A stretch of 64,000 bases of DNA from Ruminococcus champanellensis 18P13 = JCM 17042 (GTDB lineage: Bacteria > Bacillota > Clostridia > Oscillospirales > Ruminococcaceae), in the NCBI RefSeq assembly GCF_000210095.1, contig NC_021039.1:1409861-1473860 (forward strand), in the 5' to 3' direction. Positions 1-64,000 of this stretch are shown piece after piece (within the stretch, counting starts at the first letter, position 1; each line of letters opens with the position of its first letter). Position numbers and translations under genes: made by a program. The notes under the pieces were generated by a model. It saw nothing but the letters and a program-made list of their open reading frames with translations, made no database searches and was not told the DNA's origin.

Positions 1-12
1 TGAAATTCCCTC

Positions 13-41
13 TTTACTTTTCCATTTTAGTGTGCTAAAAT
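13..41 (+). promoter_or_regulatory. Promoter of the yerC-type gene with overlapping inverted repeat
   Basis: A -35 TTTACT (13-18) and -10 TAAAAT (36-41) are separated by 17 bp. A perfect 7-bp inverted repeat, ATTTTAG at 24-30 and CTAAAAT at 35-41, covers the -10 box. That is a plausible operator for autoregulation by the downstream TrpR-like protein, but this is inference. Confidence 0.55.
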
Positions 42-76
42 AATTGGAAAGGAAAGATGTTCACGGAGGATTGACT

Positions 77-379
77 ATGAACAATAAATTAAAGGAATTC
101 GGCGTAGATGCTTTGTTTGAAGCGGTTCTGACCCTGGAAACCATGGAGGAATGCTACAAGTTCTTTGAGGATCTCTGTACCGTACAGGAACTGAAGGCCA
201 TTTCCCAGCGGCTGCAGGTGGCGAAAATGCTGAACGAGCATCATGTGTATACGGATATCGTGGCGGCAACCGGCGCCAGCACTGCCACCATCAGCCGGGT
301 GAACCGTTCGCTCATCAACGGTTGTGATGGCTACAGCATTGTGTTCAGCCGCATGAAGGATCACGAACATGAACAGTGA
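77..379 (+). CDS. yerC: YerC/YecD family TrpR-like DNA-binding regulator
   Basis: This 100-residue protein belongs to the TrpR superfamily group called YerC/YecD. Members are small helical repressor-like proteins whose ligand is generally unknown. A helix-turn-helix is visible at about residues 60-80 (YTDIVAATGASTATISRV). I chose ATG 77 because GGAGG at 65-69 lies 7 nt upstream and the family starts near this residue; an in-frame ATG at 44 has no ribosome site. The 3' end overlaps the following methyltransferase by 11 bp, so the two are probably co-translated. An inverted repeat over the promoter suggests autoregulation. The regulated pathway cannot be told from sequence. Confidence 0.85.
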   Translation: MNNKLKEFGVDALFEAVLTLETMEECYKFFEDLCTVQELKAISQRLQVAKMLNEHHVYTDIVAATGASTATISRVNRSLINGCDGYSIVFSRMKDHEHEQ

Positions 380-1124
380 CCGGAGCTACAGCGTCTTTGC
401 CCGGTACTACGATCTGCTGACGGAGAACGTAGATTACGAAGCCCGGGCGGCATATCTGGACGAGCTGATCCGCCAACTGCATCCGGTGGAGGACTGTGTG
501 CTGCTGGATCTTGCCTGCGGCACCGGCACTCTGTCGGAGGCTATGGCACGCCGGGGCTATGACGTGATCGGGGTGGACGGCTCCGGAGACATGCTCAACG
601 AGGCAGTGGAGAAGAAGTGCGAAAGTGGTCTGCCCATTCAGTATGTGTGCCAGGACATGCGCCGTCTGGAACTGTACGGTACAGTGGACGTGACCATCTG
701 CATGCTGGACAGTCTGAACCACCTGCCGGGGCTTCCGGATATTCAGAATGTGTTCCGCCGGGTGAGTCAATATACGGAACCGGGAGGGCTGTTCCTGTTT
801 GACGTGAACACCCTGCACAAGCATCGGGTGACTCTGGGGGATCAGGTGTTCCTGTTTGACCTGGACGAGGTCTACTGTGTGTGGGAAAACCGGTTTGACG
901 GGGATGCTACGGTGACCATCACCCTGGACTTTTTTGAATCCGGGGACGGGGAGCATTATACCCGCACGACGGAGCAGTTCCGGGAGCGGGCATACCCCCG
1001 GCAGGTACTGGAACAGGCGCTGGAGGATGCGGGCTTTGCAGTGGAAGCGGTATACGGGGCGGACAGTCTGGATCCCCCCACAGAGAATACGGATCGGCTG
1101 ATTTTTGCAGCCAGAAAGAAATGA
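369..1124 (+). CDS. Class I SAM-dependent methyltransferase
   Basis: This is a 251-residue cytosolic methyltransferase with a Rossmann fold. Motif I is DLACGTGTLSEAMA at about residues 43-56, followed by the acidic SAM-ribose-binding segment VIGVDGSGDML. The QDMRRLEL and DVTICMLDSLNHL segments match motifs II and III of the small Methyltransf_25/11 type. The substrate is unknown. The start lies inside the end of the TrpR-like gene (11-bp overlap) and the gene is followed 9 bp later by hslO, so the three form one transcription unit. No targeting signal is seen. Confidence 0.85.
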   Translation: MNSDRSYSVFARYYDLLTENVDYEARAAYLDELIRQLHPVEDCVLLDLACGTGTLSEAMARRGYDVIGVDGSGDMLNEAVEKKCESGLPIQYVCQDMRRLELYGTVDVTICMLDSLNHLPGLPDIQNVFRRVSQYTEPGGLFLFDVNTLHKHRVTLGDQVFLFDLDEVYCVWENRFDGDATVTITLDFFESGDGEHYTRTTEQFRERAYPRQVLEQALEDAGFAVEAVYGADSLDPPTENTDRLIFAARKK

Positions 1125-1133
1125 GGAAGTAAC

Positions 1134-2003
1134 ATGGGACAGCTGAAACGAGTGATCTCTGCGGATGGATCCGTGGTAGCGGCAGCAGTGGATGCAACGG
1201 ATCTGGTGGCGCAGATTGAACAGCTTCATCAAACATCCGCAGTGGTCACTGCGGCATTGGGCAGGCTTTCGGTGGCTGCCTCCATGATGGGCTACAGTCT
1301 GAAGGGGGACAAGGAGTCCGTGACCATCCGGGTGGATGGGGATGGTCCTGCCGGTCAACTGGTGGCTGTGGCAGATGCCGGAGGCAACGTGAAATGTTAC
1401 GCTTCCCATCCGGTGGTGGAGCTGCCTCTGAATGCCAAGGGTAAGCTGGATGTAGGGGGCGCAGTGGGCAGAAACGGCACCCTGTCCGTGGTGAAGGATC
1501 TGAATCTGAAGGAGCCTTATGTTGGCATGGTGCCCCTGGTGTCCGGAGAGATCGCAGAGGACATCACCAGCTATTACGCAGTCAGCGAGCAGATTCCTAC
1601 CGTGTGCGGTCTGGGGGTACTGGTGAACCCGGATCTGACCGTGCAGGCGGCGGGGGGATATCTGGTGCAGCTTTTGCCCTTTGCGGATGAAGCATGCATC
1701 CAAACCCTGGAGGACAACGTGAACCGGCTGCCTTCCGTGACCCAGATGCTCACCAGTGGCATGATGGCGGAGCAGATTGCTATGGCATTGCTGGAGGGAC
1801 TGAACCCGAATCTGTTGGACGAGGCGGAGGTTGCATACCGGTGCGATTGCAGCCGGGAGCGCACCAAGGGGGTGCTGGCAAGCCTGGGGAAGCAGGATTT
1901 GGAGGATATTGCGTCCAAGCAGGAGGAGATCCAGGTTTGCTGTCATTTCTGCAACAAGGTGTACTCCTTCACGCCCCAGGAAGTACGGGAATTAGAAAAA
2001 TAA
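1134..2003 (+). CDS. hslO: Hsp33 redox-regulated chaperone
   Basis: At 289 residues this is the usual Hsp33 length. The C-terminal zinc/redox switch is complete: a CDCSRER motif near residue 237 and a CCHFC motif near 265 give the CxC...CxxC tetrad. In the family, oxidation releases zinc and unfolds the linker, turning the protein into an ATP-independent holdase in the cytosol. The N-terminal core is intact. The ATG is preceded by GAGGAAG. It is the last gene of the operon starting at 77; the tRNA promoter begins about 20 bp after its stop. Confidence 0.95.
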   Translation: MGQLKRVISADGSVVAAAVDATDLVAQIEQLHQTSAVVTAALGRLSVAASMMGYSLKGDKESVTIRVDGDGPAGQLVAVADAGGNVKCYASHPVVELPLNAKGKLDVGGAVGRNGTLSVVKDLNLKEPYVGMVPLVSGEIAEDITSYYAVSEQIPTVCGLGVLVNPDLTVQAAGGYLVQLLPFADEACIQTLEDNVNRLPSVTQMLTSGMMAEQIAMALLEGLNPNLLDEAEVAYRCDCSRERTKGVLASLGKQDLEDIASKQEEIQVCCHFCNKVYSFTPQEVRELEK

Positions 2004-2021
2004 AAAACTTTCTAAAAACGC

Positions 2022-2050
2022 TTGACAAACGGATGTAATGCGTGTATAAT
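2022..2050 (+). promoter_or_regulatory. Consensus promoter of the tRNA operon
   Basis: TTGACA (2022-2027) and TATAAT (2045-2050) both match consensus and are 17 bp apart. The first tRNA begins 36 bp after the -10 box. Confidence 0.9.
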
Positions 2051-2086
2051 ATTTATTGTCGCTGAACGATTCGCTTCAGCGAGTGT

Positions 2087-2162
2087 GGGAGCTTAGCTCA
2101 GCTGGGAGAGCATCTGCCTTACAAGCAGAGGGTCATAGGTTCGAGCCCTATAGCTCCCACCA
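2087..2162 (+). tRNA. tRNA-Val (anticodon TAC)
   Basis: The acceptor stem GGGAGCT pairs with AGCTCCC. The D arm, a TTCGAGC T-loop and the anticodon loop CTTACAA (TAC) are present, and 3' CCA is encoded at 2160-2162. It is first of four tandem tRNAs. Confidence 0.97.
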
Positions 2163-2166
2163 CTTT

Positions 2167-2243
2167 GGCCTGGTAGTTCAGTTGGTTAGAACGCCGCCCT
2201 GTCACGGCGGAGGTCGTGAGTTCGAGTCTCATCCAGGTCGCCA
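2167..2243 (+). tRNA. tRNA-Asp (anticodon GTC)
   Basis: The acceptor GGCCTGG pairs with CCAGGTC, with one G-T wobble. The anticodon loop is CTGTCAC, the discriminator is G and CCA is encoded at 2241-2243. It lies 4 bp after tRNA-Val. Confidence 0.97.
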
Positions 2244-2245
2244 CT

Positions 2246-2321
2246 GCGGATTTAGCTCATCTGGTAGAGCGCCACCTTGCCAAGGTGGAGGTAGCGAGTT
2301 CGAGCCTCGTAATCCGCTCCA
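2246..2321 (+). tRNA. tRNA-Gly (anticodon GCC)
   Basis: The acceptor GCGGATT pairs with AATCCGC. The anticodon stem is CCACC/GGTGG with loop TTGCCAA. CCA is encoded at 2319-2321. It lies 2 bp after tRNA-Asp. Confidence 0.97.
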
Positions 2322-2384
2322 AATTTTTTCTTCCGTTGGTATCAAAACGGGTCTTTGTGCGTAGAATATATCAGGCACAAAAAC

Positions 2385-2458
2385 GGCGCTATAGCCAAGT
2401 GGTAAGGCAAGGGTCTGCAACACCCTCATCCCCAGTTCAAATCTGGGTGGCGCCTCCA
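2385..2458 (+). tRNA. tRNA-Cys (anticodon GCA)
   Basis: The acceptor GGCGCTA pairs with TGGCGCC. The anticodon loop is CTGCAAC (GCA), the discriminator is T as expected for Cys, and CCA is encoded at 2456-2458. A 63-bp spacer separates it from tRNA-Gly; no second promoter is obvious there. Confidence 0.96.
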
Positions 2459-2461
2459 AAG

Positions 2462-2494
2462 GATCTTCCGAATCGCTTCGGAAGATCTTTTTTT
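2462..2494 (+). terminator. Intrinsic terminator of the tRNA operon
   Basis: An 11-bp stem (GATCTTCCGAA at 2462-2472 with TTCGGAAGATC at 2477-2487) and a TCGC loop are followed by a T7 tract. Confidence 0.93.
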
Positions 2495-2536
2495 GTGCCT
2501 ATATGAGGCTCTTTGTGCTAAATGCCGAAAAGGGGC

Positions 2537-2565
2537 TTTACAAATGAGATGAATTGTGATAAAAT
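2537..2565 (+). promoter_or_regulatory. Promoter of the Nudix gene
   Basis: TTTACA (2537-2542) and TAAAAT (2560-2565) have a 17-bp spacer. Transcription would begin near 2572, which argues that translation does not start at the ATG at 2571 but downstream at 2607. Confidence 0.7.
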
Positions 2566-2606
2566 GATACATGCTATATGCGAAACTGGTCGAAATGAGG
2601 GATGGT

Positions 2607-3227
2607 ATGGCGCAGAATCTGATCTGGCTTGACTGGGCTGTGCGCCTGCAGGCGCTGGCACAGGCAGGGCTTTATTACGGAAAGGATCCCTTTGACCGGG
2701 AACGGTATGCGGAGATTCGCAGCATTGCCGCCCAGATGATTGCCCACCAGGGGGAGATGCCCTTTGAAAAGGTACAGGGTCTGTTCTGCTGTGAAACCGG
2801 CTACCAGACTCCGAAGCTGGATACCCGGGCAGCCATCTTCCGGGATGACCGGATCCTGCTGGTACAGGAGAAGAACGGCACCTGGTCCCTGCCGGGCGGT
2901 TGGGTGGATGTGGATCTGTCCGTGCTGGAAAATGTGGTCAAGGAAGTCCGGGAGGAAGCCGGACTGGATGTGACGGCGGATCTGGTGATCGCCGTGCAGG
3001 ACCGGGAAAAGCATAACCAGCCGGTTTATGCATATAAAATATGTAAGATCTTTGTCCGGTGCACCGTCATCGGGGGCGCATTCCGGGAAAATACCGAAAC
3101 CGTTGCCAGCGACTACTTTTCGCTGGATGCTCTGCCGCCTCTGGCAGAGGAGAAGAACAACCGGGAACAGATTGCAATGTGCTTTGCGGCGCAGCATGCA
3201 GAGCATTGGAAAACCCTGCTGGATTAG
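2607..3227 (+). CDS. Nudix hydrolase with N-terminal NUDIX_N-type domain
   Basis: This 206-residue cytosolic protein hydrolyses a nucleoside diphosphate linked to X; homologues are often called ADP-ribose pyrophosphatases. Residues 1-60 (LIWLDWAVRLQALAQAGL) match the short helical domain found before the Nudix fold in this subgroup. The Nudix box runs from GGWVDVDLS to VREEAGL, keeping the REXXEE glutamates. ATG 2607 is preferred because it has GAGGGA 5 nt upstream and matches the family N-terminus; ATG 2571 would be at the transcription start. The exact substrate is not predictable. Confidence 0.85.
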   Translation: MAQNLIWLDWAVRLQALAQAGLYYGKDPFDRERYAEIRSIAAQMIAHQGEMPFEKVQGLFCCETGYQTPKLDTRAAIFRDDRILLVQEKNGTWSLPGGWVDVDLSVLENVVKEVREEAGLDVTADLVIAVQDREKHNQPVYAYKICKIFVRCTVIGGAFRENTETVASDYFSLDALPPLAEEKNNREQIAMCFAAQHAEHWKTLLD

Positions 3228-3252
3228 CGGCGGATAGAAAGGAACAAAAGAT

Positions 3253-4722
3253 ATGGCGAATTCAAAAAAGCTGAAAAAACAAAGCAAGCCCAAGCAACTG
3301 CCTGCCCATGTGGAGAAAAAACGGGAACAGGAGCGTGCGGCTGCCAAAAAGGCAAAGCGGAGCCGGATCTGGAAGCGGATCGGCATTGCCGCAGGGGCGG
3401 TGCTGCTGGTGGGAGGCATTGCCTGGGGGACTATTTTTGCGGTGCAGCGCAGCGGCATTCTGCTACATAACCGGGTGGCAATGTCCAGTGAGCACTTTGA
3501 AGTCAACAACGCCATGATGGACTATTATTATGTCGAGCTGGAGAAATCCTTCTTTGCCAGCGGTACGGATTATCTCAAGCGCATCGGGGTGGATCCGAAC
3601 AAATCCCTGAAGGAGCAGAAGTACCAGGGGGATACCACCTGGTTTGATTATCTGATGCAGACCGTTACCTCCAACAACGAGCAGATGCTGGTGCTGCTGG
3701 AGGAAGCCACTGCCCAGGGCATGACCCTGGATGACACGGAAAAGGCGGATCTGGAGCAGAAGCTGTCCCAGATCAATCTGAAGGATTATGCCACCGGGGT
3801 GCGGATGGAGGATGTGCGCAAGGCGGTGGAGTATTCCCTGATCGCCACCAAGTACAGCAACAAGATTCTGGCGGATACCAAGACCAAGGAGTCGGACTGG
3901 GAAGCGTATTACGCAGAGCATGCGGATGACTACTTGCAGTTGGATGCCATGTCCTACGCCTTTACCATCAGCGAGGAGGGCATGACCGCAGAGGAAGCCA
4001 TGGAGCAGGCGAAGCTTCTGGATCAGACTACCAGCAAGGAAGCCTTTGAGACCTGGGTGAAGCAGTATCTGACCGGCACCGGGGTTGCAGAGGATGTTGC
4101 CGCCCAGACTGTGGAAAAATGCAAGACCACCGGTGCTCTGTCCAGCTTTGGGGATGAGGTGACCGCATGGGCAAAAGCGGATACTACAAAGCCGGGGGAC
4201 ACCTACATTGCCCAGAGCGACACTGCATGCAAGGTGTACCTGCTGCTGAGCAAGCCGGCACGGGATGAACAGCTTACGGTGGACATCCGGCATATTCTCC
4301 TGTCCACGGAGAAATGCGGCTCTGCGGAGGCTGCTCTGGAGCGGGCAAAGGCTGTGCTGGAGGAATGGAAGAACGGCGCTGCCAATGAGGCAAGCTTTGC
4401 GGAGCTTGCAAAGCAGTATTCGGCGGACGGTTCTGCCAGCAGCGGCGGTCTGTACGAGATGGTATATCCCGGAGAAATGGTAGAGGAGTTCGATCAGTGG
4501 TGCTTTGACGAGAGCCGGAAGGATGGGGACACGGACATTGTGGAAACCCAGTACGGCGCCCATGTGATGTACTTTGTAAAGCACAGTCTGCCCAAGTGGG
4601 AGGCGGATATCAGCGGCAAGCTGGACAATGAAGGCTATAAGGCTGCATACGATGAATTGGTAAAGGCACATCCGGTTACCAAGAACGATGAGAATATCGC
4701 AAAGGTTGCGAATGAGCGCTGA
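3253..4722 (+). CDS. Membrane-anchored parvulin-type peptidyl-prolyl isomerase (PrsA/SurA-like)
   Basis: The 489-residue protein starts with a very basic cytoplasmic tail (residues 1-42) and one transmembrane segment (about 43-65, IGIAAGAVLLVGGIAWGTIF). A large extracytoplasmic part follows. A SurA-like helical region precedes a PpiC/rotamase domain at roughly residues 340-445 (DIRHILLS, FAELAKQYS, SGGLYEMVYPGEM, YGAHVMYFV). It probably helps fold exported proteins outside the membrane. Unlike PrsA it has a membrane anchor, not a lipobox. It sits between the Nudix and DUF3048 genes with short spacers. Confidence 0.88.
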   Translation: MANSKKLKKQSKPKQLPAHVEKKREQERAAAKKAKRSRIWKRIGIAAGAVLLVGGIAWGTIFAVQRSGILLHNRVAMSSEHFEVNNAMMDYYYVELEKSFFASGTDYLKRIGVDPNKSLKEQKYQGDTTWFDYLMQTVTSNNEQMLVLLEEATAQGMTLDDTEKADLEQKLSQINLKDYATGVRMEDVRKAVEYSLIATKYSNKILADTKTKESDWEAYYAEHADDYLQLDAMSYAFTISEEGMTAEEAMEQAKLLDQTTSKEAFETWVKQYLTGTGVAEDVAAQTVEKCKTTGALSSFGDEVTAWAKADTTKPGDTYIAQSDTACKVYLLLSKPARDEQLTVDIRHILLSTEKCGSAEAALERAKAVLEEWKNGAANEASFAELAKQYSADGSASSGGLYEMVYPGEMVEEFDQWCFDESRKDGDTDIVETQYGAHVMYFVKHSLPKWEADISGKLDNEGYKAAYDELVKAHPVTKNDENIAKVANER

Positions 4723-4751
4723 GGGCGCTCGGCTGAAAGGGAGTCTTTCAA

Positions 4752-5849
4752 ATGAAGATCAGAAGAATTGCGGCAATTCTGTTGGCATGCACACTGCTGA
4801 CCGCAGCAGGATGCGGAAACAAGCAGGAGGAGTCCTCTGGCATGGCATCGACACCGGCTACCACTGCCGGGACACAGCAGACGGCGGCTGAAACCGAGCC
4901 TGCGGAACCGGCAACAGAGGCGGTTTCCGCAGTGCACAATCCCCTGACCGGGGAGACCGGCTATAACCAGGACGCAGTGGGGAAACGACCCATTGCGGTA
5001 ATGGTGAACAATGTAAAACCCTCCCTGCCTCAGTACGGCATTGCGGCGGCGGACATCATTTACGAAATTCCGGTGGAGGGGGGGATTACCCGGCTCATGG
5101 CGGTGTATGCGGACTACACGAACCTGCCGGATATCTGCTCTGTGCGCAGTTGCCGGTATTACTACCCGATCCTGGCATACGGCATGGATGCCATTTACTG
5201 CCACTGGGGCTGTGACCAGACCATCGCCAAGGATACGCTGGAGCGTCTGGGCATTGACCGGATGGATGGCGGCGGCATTGCCAATAAGGTGATCTTCTTC
5301 CGGGATCCTGACCGGGTGGGCAAGTACAACACGGAGCATACAGGGTATCTGAAGGGGGATGCGGTGCCGGATGCCATTGACCAGTTCGGCTTCCGGACGG
5401 ATACCACCGCCGAAGATGCATTCCGGTTCCTGGATCCGGAAAAGCCGGAAAAGCCGGACGGGGAAAGCTGTGAAACGGTGAATGCTGCATTCTCTGACCA
5501 GTATTTCAGCACCTTTACCTACGATGCGTCCAGCGAGACCTATCTCAAGCAGCATTCCGGCAAGCCCCACATGGATCAGAAGGCTGACAAGCAGCTTGCT
5601 TTTACCAACGTGATCCTGCTGCAGACGGATATTCACACCCGGCCGGACGGCTATCTGATGGATGTGGCACTGAAGGGGGGCACGGGCTACTACATTTCCT
5701 TGGGGGAAGCCCAGGAGATCAAGTGGACAAAGGACGCAGAAGATCAGCCCATCCGGCTTTTTGACCAGAGCGGTAAGGAACTGTCCGTGAATGCAGGCAA
5801 AAGCTACATTGGTCTGATCGGTACCAACCGCCCCATTACGATTTCTTAA
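4752..5849 (+). CDS. DUF3048 (YerB-type) lipoprotein
   Basis: This 365-residue exported protein has a type II signal peptide with lipobox TAAGC (Cys21), followed by a Ser/Thr/Glu-rich linker to about residue 58. The rest matches DUF3048, named after B. subtilis YerB, with the typical RPIAVMVNN, LPQYGIAAADIIYE and VEGGITRLMAVY segments and a C-terminal half that includes a YLMDVALKGGTGYY segment. Function is unknown; the family is cell-surface. The ribosome site GGGAG sits in the loop of a small hairpin (TGAAAG 4734-4739 with CTTTCA 4745-4750) just before ATG 4752. Its stop codon TAA is part of a palindromic repeat element. Confidence 0.88.
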   Translation: MKIRRIAAILLACTLLTAAGCGNKQEESSGMASTPATTAGTQQTAAETEPAEPATEAVSAVHNPLTGETGYNQDAVGKRPIAVMVNNVKPSLPQYGIAAADIIYEIPVEGGITRLMAVYADYTNLPDICSVRSCRYYYPILAYGMDAIYCHWGCDQTIAKDTLERLGIDRMDGGGIANKVIFFRDPDRVGKYNTEHTGYLKGDAVPDAIDQFGFRTDTTAEDAFRFLDPEKPEKPDGESCETVNAAFSDQYFSTFTYDASSETYLKQHSGKPHMDQKADKQLAFTNVILLQTDIHTRPDGYLMDVALKGGTGYYISLGEAQEIKWTKDAEDQPIRLFDQSGKELSVNAGKSYIGLIGTNRPITIS

Positions 5850-6025
5850 GGTAATACCGCACAAAGAATGTGTGGTAGATGTGCCAACAGATTTTTCGTC
5901 AGATTGCATAGAAACGACGCAGGAATACTGGCGTATTGCAAGGAGTTTCTGTGTGATATGACGGAAAATACGTCAGCAGATGCTGCGCATAGCCGACAGG
6001 TGGGCTTTGTGCGGTGTTGCCTTAA
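5846..6025 (+). repeat. Composite palindromic repeat element beginning at the DUF3048 stop codon
   Basis: The 180-bp element has terminal inverted repeats. The left arm TAAGGTAATACCGCACAAAG starts at 5847; the right arm CTTTGTGCGGTGTTGCCTTA runs 6005-6024. They pair with two mismatches and TTAA occurs at both ends. No ORF is credible inside it. Shorter relatives start at 30892, 50035 and 50697. It contains a second inverted-repeat element (5893-5967). It looks like a non-autonomous mobile element or a REP-type palindrome; no transposase is present. Confidence 0.7.
5893..5967 (+). repeat. Second inverted-repeat family, nested copy
   Basis: The left arm CGTCAGATTGCATAGAAA (5897-5914) is inversely repeated by TTTCTGTGTGATATGACG (5946-5963), with flanking T and A runs. 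The arms are identical, over at least 20 nt each, to those of the copy at 49316-49391, while the central parts differ. It lies inside the 180-bp repeat. Confidence 0.7.
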
Positions 6026-6033
6026 GGCTAGAA

Positions 6034-6057
6034 GGGGAGAGGAATCTCCCTTTTTTC
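6034..6057 (+). terminator. Intrinsic terminator upstream of spoIIR
   Basis: The stem GGGAGA (6035-6040) pairs with TCTCCC (6045-6050) around a GGAA tetraloop and is followed by T6 C T3. It probably ends the transcript of the DUF3048 lipoprotein. Confidence 0.85.
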
Positions 6058-6112
6058 TTTGCATGTATATTTTGCTGCCGGCTGGGCATATTCCAGTCGG
6101 AGGCGATGTAAC

Positions 6113-6754
6113 ATGAAACGACTGGAACTGATTTTACTGGCTGGACTTTTGGGTGCGATCCTTTATGCAAATGTAAGCAGTGTATCCCGCACGGTGGACA
6201 AGCTGCAGGCACAGGTGCTGCGGCTGCACATCCTTGCAAACTCCGACAGTGAGGAAGATCAGGCGCTGAAGCTGGCAGTCCGGGACAGACTTCTGTCCTG
6301 TTCGGAGGAGCTGTTCGGGGATGCGCAGACCCTGGAGGAGGCCTATGATGCCGCCCAGAGCAAGCTGGACCGGATCCGGGAGATTGCCCGGCAGGTAGTG
6401 CAGGAGCAGGGCTTTACTTATGACGTGGAGGCGGAGCTGGTGGAGATGCCCTTTGATGAGCGGGTGTATGAGGATCTGACCATGCCGGCCGGGGAGTATG
6501 AGGCGCTGCGGATCACCATCGGGGAGGCGGAGGGTCACAACTGGTGGTGCGTGATGTATCCGCCCCTGTGCATCCCGGCGGCAGAGTCGGTGCGGAGCGA
6601 TGCAGACCAGGCGGAAGCGTATTTCGACCAGGGGGAGTATGATCTGCTGACCAATCCCCGGCGGTACCGGGCAAGACTTAAGTGCGCAGAGGTGTTTTCC
6701 CGGCTCTGGGACAGGATCAGAGAAAGTGCGGACGAATTTGAAAAAAGTACTTGA
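6113..6754 (+). CDS. spoIIR: Stage II sporulation protein R
   Basis: This 213-residue secreted signalling protein has an N-terminal hydrophobic segment (LELILLAGLLGAILYANVSS). The SpoIIR core follows with LQAQVLRLHILANSDSEEDQ, then VRDRLL and a WWCVMYPPLCIP motif near residue 140. In Bacillus, SpoIIR made in the forespore triggers SpoIIGA to cleave pro-sigma-E in the mother cell; the same role is inferred. ATG 6113 has GGAGG (6099-6103) 9 nt upstream. Its stop codon overlaps the infC promoter -35 box. Its presence indicates a sporulation lineage. Confidence 0.93.
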   Translation: MKRLELILLAGLLGAILYANVSSVSRTVDKLQAQVLRLHILANSDSEEDQALKLAVRDRLLSCSEELFGDAQTLEEAYDAAQSKLDRIREIARQVVQEQGFTYDVEAELVEMPFDERVYEDLTMPAGEYEALRITIGEAEGHNWWCVMYPPLCIPAAESVRSDADQAEAYFDQGEYDLLTNPRRYRARLKCAEVFSRLWDRIRESADEFEKST

Positions 6755-6779
6755 CAAACGATGCAAAAGGGTATATACT
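6751..6779 (+). promoter_or_regulatory. Promoter of the infC operon
   Basis: TTGACA (6751-6756) and TATACT (6774-6779) have a 17-bp spacer. The -35 box overlaps the spoIIR stop codon. Confidence 0.88.
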
Positions 6780-6786
6780 ATTACAG

Positions 6787-6906
6787 TAAAAACAAAGCAG
6801 GACTTTCTGTTCTCACCGCCCGTGCATGCATGGTTCGGTCAATATGAACCCATTTTACATGGAATTCGTATGAGTGCAGGATGCTTTCTGCACTCATTTT
6901 TGTTTT
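6787..6906 (+). promoter_or_regulatory. infC-rpmI-rplT leader with attenuator (L20-leader-like)
   Basis: About 145 nt separate the promoter from infC. The leader ends in a terminator-type hairpin, GAGTGCAG (6872-6879) with CTGCACTC (6888-6895) and a T-rich tail. It is placed as in the known L20 leader of Firmicutes, where ribosomal protein L20 binds the leader and promotes early termination. I cannot confirm the L20-binding fold by eye. Confidence 0.65.
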
Positions 6907-6931
6907 GAAAACTGACTTGGAGGTGCTGGAA

Positions 6932-7450
6932 ATTAGCAAACAGGAACATCAGATCAACGAAGAGATCCGGGACCGTGAGGTGCTGGTAATCGACGATCAG
7001 GGAACAAAGCTGGGTGTGCTTTCCGCAAAGGAAGCGCAGAAGATCGCCTATGACAAGAATCTGGATCTGGTCAAGATCGCGCCCCAGGCGACTCCGCCTG
7101 TGTGCCGGATCATGGACTACGGCAAGTTCTGCTTTGAGCAGGCAAAGCGGGAAAAGGAAGCCCGCAAGAACCAGAAGGTTGTGGAGATCAAGGAAATCCG
7201 TATGTTTTCTGCGATTGATACCCACGATTTCAACACAAAGGTCAACCAGGCTATCAAATTCCTGCAGTCCGGCGACAAGCTGAAGGTTTCCGTCCGGTTC
7301 CGCAAGCGTGCGATTGCGCATCCCCACCTGGGTGAGGAGCTGCTGGCTCGTTTCCGTGAAGCATGCGGCGACATTGCTGTCGTGGATAAGCCGGCAAAGA
7401 TGGAGGGTCGCAGCATCGTGATGTTCATGTCACCGAAGGCATCCAAGTAA
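6932..7450 (+). CDS. infC: Translation initiation factor IF-3 (ATT start)
   Basis: The 172-residue IF-3 binds the 30S subunit, prevents premature 50S joining and proofreads the start codon. Both domains are present: an N-terminal part (NEEIRDREVLVID) and a C-terminal part (KEIRMFSAIDTHDFNTK). The reading frame is open upstream, but the only well-spaced start is ATT at 6932: GGAGG (6919-6923) lies 8 nt before it and the protein then begins ISKQEHQINEEIR, as the family does. Rare AUU starts are a known autoregulatory feature of infC in other bacteria. rpmI and rplT follow. Confidence 0.93.
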   Translation: MSKQEHQINEEIRDREVLVIDDQGTKLGVLSAKEAQKIAYDKNLDLVKIAPQATPPVCRIMDYGKFCFEQAKREKEARKNQKVVEIKEIRMFSAIDTHDFNTKVNQAIKFLQSGDKLKVSVRFRKRAIAHPHLGEELLARFREACGDIAVVDKPAKMEGRSIVMFMSPKASK

Positions 7451-7468
7451 TTGAAGGAGGACTATACA

Positions 7469-7672
7469 ATGGCAAAGGTTAAGGTTAAAACGCATTCCGG
7501 AGCAAAGAAGCGCTTCAAGGTAACCGGTTCCGGTAAGGTGAAGTATCAGCACACCAACAAGAGACACAGACTGACCCAGAAGGACACCAAGCGGAAGAGA
7601 ATCGCACGGGGCGCCGGCATCTGCGACTGCACAAACGCACCGACCATCAAGAAGCTCGTTCCCTATCTCTAA
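7469..7672 (+). CDS. rpmI: 50S ribosomal protein L35
   Basis: The 67-residue basic protein has the L35 signature [20 protein letters not shown] and a C-terminal [12 protein letters not shown] 7469 follows AAGGAGG. It is the second gene of the infC-rpmI-rplT operon. Confidence 0.98.
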
Positions 7673-7743
7673 GATCCGGCTGCCGGGTCTGCGGAATGCA
7701 GTTTCAGATTTTCTGAGTAAATATATTTTGGAGGTATAAGACA

Positions 7744-8100
7744 ATGGCACGAGTGAAGGGTGCAATGGCAACTCGCAAGAGAAGAAATAAAACATTAAAG
7801 CTGGCTAAGGGCTACTGGGGCAATAAGAGCAAGCACTTCAAGATGGCCAAGCAGGCCGTTATGAAGTCCGGCAACTACGCTTACATCGGCCGTAAGCAGA
7901 AGAAGAGAGATTTCCGGGCACTGTGGATCACCAGAATTTCCGCAGCATGCAAGCTCAACGGCATGAATTATTCCACATTCATGAACGGCTGCAAGAAGGC
8001 TGGGATCACACTCAACAGAAAGATGCTGTCTGAGATCGCAATCAACGACGCTGCCGGTTTCACAAAGATTACTGAGCAGGCAAAGGCTGCGCTTCAGTAA
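7744..8100 (+). CDS. rplT: 50S ribosomal protein L20
   Basis: The 118-residue L20 is essential for early 50S assembly and, in Firmicutes, is the autoregulator that binds the operon leader. The typical start [20 protein letters not shown] and the [20 protein letters not shown] segment are present. GGAGG lies upstream of ATG 7744. It is third gene of the operon, 71 bp after rpmI. Confidence 0.98.
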
Positions 8101-8114
8101 GTACATGAACCAAG

Positions 8115-8144
8115 TGCCTTTCCGTGCGTTTGTGCGGAAAGGCA
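8115..8144 (+). other. Hairpin after rplT, weak terminator candidate
   Basis: TGCCTTTCCG (8115-8124) pairs perfectly with CGGAAAGGCA (8135-8144). It lacks a clear T tract, so it may be a 3'-end stabilising hairpin and not an efficient intrinsic terminator. Confidence 0.5.
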
Positions 8145-8195
8145 TCCTTATATATGCGGCTCCGTCCGGTACAGTTCAGAAACGGAGGTGTACGA

Positions 8196-8999
8196 TTGCA
8201 ACACAACACTGTTTTGTCCTCAAAGGACAATGTGAATATCAAACGCTACCAGAAGCTTGCTGCCTCGAAAAAGGAGCGGTACGCCGATGGTCTATTTGTG
8301 TTGGAGGGGGTACGGCTCGTCCAGGATGCATTGCTGGAGCAGGCACAGCTGGAGTGTCTGATGGTGACGGAATCGGCTTTGGAAAAGTATCCTGCATTCC
8401 TTGCGCAGGCTGATTTGAGGGAAGTACGTTTGCTGGTTATTTCAAATGAGCTTGGCGCAAAAATCGCCCAGACTGAGCAGCCCCAGGGCGTGTTTGCCCT
8501 TTGCCGGATGCCCCGGCAGGAGGATTACCAGCCGGTGCTGTACCGGGGCGGACATTTTCTGATGCTCCACCAGTTACAGGATCCGGGCAATCTGGGCATG
8601 ATCCTGCGGACGGCGGACGCCCTGGGCATTGACGGGGTGTTTCTGTGCGGCTGCTGCGACGTGTACAGCCCCAAGGTCATCCGTGCCACCATGGGTTCTG
8701 TGTTCCGGGTGCCATTATGGCAGGAACCGGATACGGACAGGCTCCTTTGCCGAATGCAAGCGGCTGGGGTACATACCTATGCGGCAGTGATCGATCCGGA
8801 CGCACGGGAGCTGCGTAGCTGTGACTTCAATGGCAGCGCTGCTGTGATGATCGGCAACGAAGGCAACGGCATCCCGGCACAGTTGGCGGATGCCTGTGAT
8901 ACCCGGCTGACCATCCGGATGCAGGGGCATATTAACTCTCTGAATGCGGCAATGGCAGCGGGAATCATTCTTTGGGAATTACAGGGGGGACAGGTATGA
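8196..8999 (+). CDS. TrmH/SpoU-family RNA 2'-O-methyltransferase
   Basis: This 267-residue enzyme has an N-terminal substrate-binding domain (NIKRYQKLAASKKERYADGLFVLEG). A C-terminal SPOUT knot domain carries LHQLQDPGNLGMILRTADA, MGSVFRVP, IGNEGNGI and SLNAAMAAGIILWE. It transfers a methyl group from SAM to a ribose 2'-OH in rRNA or tRNA; the target is unknown. I chose TTG 8196 because GGAGG (8184-8188) lies 7 nt upstream. Its stop overlaps the dprA start as ATGA. Confidence 0.88.
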   Translation: MQHNTVLSSKDNVNIKRYQKLAASKKERYADGLFVLEGVRLVQDALLEQAQLECLMVTESALEKYPAFLAQADLREVRLLVISNELGAKIAQTEQPQGVFALCRMPRQEDYQPVLYRGGHFLMLHQLQDPGNLGMILRTADALGIDGVFLCGCCDVYSPKVIRATMGSVFRVPLWQEPDTDRLLCRMQAAGVHTYAAVIDPDARELRSCDFNGSAAVMIGNEGNGIPAQLADACDTRLTIRMQGHINSLNAAMAAGIILWELQGGQV

Positions 9000-10222
9000 A
9001 CGAGACAAGGTACTGGTTGTGGCTGAGCCTGGTGTTCGGCGCAGGAAATCCCCGGGTATGGCAGCTACTGGATCATTTCGACAGCGCCCATGACGCCTTT
9101 TTCGCCCTGCGGGAGGGAGAGGTCACCGGGCTGACGCCTGCGGAGGAGCGTGCTGCCCGGACAGCCCATCTGGAACAGGTGGATGCGGTGATCGAATACT
9201 GTCAGCGCAATGGGATCACCATTACTGCCTTTGACCAGGCGGAGTATCCTGCCATTCTCCGGAGCATTTACAATCCGCCTCTGGTGCTGTTTTCCCTGGG
9301 GCATCTGGAGCTTCTGCGGGATTACATCGGTATGACCGTGGTGGGCACCCGGCGCCCCAGCCCTTACAGCCTGCGGGTTACAGAGGCGTTGGCAGGAGGG
9401 CTTGCGGAATGCGGCATGACCATCGTCAGCGGCTTTGCCCTGGGTGTGGATTCTGCCGCCCATCGGGCTGCCCTGCGGCGGAATCTGCCTACAGTTGCAG
9501 TACTGGGTTGCGGTATCAACGTGAATTATCCCAAGGAAAATGCGGAGCTGAAGGAGCAGATGACCGAAAGCGGACTGATCCTGACGGAATTCCTGCCGGG
9601 TACCCAGCCTATGGGCAGCAATTTCCCCAAGCGGAACCGGGTGCTCAGCGGTCTGTCCCTGGGTACTGTTGTGGTGGAGGCTGCCATTGGCAGCGGTTCC
9701 CTGATTACCGCAGAGCATGCGGCGGATCAGGGTAGGGATGTGTTCTGCGTGCCTCCGGCAGATATTCTGGATCGCCGGTATGCAGGGGTGTTCCGCTACT
9801 TGCGGGACGGGGCGATCCCGGTGTTCACACTGAACGATATCTTGAACGAATATTACACCACCTATCCGCATAAACTATCGACGCCTGTGGATCCCCCCTA
9901 TGAGGCAAAGCGCAGCCAGTCGGCGGTGCTGTCCCAGGAGGAGGAATTGCCGCCGCCTGTGGTGAAGCCCAAAAAGCAGCCAGAGCAGTCCGCAGAACCG
10001 GAGCAGCCGGAAACAACGGCAAAGCCCAAGGGAGATCGAAGCAGTCTGGATCTGTTGCAGACAGCCATTGTGAATTGCCTGGAACAGGAGGGCAAGATGC
10101 ATGCGGATGTGCTTGCTACCCGGCTGGAGCTGAGCATGGAGGATCTGATGATGTCCCTGACGGAGCTGGAGTTGATGGGGGTCGTGACCTCTCTGTTCGG
10201 CAAGGTGTATGAATTAAATTAG
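8996..10222 (+). CDS. dprA: DNA-processing protein DprA (Smf)
   Basis: The 408-residue protein protects incoming single-stranded DNA and loads RecA in natural transformation. An N-terminal helical region precedes the Rossmann-like domain with VVGTRRPS, VSGFALGVDSAAHRAAL, FPKRNRVLSGLS and AIGSGSLITAEHA. A Pro/Glu/Lys-rich linker (about residues 300-340) leads to a C-terminal winged-helix domain. ATG 8996 overlaps the previous stop and gives the usual family N-terminus. dprA followed by topA is a conserved order in Firmicutes. Confidence 0.95.
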   Translation: MNETRYWLWLSLVFGAGNPRVWQLLDHFDSAHDAFFALREGEVTGLTPAEERAARTAHLEQVDAVIEYCQRNGITITAFDQAEYPAILRSIYNPPLVLFSLGHLELLRDYIGMTVVGTRRPSPYSLRVTEALAGGLAECGMTIVSGFALGVDSAAHRAALRRNLPTVAVLGCGINVNYPKENAELKEQMTESGLILTEFLPGTQPMGSNFPKRNRVLSGLSLGTVVVEAAIGSGSLITAEHAADQGRDVFCVPPADILDRRYAGVFRYLRDGAIPVFTLNDILNEYYTTYPHKLSTPVDPPYEAKRSQSAVLSQEEELPPPVVKPKKQPEQSAEPEQPETTAKPKGDRSSLDLLQTAIVNCLEQEGKMHADVLATRLELSMEDLMMSLTELELMGVVTSLFGKVYELN

Positions 10223-10262
10223 AAAGGAGTTTTCTGCCCGGTGGGGCGGAAAATGCAGATAT
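10223..10262 (+). promoter_or_regulatory. Shine-Dalgarno / hairpin / start-codon arrangement before topA
   Basis: The only good ribosome site, AAAGGAG (10223-10229), is 33 nt from ATG 10263. A hairpin, TTTTCTGCCC (10230-10239) with GGGCGGAAAA (10244-10253), fills the gap. When folded, only 9 nt remain between hairpin and ATG, so the structure would restore normal spacing. Confidence 0.6.
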
Positions 10263-12344
10263 ATGTCTAACTTAGTAATTGTGGAGTCTCCTGCCAAGGC
10301 AAAGACCATTCAGAAATACCTGGGCGGGGATTATGATGTGATTGCCTCTATGGGACATGTACGGGATTTGCCCAAGTCCAAATTTGGTGTGGATGTGGAG
10401 CATGACTTTGCCCCCCAGTACATGGACATGAAGGGCAAGGAGGACGTGATCAAGGATCTGAAGAAGCACGCCAAAAAGGCGGACAAGATCTATCTGGCAA
10501 CGGACCCGGACCGTGAGGGAGAAGCGATTTCCTGGCATCTGGCGCAGATGCTGAACCTGAATATGGAGGACAACAACCGGGTGGCATTCAACGAAATCAC
10601 CCAGGCTGGCGTCCGGAACGGTATGAGCCACCCCCACAAGATCGATGTGGATCTGGTGAATGCCCAGCAGGCACGGCGGATTCTGGATCGGATCGTGGGC
10701 TATCAGCTGAGTCCCTTCCTGTGGAAAAAGGTGAAGCGGGGATTGTCCGCCGGTCGGGTACAGTCCGTAGCCGTGCGGCTTGTGGTGGATCGGGAAAATG
10801 AAATCCGGGCATTCAAGACCCAGGAATACTGGTCCATTGACGCAAAGCTCACCGCTCCCTCCAGCCGGAAGGTGTTTGCGGCAAAGCTTGCAACCATCGA
10901 CGGGCAGAAGGCAGAGCTTGCCACCAAGGAGCAGACCGACGGCATCCTCCAGACCCTGGAGCAGGCGCAGTTTACGGTTGCCGGGGTCAAGAAGCGGGTC
11001 ACCAACAAGCAGCCTGCGCCCCCCTTCATTACCTCTACCCTCCAGCAGGACGCCTCCCGGCGGCTGGGTTTCCAGGCTAAGCGCACCATGAAGGCTGCCC
11101 AGGAGCTGTACGAAGGCGTGGAGATCGAGGGCATGGGTGCAGTGGGTCTGATCACCTACATGAGAACGGACAGCCTGCGTATTTCCGACGAGGCAAAGGC
11201 TGCTGCGGCTGCATACATTGAGCAGACCTACGGCAAGCAGTATCTGCCCCCCACGCCCCGGGTGTTCAAGTCCAAGAAGAATGCTCAGGACGCTCACGAA
11301 GCCATTCGTCCCTCCATGCCGGATCTGACGCCGGAGCGGGTGAAGAACAGTCTGACGACGGATCAGTTCAAGCTGTATAAGCTGATCTGGGAGCGGTTCA
11401 TCGCCAGCCAGATGGCAAACGCCCAGCTGAATACGGTTTCTGCGGATATTACTGCCGGAAACTGCGGCTTTAAGGCATCCGGCTACTCTGTGAAGTTTGA
11501 GGGCTTTACGGTGTTGTATGAGGAATCCAAGGATGCGGACGCAGAGGACAACAAGGTGCTGCCTCCTCTGGAGCAGGGAGATCTGCTGAAGGTCAAGAGC
11601 CTGGATGGGAACCAGCATTTTACCCAGCCTCCGGCAAGATACTCCGAAGCCACCCTCATCAAGGCACTGGAGGAAAACGGAATCGGCAGACCGAGTACCT
11701 ATGCCCCCACCATCACTACCATCCTGTCCCGGCTGTATGTGGAGCGGGACGGCAAGCAGCTGCGACCCACCGCACTGGGTGAGGTCATCACCGAGCTGAT
11801 GAAGGAGCATTTCAAGCATATTGTAGATGCCAAGTTCACGGCGAAGATGGAAACGGATCTGGACCGGGTGGAGCATGGGGACTGCGACTGGGTATCCATG
11901 CTGCATGGATTCTACGATGACTTTGAAAAAACCCTGTCCAAGGCGGAGGTTGCCATGGAGGGCAAGCGGGTAAAGGTGCCGGACGAGGAGACCGATGTGG
12001 TATGCGAGCTGTGCGGCAAGAAGATGGTCATCAAGATCGGCAGATTCGGCAAGTTCCTGGCATGCCCCGGATTCCCGGAGTGCCGGAACACCAAGAAGAT
12101 CGTTCAGGAAACCAAGGGTACCTGCCCTTTGTGCGGCAAGAAGATCGTGCTGAAAAAATCCAAGAAGGGCAGAAGCTTTTACGGCTGCGACAACTACCCC
12201 AACTGCAATTTCATGACCTGGAGCACCCCGGTGGAGGATACCTGCCCCAAGTGTGGCTGTACCCTGTTCAAGAAGGGTGGGCGTTCCGGTAAGCTGGTAT
12301 GCGAAAAGCCCGGCTGCGGCTTTGAGCGGAGCCTGAAGGAATGA
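10263..12344 (+). CDS. topA: DNA topoisomerase I (type IA)
   Basis: The 693-residue enzyme relaxes negative supercoils by transient cleavage of one strand. The Toprim domain is at the N-terminus (VESPAKAKTIQKYLG, DPDREGEAISWH). The catalytic tyrosine is Tyr299 in GLITYMRTDSLR. The C-terminus has three four-cysteine zinc ribbons starting with CELCGKK, CPLCGKK and CPKCGCT. It is the usual length. It follows dprA by 40 bp, a gap occupied by a hairpin, and overlaps trmFO by 4 bp. Confidence 0.98.
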   Translation: MSNLVIVESPAKAKTIQKYLGGDYDVIASMGHVRDLPKSKFGVDVEHDFAPQYMDMKGKEDVIKDLKKHAKKADKIYLATDPDREGEAISWHLAQMLNLNMEDNNRVAFNEITQAGVRNGMSHPHKIDVDLVNAQQARRILDRIVGYQLSPFLWKKVKRGLSAGRVQSVAVRLVVDRENEIRAFKTQEYWSIDAKLTAPSSRKVFAAKLATIDGQKAELATKEQTDGILQTLEQAQFTVAGVKKRVTNKQPAPPFITSTLQQDASRRLGFQAKRTMKAAQELYEGVEIEGMGAVGLITYMRTDSLRISDEAKAAAAAYIEQTYGKQYLPPTPRVFKSKKNAQDAHEAIRPSMPDLTPERVKNSLTTDQFKLYKLIWERFIASQMANAQLNTVSADITAGNCGFKASGYSVKFEGFTVLYEESKDADAEDNKVLPPLEQGDLLKVKSLDGNQHFTQPPARYSEATLIKALEENGIGRPSTYAPTITTILSRLYVERDGKQLRPTALGEVITELMKEHFKHIVDAKFTAKMETDLDRVEHGDCDWVSMLHGFYDDFEKTLSKAEVAMEGKRVKVPDEETDVVCELCGKKMVIKIGRFGKFLACPGFPECRNTKKIVQETKGTCPLCGKKIVLKKSKKGRSFYGCDNYPNCNFMTWSTPVEDTCPKCGCTLFKKGGRSGKLVCEKPGCGFERSLKE

Positions 12345-13669
12345 TCCGGGTCATCGGTGCCGGGCTTGCCGGCTGCGAGGCTGCCTGGCAGATCGCCCAG
12401 GCGGGTCTGTCGGTGGCTCTGTATGACATGAAGCCAAAGAAGCATACTCCTGCCCACCATGCGGACACCTTTGCAGAGCTGGTGTGCTCTAATTCTCTGA
12501 AGGCGTCCCGGCTGGATTCTGCCCCTGGCATGTTGAAAGCGGAAATGGAACGGCTGGGCTCCCTGCTGGTGCCCTGTGCAAAGGCAACCGCAGTGGAGGC
12601 AGGGGGCGCTCTTGCGGTGGAGCGGCATGCGTTTTCCCGAATGGTAACGGAGAAAATCCGCTCACACCCGAATATCATGATTTGTGAGGAAGAGGTGGAG
12701 CGGATCCCGGAGGGGAAGGTCATTCTTGCCACCGGCCCTCTGACGGCGGATACCCTGGCAAGGGAGATCGCTTTGATTTGTGGGGAGCAGCTGAGCTTTT
12801 ATGACGCTGCCGCCCCCATTGTCACCCGGGAAAGCCTGGACGAAAGCCGCATATTTTACGCCTCCCGGTACGGGAGAGGAGATGCGGATTACATCAACTG
12901 CCCCATGGAAAAGCCGGAGTATGAGGCGTTTTATGAAGCCTTGATCGGGGCGGAGTCTGCTCCCCTGAAGGAATTCGACAAGGCGGCATTCCGGGTGTAC
13001 GAGGGCTGTATGCCCATTGAAGTGCTGGCAAAGCGTGGGGCGGATACGATGCGGTTCGGCCCGCTGAAGCCGGTGGGACTGACGGATCCCCATACCGGGC
13101 GGCGACCCTATGCAGTGGTGCAGCTGCGCAAGGAAAACCGGGAGGGCACTCTGTATAATCTGGTGGGATTTCAGACCAATCTGAAATTCGGAGAGCAGAA
13201 ACGGGTATTTTCCATGATTCCCGGGCTTGCCCATGCGGAGTTTATGCGCTATGGAGTCATGCACCGGAATTCCTTTCTGAACAGTCCCAGGCTGCTGACG
13301 GATACGTATTGCATGCGGACAAACCCGGATCTGTACTTTGCCGGACAGATCACCGGCGTGGAGGGATATATGGAATCTGCCGGCAGCGGACTGGTTGCCG
13401 GACTGAACATGGTTCGGGCTGTACAGGGGAAACCGCCGCTGCATCTGCCCCGGGAGACTATGCTGGGGGCGCTGGCGGCACATGTCAGCGACAGCTACAA
13501 CGAAAAATACCAGCCCATGGGGGCGAATATGGGGATCCTGCCGGAGCTGCCGGAGCGGATCCGGGACAAGAAAGCAAAATACATGGCGCTGGCACAGCGG
13601 GGCATGCAGGCACTGGAGGCATTGCTGACGGAGGATGCGGCGCAGACTGGAACGGAATGGGGTGTTTGA
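12341..13669 (+). CDS. trmFO: Folate-dependent tRNA (uracil-54-C5)-methyltransferase TrmFO
   Basis: The 442-residue flavoprotein makes ribothymidine at tRNA position 54 using methylenetetrahydrofolate and FAD, the Gram-positive alternative to SAM-dependent TrmA. The FAD motif GAGLAGCEAA is at residues 6-15. Catalytic cysteines lie in ELVCSNSLK (Cys49) and in YEGCMPIEV near residue 226. GQITGVEGYMESA is typical of the GidA-like fold. ATGA overlap with topA indicates translational coupling. Confidence 0.97.
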   Translation: MIRVIGAGLAGCEAAWQIAQAGLSVALYDMKPKKHTPAHHADTFAELVCSNSLKASRLDSAPGMLKAEMERLGSLLVPCAKATAVEAGGALAVERHAFSRMVTEKIRSHPNIMICEEEVERIPEGKVILATGPLTADTLAREIALICGEQLSFYDAAAPIVTRESLDESRIFYASRYGRGDADYINCPMEKPEYEAFYEALIGAESAPLKEFDKAAFRVYEGCMPIEVLAKRGADTMRFGPLKPVGLTDPHTGRRPYAVVQLRKENREGTLYNLVGFQTNLKFGEQKRVFSMIPGLAHAEFMRYGVMHRNSFLNSPRLLTDTYCMRTNPDLYFAGQITGVEGYMESAGSGLVAGLNMVRAVQGKPPLHLPRETMLGALAAHVSDSYNEKYQPMGANMGILPELPERIRDKKAKYMALAQRGMQALEALLTEDAAQTGTEWGV

Positions 13670-13673
13670 CCAG

Positions 13674-14693
13674 ATGAATATCATTGTAGACGCATTCGGC
13701 GGAGATCATGCTCCCCAGGCAGTGATCCAGGGCGCTGCCATGGCGGTGCAGCAGCTGGGGGTGGAGATCACTCTGGTGGGGGATGAGCAGATCATCCGGA
13801 AAACGGCTGAGGAGCAGGGCACATCTCTGGAACAGATCCGGATCCTGCACACCGACGAGGTATTCGAGATGCACGAGGAGCCTACCTCCATCCTGAAGGC
13901 CCACAAGAACTGCTCTATGGCGGTGGGACTGCGGGCATTGCGGGATGACCAGGGGGATGCTTTCGTATCCGCCGGCAGTACCGGTGCTCTGGTGGTAGGT
14001 GCTACCTTCCTTGCAAAGCGCAGCCCCGGCATCAAGCGTGCGGCACTGGCACCTTTGCTCCCCACTGCAAAGGGAGTCAGCATGCTCATCGACTGCGGTG
14101 CCAATGCGGACTGCCGACCGGAGATGCTGGTGCAGTTTGCTCTGATGGGCAGTGCCTATATGAAGAACGTCATGGGCGTGGAGAATCCGGCGGTGGGTCT
14201 TGTGAATATCGGTTCGGAGGATACCAAGGGCAGAGAGCTGGAGATCGAGACCTATCACCGGCTGCAGGAGGCACCGGTCAACTTCCGGGGCAACCTGGAG
14301 GCACGGGAGATCCCCGGAGGCGAGTATGATGTGATCGTTACCGACGGCTTTACGGGAAACGTGATCCTGAAGCTGTATGAGGGCATGGGTTCCTTTTTTG
14401 CACATAAGCTCAAGGACGTGTTCAGCGGAGTCAGTGGCAAGCTGTCCGCAGCATTGGTGCTGCCCCGGATCAAGGCGTTCAAAAAACAGATGGATTACAG
14501 CGAGGTGGGCGGCGCTGTGCTGATGGGGATCGCAAAGCCCGTGATCAAAGCCCATGGCAGTTCGGATGCCCGGGCGTTTTACAATGCCATCCGGCAGGCA
14601 AAGGCTTGTGTGGATGAGAAAATGATAGTGACACTTACCGCATCGGTTGCGGCGCTGCAGGCTATGGAGGAGAAGAAAATTGAAAGAGCATGA
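13674..14693 (+). CDS. plsX: Phosphate acyltransferase PlsX
   Basis: This 339-residue peripheral membrane enzyme makes acyl-phosphate from acyl-ACP, feeding PlsY in phospholipid synthesis. The family N-terminus IIVDAFGGDHAP, the SAGSTGALV loop and VTDGFTGNVILK are present. I use ATG 13674, which matches that N-terminus and follows GGGGTG. fapR and fabD/acpP, its frequent neighbours, are absent; rnc follows directly and overlaps by 14 bp. Confidence 0.96.
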   Translation: MNIIVDAFGGDHAPQAVIQGAAMAVQQLGVEITLVGDEQIIRKTAEEQGTSLEQIRILHTDEVFEMHEEPTSILKAHKNCSMAVGLRALRDDQGDAFVSAGSTGALVVGATFLAKRSPGIKRAALAPLLPTAKGVSMLIDCGANADCRPEMLVQFALMGSAYMKNVMGVENPAVGLVNIGSEDTKGRELEIETYHRLQEAPVNFRGNLEAREIPGGEYDVIVTDGFTGNVILKLYEGMGSFFAHKLKDVFSGVSGKLSAALVLPRIKAFKKQMDYSEVGGAVLMGIAKPVIKAHGSSDARAFYNAIRQAKACVDEKMIVTLTASVAALQAMEEKKIERA

Positions 14694-15393
14694 GGCAGGG
14701 AATACCCTGAGTTTGGAAGAATTTGAACAGATCATCGGCTACACCTTCCACGATAAGCAGCTGCTGCAGGAGGCGCTGTCCCATTCTTCCTACGCCAACG
14801 AAAAGAAGAAGCTGCGCCACAGCAATGAGCGGCTGGAGTTTCTGGGGGACAGTGTGCTGTCCATTGTGGTATCCCAGTACCTGTTCAAGCATTTTACCCA
14901 TCTGCCGGAGGGGGAACTGACCAAGATCCGGGCAAGCCTGGTTTGTGAAAAATCCCTGCATGTGTTCGCACAGAAGATCCGGCTGGGGGATGCGATCCTG
15001 CTGGGCAAGGGGGAGGAAAACACCGGGGGCAGAACCCGTCCCTCCATTCTGGCGGATGCCTTTGAGGCGGTCATCGCCGCCATTTTCCTGGATGGCGGAC
15101 TGGAGGCGGCAACTCCCTATGTGCTGGGCTTTATCCCGGAGGATATCGACAGCCGCCGGACAGCAGCCTTTTCAGATTACAAGACAGTGCTGCAGGAAAT
15201 CGTCCAGCAGAATCCGGAGGAGAAGGTGGAGTATATGCTGGTCAAGCAGACCGGCCCGGATCACAACAAGGCATTCGTGGTGAATGTATGCCTGAACTCC
15301 AACGTGATCGGCTCCGGCACCGGCAGGAGCAAAAAGGAAGCCGAACAGATGGCGGCAAAGGAAGCGCTGGCTCTGATGGGCTATGAAGCATAA
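14680..15393 (+). CDS. rnc: Ribonuclease III
   Basis: The 237-residue double-stranded-RNA endonuclease processes rRNA precursors. The catalytic signature NERLEFLGDSVLS is followed by a second acidic cluster at ADAFEAVIAAIFLDGG. The C-terminal dsRNA-binding domain runs from about residue 165 (DYKTVLQEIVQQ) to AAKEALALMG. I chose TTG 14680 because GGAGG (14666-14670) is 9 nt upstream and the upstream region has no better site; it overlaps the plsX end. acpP, usually between plsX and rnc, is missing here. Confidence 0.95.
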   Translation: MKEHEAGNTLSLEEFEQIIGYTFHDKQLLQEALSHSSYANEKKKLRHSNERLEFLGDSVLSIVVSQYLFKHFTHLPEGELTKIRASLVCEKSLHVFAQKIRLGDAILLGKGEENTGGRTRPSILADAFEAVIAAIFLDGGLEAATPYVLGFIPEDIDSRRTAAFSDYKTVLQEIVQQNPEEKVEYMLVKQTGPDHNKAFVVNVCLNSNVIGSGTGRSKKEAEQMAAKEALALMGYEA

Positions 15394-16417
15394 AAACCTG
15401 GCGATTTTCATTCCCCACCTGGGCTGCCCCCATCGGTGCAGCTTCTGCGACCAGCACTGCATCAGCGGCAGCGTCCATGCTCCTTCCCCGGAGGAGGTGA
15501 CCGCCCTTTGCCGGGATACCTTGCCTTCCATGGGGGATCCGGCGCATACCCAAATCGCCTTTTTCGGCGGCAGCTTTACCGCTTTGCCCAGAGATTACAT
15601 GCTGGGACTGCTGGAAGCGGTACAGCCCTTTTTACGGGATGGGCTTGCAGGGGGTATCCGGCTCTCCACTCGGCCGGATTACATGGACAGGGAAACGGCG
15701 GCGCTGCTGGCGTCCTACGGGGTGACAGCTGTGGAGCTTGGAGCACAGAGCCTGTGGGATCCGGTACTGGAAGTGAACGAACGGGGGCATACCGCCCGGG
15801 ATGTGTACCGGGCTGCCGCATGCGTCCGGGCACAGGACATGGAACTGGGCTTACAGATGATGACCGGGCTGTATGGCAGTACCCCGGAAACGGATCTTGC
15901 CACCGGCAGAGGGTGCATTGCCATGAAACCGGACACCATGCGGATCTACCCCACAGTGGTGCTGCCCGGCACCAGACTTGCCCGGTTGTATGCGGATGGG
16001 GCATATCCCATGCTGCCCCTTTCGGACATGATCGACCTGTGCGCCAGGCTGCTGGAGGAATGCGCCGCCGCCGGGATCCGGGTGATCCGCTGTGGGCTCC
16101 ATGCCCAGGACGGGGTATCGGAAAACCGGATCGCCGGGTATTACCACCCAGCCTTCCGGGAGCTTTGCGAAAGCCGCAGACTGCTGCGCCGGATGCAGGC
16201 ACAGATCGGCACGCCGGAGCCGGGGCGCATTTATGCGTTTCGGGTGCATCCTGCGGCACTGAGCCGGAGCATCGGCCATAAGGGCTGTAACCGGGCGTGG
16301 TTTGCACAGCAGGGGGCAGTGCTGCGGCTGATACAGGATCCGGCATGCGGCATGGAGGAATGCATATGGGAACCGGGCGCATCTGTCCATAGAAAGGAAA
16401 CACTTGCATGTACTTGA
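15383..16417 (+). CDS. Radical SAM protein of the Elp3-like group, next to smc
   Basis: The 344-residue protein carries the iron-sulfur motif CPHRCSFC (CxxxCxxC) at residues 14-21, followed by FFGGSFTALP, which matches radical SAM motif 2. The family is annotated as Elp3-related or oxygen-independent coproporphyrinogen-like radical SAM protein. It lacks the C-terminal acetyltransferase domain of Elp3. Its substrate is unknown. It overlaps the 3' end of rnc by 11 bp and the start of smc by 10 bp, so it is tightly coupled to both. Confidence 0.8.
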   Translation: MKHKNLAIFIPHLGCPHRCSFCDQHCISGSVHAPSPEEVTALCRDTLPSMGDPAHTQIAFFGGSFTALPRDYMLGLLEAVQPFLRDGLAGGIRLSTRPDYMDRETAALLASYGVTAVELGAQSLWDPVLEVNERGHTARDVYRAAACVRAQDMELGLQMMTGLYGSTPETDLATGRGCIAMKPDTMRIYPTVVLPGTRLARLYADGAYPMLPLSDMIDLCARLLEECAAAGIRVIRCGLHAQDGVSENRIAGYYHPAFRELCESRRLLRRMQAQIGTPEPGRIYAFRVHPAALSRSIGHKGCNRAWFAQQGAVLRLIQDPACGMEECIWEPGASVHRKETLACT

Positions 16418-19400
16418 AATCACTTGAGCTTCAGGGGTTTAAATCCTTCCCTGATAAAATCAAGCTGAGCTTTGACAAAGGATTGACTGCTGTAGTGGGA
16501 CCGAACGGCAGCGGAAAAAGTAACATCGGCGACGCCGTGCGCTGGGTGCTGGGGGAGCAATCCACCAAGACCCTCCGGGGCAACAAGATGGAGGACGTTA
16601 TTTTTTCCGGTACTGAGGCTCGAAAGCCTGTCGGTTTTGCGGCGGTGACCCTGACCATTGACAATGAACAGGGGGAGCTGGCGTCGGAGGATCGGGAAGT
16701 CAGCGTGACCCGGCGGCTGTTTCGCAGCGGGGAAAGCGAATACCAGATCAACGGCAAGAATGTACGGCTCAAGGACATCAACGAGCTGTTCATGGATACG
16801 GGTCTGGGCAGGGACGGTTACTCCATCATCGGACAGGGCCGCATTGCGGAGATCGTAGGCGCCAAGAGCAATGAGCGCCGGGATATCTTCGAGGAGGCTG
16901 CCGGTATTTCCAAATTTCGCTATAAAAAGCAGGAGGCGGAGCGGCGGCTTCATGCAGCCCAGGAAAATCTGGTGCGGCTGACGGATATTGTGTCGGAGCT
17001 GGAGGGCAGAGTGGAGCCTTTGCGGATCCAGTCCGGCAAGGCGGAAAAATTCCTGGAGCTTGCCCAGCAGCGCAAGAGCCTGGAGATCTCCGTATGGGTG
17101 AACCGGCTGGATACCCTCCGGGAGAAGCTGGACGCCTTGTCAGAGGAGGCCCTGGTGGCAGCGGCGGAATATGAAAATCTGCAAAACGATATTGACCGGG
17201 AGGAAGCCAAGATTGCAGAGGGCTACACCCGGATGCAGGAAAGCGCCATGGGGGTGGAACGGCTCCGGGGACAGATCCTGGAGATCGAACAGAACAGCGC
17301 CGCTGTAAAGGCGGATATTGCAGTCAGCGAAAATGATATTCAGCACAGCCGGGCGCAGATTGCCCAGGCGGAGGAAAGCCATGCGGCAGAGCAGCTTTCC
17401 CGAACAGAGCTGACAGAGCGCATCCAGGCACAGCAGCAGCGGATCGCACAGCTGGAGCAGGACGCAAAGGACTTTGCGGCACAGATCCAGGAGGCACAGC
17501 AGGCATTTGCAGCCCAGGAGCAGGAGGCAGCTGCCGCCGGCAAGGCATATGACGAAGCAGGCAGTGCGGTGAATGCCCTGTATCTGGAGCAGAGCCAGCA
17601 TCGCTTTACCCAGCAGGCCGCCCGGGAGCAGATCACCCAGCTGAAGCAGACTCTGGAGGGGGGCGAGGATACCGCCGCCCGGCAGGCAGAGCAGTCCGCA
17701 GCCTATGAAACCGCCCTGGAGCAGCTTTCCAGGCAACTGGAGCAGGCGCAGAACCGGATCCGGGAACAGGAAAACCGGTTGGGGGGCTATCAGCGGCTGT
17801 ACGACAGCAAGATGCAGAAGCTCGCCCAGCAGCGGAAGGATTGGGAGGCTGCTACCCTGCGGCTGCGGGAAAAGCAGCAGCGCAGACGGCTGTTGCAGGA
17901 TCTGGAAAACAGCATGGAGGGCTTTGGACGGAGCATCAAGGAGATTCTTCGTGCCGGGAAAAGCGGCAGGATCAGCGGCATTCACGGCAGTGTGGCACAG
18001 CTGGTCAGCGTGAAGCCGGAATACGGGGTGGCCATCGAAACCGCACTGGGTGCTGCCATGCAGAATATCATTGTGGAAAACGAGGACATTGCCAAGCGTT
18101 GCATCCGCTATCTGAAGGAGCAGCGTGCCGGCAGAGCCACCTTCCTGCCCTTGACCTCCGTCCGGGGAAATCTGCTGCACGAGCCGAATCTATCCAGTAT
18201 GGAGGGATTTGTGGCACTGGCGGCGGAATTGGCTGCCTGTGACGCAAAATACGAGGGAATATTCCGTTCCCTGCTGGGACGGATCGCCATTGCGGAAGAC
18301 ATTGACTGTGCCACGGTCATCGCCAAACGGTTTGGCTATAAGTTCCGGATCGTGACCCTGGACGGACAGGTCATCAATGCAGGAGGCTCCTTTACCGGTG
18401 GCTCCGCCGCCCATTCCAGCGGGGTGATCACCCGGAAAAATGAGCTGGATACCCTGGGGACGGAGATCGAAGCCCTGACCGCAGAGCAGGAGGGTCAGAG
18501 GGCTGCCGGGGAGCGGTTGAAGGCGGAAACCGATAAGCTGCGGTTCGATCTGGACAGCACCCGGGATGCGCTGTCCCAGGCACAGACGGAGGTTATCCGG
18601 CTGACGGCGGATCGTACTGCCAAGCAGGCACTGGCGGAATCCGCCCGACAGCAGGCTGCCACCCAGCAGGAACGGGTGGAGCAGGCAAAGCAGAGTCTTG
18701 CTCGACAGGAACAGCTGCTGGCGGAAGCCACCCGGGCATTGGAGCAGGTGGATCAGAGCATTGCCCGGCAGGAACAGGCACTTTCTGCCCAACAGGATCT
18801 GCGCAGCGGCTTGCAGCAGGCAAGGGAGGCACTTTCCGCACAGCTTGCCAAGCTGAAGCTGGGGCAGATGGAATGCGTGAAGGATCAGGAGTCCGCCCGC
18901 CGGGAGCTGGAGAATATGCAGCAGTCGGCGGAGCAGTCCGAGAGCCGGGCAGCTCAGTTGCATGCAATGCTGAAAGAAGCGGAGCAGTTGATTGTCCAGA
19001 AGGAGCAGGCGATTGCCCACAGCCGGGAAACCCTGTCCCGGATGCAGGCAGAAACGGAAGCATGCAGACAGGAGATCACCCGGCTCCAGGGGCAGCATGA
19101 CAGCCAGCAGCAGTACATCAATCAGCTGCGGGAGGGAATGCGTGCCATCAACGAAGCCAAGGAAAAGCGTGCCGGAGAGGCGATGCGGATTGATGAGCGG
19201 AAGATCACAGCCCAGAAGGATTACGACAGTCTCATCATGCAGCTGCTGGAAACCTATGAGCTGACCCGTTCGGAGGCGGAGCAACTGGCGGAGCCTTTGG
19301 AGGATCTGCAAAAGGCGCAGCAGACCCTGGCACAGATCAAGGGAAGGATCAAGGCACTGGGCAATGTGAACGTGGGCGCCATTGAGGAGTACCGGGAGGT

Positions 19401-19974
19401 ATCCGAACGGTACACCTTCCTGTCCGCACAGGTGGCGGATGTGACCGGCTCCAAGCGGGAACTGGAAAAGCTGATCGAATCCCTGACGGAGGACATGTGC
19501 CGGATCTTTGCGGAAAGCTTTGTGCGGATCAACGACAATTTCAAGGCTATTTTCAAGGAGCTGTTCGGAGGCGGCCATGCGGAGCTGATTCTGACAGACC
19601 CGGAGCATGTACTGGAATCCGGCATCGAGATCAGCGTGGCGCCTCCCGGCAAGGTCATCAAGAATCTGATTTCCCTGTCCGGCGGCGAGCAGTCCTTTGT
19701 GGCAATCTGTATTTATTTTGCGATTTTGAAGCTGCGTCCGGCGCCCTTCTGTATTCTGGATGAGATTGATGCAGCGCTGGATGAAGCAAATGTGCGCAAG
19801 TATGCGCAGTATCTGCACCGGTTCACGGAGCATACCCAGTTTGTTCTGGTCACGCACCGCCGCAGTGCCATGGAGGAAGCCAATGTGCTGTACGGCGTGA
19901 CTATGCAGGCAGACGGCGTTTCCAGGCTCTTGAAGCTGGAACAGCCGGATCTGGACACCACGACACAGGCGTAA
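16408..19974 (+). CDS. smc: Chromosome segregation protein SMC
   Basis: The 1188-residue ATPase organises the chromosome as the core of the SMC-ScpAB complex. Walker A is GPNGSGKSNIGDAVRW (about residues 32-47). Two long coiled coils flank a hinge near residues 500-670 (ISGIHGSVAQLV, VTLDGQVINAGGSFTGGS). The C-terminal head has the signature LSGGEQSFVAI and Walker B FCILDEIDAALDEANV. The length is normal. scpA and scpB are not in the window. ftsY follows 12 bp later. Confidence 0.98.
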   Translation: MYLKSLELQGFKSFPDKIKLSFDKGLTAVVGPNGSGKSNIGDAVRWVLGEQSTKTLRGNKMEDVIFSGTEARKPVGFAAVTLTIDNEQGELASEDREVSVTRRLFRSGESEYQINGKNVRLKDINELFMDTGLGRDGYSIIGQGRIAEIVGAKSNERRDIFEEAAGISKFRYKKQEAERRLHAAQENLVRLTDIVSELEGRVEPLRIQSGKAEKFLELAQQRKSLEISVWVNRLDTLREKLDALSEEALVAAAEYENLQNDIDREEAKIAEGYTRMQESAMGVERLRGQILEIEQNSAAVKADIAVSENDIQHSRAQIAQAEESHAAEQLSRTELTERIQAQQQRIAQLEQDAKDFAAQIQEAQQAFAAQEQEAAAAGKAYDEAGSAVNALYLEQSQHRFTQQAAREQITQLKQTLEGGEDTAARQAEQSAAYETALEQLSRQLEQAQNRIREQENRLGGYQRLYDSKMQKLAQQRKDWEAATLRLREKQQRRRLLQDLENSMEGFGRSIKEILRAGKSGRISGIHGSVAQLVSVKPEYGVAIETALGAAMQNIIVENEDIAKRCIRYLKEQRAGRATFLPLTSVRGNLLHEPNLSSMEGFVALAAELAACDAKYEGIFRSLLGRIAIAEDIDCATVIAKRFGYKFRIVTLDGQVINAGGSFTGGSAAHSSGVITRKNELDTLGTEIEALTAEQEGQRAAGERLKAETDKLRFDLDSTRDALSQAQTEVIRLTADRTAKQALAESARQQAATQQERVEQAKQSLARQEQLLAEATRALEQVDQSIARQEQALSAQQDLRSGLQQAREALSAQLAKLKLGQMECVKDQESARRELENMQQSAEQSESRAAQLHAMLKEAEQLIVQKEQAIAHSRETLSRMQAETEACRQEITRLQGQHDSQQQYINQLREGMRAINEAKEKRAGEAMRIDERKITAQKDYDSLIMQLLETYELTRSEAEQLAEPLEDLQKAQQTLAQIKGRIKALGNVNVGAIEEYREVSERYTFLSAQVADVTGSKRELEKLIESLTEDMCRIFAESFVRINDNFKAIFKELFGGGHAELILTDPEHVLESGIEISVAPPGKVIKNLISLSGGEQSFVAICIYFAILKLRPAPFCILDEIDAALDEANVRKYAQYLHRFTEHTQFVLVTHRRSAMEEANVLYGVTMQADGVSRLLKLEQPDLDTTTQA

Positions 19975-19986
19975 GGAGGTACACAT

Positions 19987-20946
19987 ATGGGATTATTCAG
20001 TAAAATCAAAGAGGGACTGCGGAAAACCAAGGAATCCATGATCAGCGGCATGCAGCGGGTGGTCAATTCCTTTACCAAGATCGATGAGGATCTGTTTGAA
20101 CAGCTGGAGGAAACCATGATCATGAGCGACATGGGGGTGGAAACCTCTGTGGAGATTTGTGAAAAGCTGCGCAAGCGGGTCAAGGAGCGGGGCGTGACGG
20201 ATCCGGGAAAGATCATGGAGCTGATCCAGGAGATCATTTCCGAAATGATGGGAGAGGATGTGGCACTGGATCTGTCTACCACGCCCTCCATCATTCTGGT
20301 GATCGGGGTCAATGGCGCCGGCAAAACCACCACCATCGGCAAGCTGTGCCATCAGTACAAACAGCAGGGCAAAAAGGTGCTGGTGGCAGCAGCGGATACC
20401 TTCCGGGCGGCTGCCATTGATCAGCTGGAGGTCTGGACCCAGCGTGCCGGGGTGGATCTGGTGAAGCATGCGGAGGGCTCCGACCCGGCGGCAGTGGTGT
20501 TTGACGCTGTGACTGCTGCAAAGGCGAGAAAAACGGATGTACTGATCTGCGATACCGCAGGTCGGCTGCACAATAAAAAGAATCTGATGGAGGAGCTGCG
20601 GAAGATCAACCGGATCATCAGTCAGCAGGCGGAGGGCTGCGCCGTGGAAACCCTGCTGGTGCTGGATGCCACCACCGGGCAGAATGCGGTCAACCAGGCA
20701 CGGCTGTTTAACGAGGTGGCGGACATTACCGGCATCGTGCTGACCAAGCTGGACGGCACCGCAAAGGGTGGTATTGTGATTTCCATCAAGAATGAGCTGG
20801 GCATTCCGGTGAAGCTCATCGGTGTGGGAGAGCAGATCGACGATTTGCAGCCCTTTGACAGCCGCAGCTTTGTAACTGCATTGTTTGAACGGACGGACAA
20901 GGGAGAGGAGCAGGCAAATGAAGCAGATCATACTGGCGACGAATAA
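19987..20946 (+). CDS. ftsY: Signal recognition particle receptor FtsY
   Basis: The 319-residue SRP GTPase docks SRP-ribosome complexes at the membrane. A short N domain precedes the G domain with [14 protein letters not shown] (P-loop), [16 protein letters not shown] and [10 protein letters not shown]. The acidic A domain of E. coli FtsY is absent, as usual in Firmicutes. GGAGG stands before ATG. It follows smc; rdgB begins inside its last 29 bp. Confidence 0.98.
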
Positions 20947-21517
20947 TCAGAACAAGCTGCGGGAGATCTCCCAGATGCTGCGTCCCCTGGGCATTGAGGT
21001 ACTGTCCCAGTCCCAGGCAGGAGTACAGCTGGATGTGGAGGAGACCGGCACCACCTTTGCAGAGAATGCGGAGCTGAAGGCACGGGCATTTTATGAAAAG
21101 ACCGGGAAGCCGGTGCTGGCGGATGACAGCGGTCTGGCGGTGGATGCACTGAACGGGGCGCCGGGGGTGTATTCCCATCGGTACGCCGGGGAGCATGCCA
21201 CGGACGCAGACCGCTGTGCAAAGCTGTTGCAGGAGCTTTCCGGTGTGCCGGAGCAGCAGCGCACTGCCCGGTTTCTGTGCGCCATGTGCTATATTGACGC
21301 AACGGGCGATGCCCACAGCTTTCTTGGCAAGGTAGAGGGTATCATCGGCATGGTGCCGGAGGGGGAGAATGGCTTTGGCTATGACCCGGTATTCCGGTAC
21401 CAGGGCAAGAGCTTTGCGGTACTGACGGCGGAGGAGAAGAATGCAGTCAGTCACCGGGCGGATGCCCTCCGGCAGGTGTATGGGTATTTGGAACAGGAAA
21501 GGGGTACAGTATGCTGA
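20918..21517 (+). CDS. rdgB: XTP/dITP diphosphatase (RdgB/HAM1)
   Basis: The 199-residue pyrophosphatase removes non-canonical purine triphosphates (XTP, dITP) from the nucleotide pool. The signature [13 protein letters not shown] opens the protein; [20 protein letters not shown] and GFGYDPVF are typical active-site segments. ATG 20918 is used because it gives the family N-terminus and follows GAGGAGCAGG. It overlaps ftsY by 29 bp and yhbY by 7 bp. Confidence 0.96.
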
Positions 21518-21801
21518 CAAGCAAACAGCGTGCCGTTCTGCGGGGAATGGCAAACAGTATGGACACGATTTTTCAGGTGGGCAAGGGGGGCATCAGCGAC
21601 ACCCTGGTGGCACAGACTGACGATGCCCTTCGTGCCCGGGAGCTGATTAAGCTACGGGTGCTGGAAAATTCCGGCTACACCGCCCGGGAGGCTGCGGAGC
21701 AGCTGGCAGAGCAGACCGGTTCTGATGTGGTACAGGTCATCGGCAGCCGGTTCGTGCTGTACCGGCGCAATCCGAAAAAGCCGGTCATTGATCTGAAATG
21801 A
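21511..21801 (+). CDS. yhbY: YhbY-type CRM-domain RNA-binding protein
   Basis: The 96-residue protein is a single CRM domain with [29 protein letters not shown] (the GxxG-like loop) and a C-terminal VIGSRFVLYRRN. Family members bind pre-50S ribosomal particles. It overlaps nadD by 4 bp (ATGA), and this pairing with nadD is conserved in Firmicutes. Confidence 0.93.
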   Translation: MLTSKQRAVLRGMANSMDTIFQVGKGGISDTLVAQTDDALRARELIKLRVLENSGYTAREAAEQLAEQTGSDVVQVIGSRFVLYRRNPKKPVIDLK

Positions 21802-22418
21802 GCCGCATTGCCCTGTTTGGCGGCAGCTTCAATCCCATCCACAACGGACACCTGCATCTGGCACAGACGGTTCACCAGCAGTGCGGACTGGATCGGATGC
21901 TGCTGATGCCTTCCGGCACGGCGCCTCATAAATCCTCTGATGCCTATGCCCCTGCTGCCGACCGGCTTGCCATGTGCCGGCTGGCAGCGGAGCCTTATCC
22001 CTGGCTGGAGGTCAGCGATTATGAGCTGACCAAACCGGGCAAAAGCTATACGGTGGAGACCTTGCGGTATTTGCACAGCCGTTTCCCGGAGGATGCCCTG
22101 TTCCTGCTGACCGGCAGCGATATGCTGCTGAGCTTCGACAGCTGGTACTGTTGGCAGGAGATCCTGACCCTTGCAGGATTGCTCTGCGTATCCCGGGGCA
22201 CGGAACCGGAGGATGTACTGCGCCAGAAGGCGGCGGAGCTTTCCTCCTATGGACAGGTCACAGTGGTGCATGCCAAGCCGCTTCCCATGTCTTCGTCACA
22301 AATCCGTCACAAAATTGAGCTTTGCCGAAAATTTTCTTGCTATTTGCCGGAAAACGTAGTACAATATATAATGTTGCACGGACTGTACGGTGTGTGCAAC
22401 GGTGAGAGCATTGTTTGA
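21798..22418 (+). CDS. nadD: Nicotinate-nucleotide adenylyltransferase
   Basis: The 206-residue enzyme adenylates nicotinate mononucleotide in NAD synthesis. The nucleotidyltransferase signature ALFGGSFNPIHNGHLHLA holds the HxGH motif, and MSSSQIRHKI is the C-terminal ISSTxIR-type motif. ATGA overlap with yhbY shows coupling. yqeK follows after 9 bp. Confidence 0.96.
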   Translation: MSRIALFGGSFNPIHNGHLHLAQTVHQQCGLDRMLLMPSGTAPHKSSDAYAPAADRLAMCRLAAEPYPWLEVSDYELTKPGKSYTVETLRYLHSRFPEDALFLLTGSDMLLSFDSWYCWQEILTLAGLLCVSRGTEPEDVLRQKAAELSSYGQVTVVHAKPLPMSSSQIRHKIELCRKFSCYLPENVVQYIMLHGLYGVCNGESIV

Positions 22419-22427
22419 GGTGATCGC

Positions 22428-23024
22428 TTGTATCATTTTGATGAAAACAGGGCGTTCCTGAAGGCACGCCTTTCTAAAAAACGGTATACTCATTCGCTGA
22501 ACGTTGCCCATGAGGCACAGCGCCTGGCAGAGCTTTACGGAGAGGATCCGGAAAAAGCCTATTTTGCCGGGCTGATGCATGATGTGTGTAAGGAACTGCC
22601 TGCGGAGGAACAGGAGGAACTGGTTCGGGCAAGCAGCTTCGCAGTTTCCAAGGAGGAGCTTGTCACCAAGCCCGTGTGGCATGGCATTGCCGGTGCGTAC
22701 TTTCTTCAGGTGCGCATGGGAGTGACGGATCCGGATGTGCTGAATGCTGTCCGGTATCACACAGTGGGCAGAGCCGGCATGACCCGGCTGGAGGAGATCG
22801 TGTACCTGGCGGATCTGATCTCCGAGGATCGTACCTATGATGGCGTGGAGCAGATGCGGCAACTTTGTCTGACCAGCATCAACGCCGCCATGCTGGAGGG
22901 GATACGGTTCTCCATTGAAACCACACTGAAAAAGGGCGGATATCTGCCTCCGGTTACAGTGGAGGCTTACAATCAGTATATTTTCTGTGAGAAGCAGGAG
23001 AAGCATCACAAGACGAAGACGTGA
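22428..23024 (+). CDS. yqeK: YqeK-family HD-domain phosphohydrolase
   Basis: The 198-residue protein has the HD-domain metal residues in HSLNVAHEAQRLA, FAGLMHDVCKEL and RYHTVGRAGM. YqeK proteins are known as symmetric diadenosine tetraphosphate hydrolases (Ap4A to ADP). I take TTG 22428 as start, preceded by GAGGTG (22418-22423). The nadD-yqeK-LCP-rsfS order is conserved in Firmicutes. Confidence 0.92.
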   Translation: MYHFDENRAFLKARLSKKRYTHSLNVAHEAQRLAELYGEDPEKAYFAGLMHDVCKELPAEEQEELVRASSFAVSKEELVTKPVWHGIAGAYFLQVRMGVTDPDVLNAVRYHTVGRAGMTRLEEIVYLADLISEDRTYDGVEQMRQLCLTSINAAMLEGIRFSIETTLKKGGYLPPVTVEAYNQYIFCEKQEKHHKTKT

Positions 23025-23045
23025 CGGGCAGTTGCAAAGCAAGGG

Positions 23046-23085
23046 AAAGGAGAGCAGATCTGCGCAGCGGATCTGAAATAGAAAC
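23046..23085 (+). promoter_or_regulatory. Shine-Dalgarno / hairpin / start-codon arrangement before the LCP gene
   Basis: AAAGGAG (23046-23052) is the only good ribosome site but is 33 nt from ATG 23086. A 9-bp hairpin, CAGATCTGC (23055-23063) with GCGGATCTG (23067-23075), lies between. Folding leaves 10 nt before the ATG. The layout mirrors that before topA. Confidence 0.6.
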
Positions 23086-24288
23086 ATGGCAAAAAGGACA
23101 CAGAAGCGCTCCGGTGGGGGCAAGATGGAATACAGAAGCCGCCGACGCAAAAGAATGACCATCGGAGAAAAGCTGGGAGCCGTGGGTGCAGTGATCGGCG
23201 CTCTGGTGATCATCATCTGTATGGTGCTGTATATTCCCTTTATCAAGGTAGATGGGGAACAGATTTCCCTGATGCAGATGTTCAAGGATTCCAAGCCTCT
23301 GGAGAGTATGGAGGGGGAGCTTTCTTCCAAGACTTCCTCTTATGAAGTGCGCAGTGAGGTGGACAGCACCCTGGACGACGGCTTGGATCTGGATCAGCTG
23401 GTAGAAGGACAGTTCACCATTTTGTTCTGCGGCTTTGACGAGGGCAGATCCAATACGGACGTGAATATGCTGGCAGTGTGCGACATCGCCGCCAATACCA
23501 TCAACATTTTGCAGATTCCCCGGGACAGCTATGTGCCGGATTATACCTCCTTTAAGGCTGGGAAATTCAACAGCGTGTACTCCATGGGGGACAGCTCCAA
23601 GTCCAAGATCCAGCGGACAGTGGACTGCGTGGAGGAAACCTTCGGGATCCCGGTGGATCGTTATGTGACCACCGGCTGTTCGGATATTGTAGACATTGTG
23701 GATCTGATGGGGGGCGTGGAAGTGGATATGCCCTATACCATTCAGTATGAAGCGGACAAGATCATCAATGCAGGCCCCCAGGTGCTTAGCGGACAGAAGG
23801 CGGAGTGGCTGGTGCGGTATCGGCATGGCTACAACGAAGGGGATATCGGTCGTATGCAGGCGCAGCGGATCTTTATGGCTGCCATGATGAACAAGGTATG
23901 CGAGACCGGTACTCTGACCATGATGGGCTATATGAAGAAGATCTATGACAACCAGTGGATCGGTACGGATCTGAGCATCGATGAAATGAGCAAGCTGTCC
24001 GATTTTGCCATTGCGGTGGGCATGGAAAACATCAGCATGTATATGCTGCCGGGAGAGGGCTACAACTATACCCCCCCAGGGTACAAAAAGCCCTATTCCG
24101 TTTATACCATCCACAAGTCGGTGACTGAAGAACTGCTCAATGAGCATTTCCGCCCCTATCTGAAGAAGGAATACGATCTGCCGATCACGGAGCTTGTCAA
24201 GGAAGGCAGCTACAAGACCTCGGCTTATGATAACAACAATACCAATCTGGAGGATGTTCACAACGGGGATACCTTCGGAGGTAAATAA
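23086..24288 (+). CDS. LytR-CpsA-Psr (LCP) family cell-wall ligase
   Basis: This 400-residue membrane protein has a basic cytoplasmic tail and one transmembrane segment at about residues 34-56 (LGAVGAVIGALVIIICMVLYI). The extracytoplasmic LCP domain includes FCGFDEGRSNTDVNMLAVC, ILQIPRDSYV and an RYRHGYNEGDIGRMQAQR segment. LCP enzymes transfer anionic glycopolymers from undecaprenyl carriers to peptidoglycan. The start is fixed by the frame, although the ribosome site is separated from it by a hairpin. yqeK precedes and rsfS follows. Confidence 0.93.
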   Translation: MAKRTQKRSGGGKMEYRSRRRKRMTIGEKLGAVGAVIGALVIIICMVLYIPFIKVDGEQISLMQMFKDSKPLESMEGELSSKTSSYEVRSEVDSTLDDGLDLDQLVEGQFTILFCGFDEGRSNTDVNMLAVCDIAANTINILQIPRDSYVPDYTSFKAGKFNSVYSMGDSSKSKIQRTVDCVEETFGIPVDRYVTTGCSDIVDIVDLMGGVEVDMPYTIQYEADKIINAGPQVLSGQKAEWLVRYRHGYNEGDIGRMQAQRIFMAAMMNKVCETGTLTMMGYMKKIYDNQWIGTDLSIDEMSKLSDFAIAVGMENISMYMLPGEGYNYTPPGYKKPYSVYTIHKSVTEELLNEHFRPYLKKEYDLPITELVKEGSYKTSAYDNNNTNLEDVHNGDTFGGK

Positions 24289-24303
24289 CAAGGGAGGATG
24301 TCT

Positions 24304-24663
24304 ATGACAGCAAAAGAAAAGCTGGAAGTGATCGTGCGTGCACTGGATATGAAGCGTGGTGAAAATATACAGGTTCTGGAGATCTCGGATCTGACCATTC
24401 TGGCGGATTATTTTGTGATCGTCAACGGAACCAGCAATACCCATGTAAAGACCCTGGCGGATGAAGCGGAGTTCAAGCTCAGCGAAAAAGGCGTGGAGCC
24501 GCTCCGGACGGAGGGCTACCAGAGTGCCTCCTGGATCATTCTGGACTATGGGGACATTGTAGTGCATGTATTTATGAAGGATGCCCGCAGTCTGTATCAG
24601 CTGGAGAACCTATGGGCGGACGGTACAGCAGTGGATATCACATCCTATCTGACCAAGGAATAA
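24304..24663 (+). CDS. rsfS: Ribosomal silencing factor RsfS
   Basis: The 119-residue protein binds L14 and blocks subunit joining when nutrients are short. The signature ISDLTILADYFVIVNGTSNTH and WIILDYGDIVVHVF are present. Two adjacent ATGs exist; 24304 is preferred because GGGAGG (24292-24297) ends 6 nt before it, whereas 24298 directly abuts the site. Its stop codon is followed by GGCAAC, resembling the left end of the stop-codon repeats, but with no right arm. Confidence 0.94.
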   Translation: MTAKEKLEVIVRALDMKRGENIQVLEISDLTILADYFVIVNGTSNTHVKTLADEAEFKLSEKGVEPLRTEGYQSASWIILDYGDIVVHVFMKDARSLYQLENLWADGTAVDITSYLTKE

Positions 24664-24682
24664 GGCAACGGGAGGGGTTCCT

Positions 24683-25012
24683 ATGCAAACCAGTGGAAAG
24701 GCCATTAGCCTTGTTGCCGCCTGCTATATGATCGCAAAACAGGTGCTGAACGGGCTGCTGGGCGGCTTTGACGTAGGCATGCTGGTGGTGACGGTGGCAT
24801 TTGCCGTGTGCCTGTTGTACGGGGTACGGTATATGAACTATGTGACTGGCGTATGGCTGGCGGCGGTGGCAATCTACTACCTGCCGGGCAATCTGAAGGG
24901 GCTGTCCAACGGAACGCTTTTGTATCTGCTGGAGGGCGTGGTGGATTTGTTCTTTGCGTTTCTGCTGCTGTGGCACAGAGGCGTGCGGCAGCGGTTTACT
25001 ATGCGGCATTGA
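24683..25012 (+). CDS. Small integral membrane protein of unknown function
   Basis: The 109-residue protein is almost entirely hydrophobic, with about four transmembrane segments and a basic C-terminus (HRGVRQRFTMRH). I recognise no family. A good ribosome site (GGGAGGGG) precedes ATG 24683. It lies between rsfS and leuS, which suggests it is expressed with rsfS. Topology and gene position are all that can be stated. Confidence 0.7.
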   Translation: MQTSGKAISLVAACYMIAKQVLNGLLGGFDVGMLVVTVAFAVCLLYGVRYMNYVTGVWLAAVAIYYLPGNLKGLSNGTLLYLLEGVVDLFFAFLLLWHRGVRQRFTMRH

Positions 25013-25087
25013 GCAAAATATGATAGCAGGCACGGCTGAACAGGTCTGTCTGATGATAGAATCATTTTCAGAAAGAGTGGAGCAAGT

Positions 25088-27496
25088 ATGAGTAAATACG
25101 ATTTTACGGCGATTGAAAAGAAGTGGCAGAAATACTGGGAGGAGCATCATACCTTTGCAGCCGGCACGGACTATTCCAAGCCCAAGTTCTACGCACTGGT
25201 AGAGTTCCCGTATCCCTCCGGACAGGGTCTGCACATCGGGCATCCCCGTCCCTATACGGCAATGGATATCGTATCCAGAAAGCGGCGGCTGGAGGGCTAC
25301 AACGTGCTGTTCCCTATGGGTTGGGATGCATTCGGTTTGCCCACCGAGAACTATGCCATCAAGAACAAGATCCACCCTGCCATTGTCACCAAGAACAACA
25401 TTGCCCACTTCAAGGCGCAGCTCCAGTCCCTGGGTTTGTCCTTTGATTGGGATCGGGAGATCAATACCACGGATCCGGAGTATTTCAAGTGGACCCAGTG
25501 GATTTTTTTGCAGATGTTCAAGAAGGGTCTTGCATACAAGAAGGAAATGTCTGTAAACTGGTGCACCTCCTGCAAGGTGGTGCTGGCCAACGAGGAAGTG
25601 GTCGGCGGTGTATGTGAGCGCTGCGGCGGTGAGGTCATTCACAAGGTCAAGTCCCAGTGGATGCTGAAGATTACCGAGTATGCACAGCGCCTGCTGGATG
25701 ACCTGGCAGAGGTCAACTACCTGGATAAGATCAAGGCCACCCAGATCAACTGGATTGGTCGCTCCACCGGCGCAGAGGTGGATTTCACCACCACCACCGG
25801 GGAGACACTGACAGTGTATACCACCCGGCCGGACACGCTGTTCGGCGCAACCTATATGGTTATTTCTCCGGAGCATCCCTACATTGAAAAGTGGGCGGAT
25901 AAGCTGTCCAATATGGAGGAAATCCGGGCGTACCAGGAAAAGGCGGCAAGAAAGTCCGATTTTGAGCGGACGGAAATGGCAAAGGATAAGACCGGCGTAG
26001 AGCTGAAGGGCATCCGTGCCATCAATCCGGTAAACGGCAGAGAGATTCCCATCTTTATCTCCGATTATGTACTGATGACCTATGGTACCGGTGCCATTAT
26101 GGCGGTTCCGGCGCACGATACCCGTGACTATGACTTTGCAAAGGTGTTCCACCTTCCCATCATTGAAGTGGTTGCAGGGGGCGATATCGAAAAGGAGGCG
26201 TTCACCGACTGTGCCACCGGCAAAATGGTGAACAGCGGCTTCCTGGATGGGCTTTCTGTGGAGGAGGCCAAGGTCAAGATCAAGGAATGGCTGAAGGAAA
26301 ACGGCAAGGGTCACGAAAAGGTCAACTACAAGCTCCGTGACTGGGTATTCTCCCGGCAGAGATACTGGGGTGAGCCCATCCCGATTGTATACTGTGAAAA
26401 GTGCGGTTATGTGCCCCTGCCGGAGTCTGAGCTGCCGCTGACTCTGCCGGAGGTGGATAGCTATATGCCCACTGACAACGGGGAAAGCCCGCTGTCCACC
26501 CTGGACAGCTTCATCAACACGACCTGCCCCCACTGCGGCGGCCCAGCAAAGCGGGAAACGGACACCATGCCCCAGTGGGCTGGTTCCTCCTGGTACTATC
26601 TGCGTTACTGCGATCCCAAGAATAAGGAGTGCCTGGCATCCAAGGAGGCGTTGGACTACTGGATGCCGGTGGATTGGTACAACGGCGGTATGGAGCATAC
26701 CACCCTGCATCTGCTGTACTCCCGGTTCTGGCACAAGTTCCTGTACGATATCGGCGCAGTGAGCCAGAAGGAGCCCTACATGCGCCGCACCTCCCACGGT
26801 ATGATCCTGGGGGAGGACGGACAGAAGATGTCCAAGTCCCGGGGCAATGTCATCAACCCGGATGAGGTAGTTGCACAGTATGGCGCCGATACCCTGCGCC
26901 TGTACGAGATGTTCATCGGGGACTTTGAAAAGACCGCTCCCTGGAGTCCTTCCAGCATTCGTGGCTGCAAGCGGTTCCTGGATCGTGTATGGGCATTGCA
27001 GGATATGCTCACCGACGGAGAGGAATACCGTCCGGAGACCCGTGCCCTGATGCACAAGACCATCAAGAAGGTTTCTGAGGATATCGAAAATCTGAAGTTC
27101 AATACGGCGATTGCCTCCATGATGGCGCTCATCAACGAGATCTACGCACTTGGCTCCATCAACCGGGCAGAGCTGCGGACATTGCTGCTGCTGCTGAATC
27201 CCTTTGCACCCCATATGACTGAGGAAATGTATGAGGTTCAGAATCTGGGCGGTGTGCTGAATGAGCAGAAGTGGCCCACCTTTGATCCGGCACTGTGCGT
27301 GGATGAAATGGTAGAGCTGGTGGTACAGATCAACGGGAAGGTACGCTCCAAATTGCAGGTTCCGGTGGACAGTGCGCAGGCGGATGTGCTGGAAAAAGCC
27401 AAGGCGGAGCCGAAGATCCAGGACGCTTTGCAGGGCAAGCAAATCGTCAAGGAGATATATGTACAAAATAAGCTCGTGAATTTTGTAGCAAAATAA
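25088..27496 (+). CDS. leuS: Leucyl-tRNA synthetase
   Basis: The 802-residue class I synthetase charges tRNA-Leu. The HIGH motif is HIGHPRPY near residue 49, the CP1 editing domain contains [14 protein letters not shown] and [12 protein letters not shown], and the KMSKS motif is KMSKSRGNV near residue 580. The length is typical of bacterial LeuRS. GTGGAG precedes ATG 25088. The 75-bp upstream gap is too short for a T-box, so leucine control by T-box is not evident here. Confidence 0.98.
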
Positions 27497-27524
27497 CAAA
27501 TTTGCATTTTGGTCAGATTTCTGC

Positions 27525-27553
27525 TTGACAAGCAGGAAAGATTGTGATAAAAT
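27525..27553 (+). promoter_or_regulatory. Promoter of rpsU
   Basis: TTGACA (27525-27530) and TAAAAT (27548-27553) have a 17-bp spacer. About 95 nt of leader follow, with a small GCCC/GGGC hairpin and CTTTG/CAAAG just before the ribosome site. Confidence 0.85.
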
Positions 27554-27652
27554 ATAATACGTATTATAAATGGCTTGGGATGCTGACTTAGCCGCCCATC
27601 CGGGCAGCTGGGATAGATAGCCTCTGTCTTTGGGACAAAGGGAGGGAGTATA

Positions 27653-27826
27653 GTGGCAGAAATTCGTGTCGGCAAGAATGAATCCTTGGACACTGCACTG
27701 AAAAGATTTAAGAGATCCTGTGCAAAGGATGGCGTGATTGCAGAGGTTCGTAAAAGAGAACACTACGAAAAGCCTTCGGTAAAGCGTAAGAAGAAGTCCG
27801 AAGCAGCTCGTAAGCGCAAGTTCTAA
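27653..27826 (+). CDS. rpsU: 30S ribosomal protein S21
   Basis: The 57-residue basic protein starts at GTG 27653, 6 nt after GGAGGG (27641-27646). It reads [20 protein letters not shown], then a [15 protein letters not shown] segment and ends in a Lys/Arg-rich tail ([14 protein letters not shown]), the full S21 pattern. S21 helps start-site recognition on the 30S subunit. It is a single-gene unit with its own promoter and terminator. Confidence 0.97.
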
Positions 27827-27840
27827 TTACAGCGATCAGT

Positions 27841-27878
27841 AAAGGCGGACTTTTTGACAAAGTCCGCCTTTCTTTTTC
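27841..27878 (+). terminator. Intrinsic terminator of rpsU
   Basis: A 13-bp perfect stem, AAAGGCGGACTTT (27841-27853) with AAAGTCCGCCTTT (27859-27871), is followed by CTTTTT. Confidence 0.95.
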
Positions 27879-27948
27879 CAGGCAGCACCCCACGGAGCTT
27901 GTGTCGTGCTGCTCCAAGACCATGACCAACCCCACAGGAGGAGTATCA

Positions 27949-28425
27949 ATGTTTCATGCTACAGTCGCATTGCGCAGCGTGTTGCAGATCCAACCGGGTC
28001 TGCTGCGGCAATATGGGATCCGGGGCCTGATGCTGGATCTGGACAATACACTGACTACCCACGACAATCCTGCACCGGCAGAGGGCGTATTGAGCTGGAT
28101 CGGTTTGATGCGGCAGGCGGGGATCGCCATGATGATCGTCTCCAACAACCGGCCCCATCGGGTGCAGCCCTTCGCTACGGCACTGGGATTGCCCTTTGTG
28201 GCGGAGGGGGCAAAGCCCCTGCCCAGAGGCTTCCGGCTGGCGCAGAAGCGCATGCAGTTGCCTTTTTCCCAACTGGCAGTGGTAGGCGATCAGATCTTTA
28301 CGGACATTCTGGGCGCAAACCTGTGCGGAGTCAAGTCCATTTATGTGCGCCCCATTCAGTATGAAAACAAGGGCTTTTTGCGGGTGAAGCGCTGGCTGGA
28401 ACGGCCGTTCTTGCCAAAGGTATAA
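27949..28425 (+). CDS. yqeG: YqeG-family HAD phosphatase
   Basis: The 158-residue HAD-like protein has motif I GLMLDLDNTLTTHD (DxDxT), motif II IVSNN, a conserved lysine in AEGAKPL and motif III VVGDQIFTDILGAN. It belongs to the YqeG/PGP-MtkA phosphatase family (phosphatidylglycerophosphatase activity is reported for relatives). ATG 27949 is preceded by AGGAGGAG. aroQ follows after 10 bp. Confidence 0.92.
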   Translation: MFHATVALRSVLQIQPGLLRQYGIRGLMLDLDNTLTTHDNPAPAEGVLSWIGLMRQAGIAMMIVSNNRPHRVQPFATALGLPFVAEGAKPLPRGFRLAQKRMQLPFSQLAVVGDQIFTDILGANLCGVKSIYVRPIQYENKGFLRVKRWLERPFLPKV

Positions 28426-28435
28426 GGAGGAGCAT

Positions 28436-28882
28436 ATGCGTATTCTGGTGATCCACGGGCCGAATCTGAACCTGCTTGGGGAGCGGGAGCCGGGCATCTA
28501 CGGCAAGAACGACCTTGCCCATGTGAACGGCGCCATCTTGACCCGGGCGAAGGAGCTGGGGGTGGAATGCGAAGTGTTCCAGTCCAACCATGAGGGAGAG
28601 ATTCTGGTTCGTCTCCACGAAGCACGGCATGCCTTTGACGGGGTGGTGCTGAACGCCGGGGCGTATACCCACTACAGCTATGCAATCCGGGACGCCATTG
28701 CTGCCATCCGGATTCCCTGTGTAGAGGTACACATCAGCAACGTTCACGCCCGGGAGGAATTCCGGCACACCTCCGTGATCGCTCCTGCATGCCTGGGTGT
28801 GGTATGCGGCTTTGGGGGCGACAGCTACCTGCTGGCGCTGGAGGGGCTGGTGCGGCATTGCGCCGGACAAAAAACTTTGTGA
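28436..28882 (+). CDS. aroQ: Type II 3-dehydroquinate dehydratase
   Basis: The 148-residue enzyme converts 3-dehydroquinate to 3-dehydroshikimate in the shikimate pathway. The type II signature ILVIHGPNLNLLGEREPGIYG holds the catalytic tyrosine; NAGAYTHYSYAIRDA and EVHISNVHAREEFRHTS give the catalytic histidine and substrate contacts. Family members form dodecamers. It is the only shikimate-pathway gene in the window; pheA lies 19 kb away. Confidence 0.97.
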   Translation: MRILVIHGPNLNLLGEREPGIYGKNDLAHVNGAILTRAKELGVECEVFQSNHEGEILVRLHEARHAFDGVVLNAGAYTHYSYAIRDAIAAIRIPCVEVHISNVHAREEFRHTSVIAPACLGVVCGFGGDSYLLALEGLVRHCAGQKTL

Positions 28883-28889
28883 AAACCCC

Positions 28890-28918
28890 TTGTCAAACGG
28901 GAAGAAATGTTGTATAAT
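28890..28918 (+). promoter_or_regulatory. Promoter of efp
   Basis: TTGTCA (28890-28895) and TATAAT (28913-28918) have a 17-bp spacer, directly after the aroQ stop codon. Confidence 0.85.
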
Positions 28919-28959
28919 AAGGCTATATTTGTGTAACATCTTTTTTGGAGGTTTAATGT

Positions 28960-29517
28960 ATGATTTCAGCTGGCGATTTTAGAAACGGTATCACCTTTGA
29001 GCTGGACGGCCAGGTGGTTCAGGTTATCGAATTTCAGCATGTAAAGCCTGGTAAGGGCGCTGCTTTTGTTCGTACCAAGTATAAGAATGTCATTACCGGC
29101 AGTGTGGTTGAGCGTTCCTTCAACCCTTCCGATAAGTATCCCACTGCGTTCATTGAAAGAAAGGATATGGAATTCAGCTACAGCGATGGGGATTTGTATT
29201 ATTTTATGGACACAGAGACCTACGAGATGCTGCCCATCAACAAGGATATGCTGGGTGCGTCCTTTAAGTTTGTCAAGGAGAACATGCCTGTAAAGGTTCT
29301 GTCCTACAAGGGCAACGTATTCGGCATTGAGCCCCCCAACTTTGTAGAGTTGCAGGTTACCCAGACTGATCCGGGCTTCAAGGGCAATACTGCCACCAAC
29401 GCACTGAAGCCTGCAACACTGGAAACCGGTGCAGAGATCAAGGTTCCGCTGTTTATCAACGAAGGCGATATGATCCGTGTAGATACCCGTACCGGCGAGT
29501 ACATGGAGCGCGCATAA
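28960..29517 (+). CDS. efp: Elongation factor P
   Basis: The 185-residue protein relieves ribosome stalling at polyproline stretches. It has the three-domain EF-P length. The loop [12 protein letters not shown] places Lys32 at the tip, the residue modified in Bacillus. The signature [18 protein letters not shown] type segment is present in slightly altered form, and it ends [19 protein letters not shown] precedes ATG 28960. No modification gene is next to it. Confidence 0.97.
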
Positions 29518-29561
29518 ATCCACCCGACGATTCACGCTGACGAGGGAAAGGAGTCTTAAAC

Positions 29562-30002
29562 ATGAAGCTGACCGAGAAAATGTCTTATTTGCAGGGCCTG
29601 TTGGACGGTCTGGAAGTGGACACTTCCACCAAGGAGGGCAAGGCACTGGTGCAGATGTCCGATGTGATGCAGGAAATGGTAATGTATGTAGAGGATCTGC
29701 AGGCACAGGTGGATGAACTCACTGAGCTGTGCGATATTCTGGATGCAGACCTGGGCGATGTGGAAGAAGAAGTGTTTGATCTGGATGACGATTGCTGCTG
29801 CGAGGATGACGACTGCGATTTCGACGATGAGGACGAAATGTATGAGGTTTGCTGTCCCAGCTGCGGAGACACCATCCTGCTCAACGACAGCATTCTGGAG
29901 GAAGGCTCCATGGAATGTCCCAACTGCGGCGAAACACTGGAGTTTGACTACGACGATCTGGTGATCGAGGACGCAGAGGATCCTGAGGACACAGACGAGT
30001 AA
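29562..30002 (+). CDS. CD1247-type N-terminal domain protein with C-terminal zinc ribbon
   Basis: The 146-residue protein opens with a helical, coiled-coil-like region (residues 1-65: TEKMSYLQGLLDGLEVD, TKEGKALVQMSDVMQEM) that matches Clostridia proteins named for CD1247. A very acidic Asp/Glu/Cys stretch follows (about 65-95), then a zinc ribbon with CPSCGDTI and CPNCGETL. No function is known. It lies between efp and the FMN riboswitch. Confidence 0.72.
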   Translation: MKLTEKMSYLQGLLDGLEVDTSTKEGKALVQMSDVMQEMVMYVEDLQAQVDELTELCDILDADLGDVEEEVFDLDDDCCCEDDDCDFDDEDEMYEVCCPSCGDTILLNDSILEEGSMECPNCGETLEFDYDDLVIEDAEDPEDTDE

Positions 30003-30029
30003 ACGCTCCGAAAACTGAATAGAAGAACG

Positions 30030-30148
30030 TTTCAGGGCGAGGTGCAATTCCTCACCGGTGGTGATGCGGCATGCTGCAAAGTCCACGAGCCGAAAGGCTG
30101 AATCGGTGCAAATCCGATACCGACGGTTATAGTCCGGATGAGAGAAAC
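30030..30148 (+). ncRNA. FMN riboswitch (RFN element)
   Basis: The aptamer core is recognisable: TTTCAGGGCGAGGTGCAATT, CCTCACCGG, CCACGAGCCGAAAGGCT, TCGGTGCAAATCCGATACCG and AGTCCGGATGAGAGAAAC. The P1 stem GTTTC (30030-30034) pairs with GAAAC (30144-30148). It binds FMN and should repress ribU when FMN is plentiful, through the terminators just downstream. Confidence 0.97.
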
Positions 30149-30200
30149 AAAACGCAAAAATGCGTTTTTTCGCCCATACTGCAATGGTATGGGCGTTTTT
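30149..30200 (+). terminator. Expression platform terminators of the FMN riboswitch
   Basis: Two hairpins follow the aptamer: AAAACGCA/TGCGTTTT (30149-30168) with T6, and CGCCCATAC (30171-30179) with GTATGGGCG (30187-30195) followed by T5. Both are terminator-like; two in series before ribU is noteworthy. Confidence 0.85.
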
Positions 30201-30222
30201 CATTGGTAAAGGAGTTTTGAAT

Positions 30223-30894
30223 ATGGAACACACAACCCACAGCACACGCACAAGGGCAAAATTGGACGTCAAGCAGTTGGTGGTATTGGCACTGCTTTCT
30301 GCCATGGCGTTTATCTCTCTGTTTTTGGTGGATATTCCGGTATACGGATTTTTGTCCTATGAGCCCAAGGATATTTTCATCACCCTGGGAGGCTTCCTCT
30401 ACGGCCCTATGGCAACCGTGTTTATGTCCGTGGTAATTTCCTTTTTGGAATTTGTCACCATAAGCACCACCGGTCCCATCGGGCTTCTGATGAACATCAT
30501 TTCTACGGTAGCTTTTGCTGCCCCCGCTGCTGTCATTTACCGGCGGCATCGCACCATGTCTATGGCGCTCCTGAGTCTGTTCAGCGGCACGGTGCTGATG
30601 ACGGGAGTTATGCTCCTATGGAACTATCTGGTGACCCCCCTGTATATGGGCACACCCAGAGATGTGGTGGCGTCCATGCTTCTGCCTGTGTTCCTGCCCT
30701 TTAATCTGGCGAAGGCAGGGCTGAACGGTGCGCTGACCCTGCTGCTGTATAAACCCTTTGTGACCATGCTGCGGATGCTGCACTTCGCTGAACCCAGCGT
30801 ACAGCCCACTGGTTCCCGCCGGGTGAGCGTATTTTCCATTCTGGTGGCAGCCTTCCTGCTGATCACCTGTGTGGCATTCATTGTTGTACACTAA
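30223..30894 (+). CDS. ribU: Riboflavin ECF-transporter substrate-binding protein RibU
   Basis: This 223-residue membrane protein is the S component that binds riboflavin and works with EcfA1-EcfA2-EcfT, whose genes lie at 55-57.6 kb. Typical segments are VVLALLSAMAFISLF, FLSYEPKDIFITLGGF and TGPIGLLMNI; about six transmembrane helices. The FMN riboswitch upstream settles the substrate. ATG 30223 follows AAAGGAG. Its stop codon begins a palindromic repeat. Confidence 0.95.
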   Translation: MEHTTHSTRTRAKLDVKQLVVLALLSAMAFISLFLVDIPVYGFLSYEPKDIFITLGGFLYGPMATVFMSVVISFLEFVTISTTGPIGLLMNIISTVAFAAPAAVIYRRHRTMSMALLSLFSGTVLMTGVMLLWNYLVTPLYMGTPRDVVASMLLPVFLPFNLAKAGLNGALTLLLYKPFVTMLRMLHFAEPSVQPTGSRRVSVFSILVAAFLLITCVAFIVVH

Positions 30895-30942
30895 GGCAAC
30901 GTTGCACATAGTTTGACTGATGGCTTCGCACGGTATTGTCTG
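30892..30942 (+). repeat. Stop-codon palindromic repeat, short divergent copy
   Basis: The left arm TAAGGCAACGTTGCACATAG starts with the ribU stop codon. The right arm GCACGGTATTGTCTGA (30928-30943) is its imperfect complement. It is related to the elements at 5846, 50035 and 50697. Confidence 0.6.
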
Positions 30943-30956
30943 AACCACATAAACCA

Positions 30957-30996
30957 GAACCCCTCCGCATATATTGATGGCGGAGGGGTTCTTTTT
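30957..30996 (+). promoter_or_regulatory. Terminator-like hairpin that contains the ribosome site of the next gene
   Basis: A perfect 12-bp stem, GAACCCCTCCGC (30957-30968) with GCGGAGGGGTTC (30980-30991), is followed by T5 and immediately by ATG 30997. The 3' arm carries GGAGGGG, the only Shine-Dalgarno of the downstream lipoprotein. It can act as terminator of ribU, translation block, or both. Confidence 0.75.
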
Positions 30997-32202
30997 ATGA
31001 AACAGTATATTTGCCTGTTGGCAGTATTTTTGATGGGATGCACCCCCGGAACCGGCAGAATCACTCCCGGCATGGGCATGCGTCTGGAGCTTCAGGAGCA
31101 GACGGCAGAGCAGCTGCATCTTCCTGTGCAGCAGTCCGGATCTCCGGTGGTTGCGGCATGGCTGACGGCGGTTTCTCTGTCGGACATGCTCAAGGGGGCT
31201 ACGGAAGCGGCATATCGTGCCGCTGTACACCAGGAGCTGACCTGGCTATGTGAGAATGGTTTTACGGATGTGTTCGTGCAGGTGCGCAGCAATGGAGACG
31301 CCTATTACCGATCCCGGGTGTATCCCAGGGCTGCATCCTGGAGCCAGGATTTTGACCCGTTGCAGGTGTTCCTGGAGGAAAATCGGCAGGTGGGCTTGCA
31401 GGTGCATGCCTGGATCAATCCCTACCGGTGTCAGACCGCCGGGCAGATGCTGAAGATTCCGGATACATATCCCACCCGTATGTGGGCACAGGAACAGGCA
31501 GAACCCATTGTACAGGTGTCCGGCAGATGGTATCTGAACCCGGCAGATGCGCATGCTCAGGCACTGATCTGTACGGGGGCACAGGAGCTTCTGGACGGGT
31601 ATGACATTGCCGGGCTGCACATTGACGACTACTTTTACCCCACCACGGAGCCGGAGATGGACGCCGCTGCCTTTGCTGCATCCCGGTCGGAGGATCTGAC
31701 AGCATGGCGTACAGAGCAGGTAAACACGCTTGTAGCCGCTCTGTATGCCCAAGCCCATGCAGCAGACAGGATCTTCAGCATCAGCCCCCGGGGAGATCCC
31801 GCAGCCAGTGCACAGCTACTGTATGCAGACCCGGAGACCTGGTGCAGCCTGTCGGGCTACTGTGACTGGATCCTGCCGCAGCTATACTATGGCTTTGACA
31901 ATGAGACCTGCGGTTTTGCGGAGATGCTTGCCCTTTGGCAGGGGATGGTGCAAACCGATGGGGTGCGGCTGATCCCCGGCATCTGTACCTATAAGGTGGG
32001 ACAGGCAGACGATTGGGCAGGCACCGGCAGAATGGAATGGGTCACAGAGCAGGAGATCCCGGCACGGCAGGCTGCTGCAGTGCTGGAGGCAGGGCTGAAC
32101 GGGGTGGCAGTATACAGCAGCGCCTCCACCCGGGAACTGGATGCTCCGGAGATGGAGGCGCTGAAACAACAGCTATGCAGGTTTACGCAAGTGCCGCCTT
32201 GA
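30997..32202 (+). CDS. GHL10-type (family 10-like glycosylhydrolase) lipoprotein
   Basis: The 401-residue exported protein has a lipobox signal ending FLMGC (Cys15). The body matches the GHL10/DUF187 group related to glycoside hydrolases: [44 protein letters not shown] and [13 protein letters not shown], in a TIM-barrel order. It probably acts on a surface or cell-wall polysaccharide; the substrate is unknown. ATG 30997 is chosen for signal peptide and spacing. The 3' end overlaps metK, on the opposite strand, by 20 bp. Confidence 0.85.
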
Positions 32203-33358
32203 GGGCGTCCACCATGTCAGTGCGCTCCCAGGCAACCTGTAAGTCCTCACGACCCATATGGCCATATGCAGCCAGTTGACGGTACTGGGGCTTCTTCAGC
32301 TTCAGCTTGCGGATGATAGCAGCGGGTCGCAGGTCAAACACCTTGTCCACAGCCTTTGCAATGGCGCTTTCGTCCGCCTTGCCGGTGCCGAAGGTGTCCA
32401 CCAGAATGGAAACCGGCTTTGCCACGCCGATGGCGTAAGCCAGCTGCACCTCGCACTTGTCTGCCAGTCCGGCAGCGACAATGTTCTTGGCAATGTACCG
32501 TGCTGCGTATGCGGCGGAGCGGTCAACCTTTGTGGGATCCTTGCCGCTGAAAGCGCCGCCCCCGTGCCGGGAATAGCCCCCGTAGGTGTCCACGATGATT
32601 TTTCTGCCGGTCAGACCGCTGTCCCCCTGGGGGCCGCCGATGACGAACCGACCAGTGGGGTTGATGTAGAACTTGGTGTCAGCGTCCATCAGTTCCGCCG
32701 GGATTACCGGCTTGATTACATATTCCAGAATATCCTCCCGGATCTGTTCCAGGGGGATCTCCGGGGCATGCTGGGAAGAAACCACAATGGCGTCCAGCCG
32801 AGCCGGTTTGCCGTCATCGTATTCCACGGTCACCTGGGTCTTGCCGTCCGGCCGCAGATACCGGAGGGTGCCGTCCTTCCGGACAGCGGTCAGTTGCATG
32901 GCAAGCCGATGGGCCAGGGAAATGGGCATGGGCATCAGCTCCTTGGTTTCGTTGCAGGCGTAGCCAAACATAATTCCCTGGTCGCCGGCACCGTTTCCCG
33001 CGTCTGCATCCTCACCCTCCTTGGACTCCAGCGCCTCGTTGACACCCATGGCAATGTCGCAGGACTGCTCGTCCATGGATGTGAGAATGGAGCAGGTATG
33101 ACCGTCAAAGCCGTACTTTGCCCGATCGTAGCCAATGTCTACGATCACCTCCCGGGCGATCCGGGGGATGTCAATGTCCGCCTTGGTGCTGATCTCGCCC
33201 ATGCACAAGACCATACCGGTGGTGCAGCAGGTTTCACAAGCCACTCTGCCCTCCGGATCCTGTTCCAGGATCGCATCCAGAATGGCATCGGAGATCTGGT
33301 CACAGATCTTGTCCGGATGTCCCTCAGTGACAGATTCGGACGTAAAAAATTTTTTCAT
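32183..33358 (-). CDS. metK: S-adenosylmethionine synthetase
   Basis: The 391-residue enzyme makes SAM from methionine and ATP. The start [18 protein letters not shown], the [15 protein letters not shown]-binding motif and the P-loop-like [16 protein letters not shown] are all present. ATG 33358 (minus) follows GGAGG; an upstream in-frame start lies within the leader and is not needed. A SAM-I riboswitch and terminator in the leader give feedback control. It converges with the GHL10 gene and they overlap by 20 bp. Confidence 0.98.
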
Positions 33359-33378
33359 GTTTGCATTCCTCCATACAA

Positions 33379-33404
33379 TAAAAAGAGCGCTCAACATGAG
33401 CGCT
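33379..33404 (-). terminator. Attenuator terminator of the metK SAM riboswitch
   Basis: On the minus strand AGCGCTCA (33404-33397) pairs with TGAGCGCT (33393-33386) around TGT and is followed by CTTTTT. It lies between the aptamer and the metK ribosome site. Confidence 0.92.
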
Positions 33405-33425
33405 TGTGAGTTCTGTATTCACAAA

Positions 33426-33530
33426 CCTCATCTCTCGGATGCTGTGCATCCGCAGGAATTAGCACCTTTCTCGAAAACGAGCGGTTGCCGGGCGTCACAG
33501 GACCAGTTCCTCAGCCTCTCTTGATAAGGG
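33426..33530 (-). ncRNA. SAM-I (S-box) riboswitch
   Basis: Read on the minus strand: CTTATCAAGAGAGGCTGAGG, then ACTGGTCCTGTGACGCCCGG, CAACCGCTCG and AGGTGCTAATTCCTGC, the S-box consensus. P1 pairs CCTTATC with GATGAGG. SAM binding should favour the downstream terminator and switch metK off. Confidence 0.97.
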
Positions 33531-33539
33531 TATAAATTC

Positions 33540-33568
33540 ATTATAGCACAGGATTCGACATCTGTCAA
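33540..33568 (-). promoter_or_regulatory. Promoter of metK
   Basis: On the minus strand TTGACA (33568-33563) and TATAAT (33545-33540) match consensus with a 17-bp spacer. The aptamer begins about 10 nt downstream. Confidence 0.92.
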
Positions 33569-33588
33569 GTAGAAAGGAAGGGTCATTC

Positions 33589-34605
33589 ATGCGTATTCTT
33601 ACGATCGTTGCTGCCTTTGCAGCCTGCTTCACGCTGCTGCCTGCCGCTGTGCTGCTGACGGGCAGGGAAGCGTCGGCGGAATCCACCCCCAGGCAGCCGG
33701 ATTCCTCTGAAGCATCCGGCACCGAGCCCATACAGCCCACAGCATCTCTGGAGGATTATAGGGTGCTGGATATTACCACCGGCTCCGTGGAAGCCGTGTC
33801 CGTCCGGGACTATGTGATCGGCGCTGTATGCGCTGAAATGCCTGCCACCTTTGAGCCGGAGGCGCTGAAGGCCCAGGCGGTTGCCGCCCATACCTATGCG
33901 GAACGGCAGCGCAGGAGTGAGGCGCAGTCCCCAACGGCAGAACTATCCGGGGCGGATTTCTCCAACGACAGCCGCCACTACCAGGCGTTCTATACCCTGG
34001 ATCAGATCAAGGGTTTTTACGGAGACAGCTTTGATGTGTACTACCCCAAGGTGGAGGCGGCGGTGGATGCGGTACTGGAGGAGATCCTCTGTTATCAGGA
34101 TGCCCCCATCATTGCGGCGTTCCACTCCCTTTCCACCGGGGTCACGGAGGATGCCGCCCAGGTCTGGGGCAGCGCCATACCCTATCTGGTGCCGGTGGAC
34201 AGTCCGGCGGATTGTGATGCGCCCAAGTACCGGGAGGAGGTGACGCTGACGGCGGATGTGGTAAAGGAAAAGCTGCTGACGGCGGTGCCGGAGCTGAAAT
34301 TGTCCGACCAGCCCGGGGATTGGTTCGGCGAAGCGAAACGGACGGATTTCGGCACAGTCTGCACCATGCAGGTGGGGGATCAGTCCCTGGGAGGGCAGAC
34401 CCTTCGTGGGGCATTCGGTCTGCGCTCGGCGGCATTTACCCTGTTCCTGGAGGGGGACAGCTTTACCTTTGTGACCAAGGGCTACGGGCACTGCGTAGGG
34501 ATGAGTCAGTACGGCGCCAACGCCATGGCGGCGGAGGGCAGCAGCTATGCGGACATCCTTGCCCATTACTATCCGGGCACGGAGCTGAAAGATTGCCGGG
34601 CATAA
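33589..34605 (+). CDS. spoIID: SpoIID/LytB-domain protein (stage II sporulation protein D)
   Basis: The 338-residue exported protein has an N-terminal signal or anchor (ILTIVAAFAACFTLLPAAVLL), a linker and the SpoIID domain. That domain shows VRDYVIGAVCAEMPATFEPEALKAQ-type start, VAAHTYAERQ, SLSTGVTEDA and GYGHCVGMSQYGANAMA. SpoIID is a lytic transglycosylase that degrades peptidoglycan during engulfment. The residues match spoIID and not the longer amidase enhancer LytB. It is divergent from metK. Confidence 0.88.
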   Translation: MRILTIVAAFAACFTLLPAAVLLTGREASAESTPRQPDSSEASGTEPIQPTASLEDYRVLDITTGSVEAVSVRDYVIGAVCAEMPATFEPEALKAQAVAAHTYAERQRRSEAQSPTAELSGADFSNDSRHYQAFYTLDQIKGFYGDSFDVYYPKVEAAVDAVLEEILCYQDAPIIAAFHSLSTGVTEDAAQVWGSAIPYLVPVDSPADCDAPKYREEVTLTADVVKEKLLTAVPELKLSDQPGDWFGEAKRTDFGTVCTMQVGDQSLGGQTLRGAFGLRSAAFTLFLEGDSFTFVTKGYGHCVGMSQYGANAMAAEGSSYADILAHYYPGTELKDCRA

Positions 34606-34637
34606 AAAAAGCAGACGATGCAATATCGTCTGCTTTG
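34604..34637. terminator. Bidirectional terminator between spoIID and the GH5 gene
   Basis: The stem GCAGACGAT (34611-34619) pairs with ATCGTCTGC (34625-34633). A7 on the plus side gives a strong U-tract for the minus-strand operon; TTTGCC on the other side is weaker for spoIID. Confidence 0.9.
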
Positions 34638-34643
34638 CCTGTT

Positions 34644-35783
34644 TTATTTGTTTTCCAGACCCTTCATCAAAGCGTCTACGATCTCGGGATACTCCCACTT
34701 CATAGCGGTACGGTTATACAAGCCGAATGCCTCACCGGAATTGAAGGCGTTGTTGTCCCACCAGATGCAGGGGATGCCCACCTTGGATGCTGCGGAGGTG
34801 TAGGCGGTTGCCCACTCACAGCGATCCTCTGTATTGTACTTGTTCCGGGCACCGAACTCGCCGATGATGACGGCGTGTCCCTTTTGCAGGAAGTATTGGT
34901 TCAGCGTCTGCATCAGGGTTTCGATCTGAGCAGCGTCCCCGACCGGGTCGTAATCAAAGGTGCCCTTGGCGTTCAGGGCGAAATTATAGGGGGTATATGC
35001 GTGGATGGAAACGATGACCTTATCGTCCTCCGGAATCACAAATTCGCTGAGTACATCCGTTGTGGTTGCAGCCGCATAAGTGGGGATCATGACGCAGCGC
35101 TTGGGATTGTTGCCGCCGCTGTTCCGGATGGTATCCACAAAGGCAGCGTTTAGCTGGTTGATCACATCCCGTGCCTCCGGGTTGCCGCCGCTCCATTCGC
35201 TGGGGGTATCCACCATGCGAGGTTCGTTCATACCCTCAAAGATCAGATGCTCGTCATAGCCCTCAAACCGGGCAGCAATCTGCTTCCAGATGGCAACCAG
35301 CTCCGCCTTGGCAGGCTCCAGATTGTCATAGGAGGGGAAGTGCCAGTCCTCATGGTGCAGGTTGATGATACAGTACAGGTCGTTGTTGATGACGTAATTC
35401 ACAACCTCCTGCACCCGGTTGAGCCACTCCTCGTTGATCTTGTAATCCGGTGCGTCTCCCAGATGCCCTGTCCAGGTTACGGGAACCCGGATCACATTAA
35501 AGCCCTTTTCCTTTACCGCCTTGATCATATCCTCGGTGGTCTTGGGATTGCCCCAACTGGTCTCTGCGCTGAGGGGGTCATCCTTGGTACCGCCGGTGGC
35601 ATCCAGGGTGTTGCCCAGACTCCAGCCGATCTTCAGCTCCTGTACCAACTGGGTGCCGGTCAGATCCCGCATTTCCTTGATCTTATTTTCTTCTTCCTTC
35701 TTGCCGCAGCCTGCCAGCAGACTCATGCCCATGACGCCGGTCAGGCACAGAGCCGCCAGCTTTTTTAGATGTGATTTGATCAT
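34644..35783 (-). CDS. GH5-family glycoside hydrolase (cellulase-like) lipoprotein
   Basis: The 379-residue protein has a lipobox LLAGC (Cys26). The catalytic domain follows at about residue 45: LVQELKIGWSLGNTLDA is the GH5 start, the acid/base is Glu187 in GMNEPRM, and the nucleophile is Glu309 in IIGEFGARN. It resembles endo-beta-1,4-glucanases and would act at the cell surface; no dockerin or binding module is present. It starts 18 bp after the TIM-barrel/acyl-CoA ligase gene and ends at a strong terminator, so it is the last gene of that operon. The exact glucan is uncertain. Confidence 0.9.
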   Translation of the reverse strand: MIKSHLKKLAALCLTGVMGMSLLAGCGKKEEENKIKEMRDLTGTQLVQELKIGWSLGNTLDATGGTKDDPLSAETSWGNPKTTEDMIKAVKEKGFNVIRVPVTWTGHLGDAPDYKINEEWLNRVQEVVNYVINNDLYCIINLHHEDWHFPSYDNLEPAKAELVAIWKQIAARFEGYDEHLIFEGMNEPRMVDTPSEWSGGNPEARDVINQLNAAFVDTIRNSGGNNPKRCVMIPTYAAATTTDVLSEFVIPEDDKVIVSIHAYTPYNFALNAKGTFDYDPVGDAAQIETLMQTLNQYFLQKGHAVIIGEFGARNKYNTEDRCEWATAYTSAASKVGIPCIWWDNNAFNSGEAFGLYNRTAMKWEYPEIVDALMKGLENK

Positions 35784-35801
35784 ATTTCCCCCTTATTTTC
35801 T

Positions 35802-38324
35802 TTACGCAGTGACAATCTTGCTTGCCTGCTGCAAATTCAGCTTTTCTACCGCTGCTTCACGCATTTTGTACTTGAGGATCTTGCCGGCTGCATTCATAGG
35901 GAACTCGGTAACGAAGTCCACATACCGGGGTACCTTGTGCTTTGCCATGTGATCCAGTACATACTGCTTGATCTCTTCCTCGCTGCTGGTTTCCCCGTCA
36001 TTGAGGATGATGCATGCCATGATTTCCTCGCCGTACTGCTTGTCCGGTACGCCGATTACCTGTACATCCTTTACCTTCGGATGGGTGTAGAGAAAGTCCT
36101 CGATCTCCTTGGGGTAGATATTCTCGCCGCCCCGGATGATCATATCCTTGATTCTGCCGGTGATCTTGTAGTAGCCCTTCTTGGTGCGCCGTGCCAGGTC
36201 GCCGGTGTGGAGCCAGCCGTTTTCATCGATGGCGGCAGCAGTTGCCTCCGGCATCTTGTAGTAGCCCTTCATGATATTGTAGCCCCGGGCAACGAATTCG
36301 CCGTCCACCTCGTCCGGAAGATCCTCGTTGGTTTCCGGATCCACGATCTTGCACTCTACGCCGAAGATGGGGCCGCCCACGGTGTTGACACGATCCTCAA
36401 TGGAGTCGGTGGTCTTACTCATGGTAGTTGCCGGGGAAGCCTCGGTCTGCCCGTAGGTAATGCAGATCTCGTCCATGTGCATCTTCTCGATCACATCCTG
36501 CATGGTCTTGATGGGGCAGGGGGAACCTGCCATAATGCCGGTACGCATGTGGGAGAAGTCGGTCTTTTCAAAGTCCGGATGCCCCAGCATAGCGATGAAC
36601 ATGGTGGGCACTCCGTGGAATGCGGTGATCTTCTCCTTGTTGATGCAGGCAAGTCCCTTTCTGGGTGAGAATGCAGTGATGGGAGACATGGTGGTGCCGT
36701 GGGTGACGGATGCGGTCATTGCCAGAACCATGCCGAAGCAGTGGAACATGGGCACCTGGATCATCATCCGGTCTGCGGTGGACAGATCCATGCAGTCGCC
36801 GATGGCCTTGCCGTTGTTGACCACGTTGTAGTGGGTCAGCATAACGCCCTTGGGGAAGCCGGTGGTACCGGAGGTATACTGCATGTTGCACACATCGTTT
36901 TTGTCGATGGTGCGGCGGCGTGCCTCCACCTCGCTATAGGGAACCTGCTCTGCCAGCTTGATTGCCTCATCCCAGGTGTAGCAGCCCGGCTGCCTGGAGT
37001 CGGTGGTGATGATATTCTTCAGGAAGGGGAACTTCTTGGATTCCAGCTTGCCTGGCTCACAGGTTGCAAGCTCCGGACAAAGCTCCTTCATGATGCCCAC
37101 GTAGTCAGAATCCTTGTAGCCGTCGATCATGACCAGGGTGTGGGTATCGGACTGCCGCAGCAGATATTCTGCCTCGTGGATCTTATATGCGGTATTAACG
37201 GTAACCAGTACGGCGCCGATCTTGGTGGTTGCCCAGAAGGTAATGTACCATGCAGGTACATTGGTTGCCCAGATGGCGACGTGATCCCCCTTGCGTACAC
37301 CCATGGCGATCAAAGCCCGGGCAAAGGTGTCCACATCGCTGCGGAATTCCGGATAGGTTCTGGTGTAATCCAGCTCCGTGTAGCGGAACGCATACTGGGT
37401 GGGGAATTCCTCGCACACACGATCCAGCACATCCGGGAAGGTGTAGTCAATGAGCCGCTCCTTGGGCCAGATATACTTGCCGGTTTTCCGGTTGTTGTCC
37501 TGGAGCGGGTGCTTATGCTTTCTGCGGAAGGGACGCATAAATTCTGCATACTGGGGGAATACCACGCCGGCATCCAGCAGATTGGGCATCCACAGCTTGA
37601 CCCATTCCAGGGATACATAGCCGGTGTACTGGATGGACTGGAGGGCTTCGATCATCTTCTGGATGGGCAGATCGCCTTCGCCCATCATCTTGTAGACCAC
37701 CTTGCCGTTTTCCATCACACTGTCCTTGATGTGGACGTACTTGATCAGTTCTCCAAGGTTTGCAACTGTCTGCTCCGGGGATTCACCGGCAAACCGATAG
37801 GGGTGATGCATATCCCACAAAGCAGCGATCTTGTGGCTGTTTACGCTGTCCAGCAGTGCTCTGAGTCGGTGGGTATCGCTGTAAACACCGTTGGTTTCCA
37901 CCAACAGGGTCACATCATACTGCGCTGCAATGGGCGCCAGCTTCTTGAGCTGCTCTGCTACATAGGCGTCATCCACTTCTCCGTTGGGTGCAGCCTCCAG
38001 ATCCGCCAGAACCCGGATATAGGGGGCGTTGATCTGCTGCGCCAGCTTGCAGTATTCGGTCAGTTCCGCAATGGTTTCTGCTTCCTTTTCCTTGAACTTC
38101 AGGCAGCAGCCGGAGGAAAGGCAGGGGATCTCAATGTTCAGTGCCTTCAGCTTTGCCATGGTTTTGGGACGGTTTGCCTCAGTAAAGGGCATTGCCTTGT
38201 AAGCGGCAAAGTCATCGCCCATGCCCCGGATCTCGATGCCGTCAAAGCCAAGATCCTTTGCCATGGAGTAAATATCCACCCAGGAATAATCCGGACAGGC
38301 GATTGTTGAAAAACTGATCTTCAT
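35802..38324 (-). CDS. Fusion of sugar phosphate isomerase/epimerase-type TIM barrel and AMP-dependent acyl-CoA ligase
   Basis: The 840-residue protein has two domains. Residues 1-270 are an AP-endonuclease-2/IolE-like TIM barrel with metal-ligand candidates in LLVETNG, ALWDMHHPY, YVHIKDS and YVSLEW. After a basic linker (about 270-290), residues 290-840 are an ANL-superfamily acyl-CoA synthetase with YTSGTTGFPKGVMLTH near 480, YGQTEASPA near 620, GYYKITGRIKDMIIRGGENI and a C-terminal catalytic lysine in AAGKILKYK. It would activate a carboxylic acid to its CoA ester; the barrel's role is unknown. The stop is 18 bp from the GH5 gene. Confidence 0.88.
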   Translation of the reverse strand: MKISFSTIACPDYSWVDIYSMAKDLGFDGIEIRGMGDDFAAYKAMPFTEANRPKTMAKLKALNIEIPCLSSGCCLKFKEKEAETIAELTEYCKLAQQINAPYIRVLADLEAAPNGEVDDAYVAEQLKKLAPIAAQYDVTLLVETNGVYSDTHRLRALLDSVNSHKIAALWDMHHPYRFAGESPEQTVANLGELIKYVHIKDSVMENGKVVYKMMGEGDLPIQKMIEALQSIQYTGYVSLEWVKLWMPNLLDAGVVFPQYAEFMRPFRRKHKHPLQDNNRKTGKYIWPKERLIDYTFPDVLDRVCEEFPTQYAFRYTELDYTRTYPEFRSDVDTFARALIAMGVRKGDHVAIWATNVPAWYITFWATTKIGAVLVTVNTAYKIHEAEYLLRQSDTHTLVMIDGYKDSDYVGIMKELCPELATCEPGKLESKKFPFLKNIITTDSRQPGCYTWDEAIKLAEQVPYSEVEARRRTIDKNDVCNMQYTSGTTGFPKGVMLTHYNVVNNGKAIGDCMDLSTADRMMIQVPMFHCFGMVLAMTASVTHGTTMSPITAFSPRKGLACINKEKITAFHGVPTMFIAMLGHPDFEKTDFSHMRTGIMAGSPCPIKTMQDVIEKMHMDEICITYGQTEASPATTMSKTTDSIEDRVNTVGGPIFGVECKIVDPETNEDLPDEVDGEFVARGYNIMKGYYKMPEATAAAIDENGWLHTGDLARRTKKGYYKITGRIKDMIIRGGENIYPKEIEDFLYTHPKVKDVQVIGVPDKQYGEEIMACIILNDGETSSEEEIKQYVLDHMAKHKVPRYVDFVTEFPMNAAGKILKYKMREAAVEKLNLQQASKIVTA

Positions 38325-38339
38325 AACGAAAGTCTCTCC

Positions 38340-40004
38340 TTATTTTTGATGATCCTTCTGACGGATCTGGGCACGCTTGATCTTGCCGCCCAGGGTCTTG
38401 GGGAGTTCATCTACATATTCAATGATACGGGGGTATTTGTAGGGGGCTGTTACATGCTTTACATGATTCTGCAGTTCCTTGGTCAGCTCCTGGCTGGCAG
38501 TATAGCCCTTTGCCAGGACGATGGTTGCCTTTACTACCTGTCCACGGATGGGGTCCGGTGCGGCAGTGATGGCGCATTCTACAACAGCCGGATGCTCGAT
38601 CAGCGCACTTTCAACCTCAAAGGGTCCGATCCGGTAGCCGGAGCACTTGATGACATCATCGTTTCTGCCGACGAACCAGTAGTAGCCGTTGGAATCACGC
38701 CAAGCCATGTCGCCGGTGTTGTAATTCTTGCCGCCCAGAACCTTTTCTGTCAGCTCCGGGTTCTTGTAATAGCCGGTGAACAGGCCTACCGGGAAGGATT
38801 TGTCGATATCACAGATGGAAATGGTGCCTTCCTCGCCGTCGTCACACAGGTTACCTTCACTGTCCAGCAGCTGAATGTTGAACAGGGGGGAGGGCTTGCC
38901 GGTGGAGCCGGGCTTGGGGTCGATCCACTTGAAGTTTGCAATCAGAACCGGGCCTTCTGTCTGCCCGAAGCCTTCCCGCATCTTCAGACCGGTCAGATCG
39001 TAGATCTTGCGGAATACCTCCGGATTCAGAGGCTCTCCAGCATTGCAGAAGTTTTCAATGCTGGACAGGTCAAACTTGGACATATCCTCCTGTAGCATGA
39101 ATCGGTACATGGTGGGCGGTGCGCAGAAGGTGGTGATCCGGTACTTGCTGATCTTCTCCAGCAGCTTCAGGGGGATAAACTTGTCCATATCGTAGCAGAA
39201 GATGACTGCACCGCAGATCCACTGACCGTAGATCTTGCCCCAGCCGAACTTTGCCCAGCCGGAGTCGGATACGCTCATATGCAGCTTGTTTTCCTGCACC
39301 TGCTGCCAGTACTTCGCGGTGATGATGTGTCCCAGGGGGTGCGCAAAGTTGTGGCGAACCATCTTGGGCATGCCGGTGGTGCCGGAGGTGAAGTATACCA
39401 GCATGATATCATCCCAGCGGGTGGCAGCCTCCCCGGTGGGGCGCTCAAAGGTATCCGGGAACTTGGCGATTTCCTCCTCCAGGTATGCCCAGCCTTCCCG
39501 CTTTTCTGCTACCATGATCTTATACTGGAGGGTGTCGATCTGGGGAAATGCTGCATTGACCTGGTTCATTACAAAGTCATCGTTGACGCAGATGATTGCC
39601 TTGACGCCGGCAGCATTGCCCCGGTATACAATGTCCTTGGTGGTCAGCTGCAGGGTGCCCGGGATCAGCGTTGCGCCGATCTTGTGCAGGGCAACCGCAC
39701 AGATCCAGTACTCCCAGCGGCGGCGCAGGATCATCATCACCACATCGCCCTTTTGGATGCCCAGGCTTACAAAGTAGTTTGCCGCCTGGTTGGACAGCTT
39801 CTTGATATCGGTAAAGGTGAAGCGGCGTTCCTCATCGTGGTCATTGCACCAAACCAGTGCCAGCTTGTCCGGCTCCTGCTTTGCCCATTCATCTACGATG
39901 TCAAAGCCGAAGTTGAAGTCCTCCGGAACGTTGATCTTGAAATTTTCCTTAAAATCCTCATAGGAATCGAAGTCGATCCGCGGTAGGTATCGGTCTAGCA
40001 ACAT
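38340..40004 (-). CDS. AMP-dependent acyl-CoA synthetase (medium-chain/ACSM-like)
   Basis: The 554-residue ANL enzyme has YFTSGTTGMPKMVRHN near residue 205, GFGQTEGPVL near 355, YYWFVGRNDDVIKCSGYRIG and the C-terminal lysine in TLGGKIKRAQ. The sequence resembles medium-chain acyl-CoA synthetases, known to activate short, branched and aromatic acids. No targeting signal is seen, so it should act in the cytosol. It lies 29 bp after the XRE-cupin gene and 15 bp before the fusion ligase. The substrate is inferred only from class. Confidence 0.9.
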   Translation of the reverse strand: MLLDRYLPRIDFDSYEDFKENFKINVPEDFNFGFDIVDEWAKQEPDKLALVWCNDHDEERRFTFTDIKKLSNQAANYFVSLGIQKGDVVMMILRRRWEYWICAVALHKIGATLIPGTLQLTTKDIVYRGNAAGVKAIICVNDDFVMNQVNAAFPQIDTLQYKIMVAEKREGWAYLEEEIAKFPDTFERPTGEAATRWDDIMLVYFTSGTTGMPKMVRHNFAHPLGHIITAKYWQQVQENKLHMSVSDSGWAKFGWGKIYGQWICGAVIFCYDMDKFIPLKLLEKISKYRITTFCAPPTMYRFMLQEDMSKFDLSSIENFCNAGEPLNPEVFRKIYDLTGLKMREGFGQTEGPVLIANFKWIDPKPGSTGKPSPLFNIQLLDSEGNLCDDGEEGTISICDIDKSFPVGLFTGYYKNPELTEKVLGGKNYNTGDMAWRDSNGYYWFVGRNDDVIKCSGYRIGPFEVESALIEHPAVVECAITAAPDPIRGQVVKATIVLAKGYTASQELTKELQNHVKHVTAPYKYPRIIEYVDELPKTLGGKIKRAQIRQKDHQK

Positions 40005-40033
40005 ATTATATTACTTCCTCTCTTATATGTGGG

Positions 40034-40582
40034 TTATTCAGCGATCACGGTCAAAAATCTTGCCTTGGAGTCGCCCACGCAACGCTGACCGTGGGGGTAG
40101 GTGGGGTTAAAGTAGATGGAGTCGCCCTCGTTCAGGATGATCTCCTTGTCTTCAAACACAACGGCAACACTGCCCTTGAGCACCAGATTGAACTCTTGAC
40201 CCGCATGGGTTACCAGGGAAGCAGGCGCATCGGTCGGATTCAGTGTAACCAGCAGGGGCTGCATGATCTTGTCGGTATAACGGAACGCCAGATCCTTGTA
40301 GCGGTAGCCTTCGTACCGGCTGAAGCTCATGCCATGCCCCCGGCGGACGACGTGATATGTATCCAGTCTTGCAGGAGAACCTGTGACCAGCTCTGTAAAA
40401 TCGACCTTAAACATTTTGGAAATTTCGTAAATGGTGCTGATGGGGAAATTGCCTTCTGTTTCGTAGCCGATGTAGGTTTCTTCAGAAATGCCCAGCTCCT
40501 TTGCCAGCTGTGCGGTGGAATAGTCGCACACCTCCCGTAGCTCCCGGATGCGGTTTGCGATTTCACTGATTTCGCTTTGCAT
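40034..40582 (-). CDS. XRE-family regulator with C-terminal cupin domain
   Basis: The 182-residue protein has an N-terminal helix-turn-helix (residues 8-65: RIRELREVCDYSTAQLAKEL, ISEETYIGYE) and a cupin sensor domain (about 105-182: HAGQEFNLVLKGSVAVVFED, LNEGDSIYFNPTYPHGQRC). Such regulators often sense a metabolite of the pathway they control. As first gene of the operon it probably controls the two ligases and GH5. AAAGGAGG precedes ATG 40582. An intrinsic terminator lies between its promoter and its start. Confidence 0.93.
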   Translation of the reverse strand: MQSEISEIANRIRELREVCDYSTAQLAKELGISEETYIGYETEGNFPISTIYEISKMFKVDFTELVTGSPARLDTYHVVRRGHGMSFSRYEGYRYKDLAFRYTDKIMQPLLVTLNPTDAPASLVTHAGQEFNLVLKGSVAVVFEDKEIILNEGDSIYFNPTYPHGQRCVGDSKARFLTVIAE

Positions 40583-40620
40583 AGTAGTTCCTCCTTTTTG
40601 ATGTCCCTTATGCGGGCAAA

Positions 40621-40656
40621 TAAAAAAACGGTTAAAAGCATACGCCTTTAACCGTT
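40621..40656 (-). terminator. Intrinsic terminator upstream of the XRE-cupin gene
   Basis: On the minus strand AACGGTTAAA (40656-40647) pairs with TTTAACCGTT (40636-40627) and is followed by T7. It lies 55 nt after the leader ORF stop and 38 nt before the XRE gene, so it must be read through for operon expression from the upstream promoter. Confidence 0.92.
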
Positions 40657-40710
40657 ATTGACCATTCTATCAGAACAGGACGCAATTCCAGCGGAACAGC
40701 GCAGCTCCGA

Positions 40711-40785
40711 TCATGCACATAACAGAGGGCGCACAGTATTCTTCAGACGCACGACTGCTAGGTTCACGACGAAAAACTGTGCCAT
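40711..40785 (-). CDS. 24-residue leader peptide ORF, Val/Leu rich
   Basis: On the minus strand GGAGGAGG (40800-40793) lies 7 nt before ATG 40785, an excellent ribosome site. The peptide begins MAQFFVVNLAVVRLKN and ends in PLLCA, with 5 Val and 4 Leu of 24 residues, including two Val-Val pairs and one Leu-Leu. After its TGA, short mutually exclusive hairpins (GGAGC/GTTCC versus TTCC/GGAA) and an intrinsic terminator follow. This is the layout of a transcription-attenuation leader. No homologue is known to me; it could instead be a small membrane peptide. Confidence 0.6.
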   Translation of the reverse strand: MAQFFVVNLAVVRLKNTVRPLLCA

Positions 40786-40823
40786 GGTGGTTCCTCCTCC
40801 TGTAAAATTATGAGCATGTTTTT

Positions 40824-40852
40824 ATTATACGAGCATGCGCCGGATTTGTCAA
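40824..40852 (-). promoter_or_regulatory. Consensus promoter of the leader peptide/XRE/acyl-CoA ligase operon
   Basis: On the minus strand TTGACA (40852-40847) and TATAAT (40829-40824) match consensus with a 17-bp spacer. The leader ORF begins about 38 nt after the -10 box. Confidence 0.9.
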
Positions 40853-40912
40853 GAGCTTTTTGTGTTTTTATCACTTTTCACAGGAAAACAGGGGAAAAAG
40901 CCTGCATCCTTG

Positions 40913-41884
40913 TCAAAAGTTATTCATCAACTGTTTGTAATCCTCCAGGGAATAGGAGTGCGTATCGGTGTCCGGGCTGCTGCTCCGCTTTGCACGGGCG
41001 GCATCCACCGCCTCCCGGCTGGTCAGCCCCTCGTTCTCCCAGGTGGCAAGAATTTTGTCGATGTAGGAGAAATTCAGCTTGTCAATGGATTCCACGCAGA
41101 GCTCGTAGGCGTAGGTGATCATCTCCAGCTTGTAGCCCTTACTCTGCCACTGGTCGATGAATGCCTGCTGCTTGGTGGTGGGGCGGCGCTGCATTTCAAA
41201 CGCCCGTATGATATCCGCAGTAAAGGTGCGCTGCGCCGTCAGTGCCTGTACCTCCTGCTGGGCACGCTGGAAGGTGAGAATATCCCGCTCCTGCCAGCTG
41301 ACTGCAACGGTTTCAATGTAGCGTACATGGGGCTTCTCGATGGAAATGCAGTACCCGATCAGCATCAGGATCACATCCGGCCCAAGTCCCAGATAGTCTC
41401 GCATCCACAGCAGGGAGCGCTGCTCCGTGGGAGTCAGCATCCGGTGAAACTGCTGCTCCGCCATGTCGAACAGGCTCTTGATCTCCCTGGATTCCTGGAT
41501 CCGGGCAGCAAGCTCTGAGGGGGTGGGCAGGAAGCCGGCGCTGGAGCGCTGGGCAAAGGGCTTGGGCACCTCCGTAGCAGGCTGGGGTGTGGGGGCTGCC
41601 GGTGCCGGAGCATTTTGCCGGACTGGCTCCTGGGGCTGTGCCGTGCCGGATCGCTCCAGAATATTGGCTTGCTCCCAGAACAAAAAAGCATCCTCCACCT
41701 GTTCCCTGGAGATGGAGAGTGCCTCCCCGATGGCTTCATCGGTCAGGGTTTCGTTGCCGTGCCGCAGCAGGTACAGCAGTACCCGGAGGGCGTCCGGAGA
41801 TGCAAGCTTTAAAAAGTGATCTGCAACCGCATTGGGAACCGGGAACATCTGGTTCCATGCGCCGCAGTGAAGCTGAAAATCCAT
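40913..41884 (-). CDS. dnaD: DnaD-domain replication protein
   Basis: The 323-residue protein has an N-terminal winged helix (about residues 20-90: LKLASPDALRVLLYLLRHGN), a Pro/Ala-rich linker (about 95-125) and two C-terminal DnaD/DnaB-type helical domains (LGLGPDVILMLIGYCI, WQSKGYKLEMITYAYELC). In Firmicutes DnaD helps open DNA and recruit the helicase loader at the origin. A loader-like gene lies nearby at 45393. The ATG follows AGGAG. It is last in fhs-tsaE-tsaB-dnaD. Confidence 0.88.
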   Translation of the reverse strand: MDFQLHCGAWNQMFPVPNAVADHFLKLASPDALRVLLYLLRHGNETLTDEAIGEALSISREQVEDAFLFWEQANILERSGTAQPQEPVRQNAPAPAAPTPQPATEVPKPFAQRSSAGFLPTPSELAARIQESREIKSLFDMAEQQFHRMLTPTEQRSLLWMRDYLGLGPDVILMLIGYCISIEKPHVRYIETVAVSWQERDILTFQRAQQEVQALTAQRTFTADIIRAFEMQRRPTTKQQAFIDQWQSKGYKLEMITYAYELCVESIDKLNFSYIDKILATWENEGLTSREAVDAARAKRSSSPDTDTHSYSLEDYKQLMNNF

Positions 41885-41893
41885 GATAGGCTC

Positions 41894-42568
41894 CTATTCG
41901 TGTTTGAGCTTTTCCGCCTGGGTAGCCTGTAGGTACCGGGCACACAGGGCGTCTGCATCCACCGGCTGGGCATGTCGGGCGGCAAGGGCGATTCCGGCTG
42001 CGGACTGGAGCAGCAGATGGGGAGGAGCCTGGATCAGCCCAGGCTCTGCTTCCAGCAGCATGGCTGCACCGTCCCCGCATACAGTTACCGGCTGGGGCAG
42101 GGTGCGAAGCTGTTCCAGCAGATGTTCCTGGGGTAGGATGGCATCCTCCGTCAGCCGGGTGATCTCCCTGCCGTCCGAGGAAAAAATGCCGCAGTAGTGA
42201 AGCTGCTGCCGGGCGTGAATGGCGCAGCAGAGGGTGCCCCGGGTGCCAAGCAGATTGTACGCCATGCCCTCCAGGGTGGAGATGCCGGCGCAGGGCTTGC
42301 CCAGGGCAAACGCCATGCCCTTGACGGCGGAGATGCCGATTCGCAGACCTGTGTAGGAGCCGGGGCCGTCCGCAACCGCAAACAAGTCGATCTCCTCCAG
42401 GGTCACCCCTGCATTGTCCAGCAGCTGCCGGCAAAGGGGCAGCATGACCTGGGAATGGGTGCGCAGGGTGTACAGGGACACCTGTGCCCGCAGGGTGCTG
42501 TCCTCCAGCAGGGCTGCGGAGGCGGTATGTCCCGATGTGTCAATCGCCAGGATCAGCAAAGCGGTCAT
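41894..42568 (-). CDS. tsaB: tRNA threonylcarbamoyladenosine biosynthesis protein TsaB
   Basis: The 224-residue ASKHA-fold protein partners TsaD in making t6A37 of ANN-decoding tRNAs. LAIDTSGHTASAAL at the start and VADGPGSYTGLRIGISAVKG near residue 70 are the family signatures. It overlaps the end of tsaE by 29 bp. tsaD and tsaC are not in the window. Confidence 0.95.
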   Translation of the reverse strand: MTALLILAIDTSGHTASAALLEDSTLRAQVSLYTLRTHSQVMLPLCRQLLDNAGVTLEEIDLFAVADGPGSYTGLRIGISAVKGMAFALGKPCAGISTLEGMAYNLLGTRGTLCCAIHARQQLHYCGIFSSDGREITRLTEDAILPQEHLLEQLRTLPQPVTVCGDGAAMLLEAEPGLIQAPPHLLLQSAAGIALAARHAQPVDADALCARYLQATQAEKLKHE

Positions 42569-42992
42569 CTCCTTCTATGGTAATGATACGGGTGTCCCCC
42601 GCTCCGTAGGCAATGCCGATCCGCAGACACTGCTCCGGCAGGGCGTAGGGGATGTTTTCCGACCACTCGATGGCAAATACCGAGTCAGACAGGGGGTAAT
42701 CATAAAAGCCGGTGGATTCCAGTGCCTCCGGCAGGGTGATCCGGTACATGTCAAAGTGGTACAGGGGTGTGGTGCCTGGCTTTCCCAGGTATTCGTTCAC
42801 CAGGGCAAAGGTGGGGGAATGCACCTCGTCCGGCAGTCCCATGCCCCGGGCGATGCCCCGGGTAAAGGTGGTTTTTCCGGCACCCAGCTCTCCGGTATAG
42901 GCGATCACGTCCCCCTTACGCAGCAGCCTGCCGATGGCTTCCGCAAGGGCGATGGTTTCCTCCGGGCTGTGGGTGATAATCTGCCGCATCAT
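42540..42992 (-). CDS. tsaE: tRNA threonylcarbamoyladenosine biosynthesis ATPase TsaE
   Basis: The 150-residue ATPase supports the TsaBD complex in t6A synthesis. Walker A is TGELGAGKTTFTRGIA; SPTFALVNEY and LYHFDMYR are typical. Its ATG overlaps the fhs stop codon by one base (TGATG) and it overlaps tsaB by 29 bp, so the three are coupled. Confidence 0.95.
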   Translation of the reverse strand: MMRQIITHSPEETIALAEAIGRLLRKGDVIAYTGELGAGKTTFTRGIARGMGLPDEVHSPTFALVNEYLGKPGTTPLYHFDMYRITLPEALESTGFYDYPLSDSVFAIEWSENIPYALPEQCLRIGIAYGAGDTRIITIEGDDRFADPGD

Positions 42993-44671
42993 CAGAACAG
43001 ACCGGTGATGCAGCCGTTGTTGTCGCAGTCAATGCGCAGAGCGGCAGGCTCCTTGGGCAGACCCGGCATGGTCATAATATCTCCGGTGAGGGCAACCACG
43101 AACCCGGCGCCGGAGGACAGCCGCAGATCCCGGACGGTAATGCTGAAATGTTTGGGCTTGCCCAGCAGTGCGGGATTGTCGGACAGGGAGTACTGGGTCT
43201 TGGCGATGCAGACCGGAATATTTCCAAAGCCCAGCCCTTCGATCTCCTTGATGGCCTTTTCTGCCTGTGCCGTATACACCACATCATCCGCCCGGTAGAT
43301 CTCGGTGGCAATGATACGGATCTTTTCCTTGATGGGCAGCATTTCATCGTACAGGGGACGGAATTCGCTCTCCGCCTCGCTGCACATGTCGATGGTCTCG
43401 CAGACCCGCTTTGCAAGCTCCAGTCCGCCTTTGCCGCCCTTGGCAAAGACCTCACACAGAGCGCAGTCTACGCCCATCTTCTTGCAGAAATTCTGCATCA
43501 GAGCGATCTCCTCCTCCGTGTCGGAGTAGAACCGGTTGATGGCAACCACCACCGGCAGGTGGAACTTATGCATGTTCTCAATGTGGGTCTGTAAATTGAC
43601 CATACCCTTTTCCAGTGCCCACAGGTTCTCCTTGGTGAGATCCTCCTTCTTGACGCCTCCGTTGTACTTCATGGCACGAATGGTGGCAACCAGTACCACG
43701 CAGGCAGGCTTCAGCTTGCCGAACCGGCACTTGATGTCAAAGAATTTCTCCGCACCCAGATCGGAGCCAAAGCCTGCCTCTGTCACGCAGTAATCCCCCA
43801 GCTTCAGCGCCAGCTTGGTGGCACGCAGGGAGTTGCAGCCGTGGGCGATGTTGGCAAAGGGACCGCCGTGAATGAATGCGGGGGTCTGCTCCAGGGTCTG
43901 TACCAGATTGGGCTTCAGGGCATCCTTCAGCAGGGCGGTCATGGCTCCCTGGGCACCCAGATCCCGGGCAAAGACCGGCTCGTTTCTGGTGTTGTATGCC
44001 ACCAGAATATTGCCGATGCGCTCCTTGAGATCCGCCAGGTCGGATGCCAGGCAAAGAATCGCCATGATCTCGGATGCAACCGTAATCTGGAAACTATCCT
44101 CCCGGGGTACGCCGTTTGTCTTGCCCCCCATGCCGACCACCGTATACCGGAGTGCCCGGTCATTCATATCCATACAGCGCTTGAACAGAATCCGCCGCTG
44201 GTCGATCTGCAGTTGGTTGCCCTGCTGCATGTGGTTGTCGATCATGGCGCACAGCAGGTTGTTTGCCGCCGTGATGGCGTGCATGTCACCGGTGAAGTGC
44301 AGGTTGATGTCCTCCATGGGCAGTACCTGGGAGTAGCCGCCGCCGGCTGCGCCGCCCTTGATGCCGAATACAGGACCCAGGGAAGGCTCTCGCAGTGCCA
44401 GCATGGTTTTCTTCCCCAACCGGGTCATAGCTTGTGCCAGACCTACGCTGACCGTGGTCTTGCCCTCTCCGGCAGGGGTGGGGTTGACTGCCGTCACCAG
44501 AATCAGCTTCCCGTTTGGCTTCCGTTCCAGCTTTTTGAACAGGGCTTCAGAAAGCTTTGCCTTGTATTTTCCGTAATACTCCAGGTCATCCTCCTGGATT
44601 TCTATCTTCTCTGCGATGTTGCGAATGGGCAGCAGCTCCGCCTGCTGTGCAATCTCAATATCCGTCAGCAT
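42992..44671 (-). CDS. fhs: Formate-tetrahydrofolate ligase
   Basis: The 559-residue enzyme makes 10-formyl-THF from formate, THF and ATP for one-carbon metabolism. The P-loop [18 protein letters not shown] and the family block [24 protein letters not shown] are present. ATG 44671 (minus) is used because GGAGG lies 9 nt upstream; a longer frame to 44719 has no ribosome site. A promoter at 44722-44750 fits this start. Confidence 0.97.
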
Positions 44672-44721
44672 ATGTACACGCCTCCACTCTCTGTATTTGC
44701 TGCATTGCAGCAGATACACTT

Positions 44722-44750
44722 ATTATAGCATTTCCCGGCGGAAAATGCAA
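44722..44750 (-). promoter_or_regulatory. Promoter of fhs
   Basis: On the minus strand TTGCAT (44750-44745) and TATAAT (44727-44722) have a 17-bp spacer. Confidence 0.8.
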
Positions 44751-44772
44751 CACATGCTTTGTGGGGGATGCC

Positions 44773-44801
44773 TTGCATTTTTCCGCTCCATCCGATATAA
44801 T
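44773..44801 (+). promoter_or_regulatory. Promoter of the DUF5662 gene
   Basis: TTGCAT (44773-44778) and TATAAT (44796-44801) have a 17-bp spacer. The promoter is divergent from that of fhs, whose -35 box is only 22 bp away, and both have the same -35 sequence TTGCAT. Confidence 0.8.
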
Positions 44802-44842
44802 AGAAACAGAACAAGTTCGAGAACGGAAACGGAGGGGGATTC

Positions 44843-45400
44843 ATGCATCCCTGGAAGCACTTTTGTACCATTACCCGGCACCGGCATCAGGTAATCCGGC
44901 ATTGCCGGAAAGCGGGTATTCTCTGGCAGGGGCTGCGGCATGACCTGTCCAAGTATACTCCCACGGAATTCATTCCCGGCGCCCGGTATTATATCGGCAC
45001 CCGGAGCCCCAACGAGGGGGAGCGGCAGGACAAGGGCTACTCCCTTGCCTGGATGCACCACAAGGGGCGGAACCGCCATCATTTCGAGTACTGGACGGAC
45101 TATGTGCCCCCGACCCGGAGGATGCAGCCGGTGCCCATGCCCGCCCGGTATGTGGCGGAAATGTTCTGTGACCGGGTGGCAGCCAGCAAGATCTATCTGG
45201 GGGAGCAGTATTCCAACGATGCGCCCCTGGCATATTTTCTCCGGGGAAAGCCTGGCAGAATGATCCATCCGGATACTTCTGACCAATTGGAGCGGCTGCT
45301 GACCATCCTTGCACAGGAAGGGGAGGATGCCGCCTTTTCAGCAGTGCGGCAGATGGTGAAGAAAGCAAAGCAAGGAAAGGAGCCGGGACGGCATGAATAA
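44843..45400 (+). CDS. DUF5662 family protein
   Basis: The 185-residue soluble protein is rich in His, Arg and Tyr. It matches the DUF5662 pattern with HRHQVIRHCRKAGI, GLRHDLSKYTPTEF, AWMHHKGRNRHHFEYW and MPARYVAEMFCDRVAAS. Clustered His and Asp residues suggest a metal-dependent HD-like fold, but this is speculation. GGAGGGGG precedes ATG 44843. It overlaps the helicase-loader gene by 8 bp. Function unknown. Confidence 0.8.
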   Translation: MHPWKHFCTITRHRHQVIRHCRKAGILWQGLRHDLSKYTPTEFIPGARYYIGTRSPNEGERQDKGYSLAWMHHKGRNRHHFEYWTDYVPPTRRMQPVPMPARYVAEMFCDRVAASKIYLGEQYSNDAPLAYFLRGKPGRMIHPDTSDQLERLLTILAQEGEDAAFSAVRQMVKKAKQGKEPGRHE

Positions 45401-46373
45401 ATACGAACAGTTTCAGGAGGCTATGCGTACCATCCAGGCACGGCGCACGGCGGCAAACGCCCTGGCGGAGGCGCGCACCAGGGAAGTGAACGAACGCTTT
45501 CCCCAGATCCGGGAGATCAACAGCCGCCTGTCGGATACGGCAATGGAGCTGTTTCATGTGCTGCAGGCTGGGGGAGACACCCAGGAGCAGATCGAGCAGA
45601 TCCGCCGCCGGAATCTGGAGGGGCAGCGAATCGTCCGGCAGATGCTCCTTGCCAACGGCTTGCCAGAGGATTATCTGGAGCTGCACTATACCTGCCCCAA
45701 ATGCGATGACACGGGCTATGCCAACGGGTGCTACTGTGACTGTCTGAAGCGGGAGCTGGGCAGACTTGCTATCGAGGAGATGAACCGGCATGCCCAGGTG
45801 AAGCTGTGCAGCTTCGACAGCTTTTCTCTGGAGTATTACCGGAACGATCCGGCATGCTACGAGACCATGCGACGGATCCTTGCCTTCTGCAAGCGGTATG
45901 CAGCCCAGTTTGATTCCCATGCCCCCAGTCTGCTGCTGTCCGGCAACACGGGGCTTGGCAAGACCCATCTGTCCCTTGCCATTGCCAGCGAGGTGATGCA
46001 GAAGGGGTATGGGGTGCTGTACGATTCGGTCATCAACCTGCTGCGCCGGGTGGAGCGGGAGCATTTCGGCAGAGGCGAGGTAGGGGCGGATACCCTGGAG
46101 ATTCTGCTGACCTGTGATCTGCTGATCCTGGACGATCTGGGTGCAGAATTTGACAGCAGCTTTTATGTGTCCACTGTGTACAACATCATCAACACCCGGC
46201 TCAACTGCGGCCTGCCCACCATCATCAGCACCAATCTGACCCATGAGCAGGTGCAGCGCCGGTATGAGGACCGGATCGTGTCCCGGCTCTTTGCCACCTA
46301 TACGGGGCTGCATTTTGTGGGAACGGATGTGCGGCTACAAAAGGCAAAGAAAGCTGCCCAGCAGAATGTATGA
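45393..46373 (+). CDS. DnaC/DnaI-type ATP-binding helicase loader
   Basis: The 326-residue AAA+ protein has a helical N-terminal region, a cysteine cluster (CPKCDDTGYANGCYCDCLK) near residue 105 that may bind zinc, and the ATPase domain. Walker A is SGNTGLGKTHLSLAIA near 190 and Walker B is LLILDDLGAEF near 245; STNLTHEQVQRRYEDR and RLF follow. DnaI-type loaders place the replicative helicase. A DnaD-like gene lies 3.5 kb away on the other strand. The start overlaps DUF5662 by 8 bp. Confidence 0.9.
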   Translation: MNKYEQFQEAMRTIQARRTAANALAEARTREVNERFPQIREINSRLSDTAMELFHVLQAGGDTQEQIEQIRRRNLEGQRIVRQMLLANGLPEDYLELHYTCPKCDDTGYANGCYCDCLKRELGRLAIEEMNRHAQVKLCSFDSFSLEYYRNDPACYETMRRILAFCKRYAAQFDSHAPSLLLSGNTGLGKTHLSLAIASEVMQKGYGVLYDSVINLLRRVEREHFGRGEVGADTLEILLTCDLLILDDLGAEFDSSFYVSTVYNIINTRLNCGLPTIISTNLTHEQVQRRYEDRIVSRLFATYTGLHFVGTDVRLQKAKKAAQQNV

Positions 46374-46395
46374 TGTCATATAAAAAACTACATGG

Positions 46396-46436
46396 AAACC
46401 GCCGCTGTACAGATAATACAGCGGCGGTTTGTTTGT
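46396..46436. terminator. Bidirectional terminator between the helicase-loader and sugar-transferase genes
   Basis: A perfect 14-bp stem, AAACCGCCGCTGTA (46396-46409) with TACAGCGGCGGTTT (46417-46430), serves both convergent genes. T-rich sequence follows on the plus side. Confidence 0.93.
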
Positions 46437-46444
46437 ATATTCTA

Positions 46445-47248
46445 TTATCTTGCGCCCTTACGCTTGAGTACCACAGCAATGGTGGAGAAAAACAACTTGC
46501 AGTCCAGACCAAGGCTTCTGGTACGGATGTATCGCACGTCGGATTCCACCCATTCGTCAAATGCCATATCGCTTCTGCCCTCGCACTGACAAATGCAGGA
46601 CAGACCGCCCTTGACCATCAGACGCTCCATCTGGGCAGGGGTATACAGCACCACTTCCCGGGGAAGGGGCGGACGGGGACCGATCAGGGACATATCTCCC
46701 TTAAGCACATTGAACAGCTGAGGCAGCTCATCAATGGAGGTTTTGCGGATAAAACCACCGATCCGGGTGATCCGGGGATCGTGCTTGCTTTTAAAAGCAA
46801 TGCCGTCACATTCGTTTTTCTTCTGGACTTCTTCAAAGCGCTTTTCAGCGTCCATGCACATGGAACGGAATTTATACATGCGGAAGGGCGTTCCGTTTTC
46901 CGTCAGTCGAACCTGGGAAAATATGGGTTTTCCTTTATCCTCTATGTAGATAATAGCGGCAACGATCAGTCCCGGGATCAAAAGGAGCAGAATGCCCAGC
47001 GCGGAAAGTACAACGTCAAGAATCCGCTTGACTGCCCGGTATGCAGCGGATCCTGCTGGCTTCAGCGTACTGTGCTTCAGCGTTTCCTGAATGCCTGTGC
47101 AAAGCAGATTCAATGCATTTTCGTCAAACTCCAGGATGGGATACTGGGTGATCCCCTCCTGATTGGTTTGCAATGCCTCTATGGTAACTTCGGTGATCAT
47201 ATTTTCTGTCATACTGGTCTGTTCCAGACCGGTACTGTTGGTTATCAT
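46445..47248 (-). CDS. Membrane sugar transferase (polyprenyl-phosphate glycosyl-1-phosphate transferase)
   Basis: The 267-residue protein matches the small bacterial sugar transferase fold. A soluble N-terminal 70 residues precedes a re-entrant membrane helix (KRILDVVLSALGILLLLIPG), then FRMYKFRSMCMDAEK, SIDELPQLFNVLKGDMSLIG and PRPPLPREV. It should start assembly of an extracellular polysaccharide on undecaprenyl phosphate. I chose ATG 47248 (minus) because GGGGGCGAG lies just upstream; the frame stays open to 47356 only through a TTG. It has its own promoter and a leader of about 185 nt. Confidence 0.9.
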   Translation of the reverse strand: MITNSTGLEQTSMTENMITEVTIEALQTNQEGITQYPILEFDENALNLLCTGIQETLKHSTLKPAGSAAYRAVKRILDVVLSALGILLLLIPGLIVAAIIYIEDKGKPIFSQVRLTENGTPFRMYKFRSMCMDAEKRFEEVQKKNECDGIAFKSKHDPRITRIGGFIRKTSIDELPQLFNVLKGDMSLIGPRPPLPREVVLYTPAQMERLMVKGGLSCICQCEGRSDMAFDEWVESDVRYIRTRSLGLDCKLFFSTIAVVLKRKGAR

Positions 47249-47438
47249 TCTCTCGCCCCCAAATATTGAATCGAGTTCCCTTCTGGAAATGGGCTGCTCT
47301 CTATATAATATATCAGTGTCTATATCTGTTTGTTTCGATTCACATATGCAGACCAAAGCAGTATATGCCGAATGCTTGTCCGTTGTTCAAAAGCGAATGC
47401 GGACGATGCGCTGCGTCCACATAAATAGTCATGTGTCT

Positions 47439-47467
47439 ATTATAACGTGTTTCGGCGGGAAAGTCAA
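47439..47467 (-). promoter_or_regulatory. Promoter of the sugar transferase gene, long leader
   Basis: On the minus strand TTGACT (47467-47462) and TATAAT (47444-47439) have a 17-bp spacer. About 185 nt of untranslated leader (47249-47432) follow, with a small GGACG/CGTCC hairpin. Between this promoter and the VanZ promoter (47468-47597) I see no gene or RNA. Confidence 0.8.
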
Positions 47468-47597
47468 ATAAATACGCTTGAATTAACATGACTCTCTGAA
47501 AATTCGTCATATTGTACGATATCTTACGTTGCTTGTATTATACAATTCACACTGCCCTTTTATATCCTATCAAGAAAGCAGGTTTGTCAGTAGAAGA

Positions 47598-47641
47598 TGT
47601 TGTCGTTTTTTTTGACAACACTTTGACGGATATGCTATAAT
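47598..47641 (+). promoter_or_regulatory. VanZ-gene promoter with inverted repeat at the -35 box
   Basis: TTGACA (47612-47617) and TATAAT (47636-47641) have an 18-bp spacer. A 7-bp inverted repeat, TGTTGTC (47598-47604) and GACAACA (47614-47620), separated by a T-rich spacer, overlaps the -35 box and could be an operator. Confidence 0.7.
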
Positions 47642-47659
47642 GAGAATCAGGTGGTGAGT

Positions 47660-48112
47660 ATGAAAATGAAACGAAAAAAACCAACGGTGCTGTATGGACT
47701 GATCGTTCTGACGATATGCTTTATCTGGGGCAATTCCCTGATGCCAGCTTCTGTTTCCGGTGCCATCAGCGGCAAGGCGGCGGAGCTGCTGTCCCATATC
47801 ATTTCCCTGCCTGTAAGCCCGGAAGGGAACGCCTCCGACGGGGTGCTGCGCAAGCTTGCCCACGGCACGGAATTTTGCATACTGGGCATAGAACTGGCAG
47901 CATTGCTGCATCAAGCATGGAAACAGCATTGGGAGCGGCTTATCCTGTGCGGTGTGGGGACGGCGCTGCTGGACGAAACCATCCAGCTGTTTGTTGCCGG
48001 AAGATCCGGTATGATCAAGGACGTATGGATTGATCTTGGGGGCTATACAGTGGGTGCGGCGATATGTCTGCTGCTGTGCACCCGGCTGCATGGGACTCAC
48101 CCCAGGGTCTGA
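47660..48112 (+). CDS. VanZ-family membrane protein
   Basis: The 150-residue protein has about four transmembrane segments and the VanZ pattern: FIWGNSLMP, RKLAHGTEFCILG, LLDETIQLFVAGRSGMIKDVWID and a final GAAICLLL helix. VanZ in enterococci gives low-level teicoplanin resistance; in general the family's function is unknown. ATG 47660 follows AGGTGG by 5 nt. The 3' end overlaps the end of pheA (minus strand) by 16 bp. Confidence 0.9.
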   Translation: MKMKRKKPTVLYGLIVLTICFIWGNSLMPASVSGAISGKAAELLSHIISLPVSPEGNASDGVLRKLAHGTEFCILGIELAALLHQAWKQHWERLILCGVGTALLDETIQLFVAGRSGMIKDVWIDLGGYTVGAAICLLLCTRLHGTHPRV

Positions 48113-49212
48113 TGATTGCCCAGAAAACGGAACTCGCTCAGGGAGCCTGCCAGGTCAGCCAGCAGCGCATTTACCCTGGGGTCCAGCACATTGCCGCTGA
48201 AGTCCAGATAGAATCGTACATCAAAGCTGCCGTCCGCCACCGGGCGGCTTTCCAGTTTTTGCAGATCCAGCCCGTTTGCCGCAAATTTATTCAGCATCCG
48301 GGACAGGCTTCCCGCCCGGTTTGGCAGCTCCGCAATGATGGAGATGGTATCTGCCTGTTCCGGGATCAGGCATTCCTTTGAAAAGCAGATGAACTTTGTC
48401 ACGTTTTCCATGGCGTCCGCAATGTCCGGGCGCAGGATCCTCAGTCCGTACTGCTCCGCGCACCGGGGGCTGCATACAGCTGCATAGGGCAGGGGGGACT
48501 GGGCAACAAACCGGGCTGCCGTTGCGGTATTGCTGTAGGACAGCTGCTCCAGTCCGCTTTCCCGGAGAAAGCCGCTGCATTGCTGCAAGGCCTGGGGATG
48601 GGAGCAGACGGTGGTCAGCTTTGCCGGATCCATGTCCTTCCGGATCGCCAGACAGTGCCGGATCTCCAGATTTACCGTGGCAGCAATGTAGCCCACCTGT
48701 TGGTGCAGCAGCTCATAGGTGGGAATCACCGTGCCGGTGGTGGTGTTCTGGATGGGCAGGATGCCAAAGTCGATCTCTCCGGAGCCAACTGCTTTGCATA
48801 CATCCCCGAAGGTGGCGTAGAATTTCGCCTCGGCTCCCGGAAACAGCATCCGCAGGGCGGTCTCGGAATTGGAGCCACGGGTGCCCTGACAGCCTGCCCG
48901 GGCACAGGACAGCGTCTTGACCTGCTGAAAAGAAGGCATCCAGGAGGCATCCGCCAGTACCTGCTGCTGGTAGCATTTGCTGATGTCCATAATGGCGGCA
49001 AACAGTGCTGCAGCGCTCTGGGACATATCCGGCGGCGCCATATCCCGGATCCGTTGGATGACCTGATCCTCCCGATCCTTCTGAAAAACGGGCATATGGT
49101 TTTCTTTCTTGTAAACCCCCACCTGTCTGCAAATGGTCATGCGCTGTGCAAAGGCGCTGAGAATGGTTTCATCCAGCTGGTTGATCTGGGCACGCAGTGC
49201 TTGTAAGTCCAT
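48097..49212 (-). CDS. pheA: Bifunctional chorismate mutase/prephenate dehydratase
   Basis: The 371-residue enzyme converts chorismate to prephenate and then to phenylpyruvate. Residues 1-90 are an AroQ-type mutase (LRAQINQLDETILSAFAQRM). The dehydratase domain (about 105-285) runs GCQGTRGSNSETA to LLHQQVGYIAATVNLEIRHC; the usual IENS reads IQNTTTG. The C-terminal ACT domain (about 300-371) has the NRAGSL and ESRP motifs that bind phenylalanine for feedback inhibition. It has its own promoter; no leader peptide is seen. Confidence 0.93.
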   Translation of the reverse strand: MDLQALRAQINQLDETILSAFAQRMTICRQVGVYKKENHMPVFQKDREDQVIQRIRDMAPPDMSQSAAALFAAIMDISKCYQQQVLADASWMPSFQQVKTLSCARAGCQGTRGSNSETALRMLFPGAEAKFYATFGDVCKAVGSGEIDFGILPIQNTTTGTVIPTYELLHQQVGYIAATVNLEIRHCLAIRKDMDPAKLTTVCSHPQALQQCSGFLRESGLEQLSYSNTATAARFVAQSPLPYAAVCSPRCAEQYGLRILRPDIADAMENVTKFICFSKECLIPEQADTISIIAELPNRAGSLSRMLNKFAANGLDLQKLESRPVADGSFDVRFYLDFSGNVLDPRVNALLADLAGSLSEFRFLGNHQTLG

Positions 49213-49246
49213 AAGGGAGCCTCCCGTGTTTTTCTGATTCTATGCC

Positions 49247-49275
49247 ATTATACCGGATTTCAGAGAAAAAATCAA
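49247..49275 (-). promoter_or_regulatory. Promoter of pheA
   Basis: On the minus strand TTGATT (49275-49270) and TATAAT (49252-49247) have a 17-bp spacer. The start codon follows about 35 nt later. Confidence 0.8.
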
Positions 49276-49315
49276 GGCGCAGCCTGCAAAGCCTTTATGA
49301 CCGCAGGACAGCCGC

Positions 49316-49391
49316 TTTTTCGTCAGATTGCATAGAAATCGCCGGGGAATGCAAGGACATTGCCGGAAATATCTGTGTGATATGACGGAAA
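49316..49391 (+). repeat. Second inverted-repeat family, free-standing copy
   Basis: The left arm CGTCAGATTGCATAGAAA (49321-49338) and right arm TCTGTGTGATATGACGGAAA (49372-49391) are identical to those of the copy at 5893-5967. The centre differs. It sits between the divergent pheA and ruvC promoters. Confidence 0.72.
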
Positions 49392-49469
49392 CGCTTCCAG
49401 AAATCGGAACATGTGGCGGTAGAGGCGCTTGCCGGGAGGCGGCAATATGAGAAAAAGTCAGTCCAGCCC

Positions 49470-49499
49470 TTGAAATACTGTGCGGAAGTATGCTATAAT
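49470..49499 (+). promoter_or_regulatory. Promoter of ruvC
   Basis: TTGAAA (49470-49475) and TATAAT (49494-49499) have an 18-bp spacer, 31 bp before the ruvC start. Confidence 0.78.
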
Positions 49500-49530
49500 A
49501 AATAGTACTATCGTGTGAAGGGTGTGCATT

Positions 49531-50037
49531 ATGCGAATCATCGGCATCGACCCGGGTTATGCCATTGTAGGCTTTGGCGTGCTGGACTACCGGGGCGTGG
49601 AATTTACCACTCTGGAATACGGGGCGATTCTGACGGAGGCGCATACGGACTTTCCCCAGCGCCTGGGGAATATTTACGAGGATATGTGCTTTATTCTGGA
49701 GCGATTCAAGCCGGATGCCCTTGCCATCGAGCAGCTGTTTTTCTACTCCAACAAGACCACCGGCATCGACGTGGCACAGGCAAGAGGGGTGATCCTGCTT
49801 GCCGCCGTGCAGCATGGAGTGCCGATTGCCGAGTATACTCCCTCTCAGGTCAAGCAGGCGGTGGTGGGTTACGGTAAGGCAGAAAAGCGGCAGGTTATGG
49901 AAATGACCCGGCGGATCCTGCACCTGGAGCAGATTCCCAAGCCGGATGATGCTGCGGATGCACTGGCGCTTGCCATCTGTCACGGTCATTGCAGCCGGGG
50001 TGCTCGTTCTCTGACCCAACGCACGGGAAGAATCTAG
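49531..50037 (+). CDS. ruvC: Holliday junction endonuclease RuvC
   Basis: The 168-residue endonuclease cuts Holliday junctions. Catalytic acids are visible in IIGIDPGYAIVGFG, AIEQLFFYSNKTT and DDAADALALAICH. ATG 49531 follows AAGGGTG; an alternative 9 nt upstream adds three residues. Its TAG stop codon begins a palindromic repeat and ruvA follows 56 bp later. Confidence 0.96.
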   Translation: MRIIGIDPGYAIVGFGVLDYRGVEFTTLEYGAILTEAHTDFPQRLGNIYEDMCFILERFKPDALAIEQLFFYSNKTTGIDVAQARGVILLAAVQHGVPIAEYTPSQVKQAVVGYGKAEKRQVMEMTRRILHLEQIPKPDDAADALALAICHGHCSRGARSLTQRTGRI

Positions 50038-50075
50038 GGCAACACTGCACAAAGCTTGTGCGGGGTTGCGTTTTA
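50035..50075 (+). repeat. Stop-codon palindromic repeat, minimal copy
   Basis: This 41-bp copy starts with the ruvC stop codon TAG. GGCAACACTGCACAAAG is followed directly by the complementary CTTGTGCGGGGTTGCGTTTT. It is the two arms of the longer element joined without an interior. Confidence 0.68.
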
Positions 50076-50093
50076 TAGGGAGGTGGCACAAGG

Positions 50094-50699
50094 GTGCTGT
50101 ACAGCCTGCGAGGCAAATTGATTCACAAAGAACCGGGGCTTGTGGTGATTGAATGCGGGGGCGTTGGCTATGCCTGCCGCACCACCTATGCCGCATCCGG
50201 CGGAATCGGCGAAACCGGCAGGGAAGTGTTCCTGTATACATATTTATATGTCCGGGACGAGAATATCGAGTTGTTCGGCTTTTCCGATCAGCAGGAGCTG
50301 CGCTGCTTTCAGCTGCTCATCAGCATCTCCGGGGTGGGACCCAAGGCGGCGTTGTCCATTCTCTCGGATCTGGAGCCGACCCGGTTTATGCTGACGGTTG
50401 CCGCCGGGGACAGCAAGGTGCTGACGAAGGTCAAGGGCATCGGAGCGAAAACCGCCCAGCGCATTGTGCTGGAGCTGAAGGATAAGATCAGCAAGGAGCC
50501 GCTGCCCCAGCCGGACGGCAGCAATGAGCCGGTATCCCGGACCGCACAGGGCAGCGTTGCAGAAGCCCTGTCCGCATTGCTGGTGCTGGGGTATACCCAG
50601 GGCGAGGTGACGCCCATTCTGGCAACGCTGGACGATCAGCTGCCGGCAGCTGAACTGATCAAGCAAACCCTGCGCACCATCGGCAACAGAAAAAAATAA
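50094..50699 (+). CDS. ruvA: Holliday junction branch migration protein RuvA
   Basis: The 201-residue RuvA binds Holliday junctions as a tetramer and guides RuvB. The OB-fold N-terminus is LYSLRGKLIHKEPGLVVIECGG, and the helix-hairpin-helix motifs are ISGVGPKAALSIL and VKGIGAKTAQRIVLELKDK. The C-terminal RuvB-binding domain is present. The start is GTG 50094 with GGGAGG upstream. Palindromic repeats flank it on both sides. Confidence 0.96.
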   Translation: MLYSLRGKLIHKEPGLVVIECGGVGYACRTTYAASGGIGETGREVFLYTYLYVRDENIELFGFSDQQELRCFQLLISISGVGPKAALSILSDLEPTRFMLTVAAGDSKVLTKVKGIGAKTAQRIVLELKDKISKEPLPQPDGSNEPVSRTAQGSVAEALSALLVLGYTQGEVTPILATLDDQLPAAELIKQTLRTIGNRKK

Positions 50700-50752
50700 G
50701 GCAATACCGCATAGCGCTTATGCAGTGTATGTGCATTGTGCAGTATTGCCTG
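50697..50752 (+). repeat. Stop-codon palindromic repeat after ruvA
   Basis: It starts with the ruvA stop codon: TAAGGCAATACCGCATAGCG, and ends TGCAGTATTGCCTGA. The arms are imperfect complements around a short central palindrome. It is closely related to the left arm of the 5846 element. Confidence 0.68.
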
Positions 50753-50805
50753 AAGCGGCACCGCATGCCGCCTTGGATATTACATGAAGGGAAGGAAAGT
50801 TTTCT

Positions 50806-51528
50806 ATGAATCTTGACGAATTGCTGCGGGAGGCCATTGCTCACCCGGAAAAGCGATCCCTGTTCCTGCAGACCCTGATCAAAAGCGATGTGTATGTCAT
50901 CTGCAAAAATCCGGTGAAGCCCAATCCGGACGGCAGCGTGCAGATGGAACTGATTACCACCACCAATCCGGATGGGGATGTGTTCATTCCCTTTTTCACC
51001 AGCTTCCGTTCCCTCCAGGTCTTTGCGAAGCGGTATGTGAACTGCTACAAGCTCAATTGTCTGCGGCTGTTTGATCTGATCCAGTCTGCTTCCGCCGTAC
51101 TGAACCCCAATTCCTACGGCAAGGAGTTCTCCCCCCAGGAGATCCAGAGCATTCTGATGATCGCACACAACCTGAACATTCCTGCCATCTCCATGAAAGA
51201 GGAGGAAACCATCCAGTATCGGAAGCTGTCCCGTCAGGTACCCTATCTGACCAAGGCTGCATCCAAATACCTGTCCAAGCAGCCCAATGTGGACGCTGCA
51301 TATATTCTGGAAATGGTGCGGGGCTGTGAAAGGCCCCAGATCCTGTTTGTATTCGATATGATCGGCAGCACCCGGAAGCTGTTCTACCCCCTGTCCAAAT
51401 ATCTGGCAGAGGTGGTGCATCCCGGGGACAGCCTGTGCTTTTTGAGCATGGAGCAGGAGGCTGCGAAAAAGGCGGTTCAGGGCATCGATCCCTTCTATGT
51501 CCGCAAAAAGCGGTTCTTTGAGCGCTGA
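50806..51528 (+). CDS. SseB-family protein
   Basis: The 240-residue cytosolic protein matches the SseB N-terminal domain (SVQMELITTTNPDGDVFIPFFTSFRSL-type core, residues about 25-115) and the C-terminal SseB domain (about 125-240). The family is named after an E. coli serine-sensitivity gene; no biochemical role is established. The ribosome site is AAGGGAAGGAAAG. It is inserted between ruvA and ruvB, which normally adjoin. Confidence 0.75.
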   Translation: MNLDELLREAIAHPEKRSLFLQTLIKSDVYVICKNPVKPNPDGSVQMELITTTNPDGDVFIPFFTSFRSLQVFAKRYVNCYKLNCLRLFDLIQSASAVLNPNSYGKEFSPQEIQSILMIAHNLNIPAISMKEEETIQYRKLSRQVPYLTKAASKYLSKQPNVDAAYILEMVRGCERPQILFVFDMIGSTRKLFYPLSKYLAEVVHPGDSLCFLSMEQEAAKKAVQGIDPFYVRKKRFFER

Positions 51529-51561
51529 TTGCCATACCCGGCATAGCTGTTGGAGGTTCAT

Positions 51562-52608
51562 GTGATAGATACTGGTGAAATGGAGTTTGAGAGCCGGATG
51601 ACCGCTCCGGAGTTTACTCCTCCGGATGTGGAACTGGAGTTCTCCCTCCGTCCGAAAACACTCAATGAATATATCGGTCAGGATAAGGTCAAGGAAAACC
51701 TGGCGGTTTATATTGAAGCAGCACGCCGCAGAGGGGAGCCTCTGGATCATGTGCTGCTGTATGGTCCCCCCGGTCTGGGCAAGACCACCCTTGCAGGCAT
51801 CATTGCCCAGGAGATGGGTGTCAACCTGCGGATCACCTCCGGCCCTGCCATTGAAAAGGCAGGGGATCTGGCGGCACTGCTGACGAATCTGTCGGAAAAT
51901 GACGTGCTGTTCATTGACGAGATCCATCGGCTTTCCCGGGCGGTGGAGGAGGTGCTGTATCCGGCCATGGAGGACAATGCCCTGGATATTGTGATCGGCA
52001 AGGGGCCCTCCGCCAATTCCATCCGGGTGGATCTGCCGAAATTCACTCTGGTGGGGGCTACCACCCGTGCGGGACAGTTGACCTCCCCCCTGCGGGATCG
52101 GTTCGGCATCATCCAGCGGCTGGAGCTGTACCCGCCGGAGCAATTGTGCGACATCATCCGCCGCAGCAGCATGCTGCTGGGGATTCCCTGTGAATACGAC
52201 GGCGCTATGGAGCTTGCCCGGCGTGCCCGGGGCACACCCCGTATTGCCAACCGGCTGCTGAAGCGGGTACGGGATTTTGCAGATGTTATGGGGGACGGAA
52301 GAATCTCCCGCCAGATTGCCTGTACCGCTCTCGACAAGCTGGAGATCGATGAGCTGGGGCTGGACAGTCTGGACAAACGGATGCTGCAAATGATCATCAA
52401 GGGCTACAACGGGGGACCGGTCGGCCTGGAAACCCTGGCTTCCGCCATCGGGGAGGAGGCTGTGACCCTGGAGGATGTGTGCGAGCCGTATCTGATGCAG
52501 CTGGGCTTTTTGTCCCGGACGCCCCGGGGCAGATGCGCAACCCAGCTTGCCTATCAGCATCTGGGCATTCCACAGGAGGGAAGCCAGGACGGTCAGCTGA
52601 CCTTGTGA
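51562..52608 (+). CDS. ruvB: Holliday junction branch migration helicase RuvB
   Basis: The 348-residue AAA+ motor drives branch migration with RuvA. Walker A is [16 protein letters not shown], Walker [12 protein letters not shown], sensor [19 protein letters not shown], and the C-terminal winged helix contains [20 protein letters not shown] 51562 lies 5 nt after GGAGG (51552-51556), better than an upstream TTG that overlaps the site. Confidence 0.97.
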
Positions 52609-52648
52609 TAGCATACAATACTACACTACAAATAAGGAGATTGGACAA

Positions 52649-54001
52649 ATGGGAAGACTATTCGGAACAGACGGCGCAAGAGGTGTGGCGATTACGGAGC
52701 TGACCTGTGAGCTTGCGATGCAGATCGGCAGAGCGGCGGCACTGGTGCTGACCCGGAAGATGAATCACAAGCCGATGATCTATATCGGCAAGGATACCCG
52801 GATTTCCTCGGATATTCTGGAAGCTGCCCTGGCGGCAGGCATCTGCTCTGTGGGAGCCAATGCGGAGCTGCTGGGCGTTGTGCCCACGCCGGCTGTGGCG
52901 ACCCTTGTCCGGCTCAATGCGGCGGATGCCGGAGTGATGATCTCCGCCTCCCACAACAGCGTGGAATTCAACGGCATCAAGCTGTTTTCCTCCACGGGCT
53001 ATAAGCTGTCCGATGAAATCGAGGAGGAGATCGAGGCGCTGATCCTGGATCACCCGGAGCAGATCAAGCTCCAGTCCCATACCAACGTGGGGCGCATCAG
53101 CGTGTACCAGGACGCACAGCGGGACTATATTCGTTATATCCAGAAGGCGATCCATACGGATCTGAAGGGGCTGCGGGTAGCCCTGGACTGTGCCAACGGC
53201 AGTGCTTCTGCCACAGCAAAGAAGCTGTTTGAGGGTATGGGGGCAGAGGTGCTGATGGTCTGCGATCAGCCCGACGGCAGCAACATCAACGCCGACTGCG
53301 GCTCCACCCATACGGAAAACCTTATGGAGTTTGTACCGGAGCATCAGTGCGACTTGGGTCTTGCTTTCGACGGGGATGCGGATCGGTGCCTGGCGGTGGA
53401 CGAAAAGGGCGAGTTGGTGGACGGCGACAAGCTGATTGCCATTTTCGCCAAGGCATACAAGGATCAGAACAAGCTGAAGAACAATGCCGCTGTGGTTACG
53501 GTGATGACCAACCTGGGTTTCCAGCATTTTGCGGCAGCAGCCGGCATTGACGTGGTGGTTGCATCCGTCGGCGACCGGTATGTGCTGGAGAAAATGCTGG
53601 ACGGAGGCTATAACATTGGCGGCGAGCAAAGTGGTCACATTATCTTCTTGGATGAGGCTACCACCGGAGACGGACAGCTATCCGGCGCAAAGCTGATGGA
53701 GATCATGGCGCAGACCGGCAAGAAGCTCAGTGAGCTTGCCACTGTGATGGAGCATTTCCCACAGGTGATGATCAACGTCAAGATCGCCGCAAAGGATCGG
53801 GAAATGTGGAAGAATGACCCGGATATCACTGGACTGATCGCAAAGCGTGAGGAGGAACTGGGGGATACGGGCAGGATCCTGGTACGGGAAAGCGGTACGG
53901 AGCCACTGATCCGGGTGATGCTGGAGGGGCGTGACTTCCGGCTCATCAATACCTTTGCAATGGAGATTGCGGATAAAATCAGAGAAAAAGTAGGACGATA
54001 A
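52649..54001 (+). CDS. glmM: Phosphoglucosamine mutase
   Basis: The 450-residue enzyme interconverts glucosamine-6-P and glucosamine-1-P for peptidoglycan. The start GRLFGTDGARGVA, the active-site phosphoserine loop MISASHNS (Ser101), the metal loop AFDGDADRCLAV and the C-terminal RESGTEPLIRVM sugar/phosphate loop are complete. AAGGAG precedes the ATG. The methyltransferase gene follows 3 bp later. Confidence 0.98.
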   Translation: MGRLFGTDGARGVAITELTCELAMQIGRAAALVLTRKMNHKPMIYIGKDTRISSDILEAALAAGICSVGANAELLGVVPTPAVATLVRLNAADAGVMISASHNSVEFNGIKLFSSTGYKLSDEIEEEIEALILDHPEQIKLQSHTNVGRISVYQDAQRDYIRYIQKAIHTDLKGLRVALDCANGSASATAKKLFEGMGAEVLMVCDQPDGSNINADCGSTHTENLMEFVPEHQCDLGLAFDGDADRCLAVDEKGELVDGDKLIAIFAKAYKDQNKLKNNAAVVTVMTNLGFQHFAAAAGIDVVVASVGDRYVLEKMLDGGYNIGGEQSGHIIFLDEATTGDGQLSGAKLMEIMAQTGKKLSELATVMEHFPQVMINVKIAAKDREMWKNDPDITGLIAKREEELGDTGRILVRESGTEPLIRVMLEGRDFRLINTFAMEIADKIREKVGR

Positions 54002-54004
54002 GCT

Positions 54005-54871
54005 TTGAGAATTGCAGACAACTGGAAGGAATACCGGATCCTGGACACCTCCGACGGAGAGAAGCTGGAGCTTTGGAACGGCGTGAGTCTGATCCGGCCG
54101 GATCCGCAGATCATCTGGAAAACGCCCCATGCCGTACCTCAGTGGGACACGGCGGACGGTCATTATCATCGCTCCAATGCAGGAGGCGGTAGCTGGAGCT
54201 TCCGCAGAAAGCTGCCCGATTCCTGGATGCTTCACTACAAGGCGCTGACGTTTCAGATCCGCCCCACCGGCTTCAAGCATACAGGGTTGTTCCCGGAGCA
54301 GGCGGTGAACTGGGACTATATGTCCGGACTGATCCAGAACGCAGGCAGACCCATCAGCGTATTGAATCTGTTCGCATACACCGGAGGCGCCACCCTTGCC
54401 TGCGCCCAGGCTGGTGCTTCCGTGTGCCATGTGGATGCCTCCAAGGGCATGGTTCAGTGGGCGCGGGACAATGCGGCGGCATCCGGTCTGACGGAAAAAC
54501 CCATCCGGTGGATCGTGGATGACTGTGAAAAATTCGTGCAGCGGGAGATCCGCCGGGGAAGAAAGTACGATGCCATTGTGATGGATCCCCCCAGCTATGG
54601 GCGTGGCCCCGGGGGAGAGGTCTGGAAGCTGGAAAACTGCGTGTATGATCTGGTGCAGCTTTGCGCCGGGGCGCTTTCGGAGGATCCGCTGTTTTTCCTC
54701 ATCAACAGCTATACCACCGGGCTCTCCTCTTCGGTGATGGGGTATATCCTGGGAACGGTGCTGCAAAAAAAGCTTGGCGGCAGCGTACAATTTGATGAAA
54801 TCGGGCTGCCGGTGGAGCAAAGCGGTTTATACCTGCCCTGCGGTGCAACGGCAATCTGGCAGGCTGAATAA
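54005..54871 (+). CDS. RlmI-like class I SAM-dependent rRNA methyltransferase
   Basis: The 288-residue protein has SAM motif [21 protein letters not shown] and the DPPSY motif ([20 protein letters not shown]) typical of m5C/m2G rRNA methyltransferases related to RlmI and RlmK. It lacks the PUA domain of RlmI, so the target may differ. The start is TTG 54005, just after the glmM stop, with AGGA upstream; the weak site makes the start uncertain. Confidence 0.82.
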
Positions 54872-55010
54872 GGGCAGTGTCCCGGAAATATGGTATGGGA
54901 TACGGCGGTATGTGGGGCAACAGCGGGACAAGTGTCCGCGCATTGCCCTGCTTCCTGTTTTGGGCATGCATCGTGTCCTGCCGAACCCATGCTACGAAAG
55001 GAGCCGGATC

Positions 55011-55889
55011 ATGGCTGAAAACTGCATCATTGAAGTGCAGGATCTGCACTTTGCATACGAAAACGAATTGGAGCCGGAGAAGCCTGCTCATGAAGTGCTA
55101 AAGGGCGTGAATTTACAGATCCGCCGGGGAGAATTCGTGGCAGTGCTGGGACATAACGGTTCCGGTAAATCCACCCTTGCAAAGCACCTGAATGCCATTT
55201 TGCAGCCTACCTCCGGCAAGGTGCTGGTGGAGGGCATGGACACCTCCGATCCGGAGCTGCTGTTTGACATCCGGCAGCATGTGGGCATGGTGTTTCAGAA
55301 TCCGGACAACCAGATTGTGGCTACCATTGTGGAGGAGGATGTGGCATTTGCACCGGAAAACCTGGGGGTGCCCCGGGAGGAAATGCGCAAGCGGGTGGAT
55401 GATGCTCTGAAAGCGGTGCATATGTACGAGTACCGGCATCATGCCCCCCACCAGCTGTCCGGAGGACAGAAGCAGCGGGTCGCCATTGCCGGTATCATTG
55501 CCATGCGGCCGGACTGTATCGTGCTGGACGAGCCCACCGCTATGCTGGATCCCCACGGCAGGCGGCAGGTCATGCGCACCATCCGGAGTCTGAACCGGGA
55601 ATACGGCATCACCATTGTGCTGATTACCCACTATATGGAGGAAGCGGCGGAATGTGACCGGGTGGTGGTGATGGACAGCGGCAGGGTGCTGCTGGACGAT
55701 ACCCCCCGGCAGGTGTTTTCCCATGTGGCGCAGCTGAAGGATGTGGGGCTGGATGTGCCCCAGGTGACGGAGCTTGTGTATCTGCTGAACCAGGCTGGCT
55801 GTCAGCTGGATCCCCACATCATCCACGAGGAGGAATGCGTGGAGGCACTGGCACAGCTGCTGGGAGCACCGGATGCGCCCGGTGTGTGA
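55011..55889 (+). CDS. ecfA1: Energy-coupling factor transporter ATPase EcfA1
   Basis: The 292-residue ABC ATPase powers the shared ECF vitamin transporter. Walker A is [15 protein letters not shown], the signature [13 protein letters not shown], Walker [12 protein letters not shown], then the switch histidine in [12 protein letters not shown] 55011 follows AAAGGAG; a longer frame exists but has no ribosome site. The 139 bp before it (54872-55010) show no gene. Confidence 0.95.
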
Positions 55890-55912
55890 ATATCCATGGA
55901 GGAGAGAGACGA

Positions 55913-56788
55913 TTGGCAATTCTGAAAACTGAGGGACTGACCTATCAGTACAGTGTAGGCACTCCTTTTGAAAAAACCGCTGTGGATCATGTGGATCTGG
56001 AAATCCAGGACGGGGAGTTTGTTGGTCTGATCGGCCATACCGGCTCCGGGAAATCCACCCTGATTCAGCAGTTCAACGGCTTGCTGAAGCCCACCTCCGG
56101 CAGGATCCTCCTGGACGGGCAGGATATCTGGGCGCTGAAAAAGGCGGATATGCGGCAGGTGCGGTTCCAGGTAGGACTGGTGTTTCAGTATCCGGAATAC
56201 CAGCTGTTTGAAGAAACCGTGTATAAGGACATTGCATTCGGCCCCCGGAATATGGGACTGGATGAACAGGAGATCGACCGGCGGGTGCGGCAGACTGCCC
56301 AGGCAGTAGGTCTGGCACCGGAGCTGCTGGAGCAGCCTCCCTTTGCCCTGTCCGGAGGACAAAAGCGCCGGGTTGCCATTGCCGGCGTCATGGCAATGGA
56401 ACCACGGGTGTTGATCCTGGACGAGCCTACCGCCGGGCTGGATCCCCGGGGCAGGGACCGGATTCTGGATCAACTGAAGGCGTACCACCGGAGCCATGGG
56501 GGTACCATTATCCTGGTGTCCCACAGTATGGAGGATGTGGCACGGTTCGCCTCCAAGATCCTGGTGATGAACCAGGGCAAGGTGTTCTGCTACGACACCC
56601 CGGAGCATGTGTTCCGCCGTTCTGAGGAGATCCGGAGACTGGGCTTGTCCGTGCCACAGATCACCCGGGTGTTCAACGCACTGGAAAGCCGGGGCTATCG
56701 GTTTGACAGCCAGGTGTATACGGTGGCGTATGCAAAGGATATGCTGTTGCGGCATCTGAAGGAAAAAGGCGGTGATGGAACATGCTGA
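55913..56788 (+). CDS. ecfA2: Energy-coupling factor transporter ATPase EcfA2
   Basis: The 291-residue partner ATPase has Walker A GHTGSGKSTLIQQFNG, the signature LSGGQKRRVAIAGVMA and Walker B VLILDEPTAGLDP. TTG 55913 is chosen because GGAGG (55898-55902) is upstream and the protein then begins AILKTEGLTYQY, as in the family. It overlaps ecfT by 7 bp. Confidence 0.94.
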   Translation: MAILKTEGLTYQYSVGTPFEKTAVDHVDLEIQDGEFVGLIGHTGSGKSTLIQQFNGLLKPTSGRILLDGQDIWALKKADMRQVRFQVGLVFQYPEYQLFEETVYKDIAFGPRNMGLDEQEIDRRVRQTAQAVGLAPELLEQPPFALSGGQKRRVAIAGVMAMEPRVLILDEPTAGLDPRGRDRILDQLKAYHRSHGGTIILVSHSMEDVARFASKILVMNQGKVFCYDTPEHVFRRSEEIRRLGLSVPQITRVFNALESRGYRFDSQVYTVAYAKDMLLRHLKEKGGDGTC

Positions 56789-57585
56789 AGGACATTACCC
56801 TGGGGCAGTACTTTCCCGGAGAAAGTGTGATCCACCGGCTGGATGCCCGGTTCAAGATCATCCTTACCACCCTGTTCATCGTCATGCTGTTTGTGACCCA
56901 GAAGGCGCTGGGACTGGCAGTGGGAGGCGTGTTCTGCCTGTTTGCCATCGCCCTGTCCCGGATCCCGGCAAAGATGTTTGTCAAAAGCATCAAGCCCATC
57001 GTTCCCATTCTGATCTTCACATCCCTGCTGAACCTGCTGTTCATCGACAAGGGAACGGTGCTGTTTGCCTGGAAGTTTATCCACATTACCCAGGGGGGCA
57101 TCCAGACCTCCGTGTTTATGGTGATCCGCATCATGTTCCTGATCGCCGGCACTTCTCTGCTGACCTATACCACGTCCCCCATCCAGTTGACTGACGCCAT
57201 CGAGCGACTGCTTTCTCCCTTGAAAAAGCTGCATGTGCCGGTGCATGAGCTGGCGATGATGATGACCATCGCCCTCCGGTTCATCCCTACGCTGATCGAG
57301 GAAACCGACAAGATCATGGCGGCGCAGAAGGCACGGGGGGCGGATCTGGAAAGCGGCAGTCTGATGCAGCGTGCAAAGGCGCTGATTCCCATTCTGATCC
57401 CCCTGTTTGTGTCCGCATTCCGCCGGGCGGAGGAGCTTGCCACCGCCATGGAATGTCGGTGCTACCGGGGCGGAGAGGGACGCACCCGGCTGCGGCAGAT
57501 GCAGTCCGGTGCCCGGGATTATATAGCCCTGGGCGTTACCTGTGTTTTTCTGGCGGCAGCCATCGTGCTGCCCCGGTTGATCTGA
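56782..57585 (+). CDS. ecfT: Energy-coupling factor transporter transmembrane protein EcfT
   Basis: The 267-residue membrane subunit links the ATPases to S components such as RibU. About five transmembrane helices are visible, and the coupling-helix motifs read AQKARGADLES and AMECRCYRGGEGRTR, as in the family's two Arg-containing coupling helices. It follows ecfA2 with a 7-bp overlap. Confidence 0.95.
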   Translation: MLKDITLGQYFPGESVIHRLDARFKIILTTLFIVMLFVTQKALGLAVGGVFCLFAIALSRIPAKMFVKSIKPIVPILIFTSLLNLLFIDKGTVLFAWKFIHITQGGIQTSVFMVIRIMFLIAGTSLLTYTTSPIQLTDAIERLLSPLKKLHVPVHELAMMMTIALRFIPTLIEETDKIMAAQKARGADLESGSLMQRAKALIPILIPLFVSAFRRAEELATAMECRCYRGGEGRTRLRQMQSGARDYIALGVTCVFLAAAIVLPRLI

Positions 57586-57597
57586 CCGGAGGGATCC

Positions 57598-60213
57598 ATG
57601 ATGCAGCGTGTGCTGAAACTGGCAGGACGCATCAGCCGCAGGGCAGAACGGCATCCACTGCTGTGGTGCTTTCTGCTGCCCTGTTTGCTGTTCGGCTTTG
57701 GCTTTGTGATCCAGGGGATCTACCCCTTCGGCAATGCCCAGATTCTGGTGACGGATCTGTGGCACCAATATTACCCCTTTCTCCGGCTGTTGCAGGAAAA
57801 GCTCCAGACCGGCGGTTCCATGCTCTATACCTGGCGCTCCGGACTGGGCACCAATTTCCTCAGCCTTGCTTCCTATTACACCGCAAGTCCGCTGAATCTG
57901 CTGGTGCTGTTTGTGCCGGCAGTATGGCTCCGGGAGGCTCTGACCCTGTTCGTGATGATGAAGGTGGGCTTTGCCGGGCTGTTCTGCGGCATGCTGCTGA
58001 AGGATCTGTTTCACCGCCGGGATATGTCTTTGGTGTGCTTTTCCATGCTCTATGCCCTGTGCGATTATATGACCGGCTATTACTGGAACGTTATGTGGCT
58101 GGATACGGTGGCATTGCTGCCCCTGGTCATGCTGGGTCTGGTCTGGCTTGTCCGGGACGGGAAGCGTTGGCTCTATCCCCTTGCACTGGGGTTGTCTTTG
58201 ATTTCCAACTACTATATTGGCTATATGACCTGCATTTTCAGCGTACTGGCGTTTTTTGTACTGTGCATCTGTCTGGGCCGGAGCATCCGGCAGTGGCTGC
58301 TGGCAGGGATTCGGTTTGCATACTGTTCCCTGATAGGAGGCGGACTGTCCGCCTGGCTGCTGCTGCCTGCATACCGGGCATTGGGACTCAGCTACAGCGC
58401 CAACAGTCAGTTCCCGAAGAAAGCCCTGTGGCAGTTGGACTGGCGGGACATGCTGTCCAATCTGCTGAGCTTTCAGCGCCCTACCTCCCTGGAGGGACTG
58501 CCCAACGTGTCCTGCGGCATGCTTTGTGTGGTGCTGTTCTTTGCGTTCATTTCCGCAAAGAAAATTCCCCTCCGTGAAAAGCTTTGCGCAGTATCCCTGC
58601 TGGGATTCCTCTTTGCTAGCTGTAGTCTGAACATCCTCAACTATATCTGGCACGGATTTCACTTCACAAACATGCTGCCCTACCGGTTCTCCTTTCTGAT
58701 CTCTTTCGTACTGGTGGTGCTGTCCTATCGGGCATACTGCACCCTGGACCGATGGCAGCGGTTCCAATTTGTGCCCATCCTCCTTGGTACAGGTGCGCTC
58801 TGCATCCTTTCCTGGGGACGGCAGACCAGATTTGCCGTGATTTGCAGCGGTCTGCTGGGGATCGGCTTTCTGCTTCTGCTGCTTGCCCGGCAGTTCCGGC
58901 AATGCAGCCGCCGGGAGCTGAACCGGATCCTGGTGATTGCCGTTACAGTGGAAATGCTGTTCCAGGTGCGGCTGGGAAACCAGCAGGTGGGATCCACCAA
59001 CCGGGAAGTGTATCCCCGGAACAATGTACAGATGGAAACCCTGCTGGAGCAGCTGTCCCTGCAGGATGCGGACTTCTACCGGGCGGAGGAAAGCCGAACC
59101 TACACCCTCAATGAGGGGGCGTTGATGGGCTTTAACGGGGTATCCCAGTTTTCTTCCTCTGCCAATGTGGCAGTGACCGGCATGCTCAAGCGGATCGGTC
59201 TGTCCGCCGGGGAGAATGCCAACCGGTACTGCTACAGTGCCTCCACCCCCTTCACCAATATGCTGCTTGGGGTCAGGTATGTATTTGCGGTGGATGGGTA
59301 TCTGCCGGATGCAGCCCTGTACACGGAGGTACTTTCCGCTGCTCCTGTGACCGCATACCGGACAAATTATGCATTGCCCCTGGGCTATATGGTGGAGGAG
59401 GACGTGCTGAATTGTGCTATGACCAGTGGCGGCAACGTATTTCACAACCAGAATAAACTGTTTTCCGCCATGACCGGGATCCCGAAGGATCTGTTTTCTG
59501 CGGAGCTGCCTTCCGGCACCCGGCATACAGACATTACCGCCGACAGCAATCACTATGGCAGCTATCACATCTGCGCCGGTTCTGCGCCGGGCAGGGCTGC
59601 CTTTGATTTCACCCCTGCGGAGGACGGAATCTATTATGCCTACGTCAGCGGCGGCGGCATCAAAAACGTGGAGGTAGACCGGCTGGGTATACAGCCCCAG
59701 AGCTACAACATGGAGCGCCGTCCCTATCTGTTCCCCCTGGGCAGCATTTCCGCCGGGGAAACGGTTTCCATTGGCGGAGAGATCCCGGCGGATACGGATC
59801 AGTATCTGACCTTGTATGTGTACCGGCTGAACCGGCAGGTACTGGAGGAGGGGTATCAGCGCCTGGGGGATGAGGTTCTGACGGATCTTCAGGTGAAGGA
59901 TACATCCGTGTCGGGCAATGTTACGGTCAGGACAGAGGGCATGCTCTACTGCTCCATTCCCTTTGAACCGGGCTGGAGTGCTCAGGTGGACGGGGAACCG
60001 GCGGAGCTGGTACCTCTGTGCGGTGCCATGACCGGCATTCGGCTGACCCCCGGCACCCACAGCATCCGGCTGAACTATGTGCCGGACGGATTCCGGGAGG
60101 GTGTTCTCATTACCGGAGCCAGTGTGCTGCTGTTGGGGGCAGATCTGGCAGCGGCATGTGTATGGAAGAAACGAAGAAAGAAGGTGCACCCATGCGAACC
60201 CTCAAATGCATGA
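57598..60213 (+). CDS. YfhO-family multi-spanning membrane protein
   Basis: The 871-residue protein has a short basic tail, then about 12-14 transmembrane helices up to residue 450 and a large extracytoplasmic domain (about 460-845) ending in a last helix (VLITGASVLLLGADLAAACVW). Segments TDLWHQYYPFLRLLQEKL, YTWRSGLGTNFLSLASYYTASPLN and YYIGYMTCIF match YfhO, a GT-C-like family reported to glycosylate lipoteichoic acids in Firmicutes. It sits between ecfT and truA, overlapping truA by 22 bp. Confidence 0.88.
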   Translation: MMQRVLKLAGRISRRAERHPLLWCFLLPCLLFGFGFVIQGIYPFGNAQILVTDLWHQYYPFLRLLQEKLQTGGSMLYTWRSGLGTNFLSLASYYTASPLNLLVLFVPAVWLREALTLFVMMKVGFAGLFCGMLLKDLFHRRDMSLVCFSMLYALCDYMTGYYWNVMWLDTVALLPLVMLGLVWLVRDGKRWLYPLALGLSLISNYYIGYMTCIFSVLAFFVLCICLGRSIRQWLLAGIRFAYCSLIGGGLSAWLLLPAYRALGLSYSANSQFPKKALWQLDWRDMLSNLLSFQRPTSLEGLPNVSCGMLCVVLFFAFISAKKIPLREKLCAVSLLGFLFASCSLNILNYIWHGFHFTNMLPYRFSFLISFVLVVLSYRAYCTLDRWQRFQFVPILLGTGALCILSWGRQTRFAVICSGLLGIGFLLLLLARQFRQCSRRELNRILVIAVTVEMLFQVRLGNQQVGSTNREVYPRNNVQMETLLEQLSLQDADFYRAEESRTYTLNEGALMGFNGVSQFSSSANVAVTGMLKRIGLSAGENANRYCYSASTPFTNMLLGVRYVFAVDGYLPDAALYTEVLSAAPVTAYRTNYALPLGYMVEEDVLNCAMTSGGNVFHNQNKLFSAMTGIPKDLFSAELPSGTRHTDITADSNHYGSYHICAGSAPGRAAFDFTPAEDGIYYAYVSGGGIKNVEVDRLGIQPQSYNMERRPYLFPLGSISAGETVSIGGEIPADTDQYLTLYVYRLNRQVLEEGYQRLGDEVLTDLQVKDTSVSGNVTVRTEGMLYCSIPFEPGWSAQVDGEPAELVPLCGAMTGIRLTPGTHSIRLNYVPDGFREGVLITGASVLLLGADLAAACVWKKRRKKVHPCEPSNA

Positions 60214-61013
60214 TGGCATACCGGGGCACAAAGTATCACGGCTTTCAGCGACAGGATAATGCCCACACCGTCCAGGAGGCGGTGGAGCAGGCGCTGGGCA
60301 GTGTGCTGAACCATCCGGCGACCATTTACGGCTGTTCCCGGACGGATACGGGGGTGCATGCCCGGCAGTATTGCTTTTCCTTTCAGACGGAGCGTCCGAT
60401 CCAGCCGCTGAATCTGGTGCGGGGGGTCAACGGCAGGTTGCCGGATGATATTTCCCTGCTCAGTGCGGAGGATGCGGCACTGTCGTTTCACGCCCGGTAT
60501 GCCTGCCGGGGGAAAGAATACCTGTATCTGATCCACAACAGTGAATCCCCCAACCCGTTTCTGCGGGATCTTGCCTGTCACCACCGACGCCCCATTGATC
60601 CGGCATTGCTACAAGCCTGTGCGGATCGCTTTATCGGCACCCATGACTTCAAAAGCTTTTGCAGCGCCCAGGCACAGCGTACCAGTACTGTCCGCACCAT
60701 CTATGATTTTTCTGTAGAAATGAGCGGAGATTCTATAATACTACTTGTCAAAGGCGATGGTTTTCTGTATAATATGATTAGGATCCTTGTGGGCACCATG
60801 CTGCAGGTCAATGACGGCAAGCTGAAGCTTTCGGATCTGGACGGAATCCTGGCAGCCCGGGATCGGCGATGCGCCGGAAAAACCGCAATGGCATGCGGTT
60901 TGTATCTGAACCGGGTGTTCTATGACGATGCATATCAGACAGAGCCGAAAAAAGGACTCCGGATTGTAAAAAAGGAGATGGAGCCGGTACCCGTTCCGGG
61001 ATGGATCCGGTAA
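60192..61013 (+). CDS. truA: tRNA pseudouridine(38-40) synthase TruA
   Basis: The 273-residue enzyme isomerises uridines 38-40 in the anticodon stem-loop. The catalytic aspartate is in GCSRTDTGVHARQY near residue 52; DFKSFCSAQA and GDGFLYNMIRILVGTML follow. ATG 60192 gives the family N-terminus MRTLKCMMAYRGTKYHGFQ and has AAGGTG upstream; it lies within the yfhO end. The position after an ECF module is conserved in Firmicutes. Confidence 0.95.
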   Translation: MRTLKCMMAYRGTKYHGFQRQDNAHTVQEAVEQALGSVLNHPATIYGCSRTDTGVHARQYCFSFQTERPIQPLNLVRGVNGRLPDDISLLSAEDAALSFHARYACRGKEYLYLIHNSESPNPFLRDLACHHRRPIDPALLQACADRFIGTHDFKSFCSAQAQRTSTVRTIYDFSVEMSGDSIILLVKGDGFLYNMIRILVGTMLQVNDGKLKLSDLDGILAARDRRCAGKTAMACGLYLNRVFYDDAYQTEPKKGLRIVKKEMEPVPVPGWIR

Positions 61014-61019
61014 AATACT

Positions 61020-62192
61020 ATGGCGACTGAATACAACACACAGGACATTGTAGTAGCAAGACGAAGGCGGAACCGACGGCGCAGGATGCAGAAGCTGTTT
61101 TTGTTTCTGATGCTCCTGCTGCTGGCGGGGATTATCTACGCCCGCCGGGATGTCTGGTATCCGAAGCTGGAGGGGATCGGTACCCGGTACCAGACCATCC
61201 GGCAAAATGACGGAACCCTGGCAGAGGGGAATTTTCCTCTGACGGTTTCCGGAGGCATCGACTATGAGACCGCAGATATGAATGGCAGCCTTGTGATTTT
61301 AAGCGATGCCAATTTCTATATCTATGGGCTGGACGGCAACCTGCGGGAAAGCAGGCAGCATGCCTATGCAAACGCCATGATGGAGGTTGCGGGGAAAAAA
61401 GCGCTGATCTACGAAAGCAGCGGCAACCAGTTCCGGGTGGAAAGCAAGAGCAAGACTCTGTACACCAAGGAACTGGACGAACAGATCGTCTTTGCCCGGC
61501 TCAGCTCCAACGGCAATGTGGCGGTGGTGACCACATCCCAGCTGTGCGCATGCACCATCCGGGTGTATGACGAAAACGGCCAGGAGATCTACAGCCGGGA
61601 CTGTGTGGATCGGGTGTCGGATCTGGCATTCAATCCAAAGGGCAACGGCTGCTCCATTGTGCTGCTTACTGTACAGGACGGACAGATCCTCTCAACTGTT
61701 CGCTCCTTCCTGTTTGACAGTAAGGGGGAGCAGTGGACCTCCGAGCCGTTGAACACCTTCTGTATTTCCCTGTCCGTAACGGACAGCGGCGTATTTCTGA
61801 TGGGGGATACCCGGTGTGCCTTTTATGACAACGCCGGACAACAGACCGGCATGTATGCCTACACCGGTACGCTGGTGGGGGGAAGCAGTGAAAACGGGAA
61901 GGCGGCATTGTTGTTTGAAAACGAAACGAAGCGGCGTTCCAGTCTGGTTTTGCTGGATTCTGTGGGGGCGGATCCCAGACAAATTGATTTTGACACAGTC
62001 GTAAAAAATGTGCATGTAATGGACGAAAATGCATACGTTCTGACCAAGGTGGGAATGGAAACATATTCATTCGACGGGACGCAGAAAAGCAGTGTAGAGG
62101 TTTCTGACAGCTATGACGATTTTCTGCAGATAGATAAATACCTGTTCTTGTTTGGATATGACAAGATTGATCGGATGGATTTTGCAAATTGA
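61020..62192 (+). CDS. DUF5711 family membrane-anchored beta-propeller-like protein
   Basis: The 390-residue protein has a strongly basic tail (RRRRNRRRR), one transmembrane segment (about residues 24-40) and an extracytoplasmic domain of repeated short beta-strand units (for example SLVILSDANFYIYGLDG, NVAVVTTSQ, CTIRVYDENGQEIYS), consistent with a beta-propeller. It matches DUF5711 of Clostridia, with no known function. It begins 6 bp after truA and precedes cvpA, so the three are likely co-transcribed. Confidence 0.78.
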   Translation: MATEYNTQDIVVARRRRNRRRRMQKLFLFLMLLLLAGIIYARRDVWYPKLEGIGTRYQTIRQNDGTLAEGNFPLTVSGGIDYETADMNGSLVILSDANFYIYGLDGNLRESRQHAYANAMMEVAGKKALIYESSGNQFRVESKSKTLYTKELDEQIVFARLSSNGNVAVVTTSQLCACTIRVYDENGQEIYSRDCVDRVSDLAFNPKGNGCSIVLLTVQDGQILSTVRSFLFDSKGEQWTSEPLNTFCISLSVTDSGVFLMGDTRCAFYDNAGQQTGMYAYTGTLVGGSSENGKAALLFENETKRRSSLVLLDSVGADPRQIDFDTVVKNVHVMDENAYVLTKVGMETYSFDGTQKSSVEVSDSYDDFLQIDKYLFLFGYDKIDRMDFAN

Positions 62193-62225
62193 TTTGAATT
62201 TGCCGCAAGGTAGGAGGACAACACG

Positions 62226-63131
62226 ATGGGGAGCCAATTCTGGTGGTTTTATGACATATTGGCAGTGGCGTTGACGCTGTTTATTATTTATCTCAACGCC
62301 AAAAGAGGATTTAAGAAGAATTTTTTGATCATCATCGGCTACGTTTTGTCCGTTGTGGTGACATCCGTCACCAGTGCTATGCTGGCGGAGCCGGTGTATA
62401 CCGGGCTGATCCGGGAAAGCAATCTGTATGCCTTTGACCAGGTGCTGTCGGATTATGACGGCACGGCGGTGATACAGAATGCTCTGGACAAACAGGAGTA
62501 CGGTGCCAAGTTTGACGAGAAAAAGATCGACATTTATCTTTCGCCGGCAAAGGCGGATTTCGAGGATGAGTTGTACCGGTATGTGAACCAGACCTGTGAC
62601 TATACCGTGACCACGCCTACGGAATTCCGGAATATTCTGCGGGGGGCGTTCATAGAATCTTTCGGCAGCCTGATGGCAAAGCAGATGCCTTTGTATGCAC
62701 GGCTGTCTTTGGAGGATAAGCTGGCGGACAACGATACGCTGTATGTGGAAACCATGCAGCATATCTATGGGGAAACCGGCTCGATGCGGCAGATCACAGC
62801 CTATCTGGAGGACACCTATGTGAAGGATGACTGCATCCGGATCATCAATTCGTTCCTGTTTGTTGCGATCTTCTGCTGCCTGATGAGCCTGATCGCCGTA
62901 TTGGCGAAAAAGCTGGAATCCAGGATCTATTTTAATATTTATCCTGTGGTGGATCATACAGCCGGTGGGCTGCTGGGCATTCTGGAGGCACTGATGCTGC
63001 TGTGCCTGCTGTGCATATTCCTGCGGCTGCTGTTTGTGACCGCTTCTGACACCATGCTGGTGCTGAACGAGGAAACGATCCTCAAAAGTCGGCTGTTTCG
63101 ATATATCTATCAGTTGTCGGGCAAGCTGTAA
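62226..63131 (+). CDS. CvpA-family membrane protein
   Basis: The 301-residue protein starts with a hydrophobic helix (YDILAVALTLFIIYLN) and a second one (NFLIIIGYVLSVVVTSVTSAML). A long extracytoplasmic part (about 60-205) separates these from two C-terminal helices (SFLFVAIFCCLMSLIAVLA, GILEALMLLCLLCIFLRLL). The arrangement fits the CvpA family; the large central domain is longer than in classic CvpA. GGAGG precedes the ATG. Function in Firmicutes is unknown. Confidence 0.75.
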   Translation: MGSQFWWFYDILAVALTLFIIYLNAKRGFKKNFLIIIGYVLSVVVTSVTSAMLAEPVYTGLIRESNLYAFDQVLSDYDGTAVIQNALDKQEYGAKFDEKKIDIYLSPAKADFEDELYRYVNQTCDYTVTTPTEFRNILRGAFIESFGSLMAKQMPLYARLSLEDKLADNDTLYVETMQHIYGETGSMRQITAYLEDTYVKDDCIRIINSFLFVAIFCCLMSLIAVLAKKLESRIYFNIYPVVDHTAGGLLGILEALMLLCLLCIFLRLLFVTASDTMLVLNEETILKSRLFRYIYQLSGKL

Positions 63132-63177
63132 TTGACTGAGCAAAGGAAGGAGCATTCCGGAGGCGGAATGAAGAAAT

Positions 63178-64000
63178 ATGATGGTTTTATGTAGCAGATG
63201 CAAACGCCGTCCTGCAGTGGTTTTTATTCAGACCATGCACGGCAACGAAAAGAAAAGCGAAGGACTCTGTATGCTTTGCGCCAAGCAGATGAACATCCCT
63301 CAGGTCAAGGACTACATGGAGCAGATGGGCATTACGGACGAAGAGCTGGAGCAGATGTCCGACCAGATGATGGAGCTGATGGACGGAGACAACTTTGAGA
63401 TGGGGGGCTCCGGCACTCTGCCGCCCTTTATTCAGAATCTGTTCAATGCGAATAATGCGCCGAAGCCGGAGGAAGGCAGGAACGGTAAGCAGGAGCATGC
63501 CCAGGAACCCTCTAAGGGCAAGAAAAAGAAGGAAAAGGGCAAGGAACTGAAGTTCCTGGACAATTACTGCACCAATCTGAGCCAGCGGGCAGAGGAAGGC
63601 AAGCTGGATAATATCGTGGGCAGAGAACGGGAAATTGCACGGGTGATCCAGATCCTGTCCCGGCGACAGAAAAACAATCCCTGCTTGATCGGTGAGCCGG
63701 GTGTGGGCAAGACCGCCATTGCGGAGGGCATCGCCCAGAAGATTGCTGCCGGAGAGGTGCCCTTCAATTTGCGTGGCAAGCGGGTCTATCTGATGGATCT
63801 GACCGCCCTGGTGGCTGGCACCCAGTTCCGGGGTCAGTTTGAAAGCCGGGTGAAGGGTCTCATCAGCGAGGTTAAGGAACAGGGGAATATCATCCTGTTT
63901 ATCGATGAGGTACACAACTTGATTGGCACGGGTGATTCCGAAGGCTCTATGAATGCGGCGAATATTCTCAAGCCTGCCCTGTCCCGGGGAGAAATCCAGG
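63178..64000 (+). CDS. ClpC-type ATP-dependent Clp protease ATPase subunit (cut by window end)
   Basis: At least 274 residues are in the window; the rest lies outside. The N-terminus has two CxxC pairs (LCSRCKRRP and LCMLCAKQM), a zinc-finger-like domain found before Clostridia ClpC relatives. A Lys/Glu-rich linker follows, then AAA+ domain 1 with [18 protein letters not shown], Walker [17 protein letters not shown] and Walker [14 protein letters not shown]. The start is uncertain: ATG 63178 has GGAGG 14 nt away, and an overlapping 8-codon ORF (63168) has better spacing. Confidence 0.88.

Follow-up and report, generated by a model that had tools for sequence, protein, structure and literature searches.

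A short, valine-rich reading frame upstream of an acyl-CoA ligase operon in Ruminococcus champanellensis probably encodes the leader peptide of a ribosome-mediated transcription attenuator that would read the charging of valyl-tRNA. This is the best explanation we have for a set of elements on the minus strand of the stretch of DNA that we analyzed (the window, 64,000 nucleotides from a genome consisting of a single contig of 2,573,208 bases). The basis is computational throughout; the elements, their conservation, three alternative helices, and the genomic context were all computed. We refer to the genome of the window as G000, to two congeners as G001 and G002, and to individual loci by L numbers. 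These three genomes make up our sample of the genus, with G000 and G002 being nearly identical.

The original prediction placed a promoter, a strong ribosome-binding site, a 24-codon ORF, and a terminator in front of an XRE-cupin/acyl-CoA ligase/GH5 operon, and this arrangement is confirmed by sequence, by Pfam matches, and by the recurrence of the leader elements and the XRE-cupin gene in G001 and G002 (Table 1). The peptide, which starts at the ATG at position 40785, also has the composition claimed for it: 9 of its 24 residues are Val or Leu (5 Val and 4 Leu), including two Val-Val pairs. The promoter, the leader ORF, the terminator, and the XRE-cupin gene occur in all three genomes, and the leader always precedes an XRE-cupin gene and a ligase gene. 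Thus in each of the three, a short ORF with a ribosome site, whose translation is predicted, lies ahead of a terminator within one transcript, as judged from the ORF, the Shine-Dalgarno (SD) sequence, the promoter, and the terminator.

Table 1. Coordinates of the leader elements and operon genes in the window.
Feature	Position	Strand	Evidence and remarks
Sigma-70-type promoter, TTGACA-17-TATAAT	40824..40852	-	12/12 consensus match; 12/12 in G001 and G002 too
Leader ribosome-binding site, AGGAGGAGG	40793..40801	-	6/6 to AGGAGG; 5/6 in G001
Leader ORF, 24 codons, MAQFFVVNLAVVRLKNTVRPLLCA then stop	40711..40785	-	Translation; orthologues in G002 and G001
Putative control codons 6-12, Val Val Asn Leu Ala Val Val (GTC GTG AAC CTA GCA GTC GTG)	40750..40770	-	Base-identical in three genomes; within modelled stall-permissive range
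Segment 1, TCGTCGTGAACCTAGCAG, over codons 5-11; partner is segment 2	40755..40772	-	Hairpin in G000, G002, and G001
Segment 2, CTGTTATGTGCATGATC, holds leader stop codon; partner is segment 1 or 3	40709..40725	-	Folding; bases largely kept in G001 despite the other frame
Segment 3, GGTCAATAACGG; partner is segment 2 (predicted antiterminator); AACGG within it is the terminator 5' foot	40652..40663	-	Folding
Intrinsic terminator hairpin (3:4), 13 pairs, then U-tract	40627..40656	-	Terminator scan; -16.6 kcal/mol
XRE-cupin regulator, first operon gene	40034..40582	-	HTH_3 and Cupin_2
Branched short-chain acyl-CoA ligase, MacsMa/MbcS-like	38340..40004	-	AMP-binding; PDB 3etc_A, E 8e-221; NCBIfam MbcS, 466.5 bits
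TIM-barrel (AP_endonuc_2) and second AMP-binding ligase in one protein	35802..38324	-	Pfam
GH5 cellulase-family lipoprotein, probably last operon gene	34644..35783	-	PF00150; 18-base gap

Taken one at a time, the elements differ in how far they exceed background. Shuffled versions of the region 40000-41500 contain a mean of 1.2 promoter sites matching at least 9 of the 12 consensus positions, and no second promoter at this threshold is found on the minus strand of the region itself. The terminator scan by itself is near chance, with 2 found against 1.6 expected, and the fold of the whole leader is only moderately better than that of shuffled sequences (z -2.26; 4 of 200 as good). On comparison of the sequences, what rises above chance is the conservation of the whole element set, rather than any single element.

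We also searched for known classes of regulatory RNA. At the leader site, Rfam gives no match at the gathering cut-off; relaxing E to 10 within 40560-40900 yields just SNORA27, SNORD65, and FsrA, all at chance level, and we rejected a riboswitch. A T-box, with its stem I and specifier loop and its GGUGGNACC antiterminator box, was not found either: RF00230 matched nowhere in the window at the gathering cut-off, nor at E of 10 or below in 40560-40900. Elsewhere the window holds a SAM riboswitch (33425-33530, minus strand) before an S-adenosylmethionine synthetase gene (32183-33397), an FMN riboswitch (30024-30153, plus strand), a cluster of four tRNA genes (2087-2455, plus strand), and an ORF of 447 codons (44970-46313, minus strand) with no Pfam match at E 0.001.

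The operon genes are separated by gaps of 29, 15, and 18 bases. The XRE-cupin regulator, the ligase, and the GH5 protein named in the original prediction are all present, but a second ligase, fused to a TIM barrel, had gone unmentioned. This fusion protein of 840 residues combines a xylose-isomerase-like domain (PF01261) with PF00501 and PF13193, and G002 (L042) has a frame of similar size at the corresponding position. In G002, these genes are likewise followed by an ORF whose start closely resembles that of the GH5 gene.

That the target genes activate branched-chain acids, another part of the original prediction, is supported by computation. The nearest PDB chain to the first ligase by far is 3etc_A, which is MacsMa from Methanosarcina acetivorans; its preferred substrate is reported to be 2-methylbutyrate (PMC10455477). 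The best NCBIfam model is MbcS (NF047394), whose score lies below the curated cut-off of 850, placing the enzyme outside the family as curated. Staphylococcus MbcS activates 2-methylbutyrate and isobutyrate, and isovalerate poorly, according to its description (PMC10026030). Because these substrates are precursors of Ile and Val and include no Leu precursor, they would fit a Val/Ile signal without Leu.

The G002 leader is 95% identical to that of G000. G001 lies further away, its XRE-cupin protein being 75% identical. The original prediction had named loss or drift of the ORF beside a kept terminator as evidence against an attenuator, and G001 displays the opposite pattern. The 38 bases from the ATG (codons 1-12 and two bases of codon 13) are unchanged relative to G000, and in codons 2-12 all silent sites are kept (7/7 four-fold and 4/4 two-fold, counted by eye), as compared to 22/60 four-fold and 42/57 two-fold sites in the neighboring XRE gene. 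In the ligase gene, 98 of 199 four-fold silent sites are identical. The chance of keeping 7/7 four-fold sites is about 9e-4 at the XRE rate and about 7e-3 at the ligase rate.

Downstream of these codons, the G001 leader has one base fewer, and after codon 13 it is read in another frame, with the stop at codon 22 instead of 25 (MAQFFVVNLAVVRSCKKCALC); this stop codon still falls within segment 2. Despite the frame change, the 3' block GTGCGCCCTCTGTTA is unchanged base for base, and is followed by GTxCATGAT. The C-terminus of the peptide therefore differs between G000 and G001 while the underlying bases are kept. Conservation of the N-terminal codons and of the bases of the 3' segment, but not of the C-terminal peptide, is what is expected of an attenuator, in which the first part would be read by the ribosome and the second would take part in RNA pairing. 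G000 and G001 share the terminator 5' arm AACGGTyAAAGGCGTA; its variable position y (T/C) is matched by A/G in the 3' arm, amounting to one compensated pair, U-A to C-G (by eye).

We looked for further copies of the leader in several ways. A search of 396 family genomes with a 23-base leader core, allowing up to 3 mismatches, gave a sole extra match, in G249, which is at the level of the backwards-pattern control (4 matches). Searching 148 family genomes for the short peptide returned two matches, G000 and G002, and a DNA search of 61 genomes with the whole leader returned four, one of which, G029, covers query bases 9-42 only and was set aside. A degenerate-peptide scan of genome contigs yielded three matches: G001 and G002 again (L041, L042) and one Pollutimonas, which we took as a chance match on grounds of organism alone. 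No convincing copy outside the genus was found in these DNA and peptide searches.

Short alternative hairpins were part of the original prediction, and folding indeed finds helices 1:2, 2:3, and 3:4 in all three leaders. Pairing of segment 1 with segment 2 (CTGTTAxGTxCATGAT) has energies of -20.2, -21.5, and -25.1 kcal/mol in G000, G002, and G001, respectively, the order in which all three-part values are given below. The 2..3 fold, which forms around a spacer hairpin whose sequence differs between G000 and G001, reaches -27.0, -27.9, and -25.8 kcal/mol, and the terminator -16.6, -16.6, and -18.8 kcal/mol. Hairpin 1:2 beats most shuffled sequences (46, 14, and 5 of 500 as good); compared to synonymous recodings, it is clearly better in G001 only (356, 161, and 24 of 1000 as good). 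For the 2..3 segment, too, few shuffles fold equally well (9, 3, and 33 of 500); taken alone, the 2/3 duplex does not exceed shuffled sequences (157, 198, and 178 of 2000 as good).

From these elements we infer that the leader is translated and that ribosome stalling within it leads to read-through. Transcription would start just below the -10 box (the start is assumed), and the leader peptide would be translated at once. When Val-tRNA is charged, the ribosome would reach the stop codon and cover segment 2, leaving segment 3 free to form the terminator, and transcription would end. When Val-tRNA is short, the ribosome would stall on one of the Val-Val pairs (codons 6/7 or 11/12), covering segment 1; segments 2 and 3 would then pair, taking up the foot of the terminator, and polymerase would enter the XRE-cupin/acyl-CoA ligase operon. 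If there is no translation, helix 1:2 would form and the terminator would win.

We modelled the effect of ribosome position using a 30-base ribosome and an untranscribed terminator 3' arm, with both the start site and the footprint assumed. A modelled stall at Val6/7 gives a probability of 2:3 pairing, p(2:3), of 0.96, 0.96, and 0.84-0.85, and a stall at Val11/12 gives 0.77-0.86. With the ribosome at the stop codon, p(2:3) is 0.00 in all three leaders; in the model, then, a ribosome at this position prevents the antiterminator. Leading edges from +10 to +16 give similar values, the lowest being 0.68 for Val6 of G001. When every codon is scanned, the permissive range extends from about codon 4 to codon 14-16, depending on the footprint, and p(2:3) is at most 0.14 from codon 17 onward. 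This range takes in the four conserved Val codons (6, 7, 11, and 12), which lie over the segment to be masked, and leaves out Val18, Leu21, and Leu22 of G000. The stalling codon is not singled out by the model, since Phe4/5, Asn8, Leu9, Ala10, and Arg13 are also in the permissive range.

At full-length equilibrium, the terminator is favored in every ribosome state (p34 0.97-1.00), so that the switch must be kinetic; the antiterminator would need to hold only until polymerase passes. Antiterminator and terminator share five foot pairs in G000 and G002 and two in G001, where these are the two lowest pairs of the terminator and the rest can coexist with the antiterminator. Contrary to the scheme, the ribosome-free state of G000 has p23 at 0.64 and p12 at 0.19.

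The strongest support for the attenuator reading comes from outside the window, where predicted T-boxes for Ile and for Val precede homologous ligase operons. Our surveys list 60 XRE-cupin places in 100 family genomes, 42 in 295 order genomes, and 44 in 391 class genomes, each list including G000's own place. We read the upstream regions of 59 of the 60 family places (G023:C116 starts at a contig end and was omitted) and found a T-box at 25, the leader at one (G000), and neither at 33. By pattern, none of the 41 further order places or the 43 further class places has a T-box. Beyond these lists, the leader occurs in L002 and L003, and T-boxes occur in L068 (G002) and L071 (G123).

Altogether 27 T-boxes precede homologous ligase operons or genes, all with a Rfam E of 2e-14 or better; 12 lie above the gathering score (93 bits) and the remaining 15 score 74.3-92.1 bits. 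We took the specifiers from the Rfam alignments, except in L138, where the pattern alone was used. They read AUC (Ile) in 23 cases and Val in four (GUC in L014 and L031, GUA in L071 and L158); none reads Leu. As a control, we read the specifiers of eight other G000 T-boxes and obtained the expected amino acid in six, with the genes named from their proteins: tyrS-like (UAC), leuA-like (CUC), trpE-like (UGG), alaS-like (GCU), cysE-like (UGC), and pheS-like (UUC). The trpB-like and thrS-like controls gave no clean specifier.

Each of the four genomes that carry a Val T-box has an Ile T-box as well, on a different ligase copy; listed with the Val locus first, these are G093 (L014, L069), G076 (L031, L070), G123 (L071, L035), and G063 (L158, L155). 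In G000 and G002, the Val-rich leader is on the first ligase copy and an Ile (AUC) T-box on the second (L046 and L068, respectively), which is an XRE-cupin-ligase fusion; the second ligase copies of G001 lie at contig ends. Several of these loci have features of their own. The fused copy in G000 (L046 1808-3232, plus strand; G000:C1 1080712 on) spans 772 residues as one open frame, and fusions of a similar kind are seen in further family genomes. G063:C170 carries tandem XRE-cupin-ligase copies, the first with the Ile (AUC) T-box L155 and the second with the Val (GUA) T-box L158. The T-box of L071 (G123:C53, 2193-2453, plus strand; 104.4 bits; GUA, Val) lies directly before a ligase without an XRE-cupin gene.

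The closest comparison to the leader locus is L014 in G093, which has a Val (GUC) T-box; its ligase is 71% and its XRE-cupin protein 61-62% identical. In the XRE tree, L014 groups with the leader genomes in a 12-row clade (100/99), and by this comparison, the leader occupies the position where the orthologue in G093 has its predicted Val T-box. The Val T-box loci do not group together in the tree, with L031 in an Ile T-box clade; L018 is placed next to G000, though insecurely, with a branch of 1.22. The closest orthologous operons besides that of G093 (L012, L013, L015-L017, L107-L120) have neither a T-box nor a leader. In the genomes of L012, L013, and L015-L017, the other copy has an Ile T-box in G104, G074, and G114 (L144, L139, L140) and none in G119 and G087 (L137, L147).

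Given that the first survey had required a good SD, we rescanned 147 upstream regions without this filter. The rescan flagged 17 loci: those of the three genus genomes, L150, and 13 with unremarkable ORFs containing Leu, Val, or Ile, five of them in T-box loci, which we set aside by eye. At L150 (G105:C14, ~465-620, plus strand), the ORF MIIINTMIICMMIMMICSVSP has 7 Ile among 21 residues and is followed by a hairpin with a U-run before an XRE-cupin-ligase copy. The surroundings are AT-rich, and there is no T-box, no clear SD, and no clear promoter at this locus. We treat it as a lead, a tentative candidate for an independent leader-peptide attenuator that would possibly respond to Ile.

Cellulolytic ruminococci have a long-known requirement for branched short-chain acids. 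In G000 we found no match for ilvD, while 14 of 14 controls match. The sole KARI_N match (21 bits) is a 2-hydroxyacid-dehydrogenase-like protein, so we rejected it as a true ilvC. VorB scores above the cut-off, an adjoining beta-subunit-like ORF is under all cut-offs, and two IorA matches are above the cut-off. With VorB and without ilvD and ilvC, G000 must either obtain Val and Ile from outside or make them from acids that are activated and reductively carboxylated. Isobutyrate, and probably 2-methylbutyrate too, would be converted by the ligase to the CoA esters, from which VorB-type oxidoreductases would form the 2-oxoacids of Val and Ile. No ilvD match was found in G002. The gene is present in G001 (assembly 83% complete, 3% contamination), and so the need for acid salvage is not genus-wide. 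A strict link between the attenuator and loss of ilvD was likewise rejected: 7 of 20 chosen genomes have ilvD, including G001, G077, G013, G070, G104, and G035, which bear a leader or a T-box on some copy.

These observations bear on which amino acid is sensed. The original prediction had ribosomes stalling at Val or Leu codons to allow read-through; our computations support stalling at Val and lend no support to Leu. The same attenuator might respond to leucine, or to branched-chain amino acids generally, and the four Leu residues of the G000 peptide and the conserved Leu9 (CTA), which lies in segment 1, speak for this. But the permissive range holds four conserved Val and a single conserved Leu, Leu9; Leu14 is replaced by Lys in G002 and by Ser in G001, and Leu21/22 are non-permissive, as a ribosome stalled there would cover segment 2. 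None of the 27 T-boxes on homologous ligases has a Leu specifier, and the leuA-like gene of G000 has a Leu (CUC) T-box of its own, all of which makes a leucine or general signal unlikely in our judgment. Valine is the likely signal, given T-boxes for Ile and Val only, a MacsMa/MbcS-like ligase, the lack of ilvD and ilvC, and the presence of VorB.

We weighed two other explanations as well. The leader could be a structured RNA, either a new riboswitch or a protein-binding leader, whose ORF is incidental and whose 1:2 arms are both conserved as an aptamer. Silent sites and the 3' arm in its other frame are indeed conserved, and where G000 and G001 differ within the paired part of the hairpin, the differences fall on positions left unpaired in the fold. 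We nevertheless find this quite improbable: all three genomes preserve the start codon, the ribosome site, and codons 1-12, with the stop still in segment 2; our searches gave neither an Rfam match nor a convincing copy elsewhere, and the T-boxes on homologous operons are amino-acid-specific. Alternatively, the ORF could simply be an expressed gene for a small protein, with a terminator of the ordinary kind behind it and the operon reached by fixed read-through or from another promoter. The conserved N-terminus and the strong SD and promoter would suit such a protein; its C-terminus, however, is not conserved between G000 and G001 although the bases encoding it are, the terminator sits between promoter and operon and has a conserved alternative partner, and no other minus-strand promoter was found in the region searched. 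We consider this reading very unlikely.

A valine-reading attenuator would have relatives among known systems. The enterobacterial trp and ilv attenuators operate by alternative 1:2, 2:3, and 3:4 pairings with the stop codon in segment 2. The R. champanellensis leader has the same predicted logic, with its stop in segment 2, but differs in its genes and amino acids, and in the spacer hairpin that separates segments 2 and 3. Leader-peptide attenuators of branched-chain amino acid (BCAA) operons are already known from enterobacteria, and they have been described in Firmicutes too (Staphylococcus, PMC5794164; Listeria). The ilv-leu operon of Staphylococcus aureus has a leucine-rich attenuator peptide (Kaiser et al, 2018; PMC5794164). 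By its description, it resembles our candidate in being a short BCAA-rich ORF in a Firmicute with a terminator and an antiterminator before a BCAA-supply operon; unlike that leader, which has Leu and also Ile and serves ilv-leu biosynthesis, the one described here has Val and precedes an acyl-CoA ligase operon. For the BCAA operon of Listeria monocytogenes, ribosome-mediated attenuation is named in the literature (PMC5864092); here too the likeness, ribosome-mediated attenuation in a Firmicute, is one of description. The 27 RF00230 T-boxes share with the leader the kind of target, a signal from uncharged Val or Ile tRNA, and antitermination, as predicted here. Unlike T-boxes, which bind tRNA directly and have no translated ORF, the leader has an ORF and no T-box match. 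In the open-access literature searched, we found no T-box or leader attenuator of a branched-acid acyl-CoA ligase, and no case of a genome in which two copies of a gene carry different charged-tRNA sensors. As far as we searched that literature, the new features are the target, the clade, and the presence of a leader instead of a Val T-box.

On balance we favor the view that in one lineage, a ribosome-read leader stands in place of a Val T-box. Within the same cell, one ligase copy would respond to Ile through its T-box and the other to Val through the leader, and salvage of carboxylic acids for amino-acid synthesis, not a classical biosynthetic operon, would thereby come under amino-acid control; the exchange may have recurred at L150 in G105. 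With the GH5 gene 18 bases below the ligases and perhaps co-operonic, in G002 as well, a cellulase-family enzyme would come under valine control too. From the Val and Ile T-boxes and the leader, an amino-acid signal can be predicted for every ligase copy, which in turn predicts its substrate as isobutyrate or 2-methylbutyrate. The case would offer a clean set for studying how charged-tRNA sensors are exchanged before the same genes.
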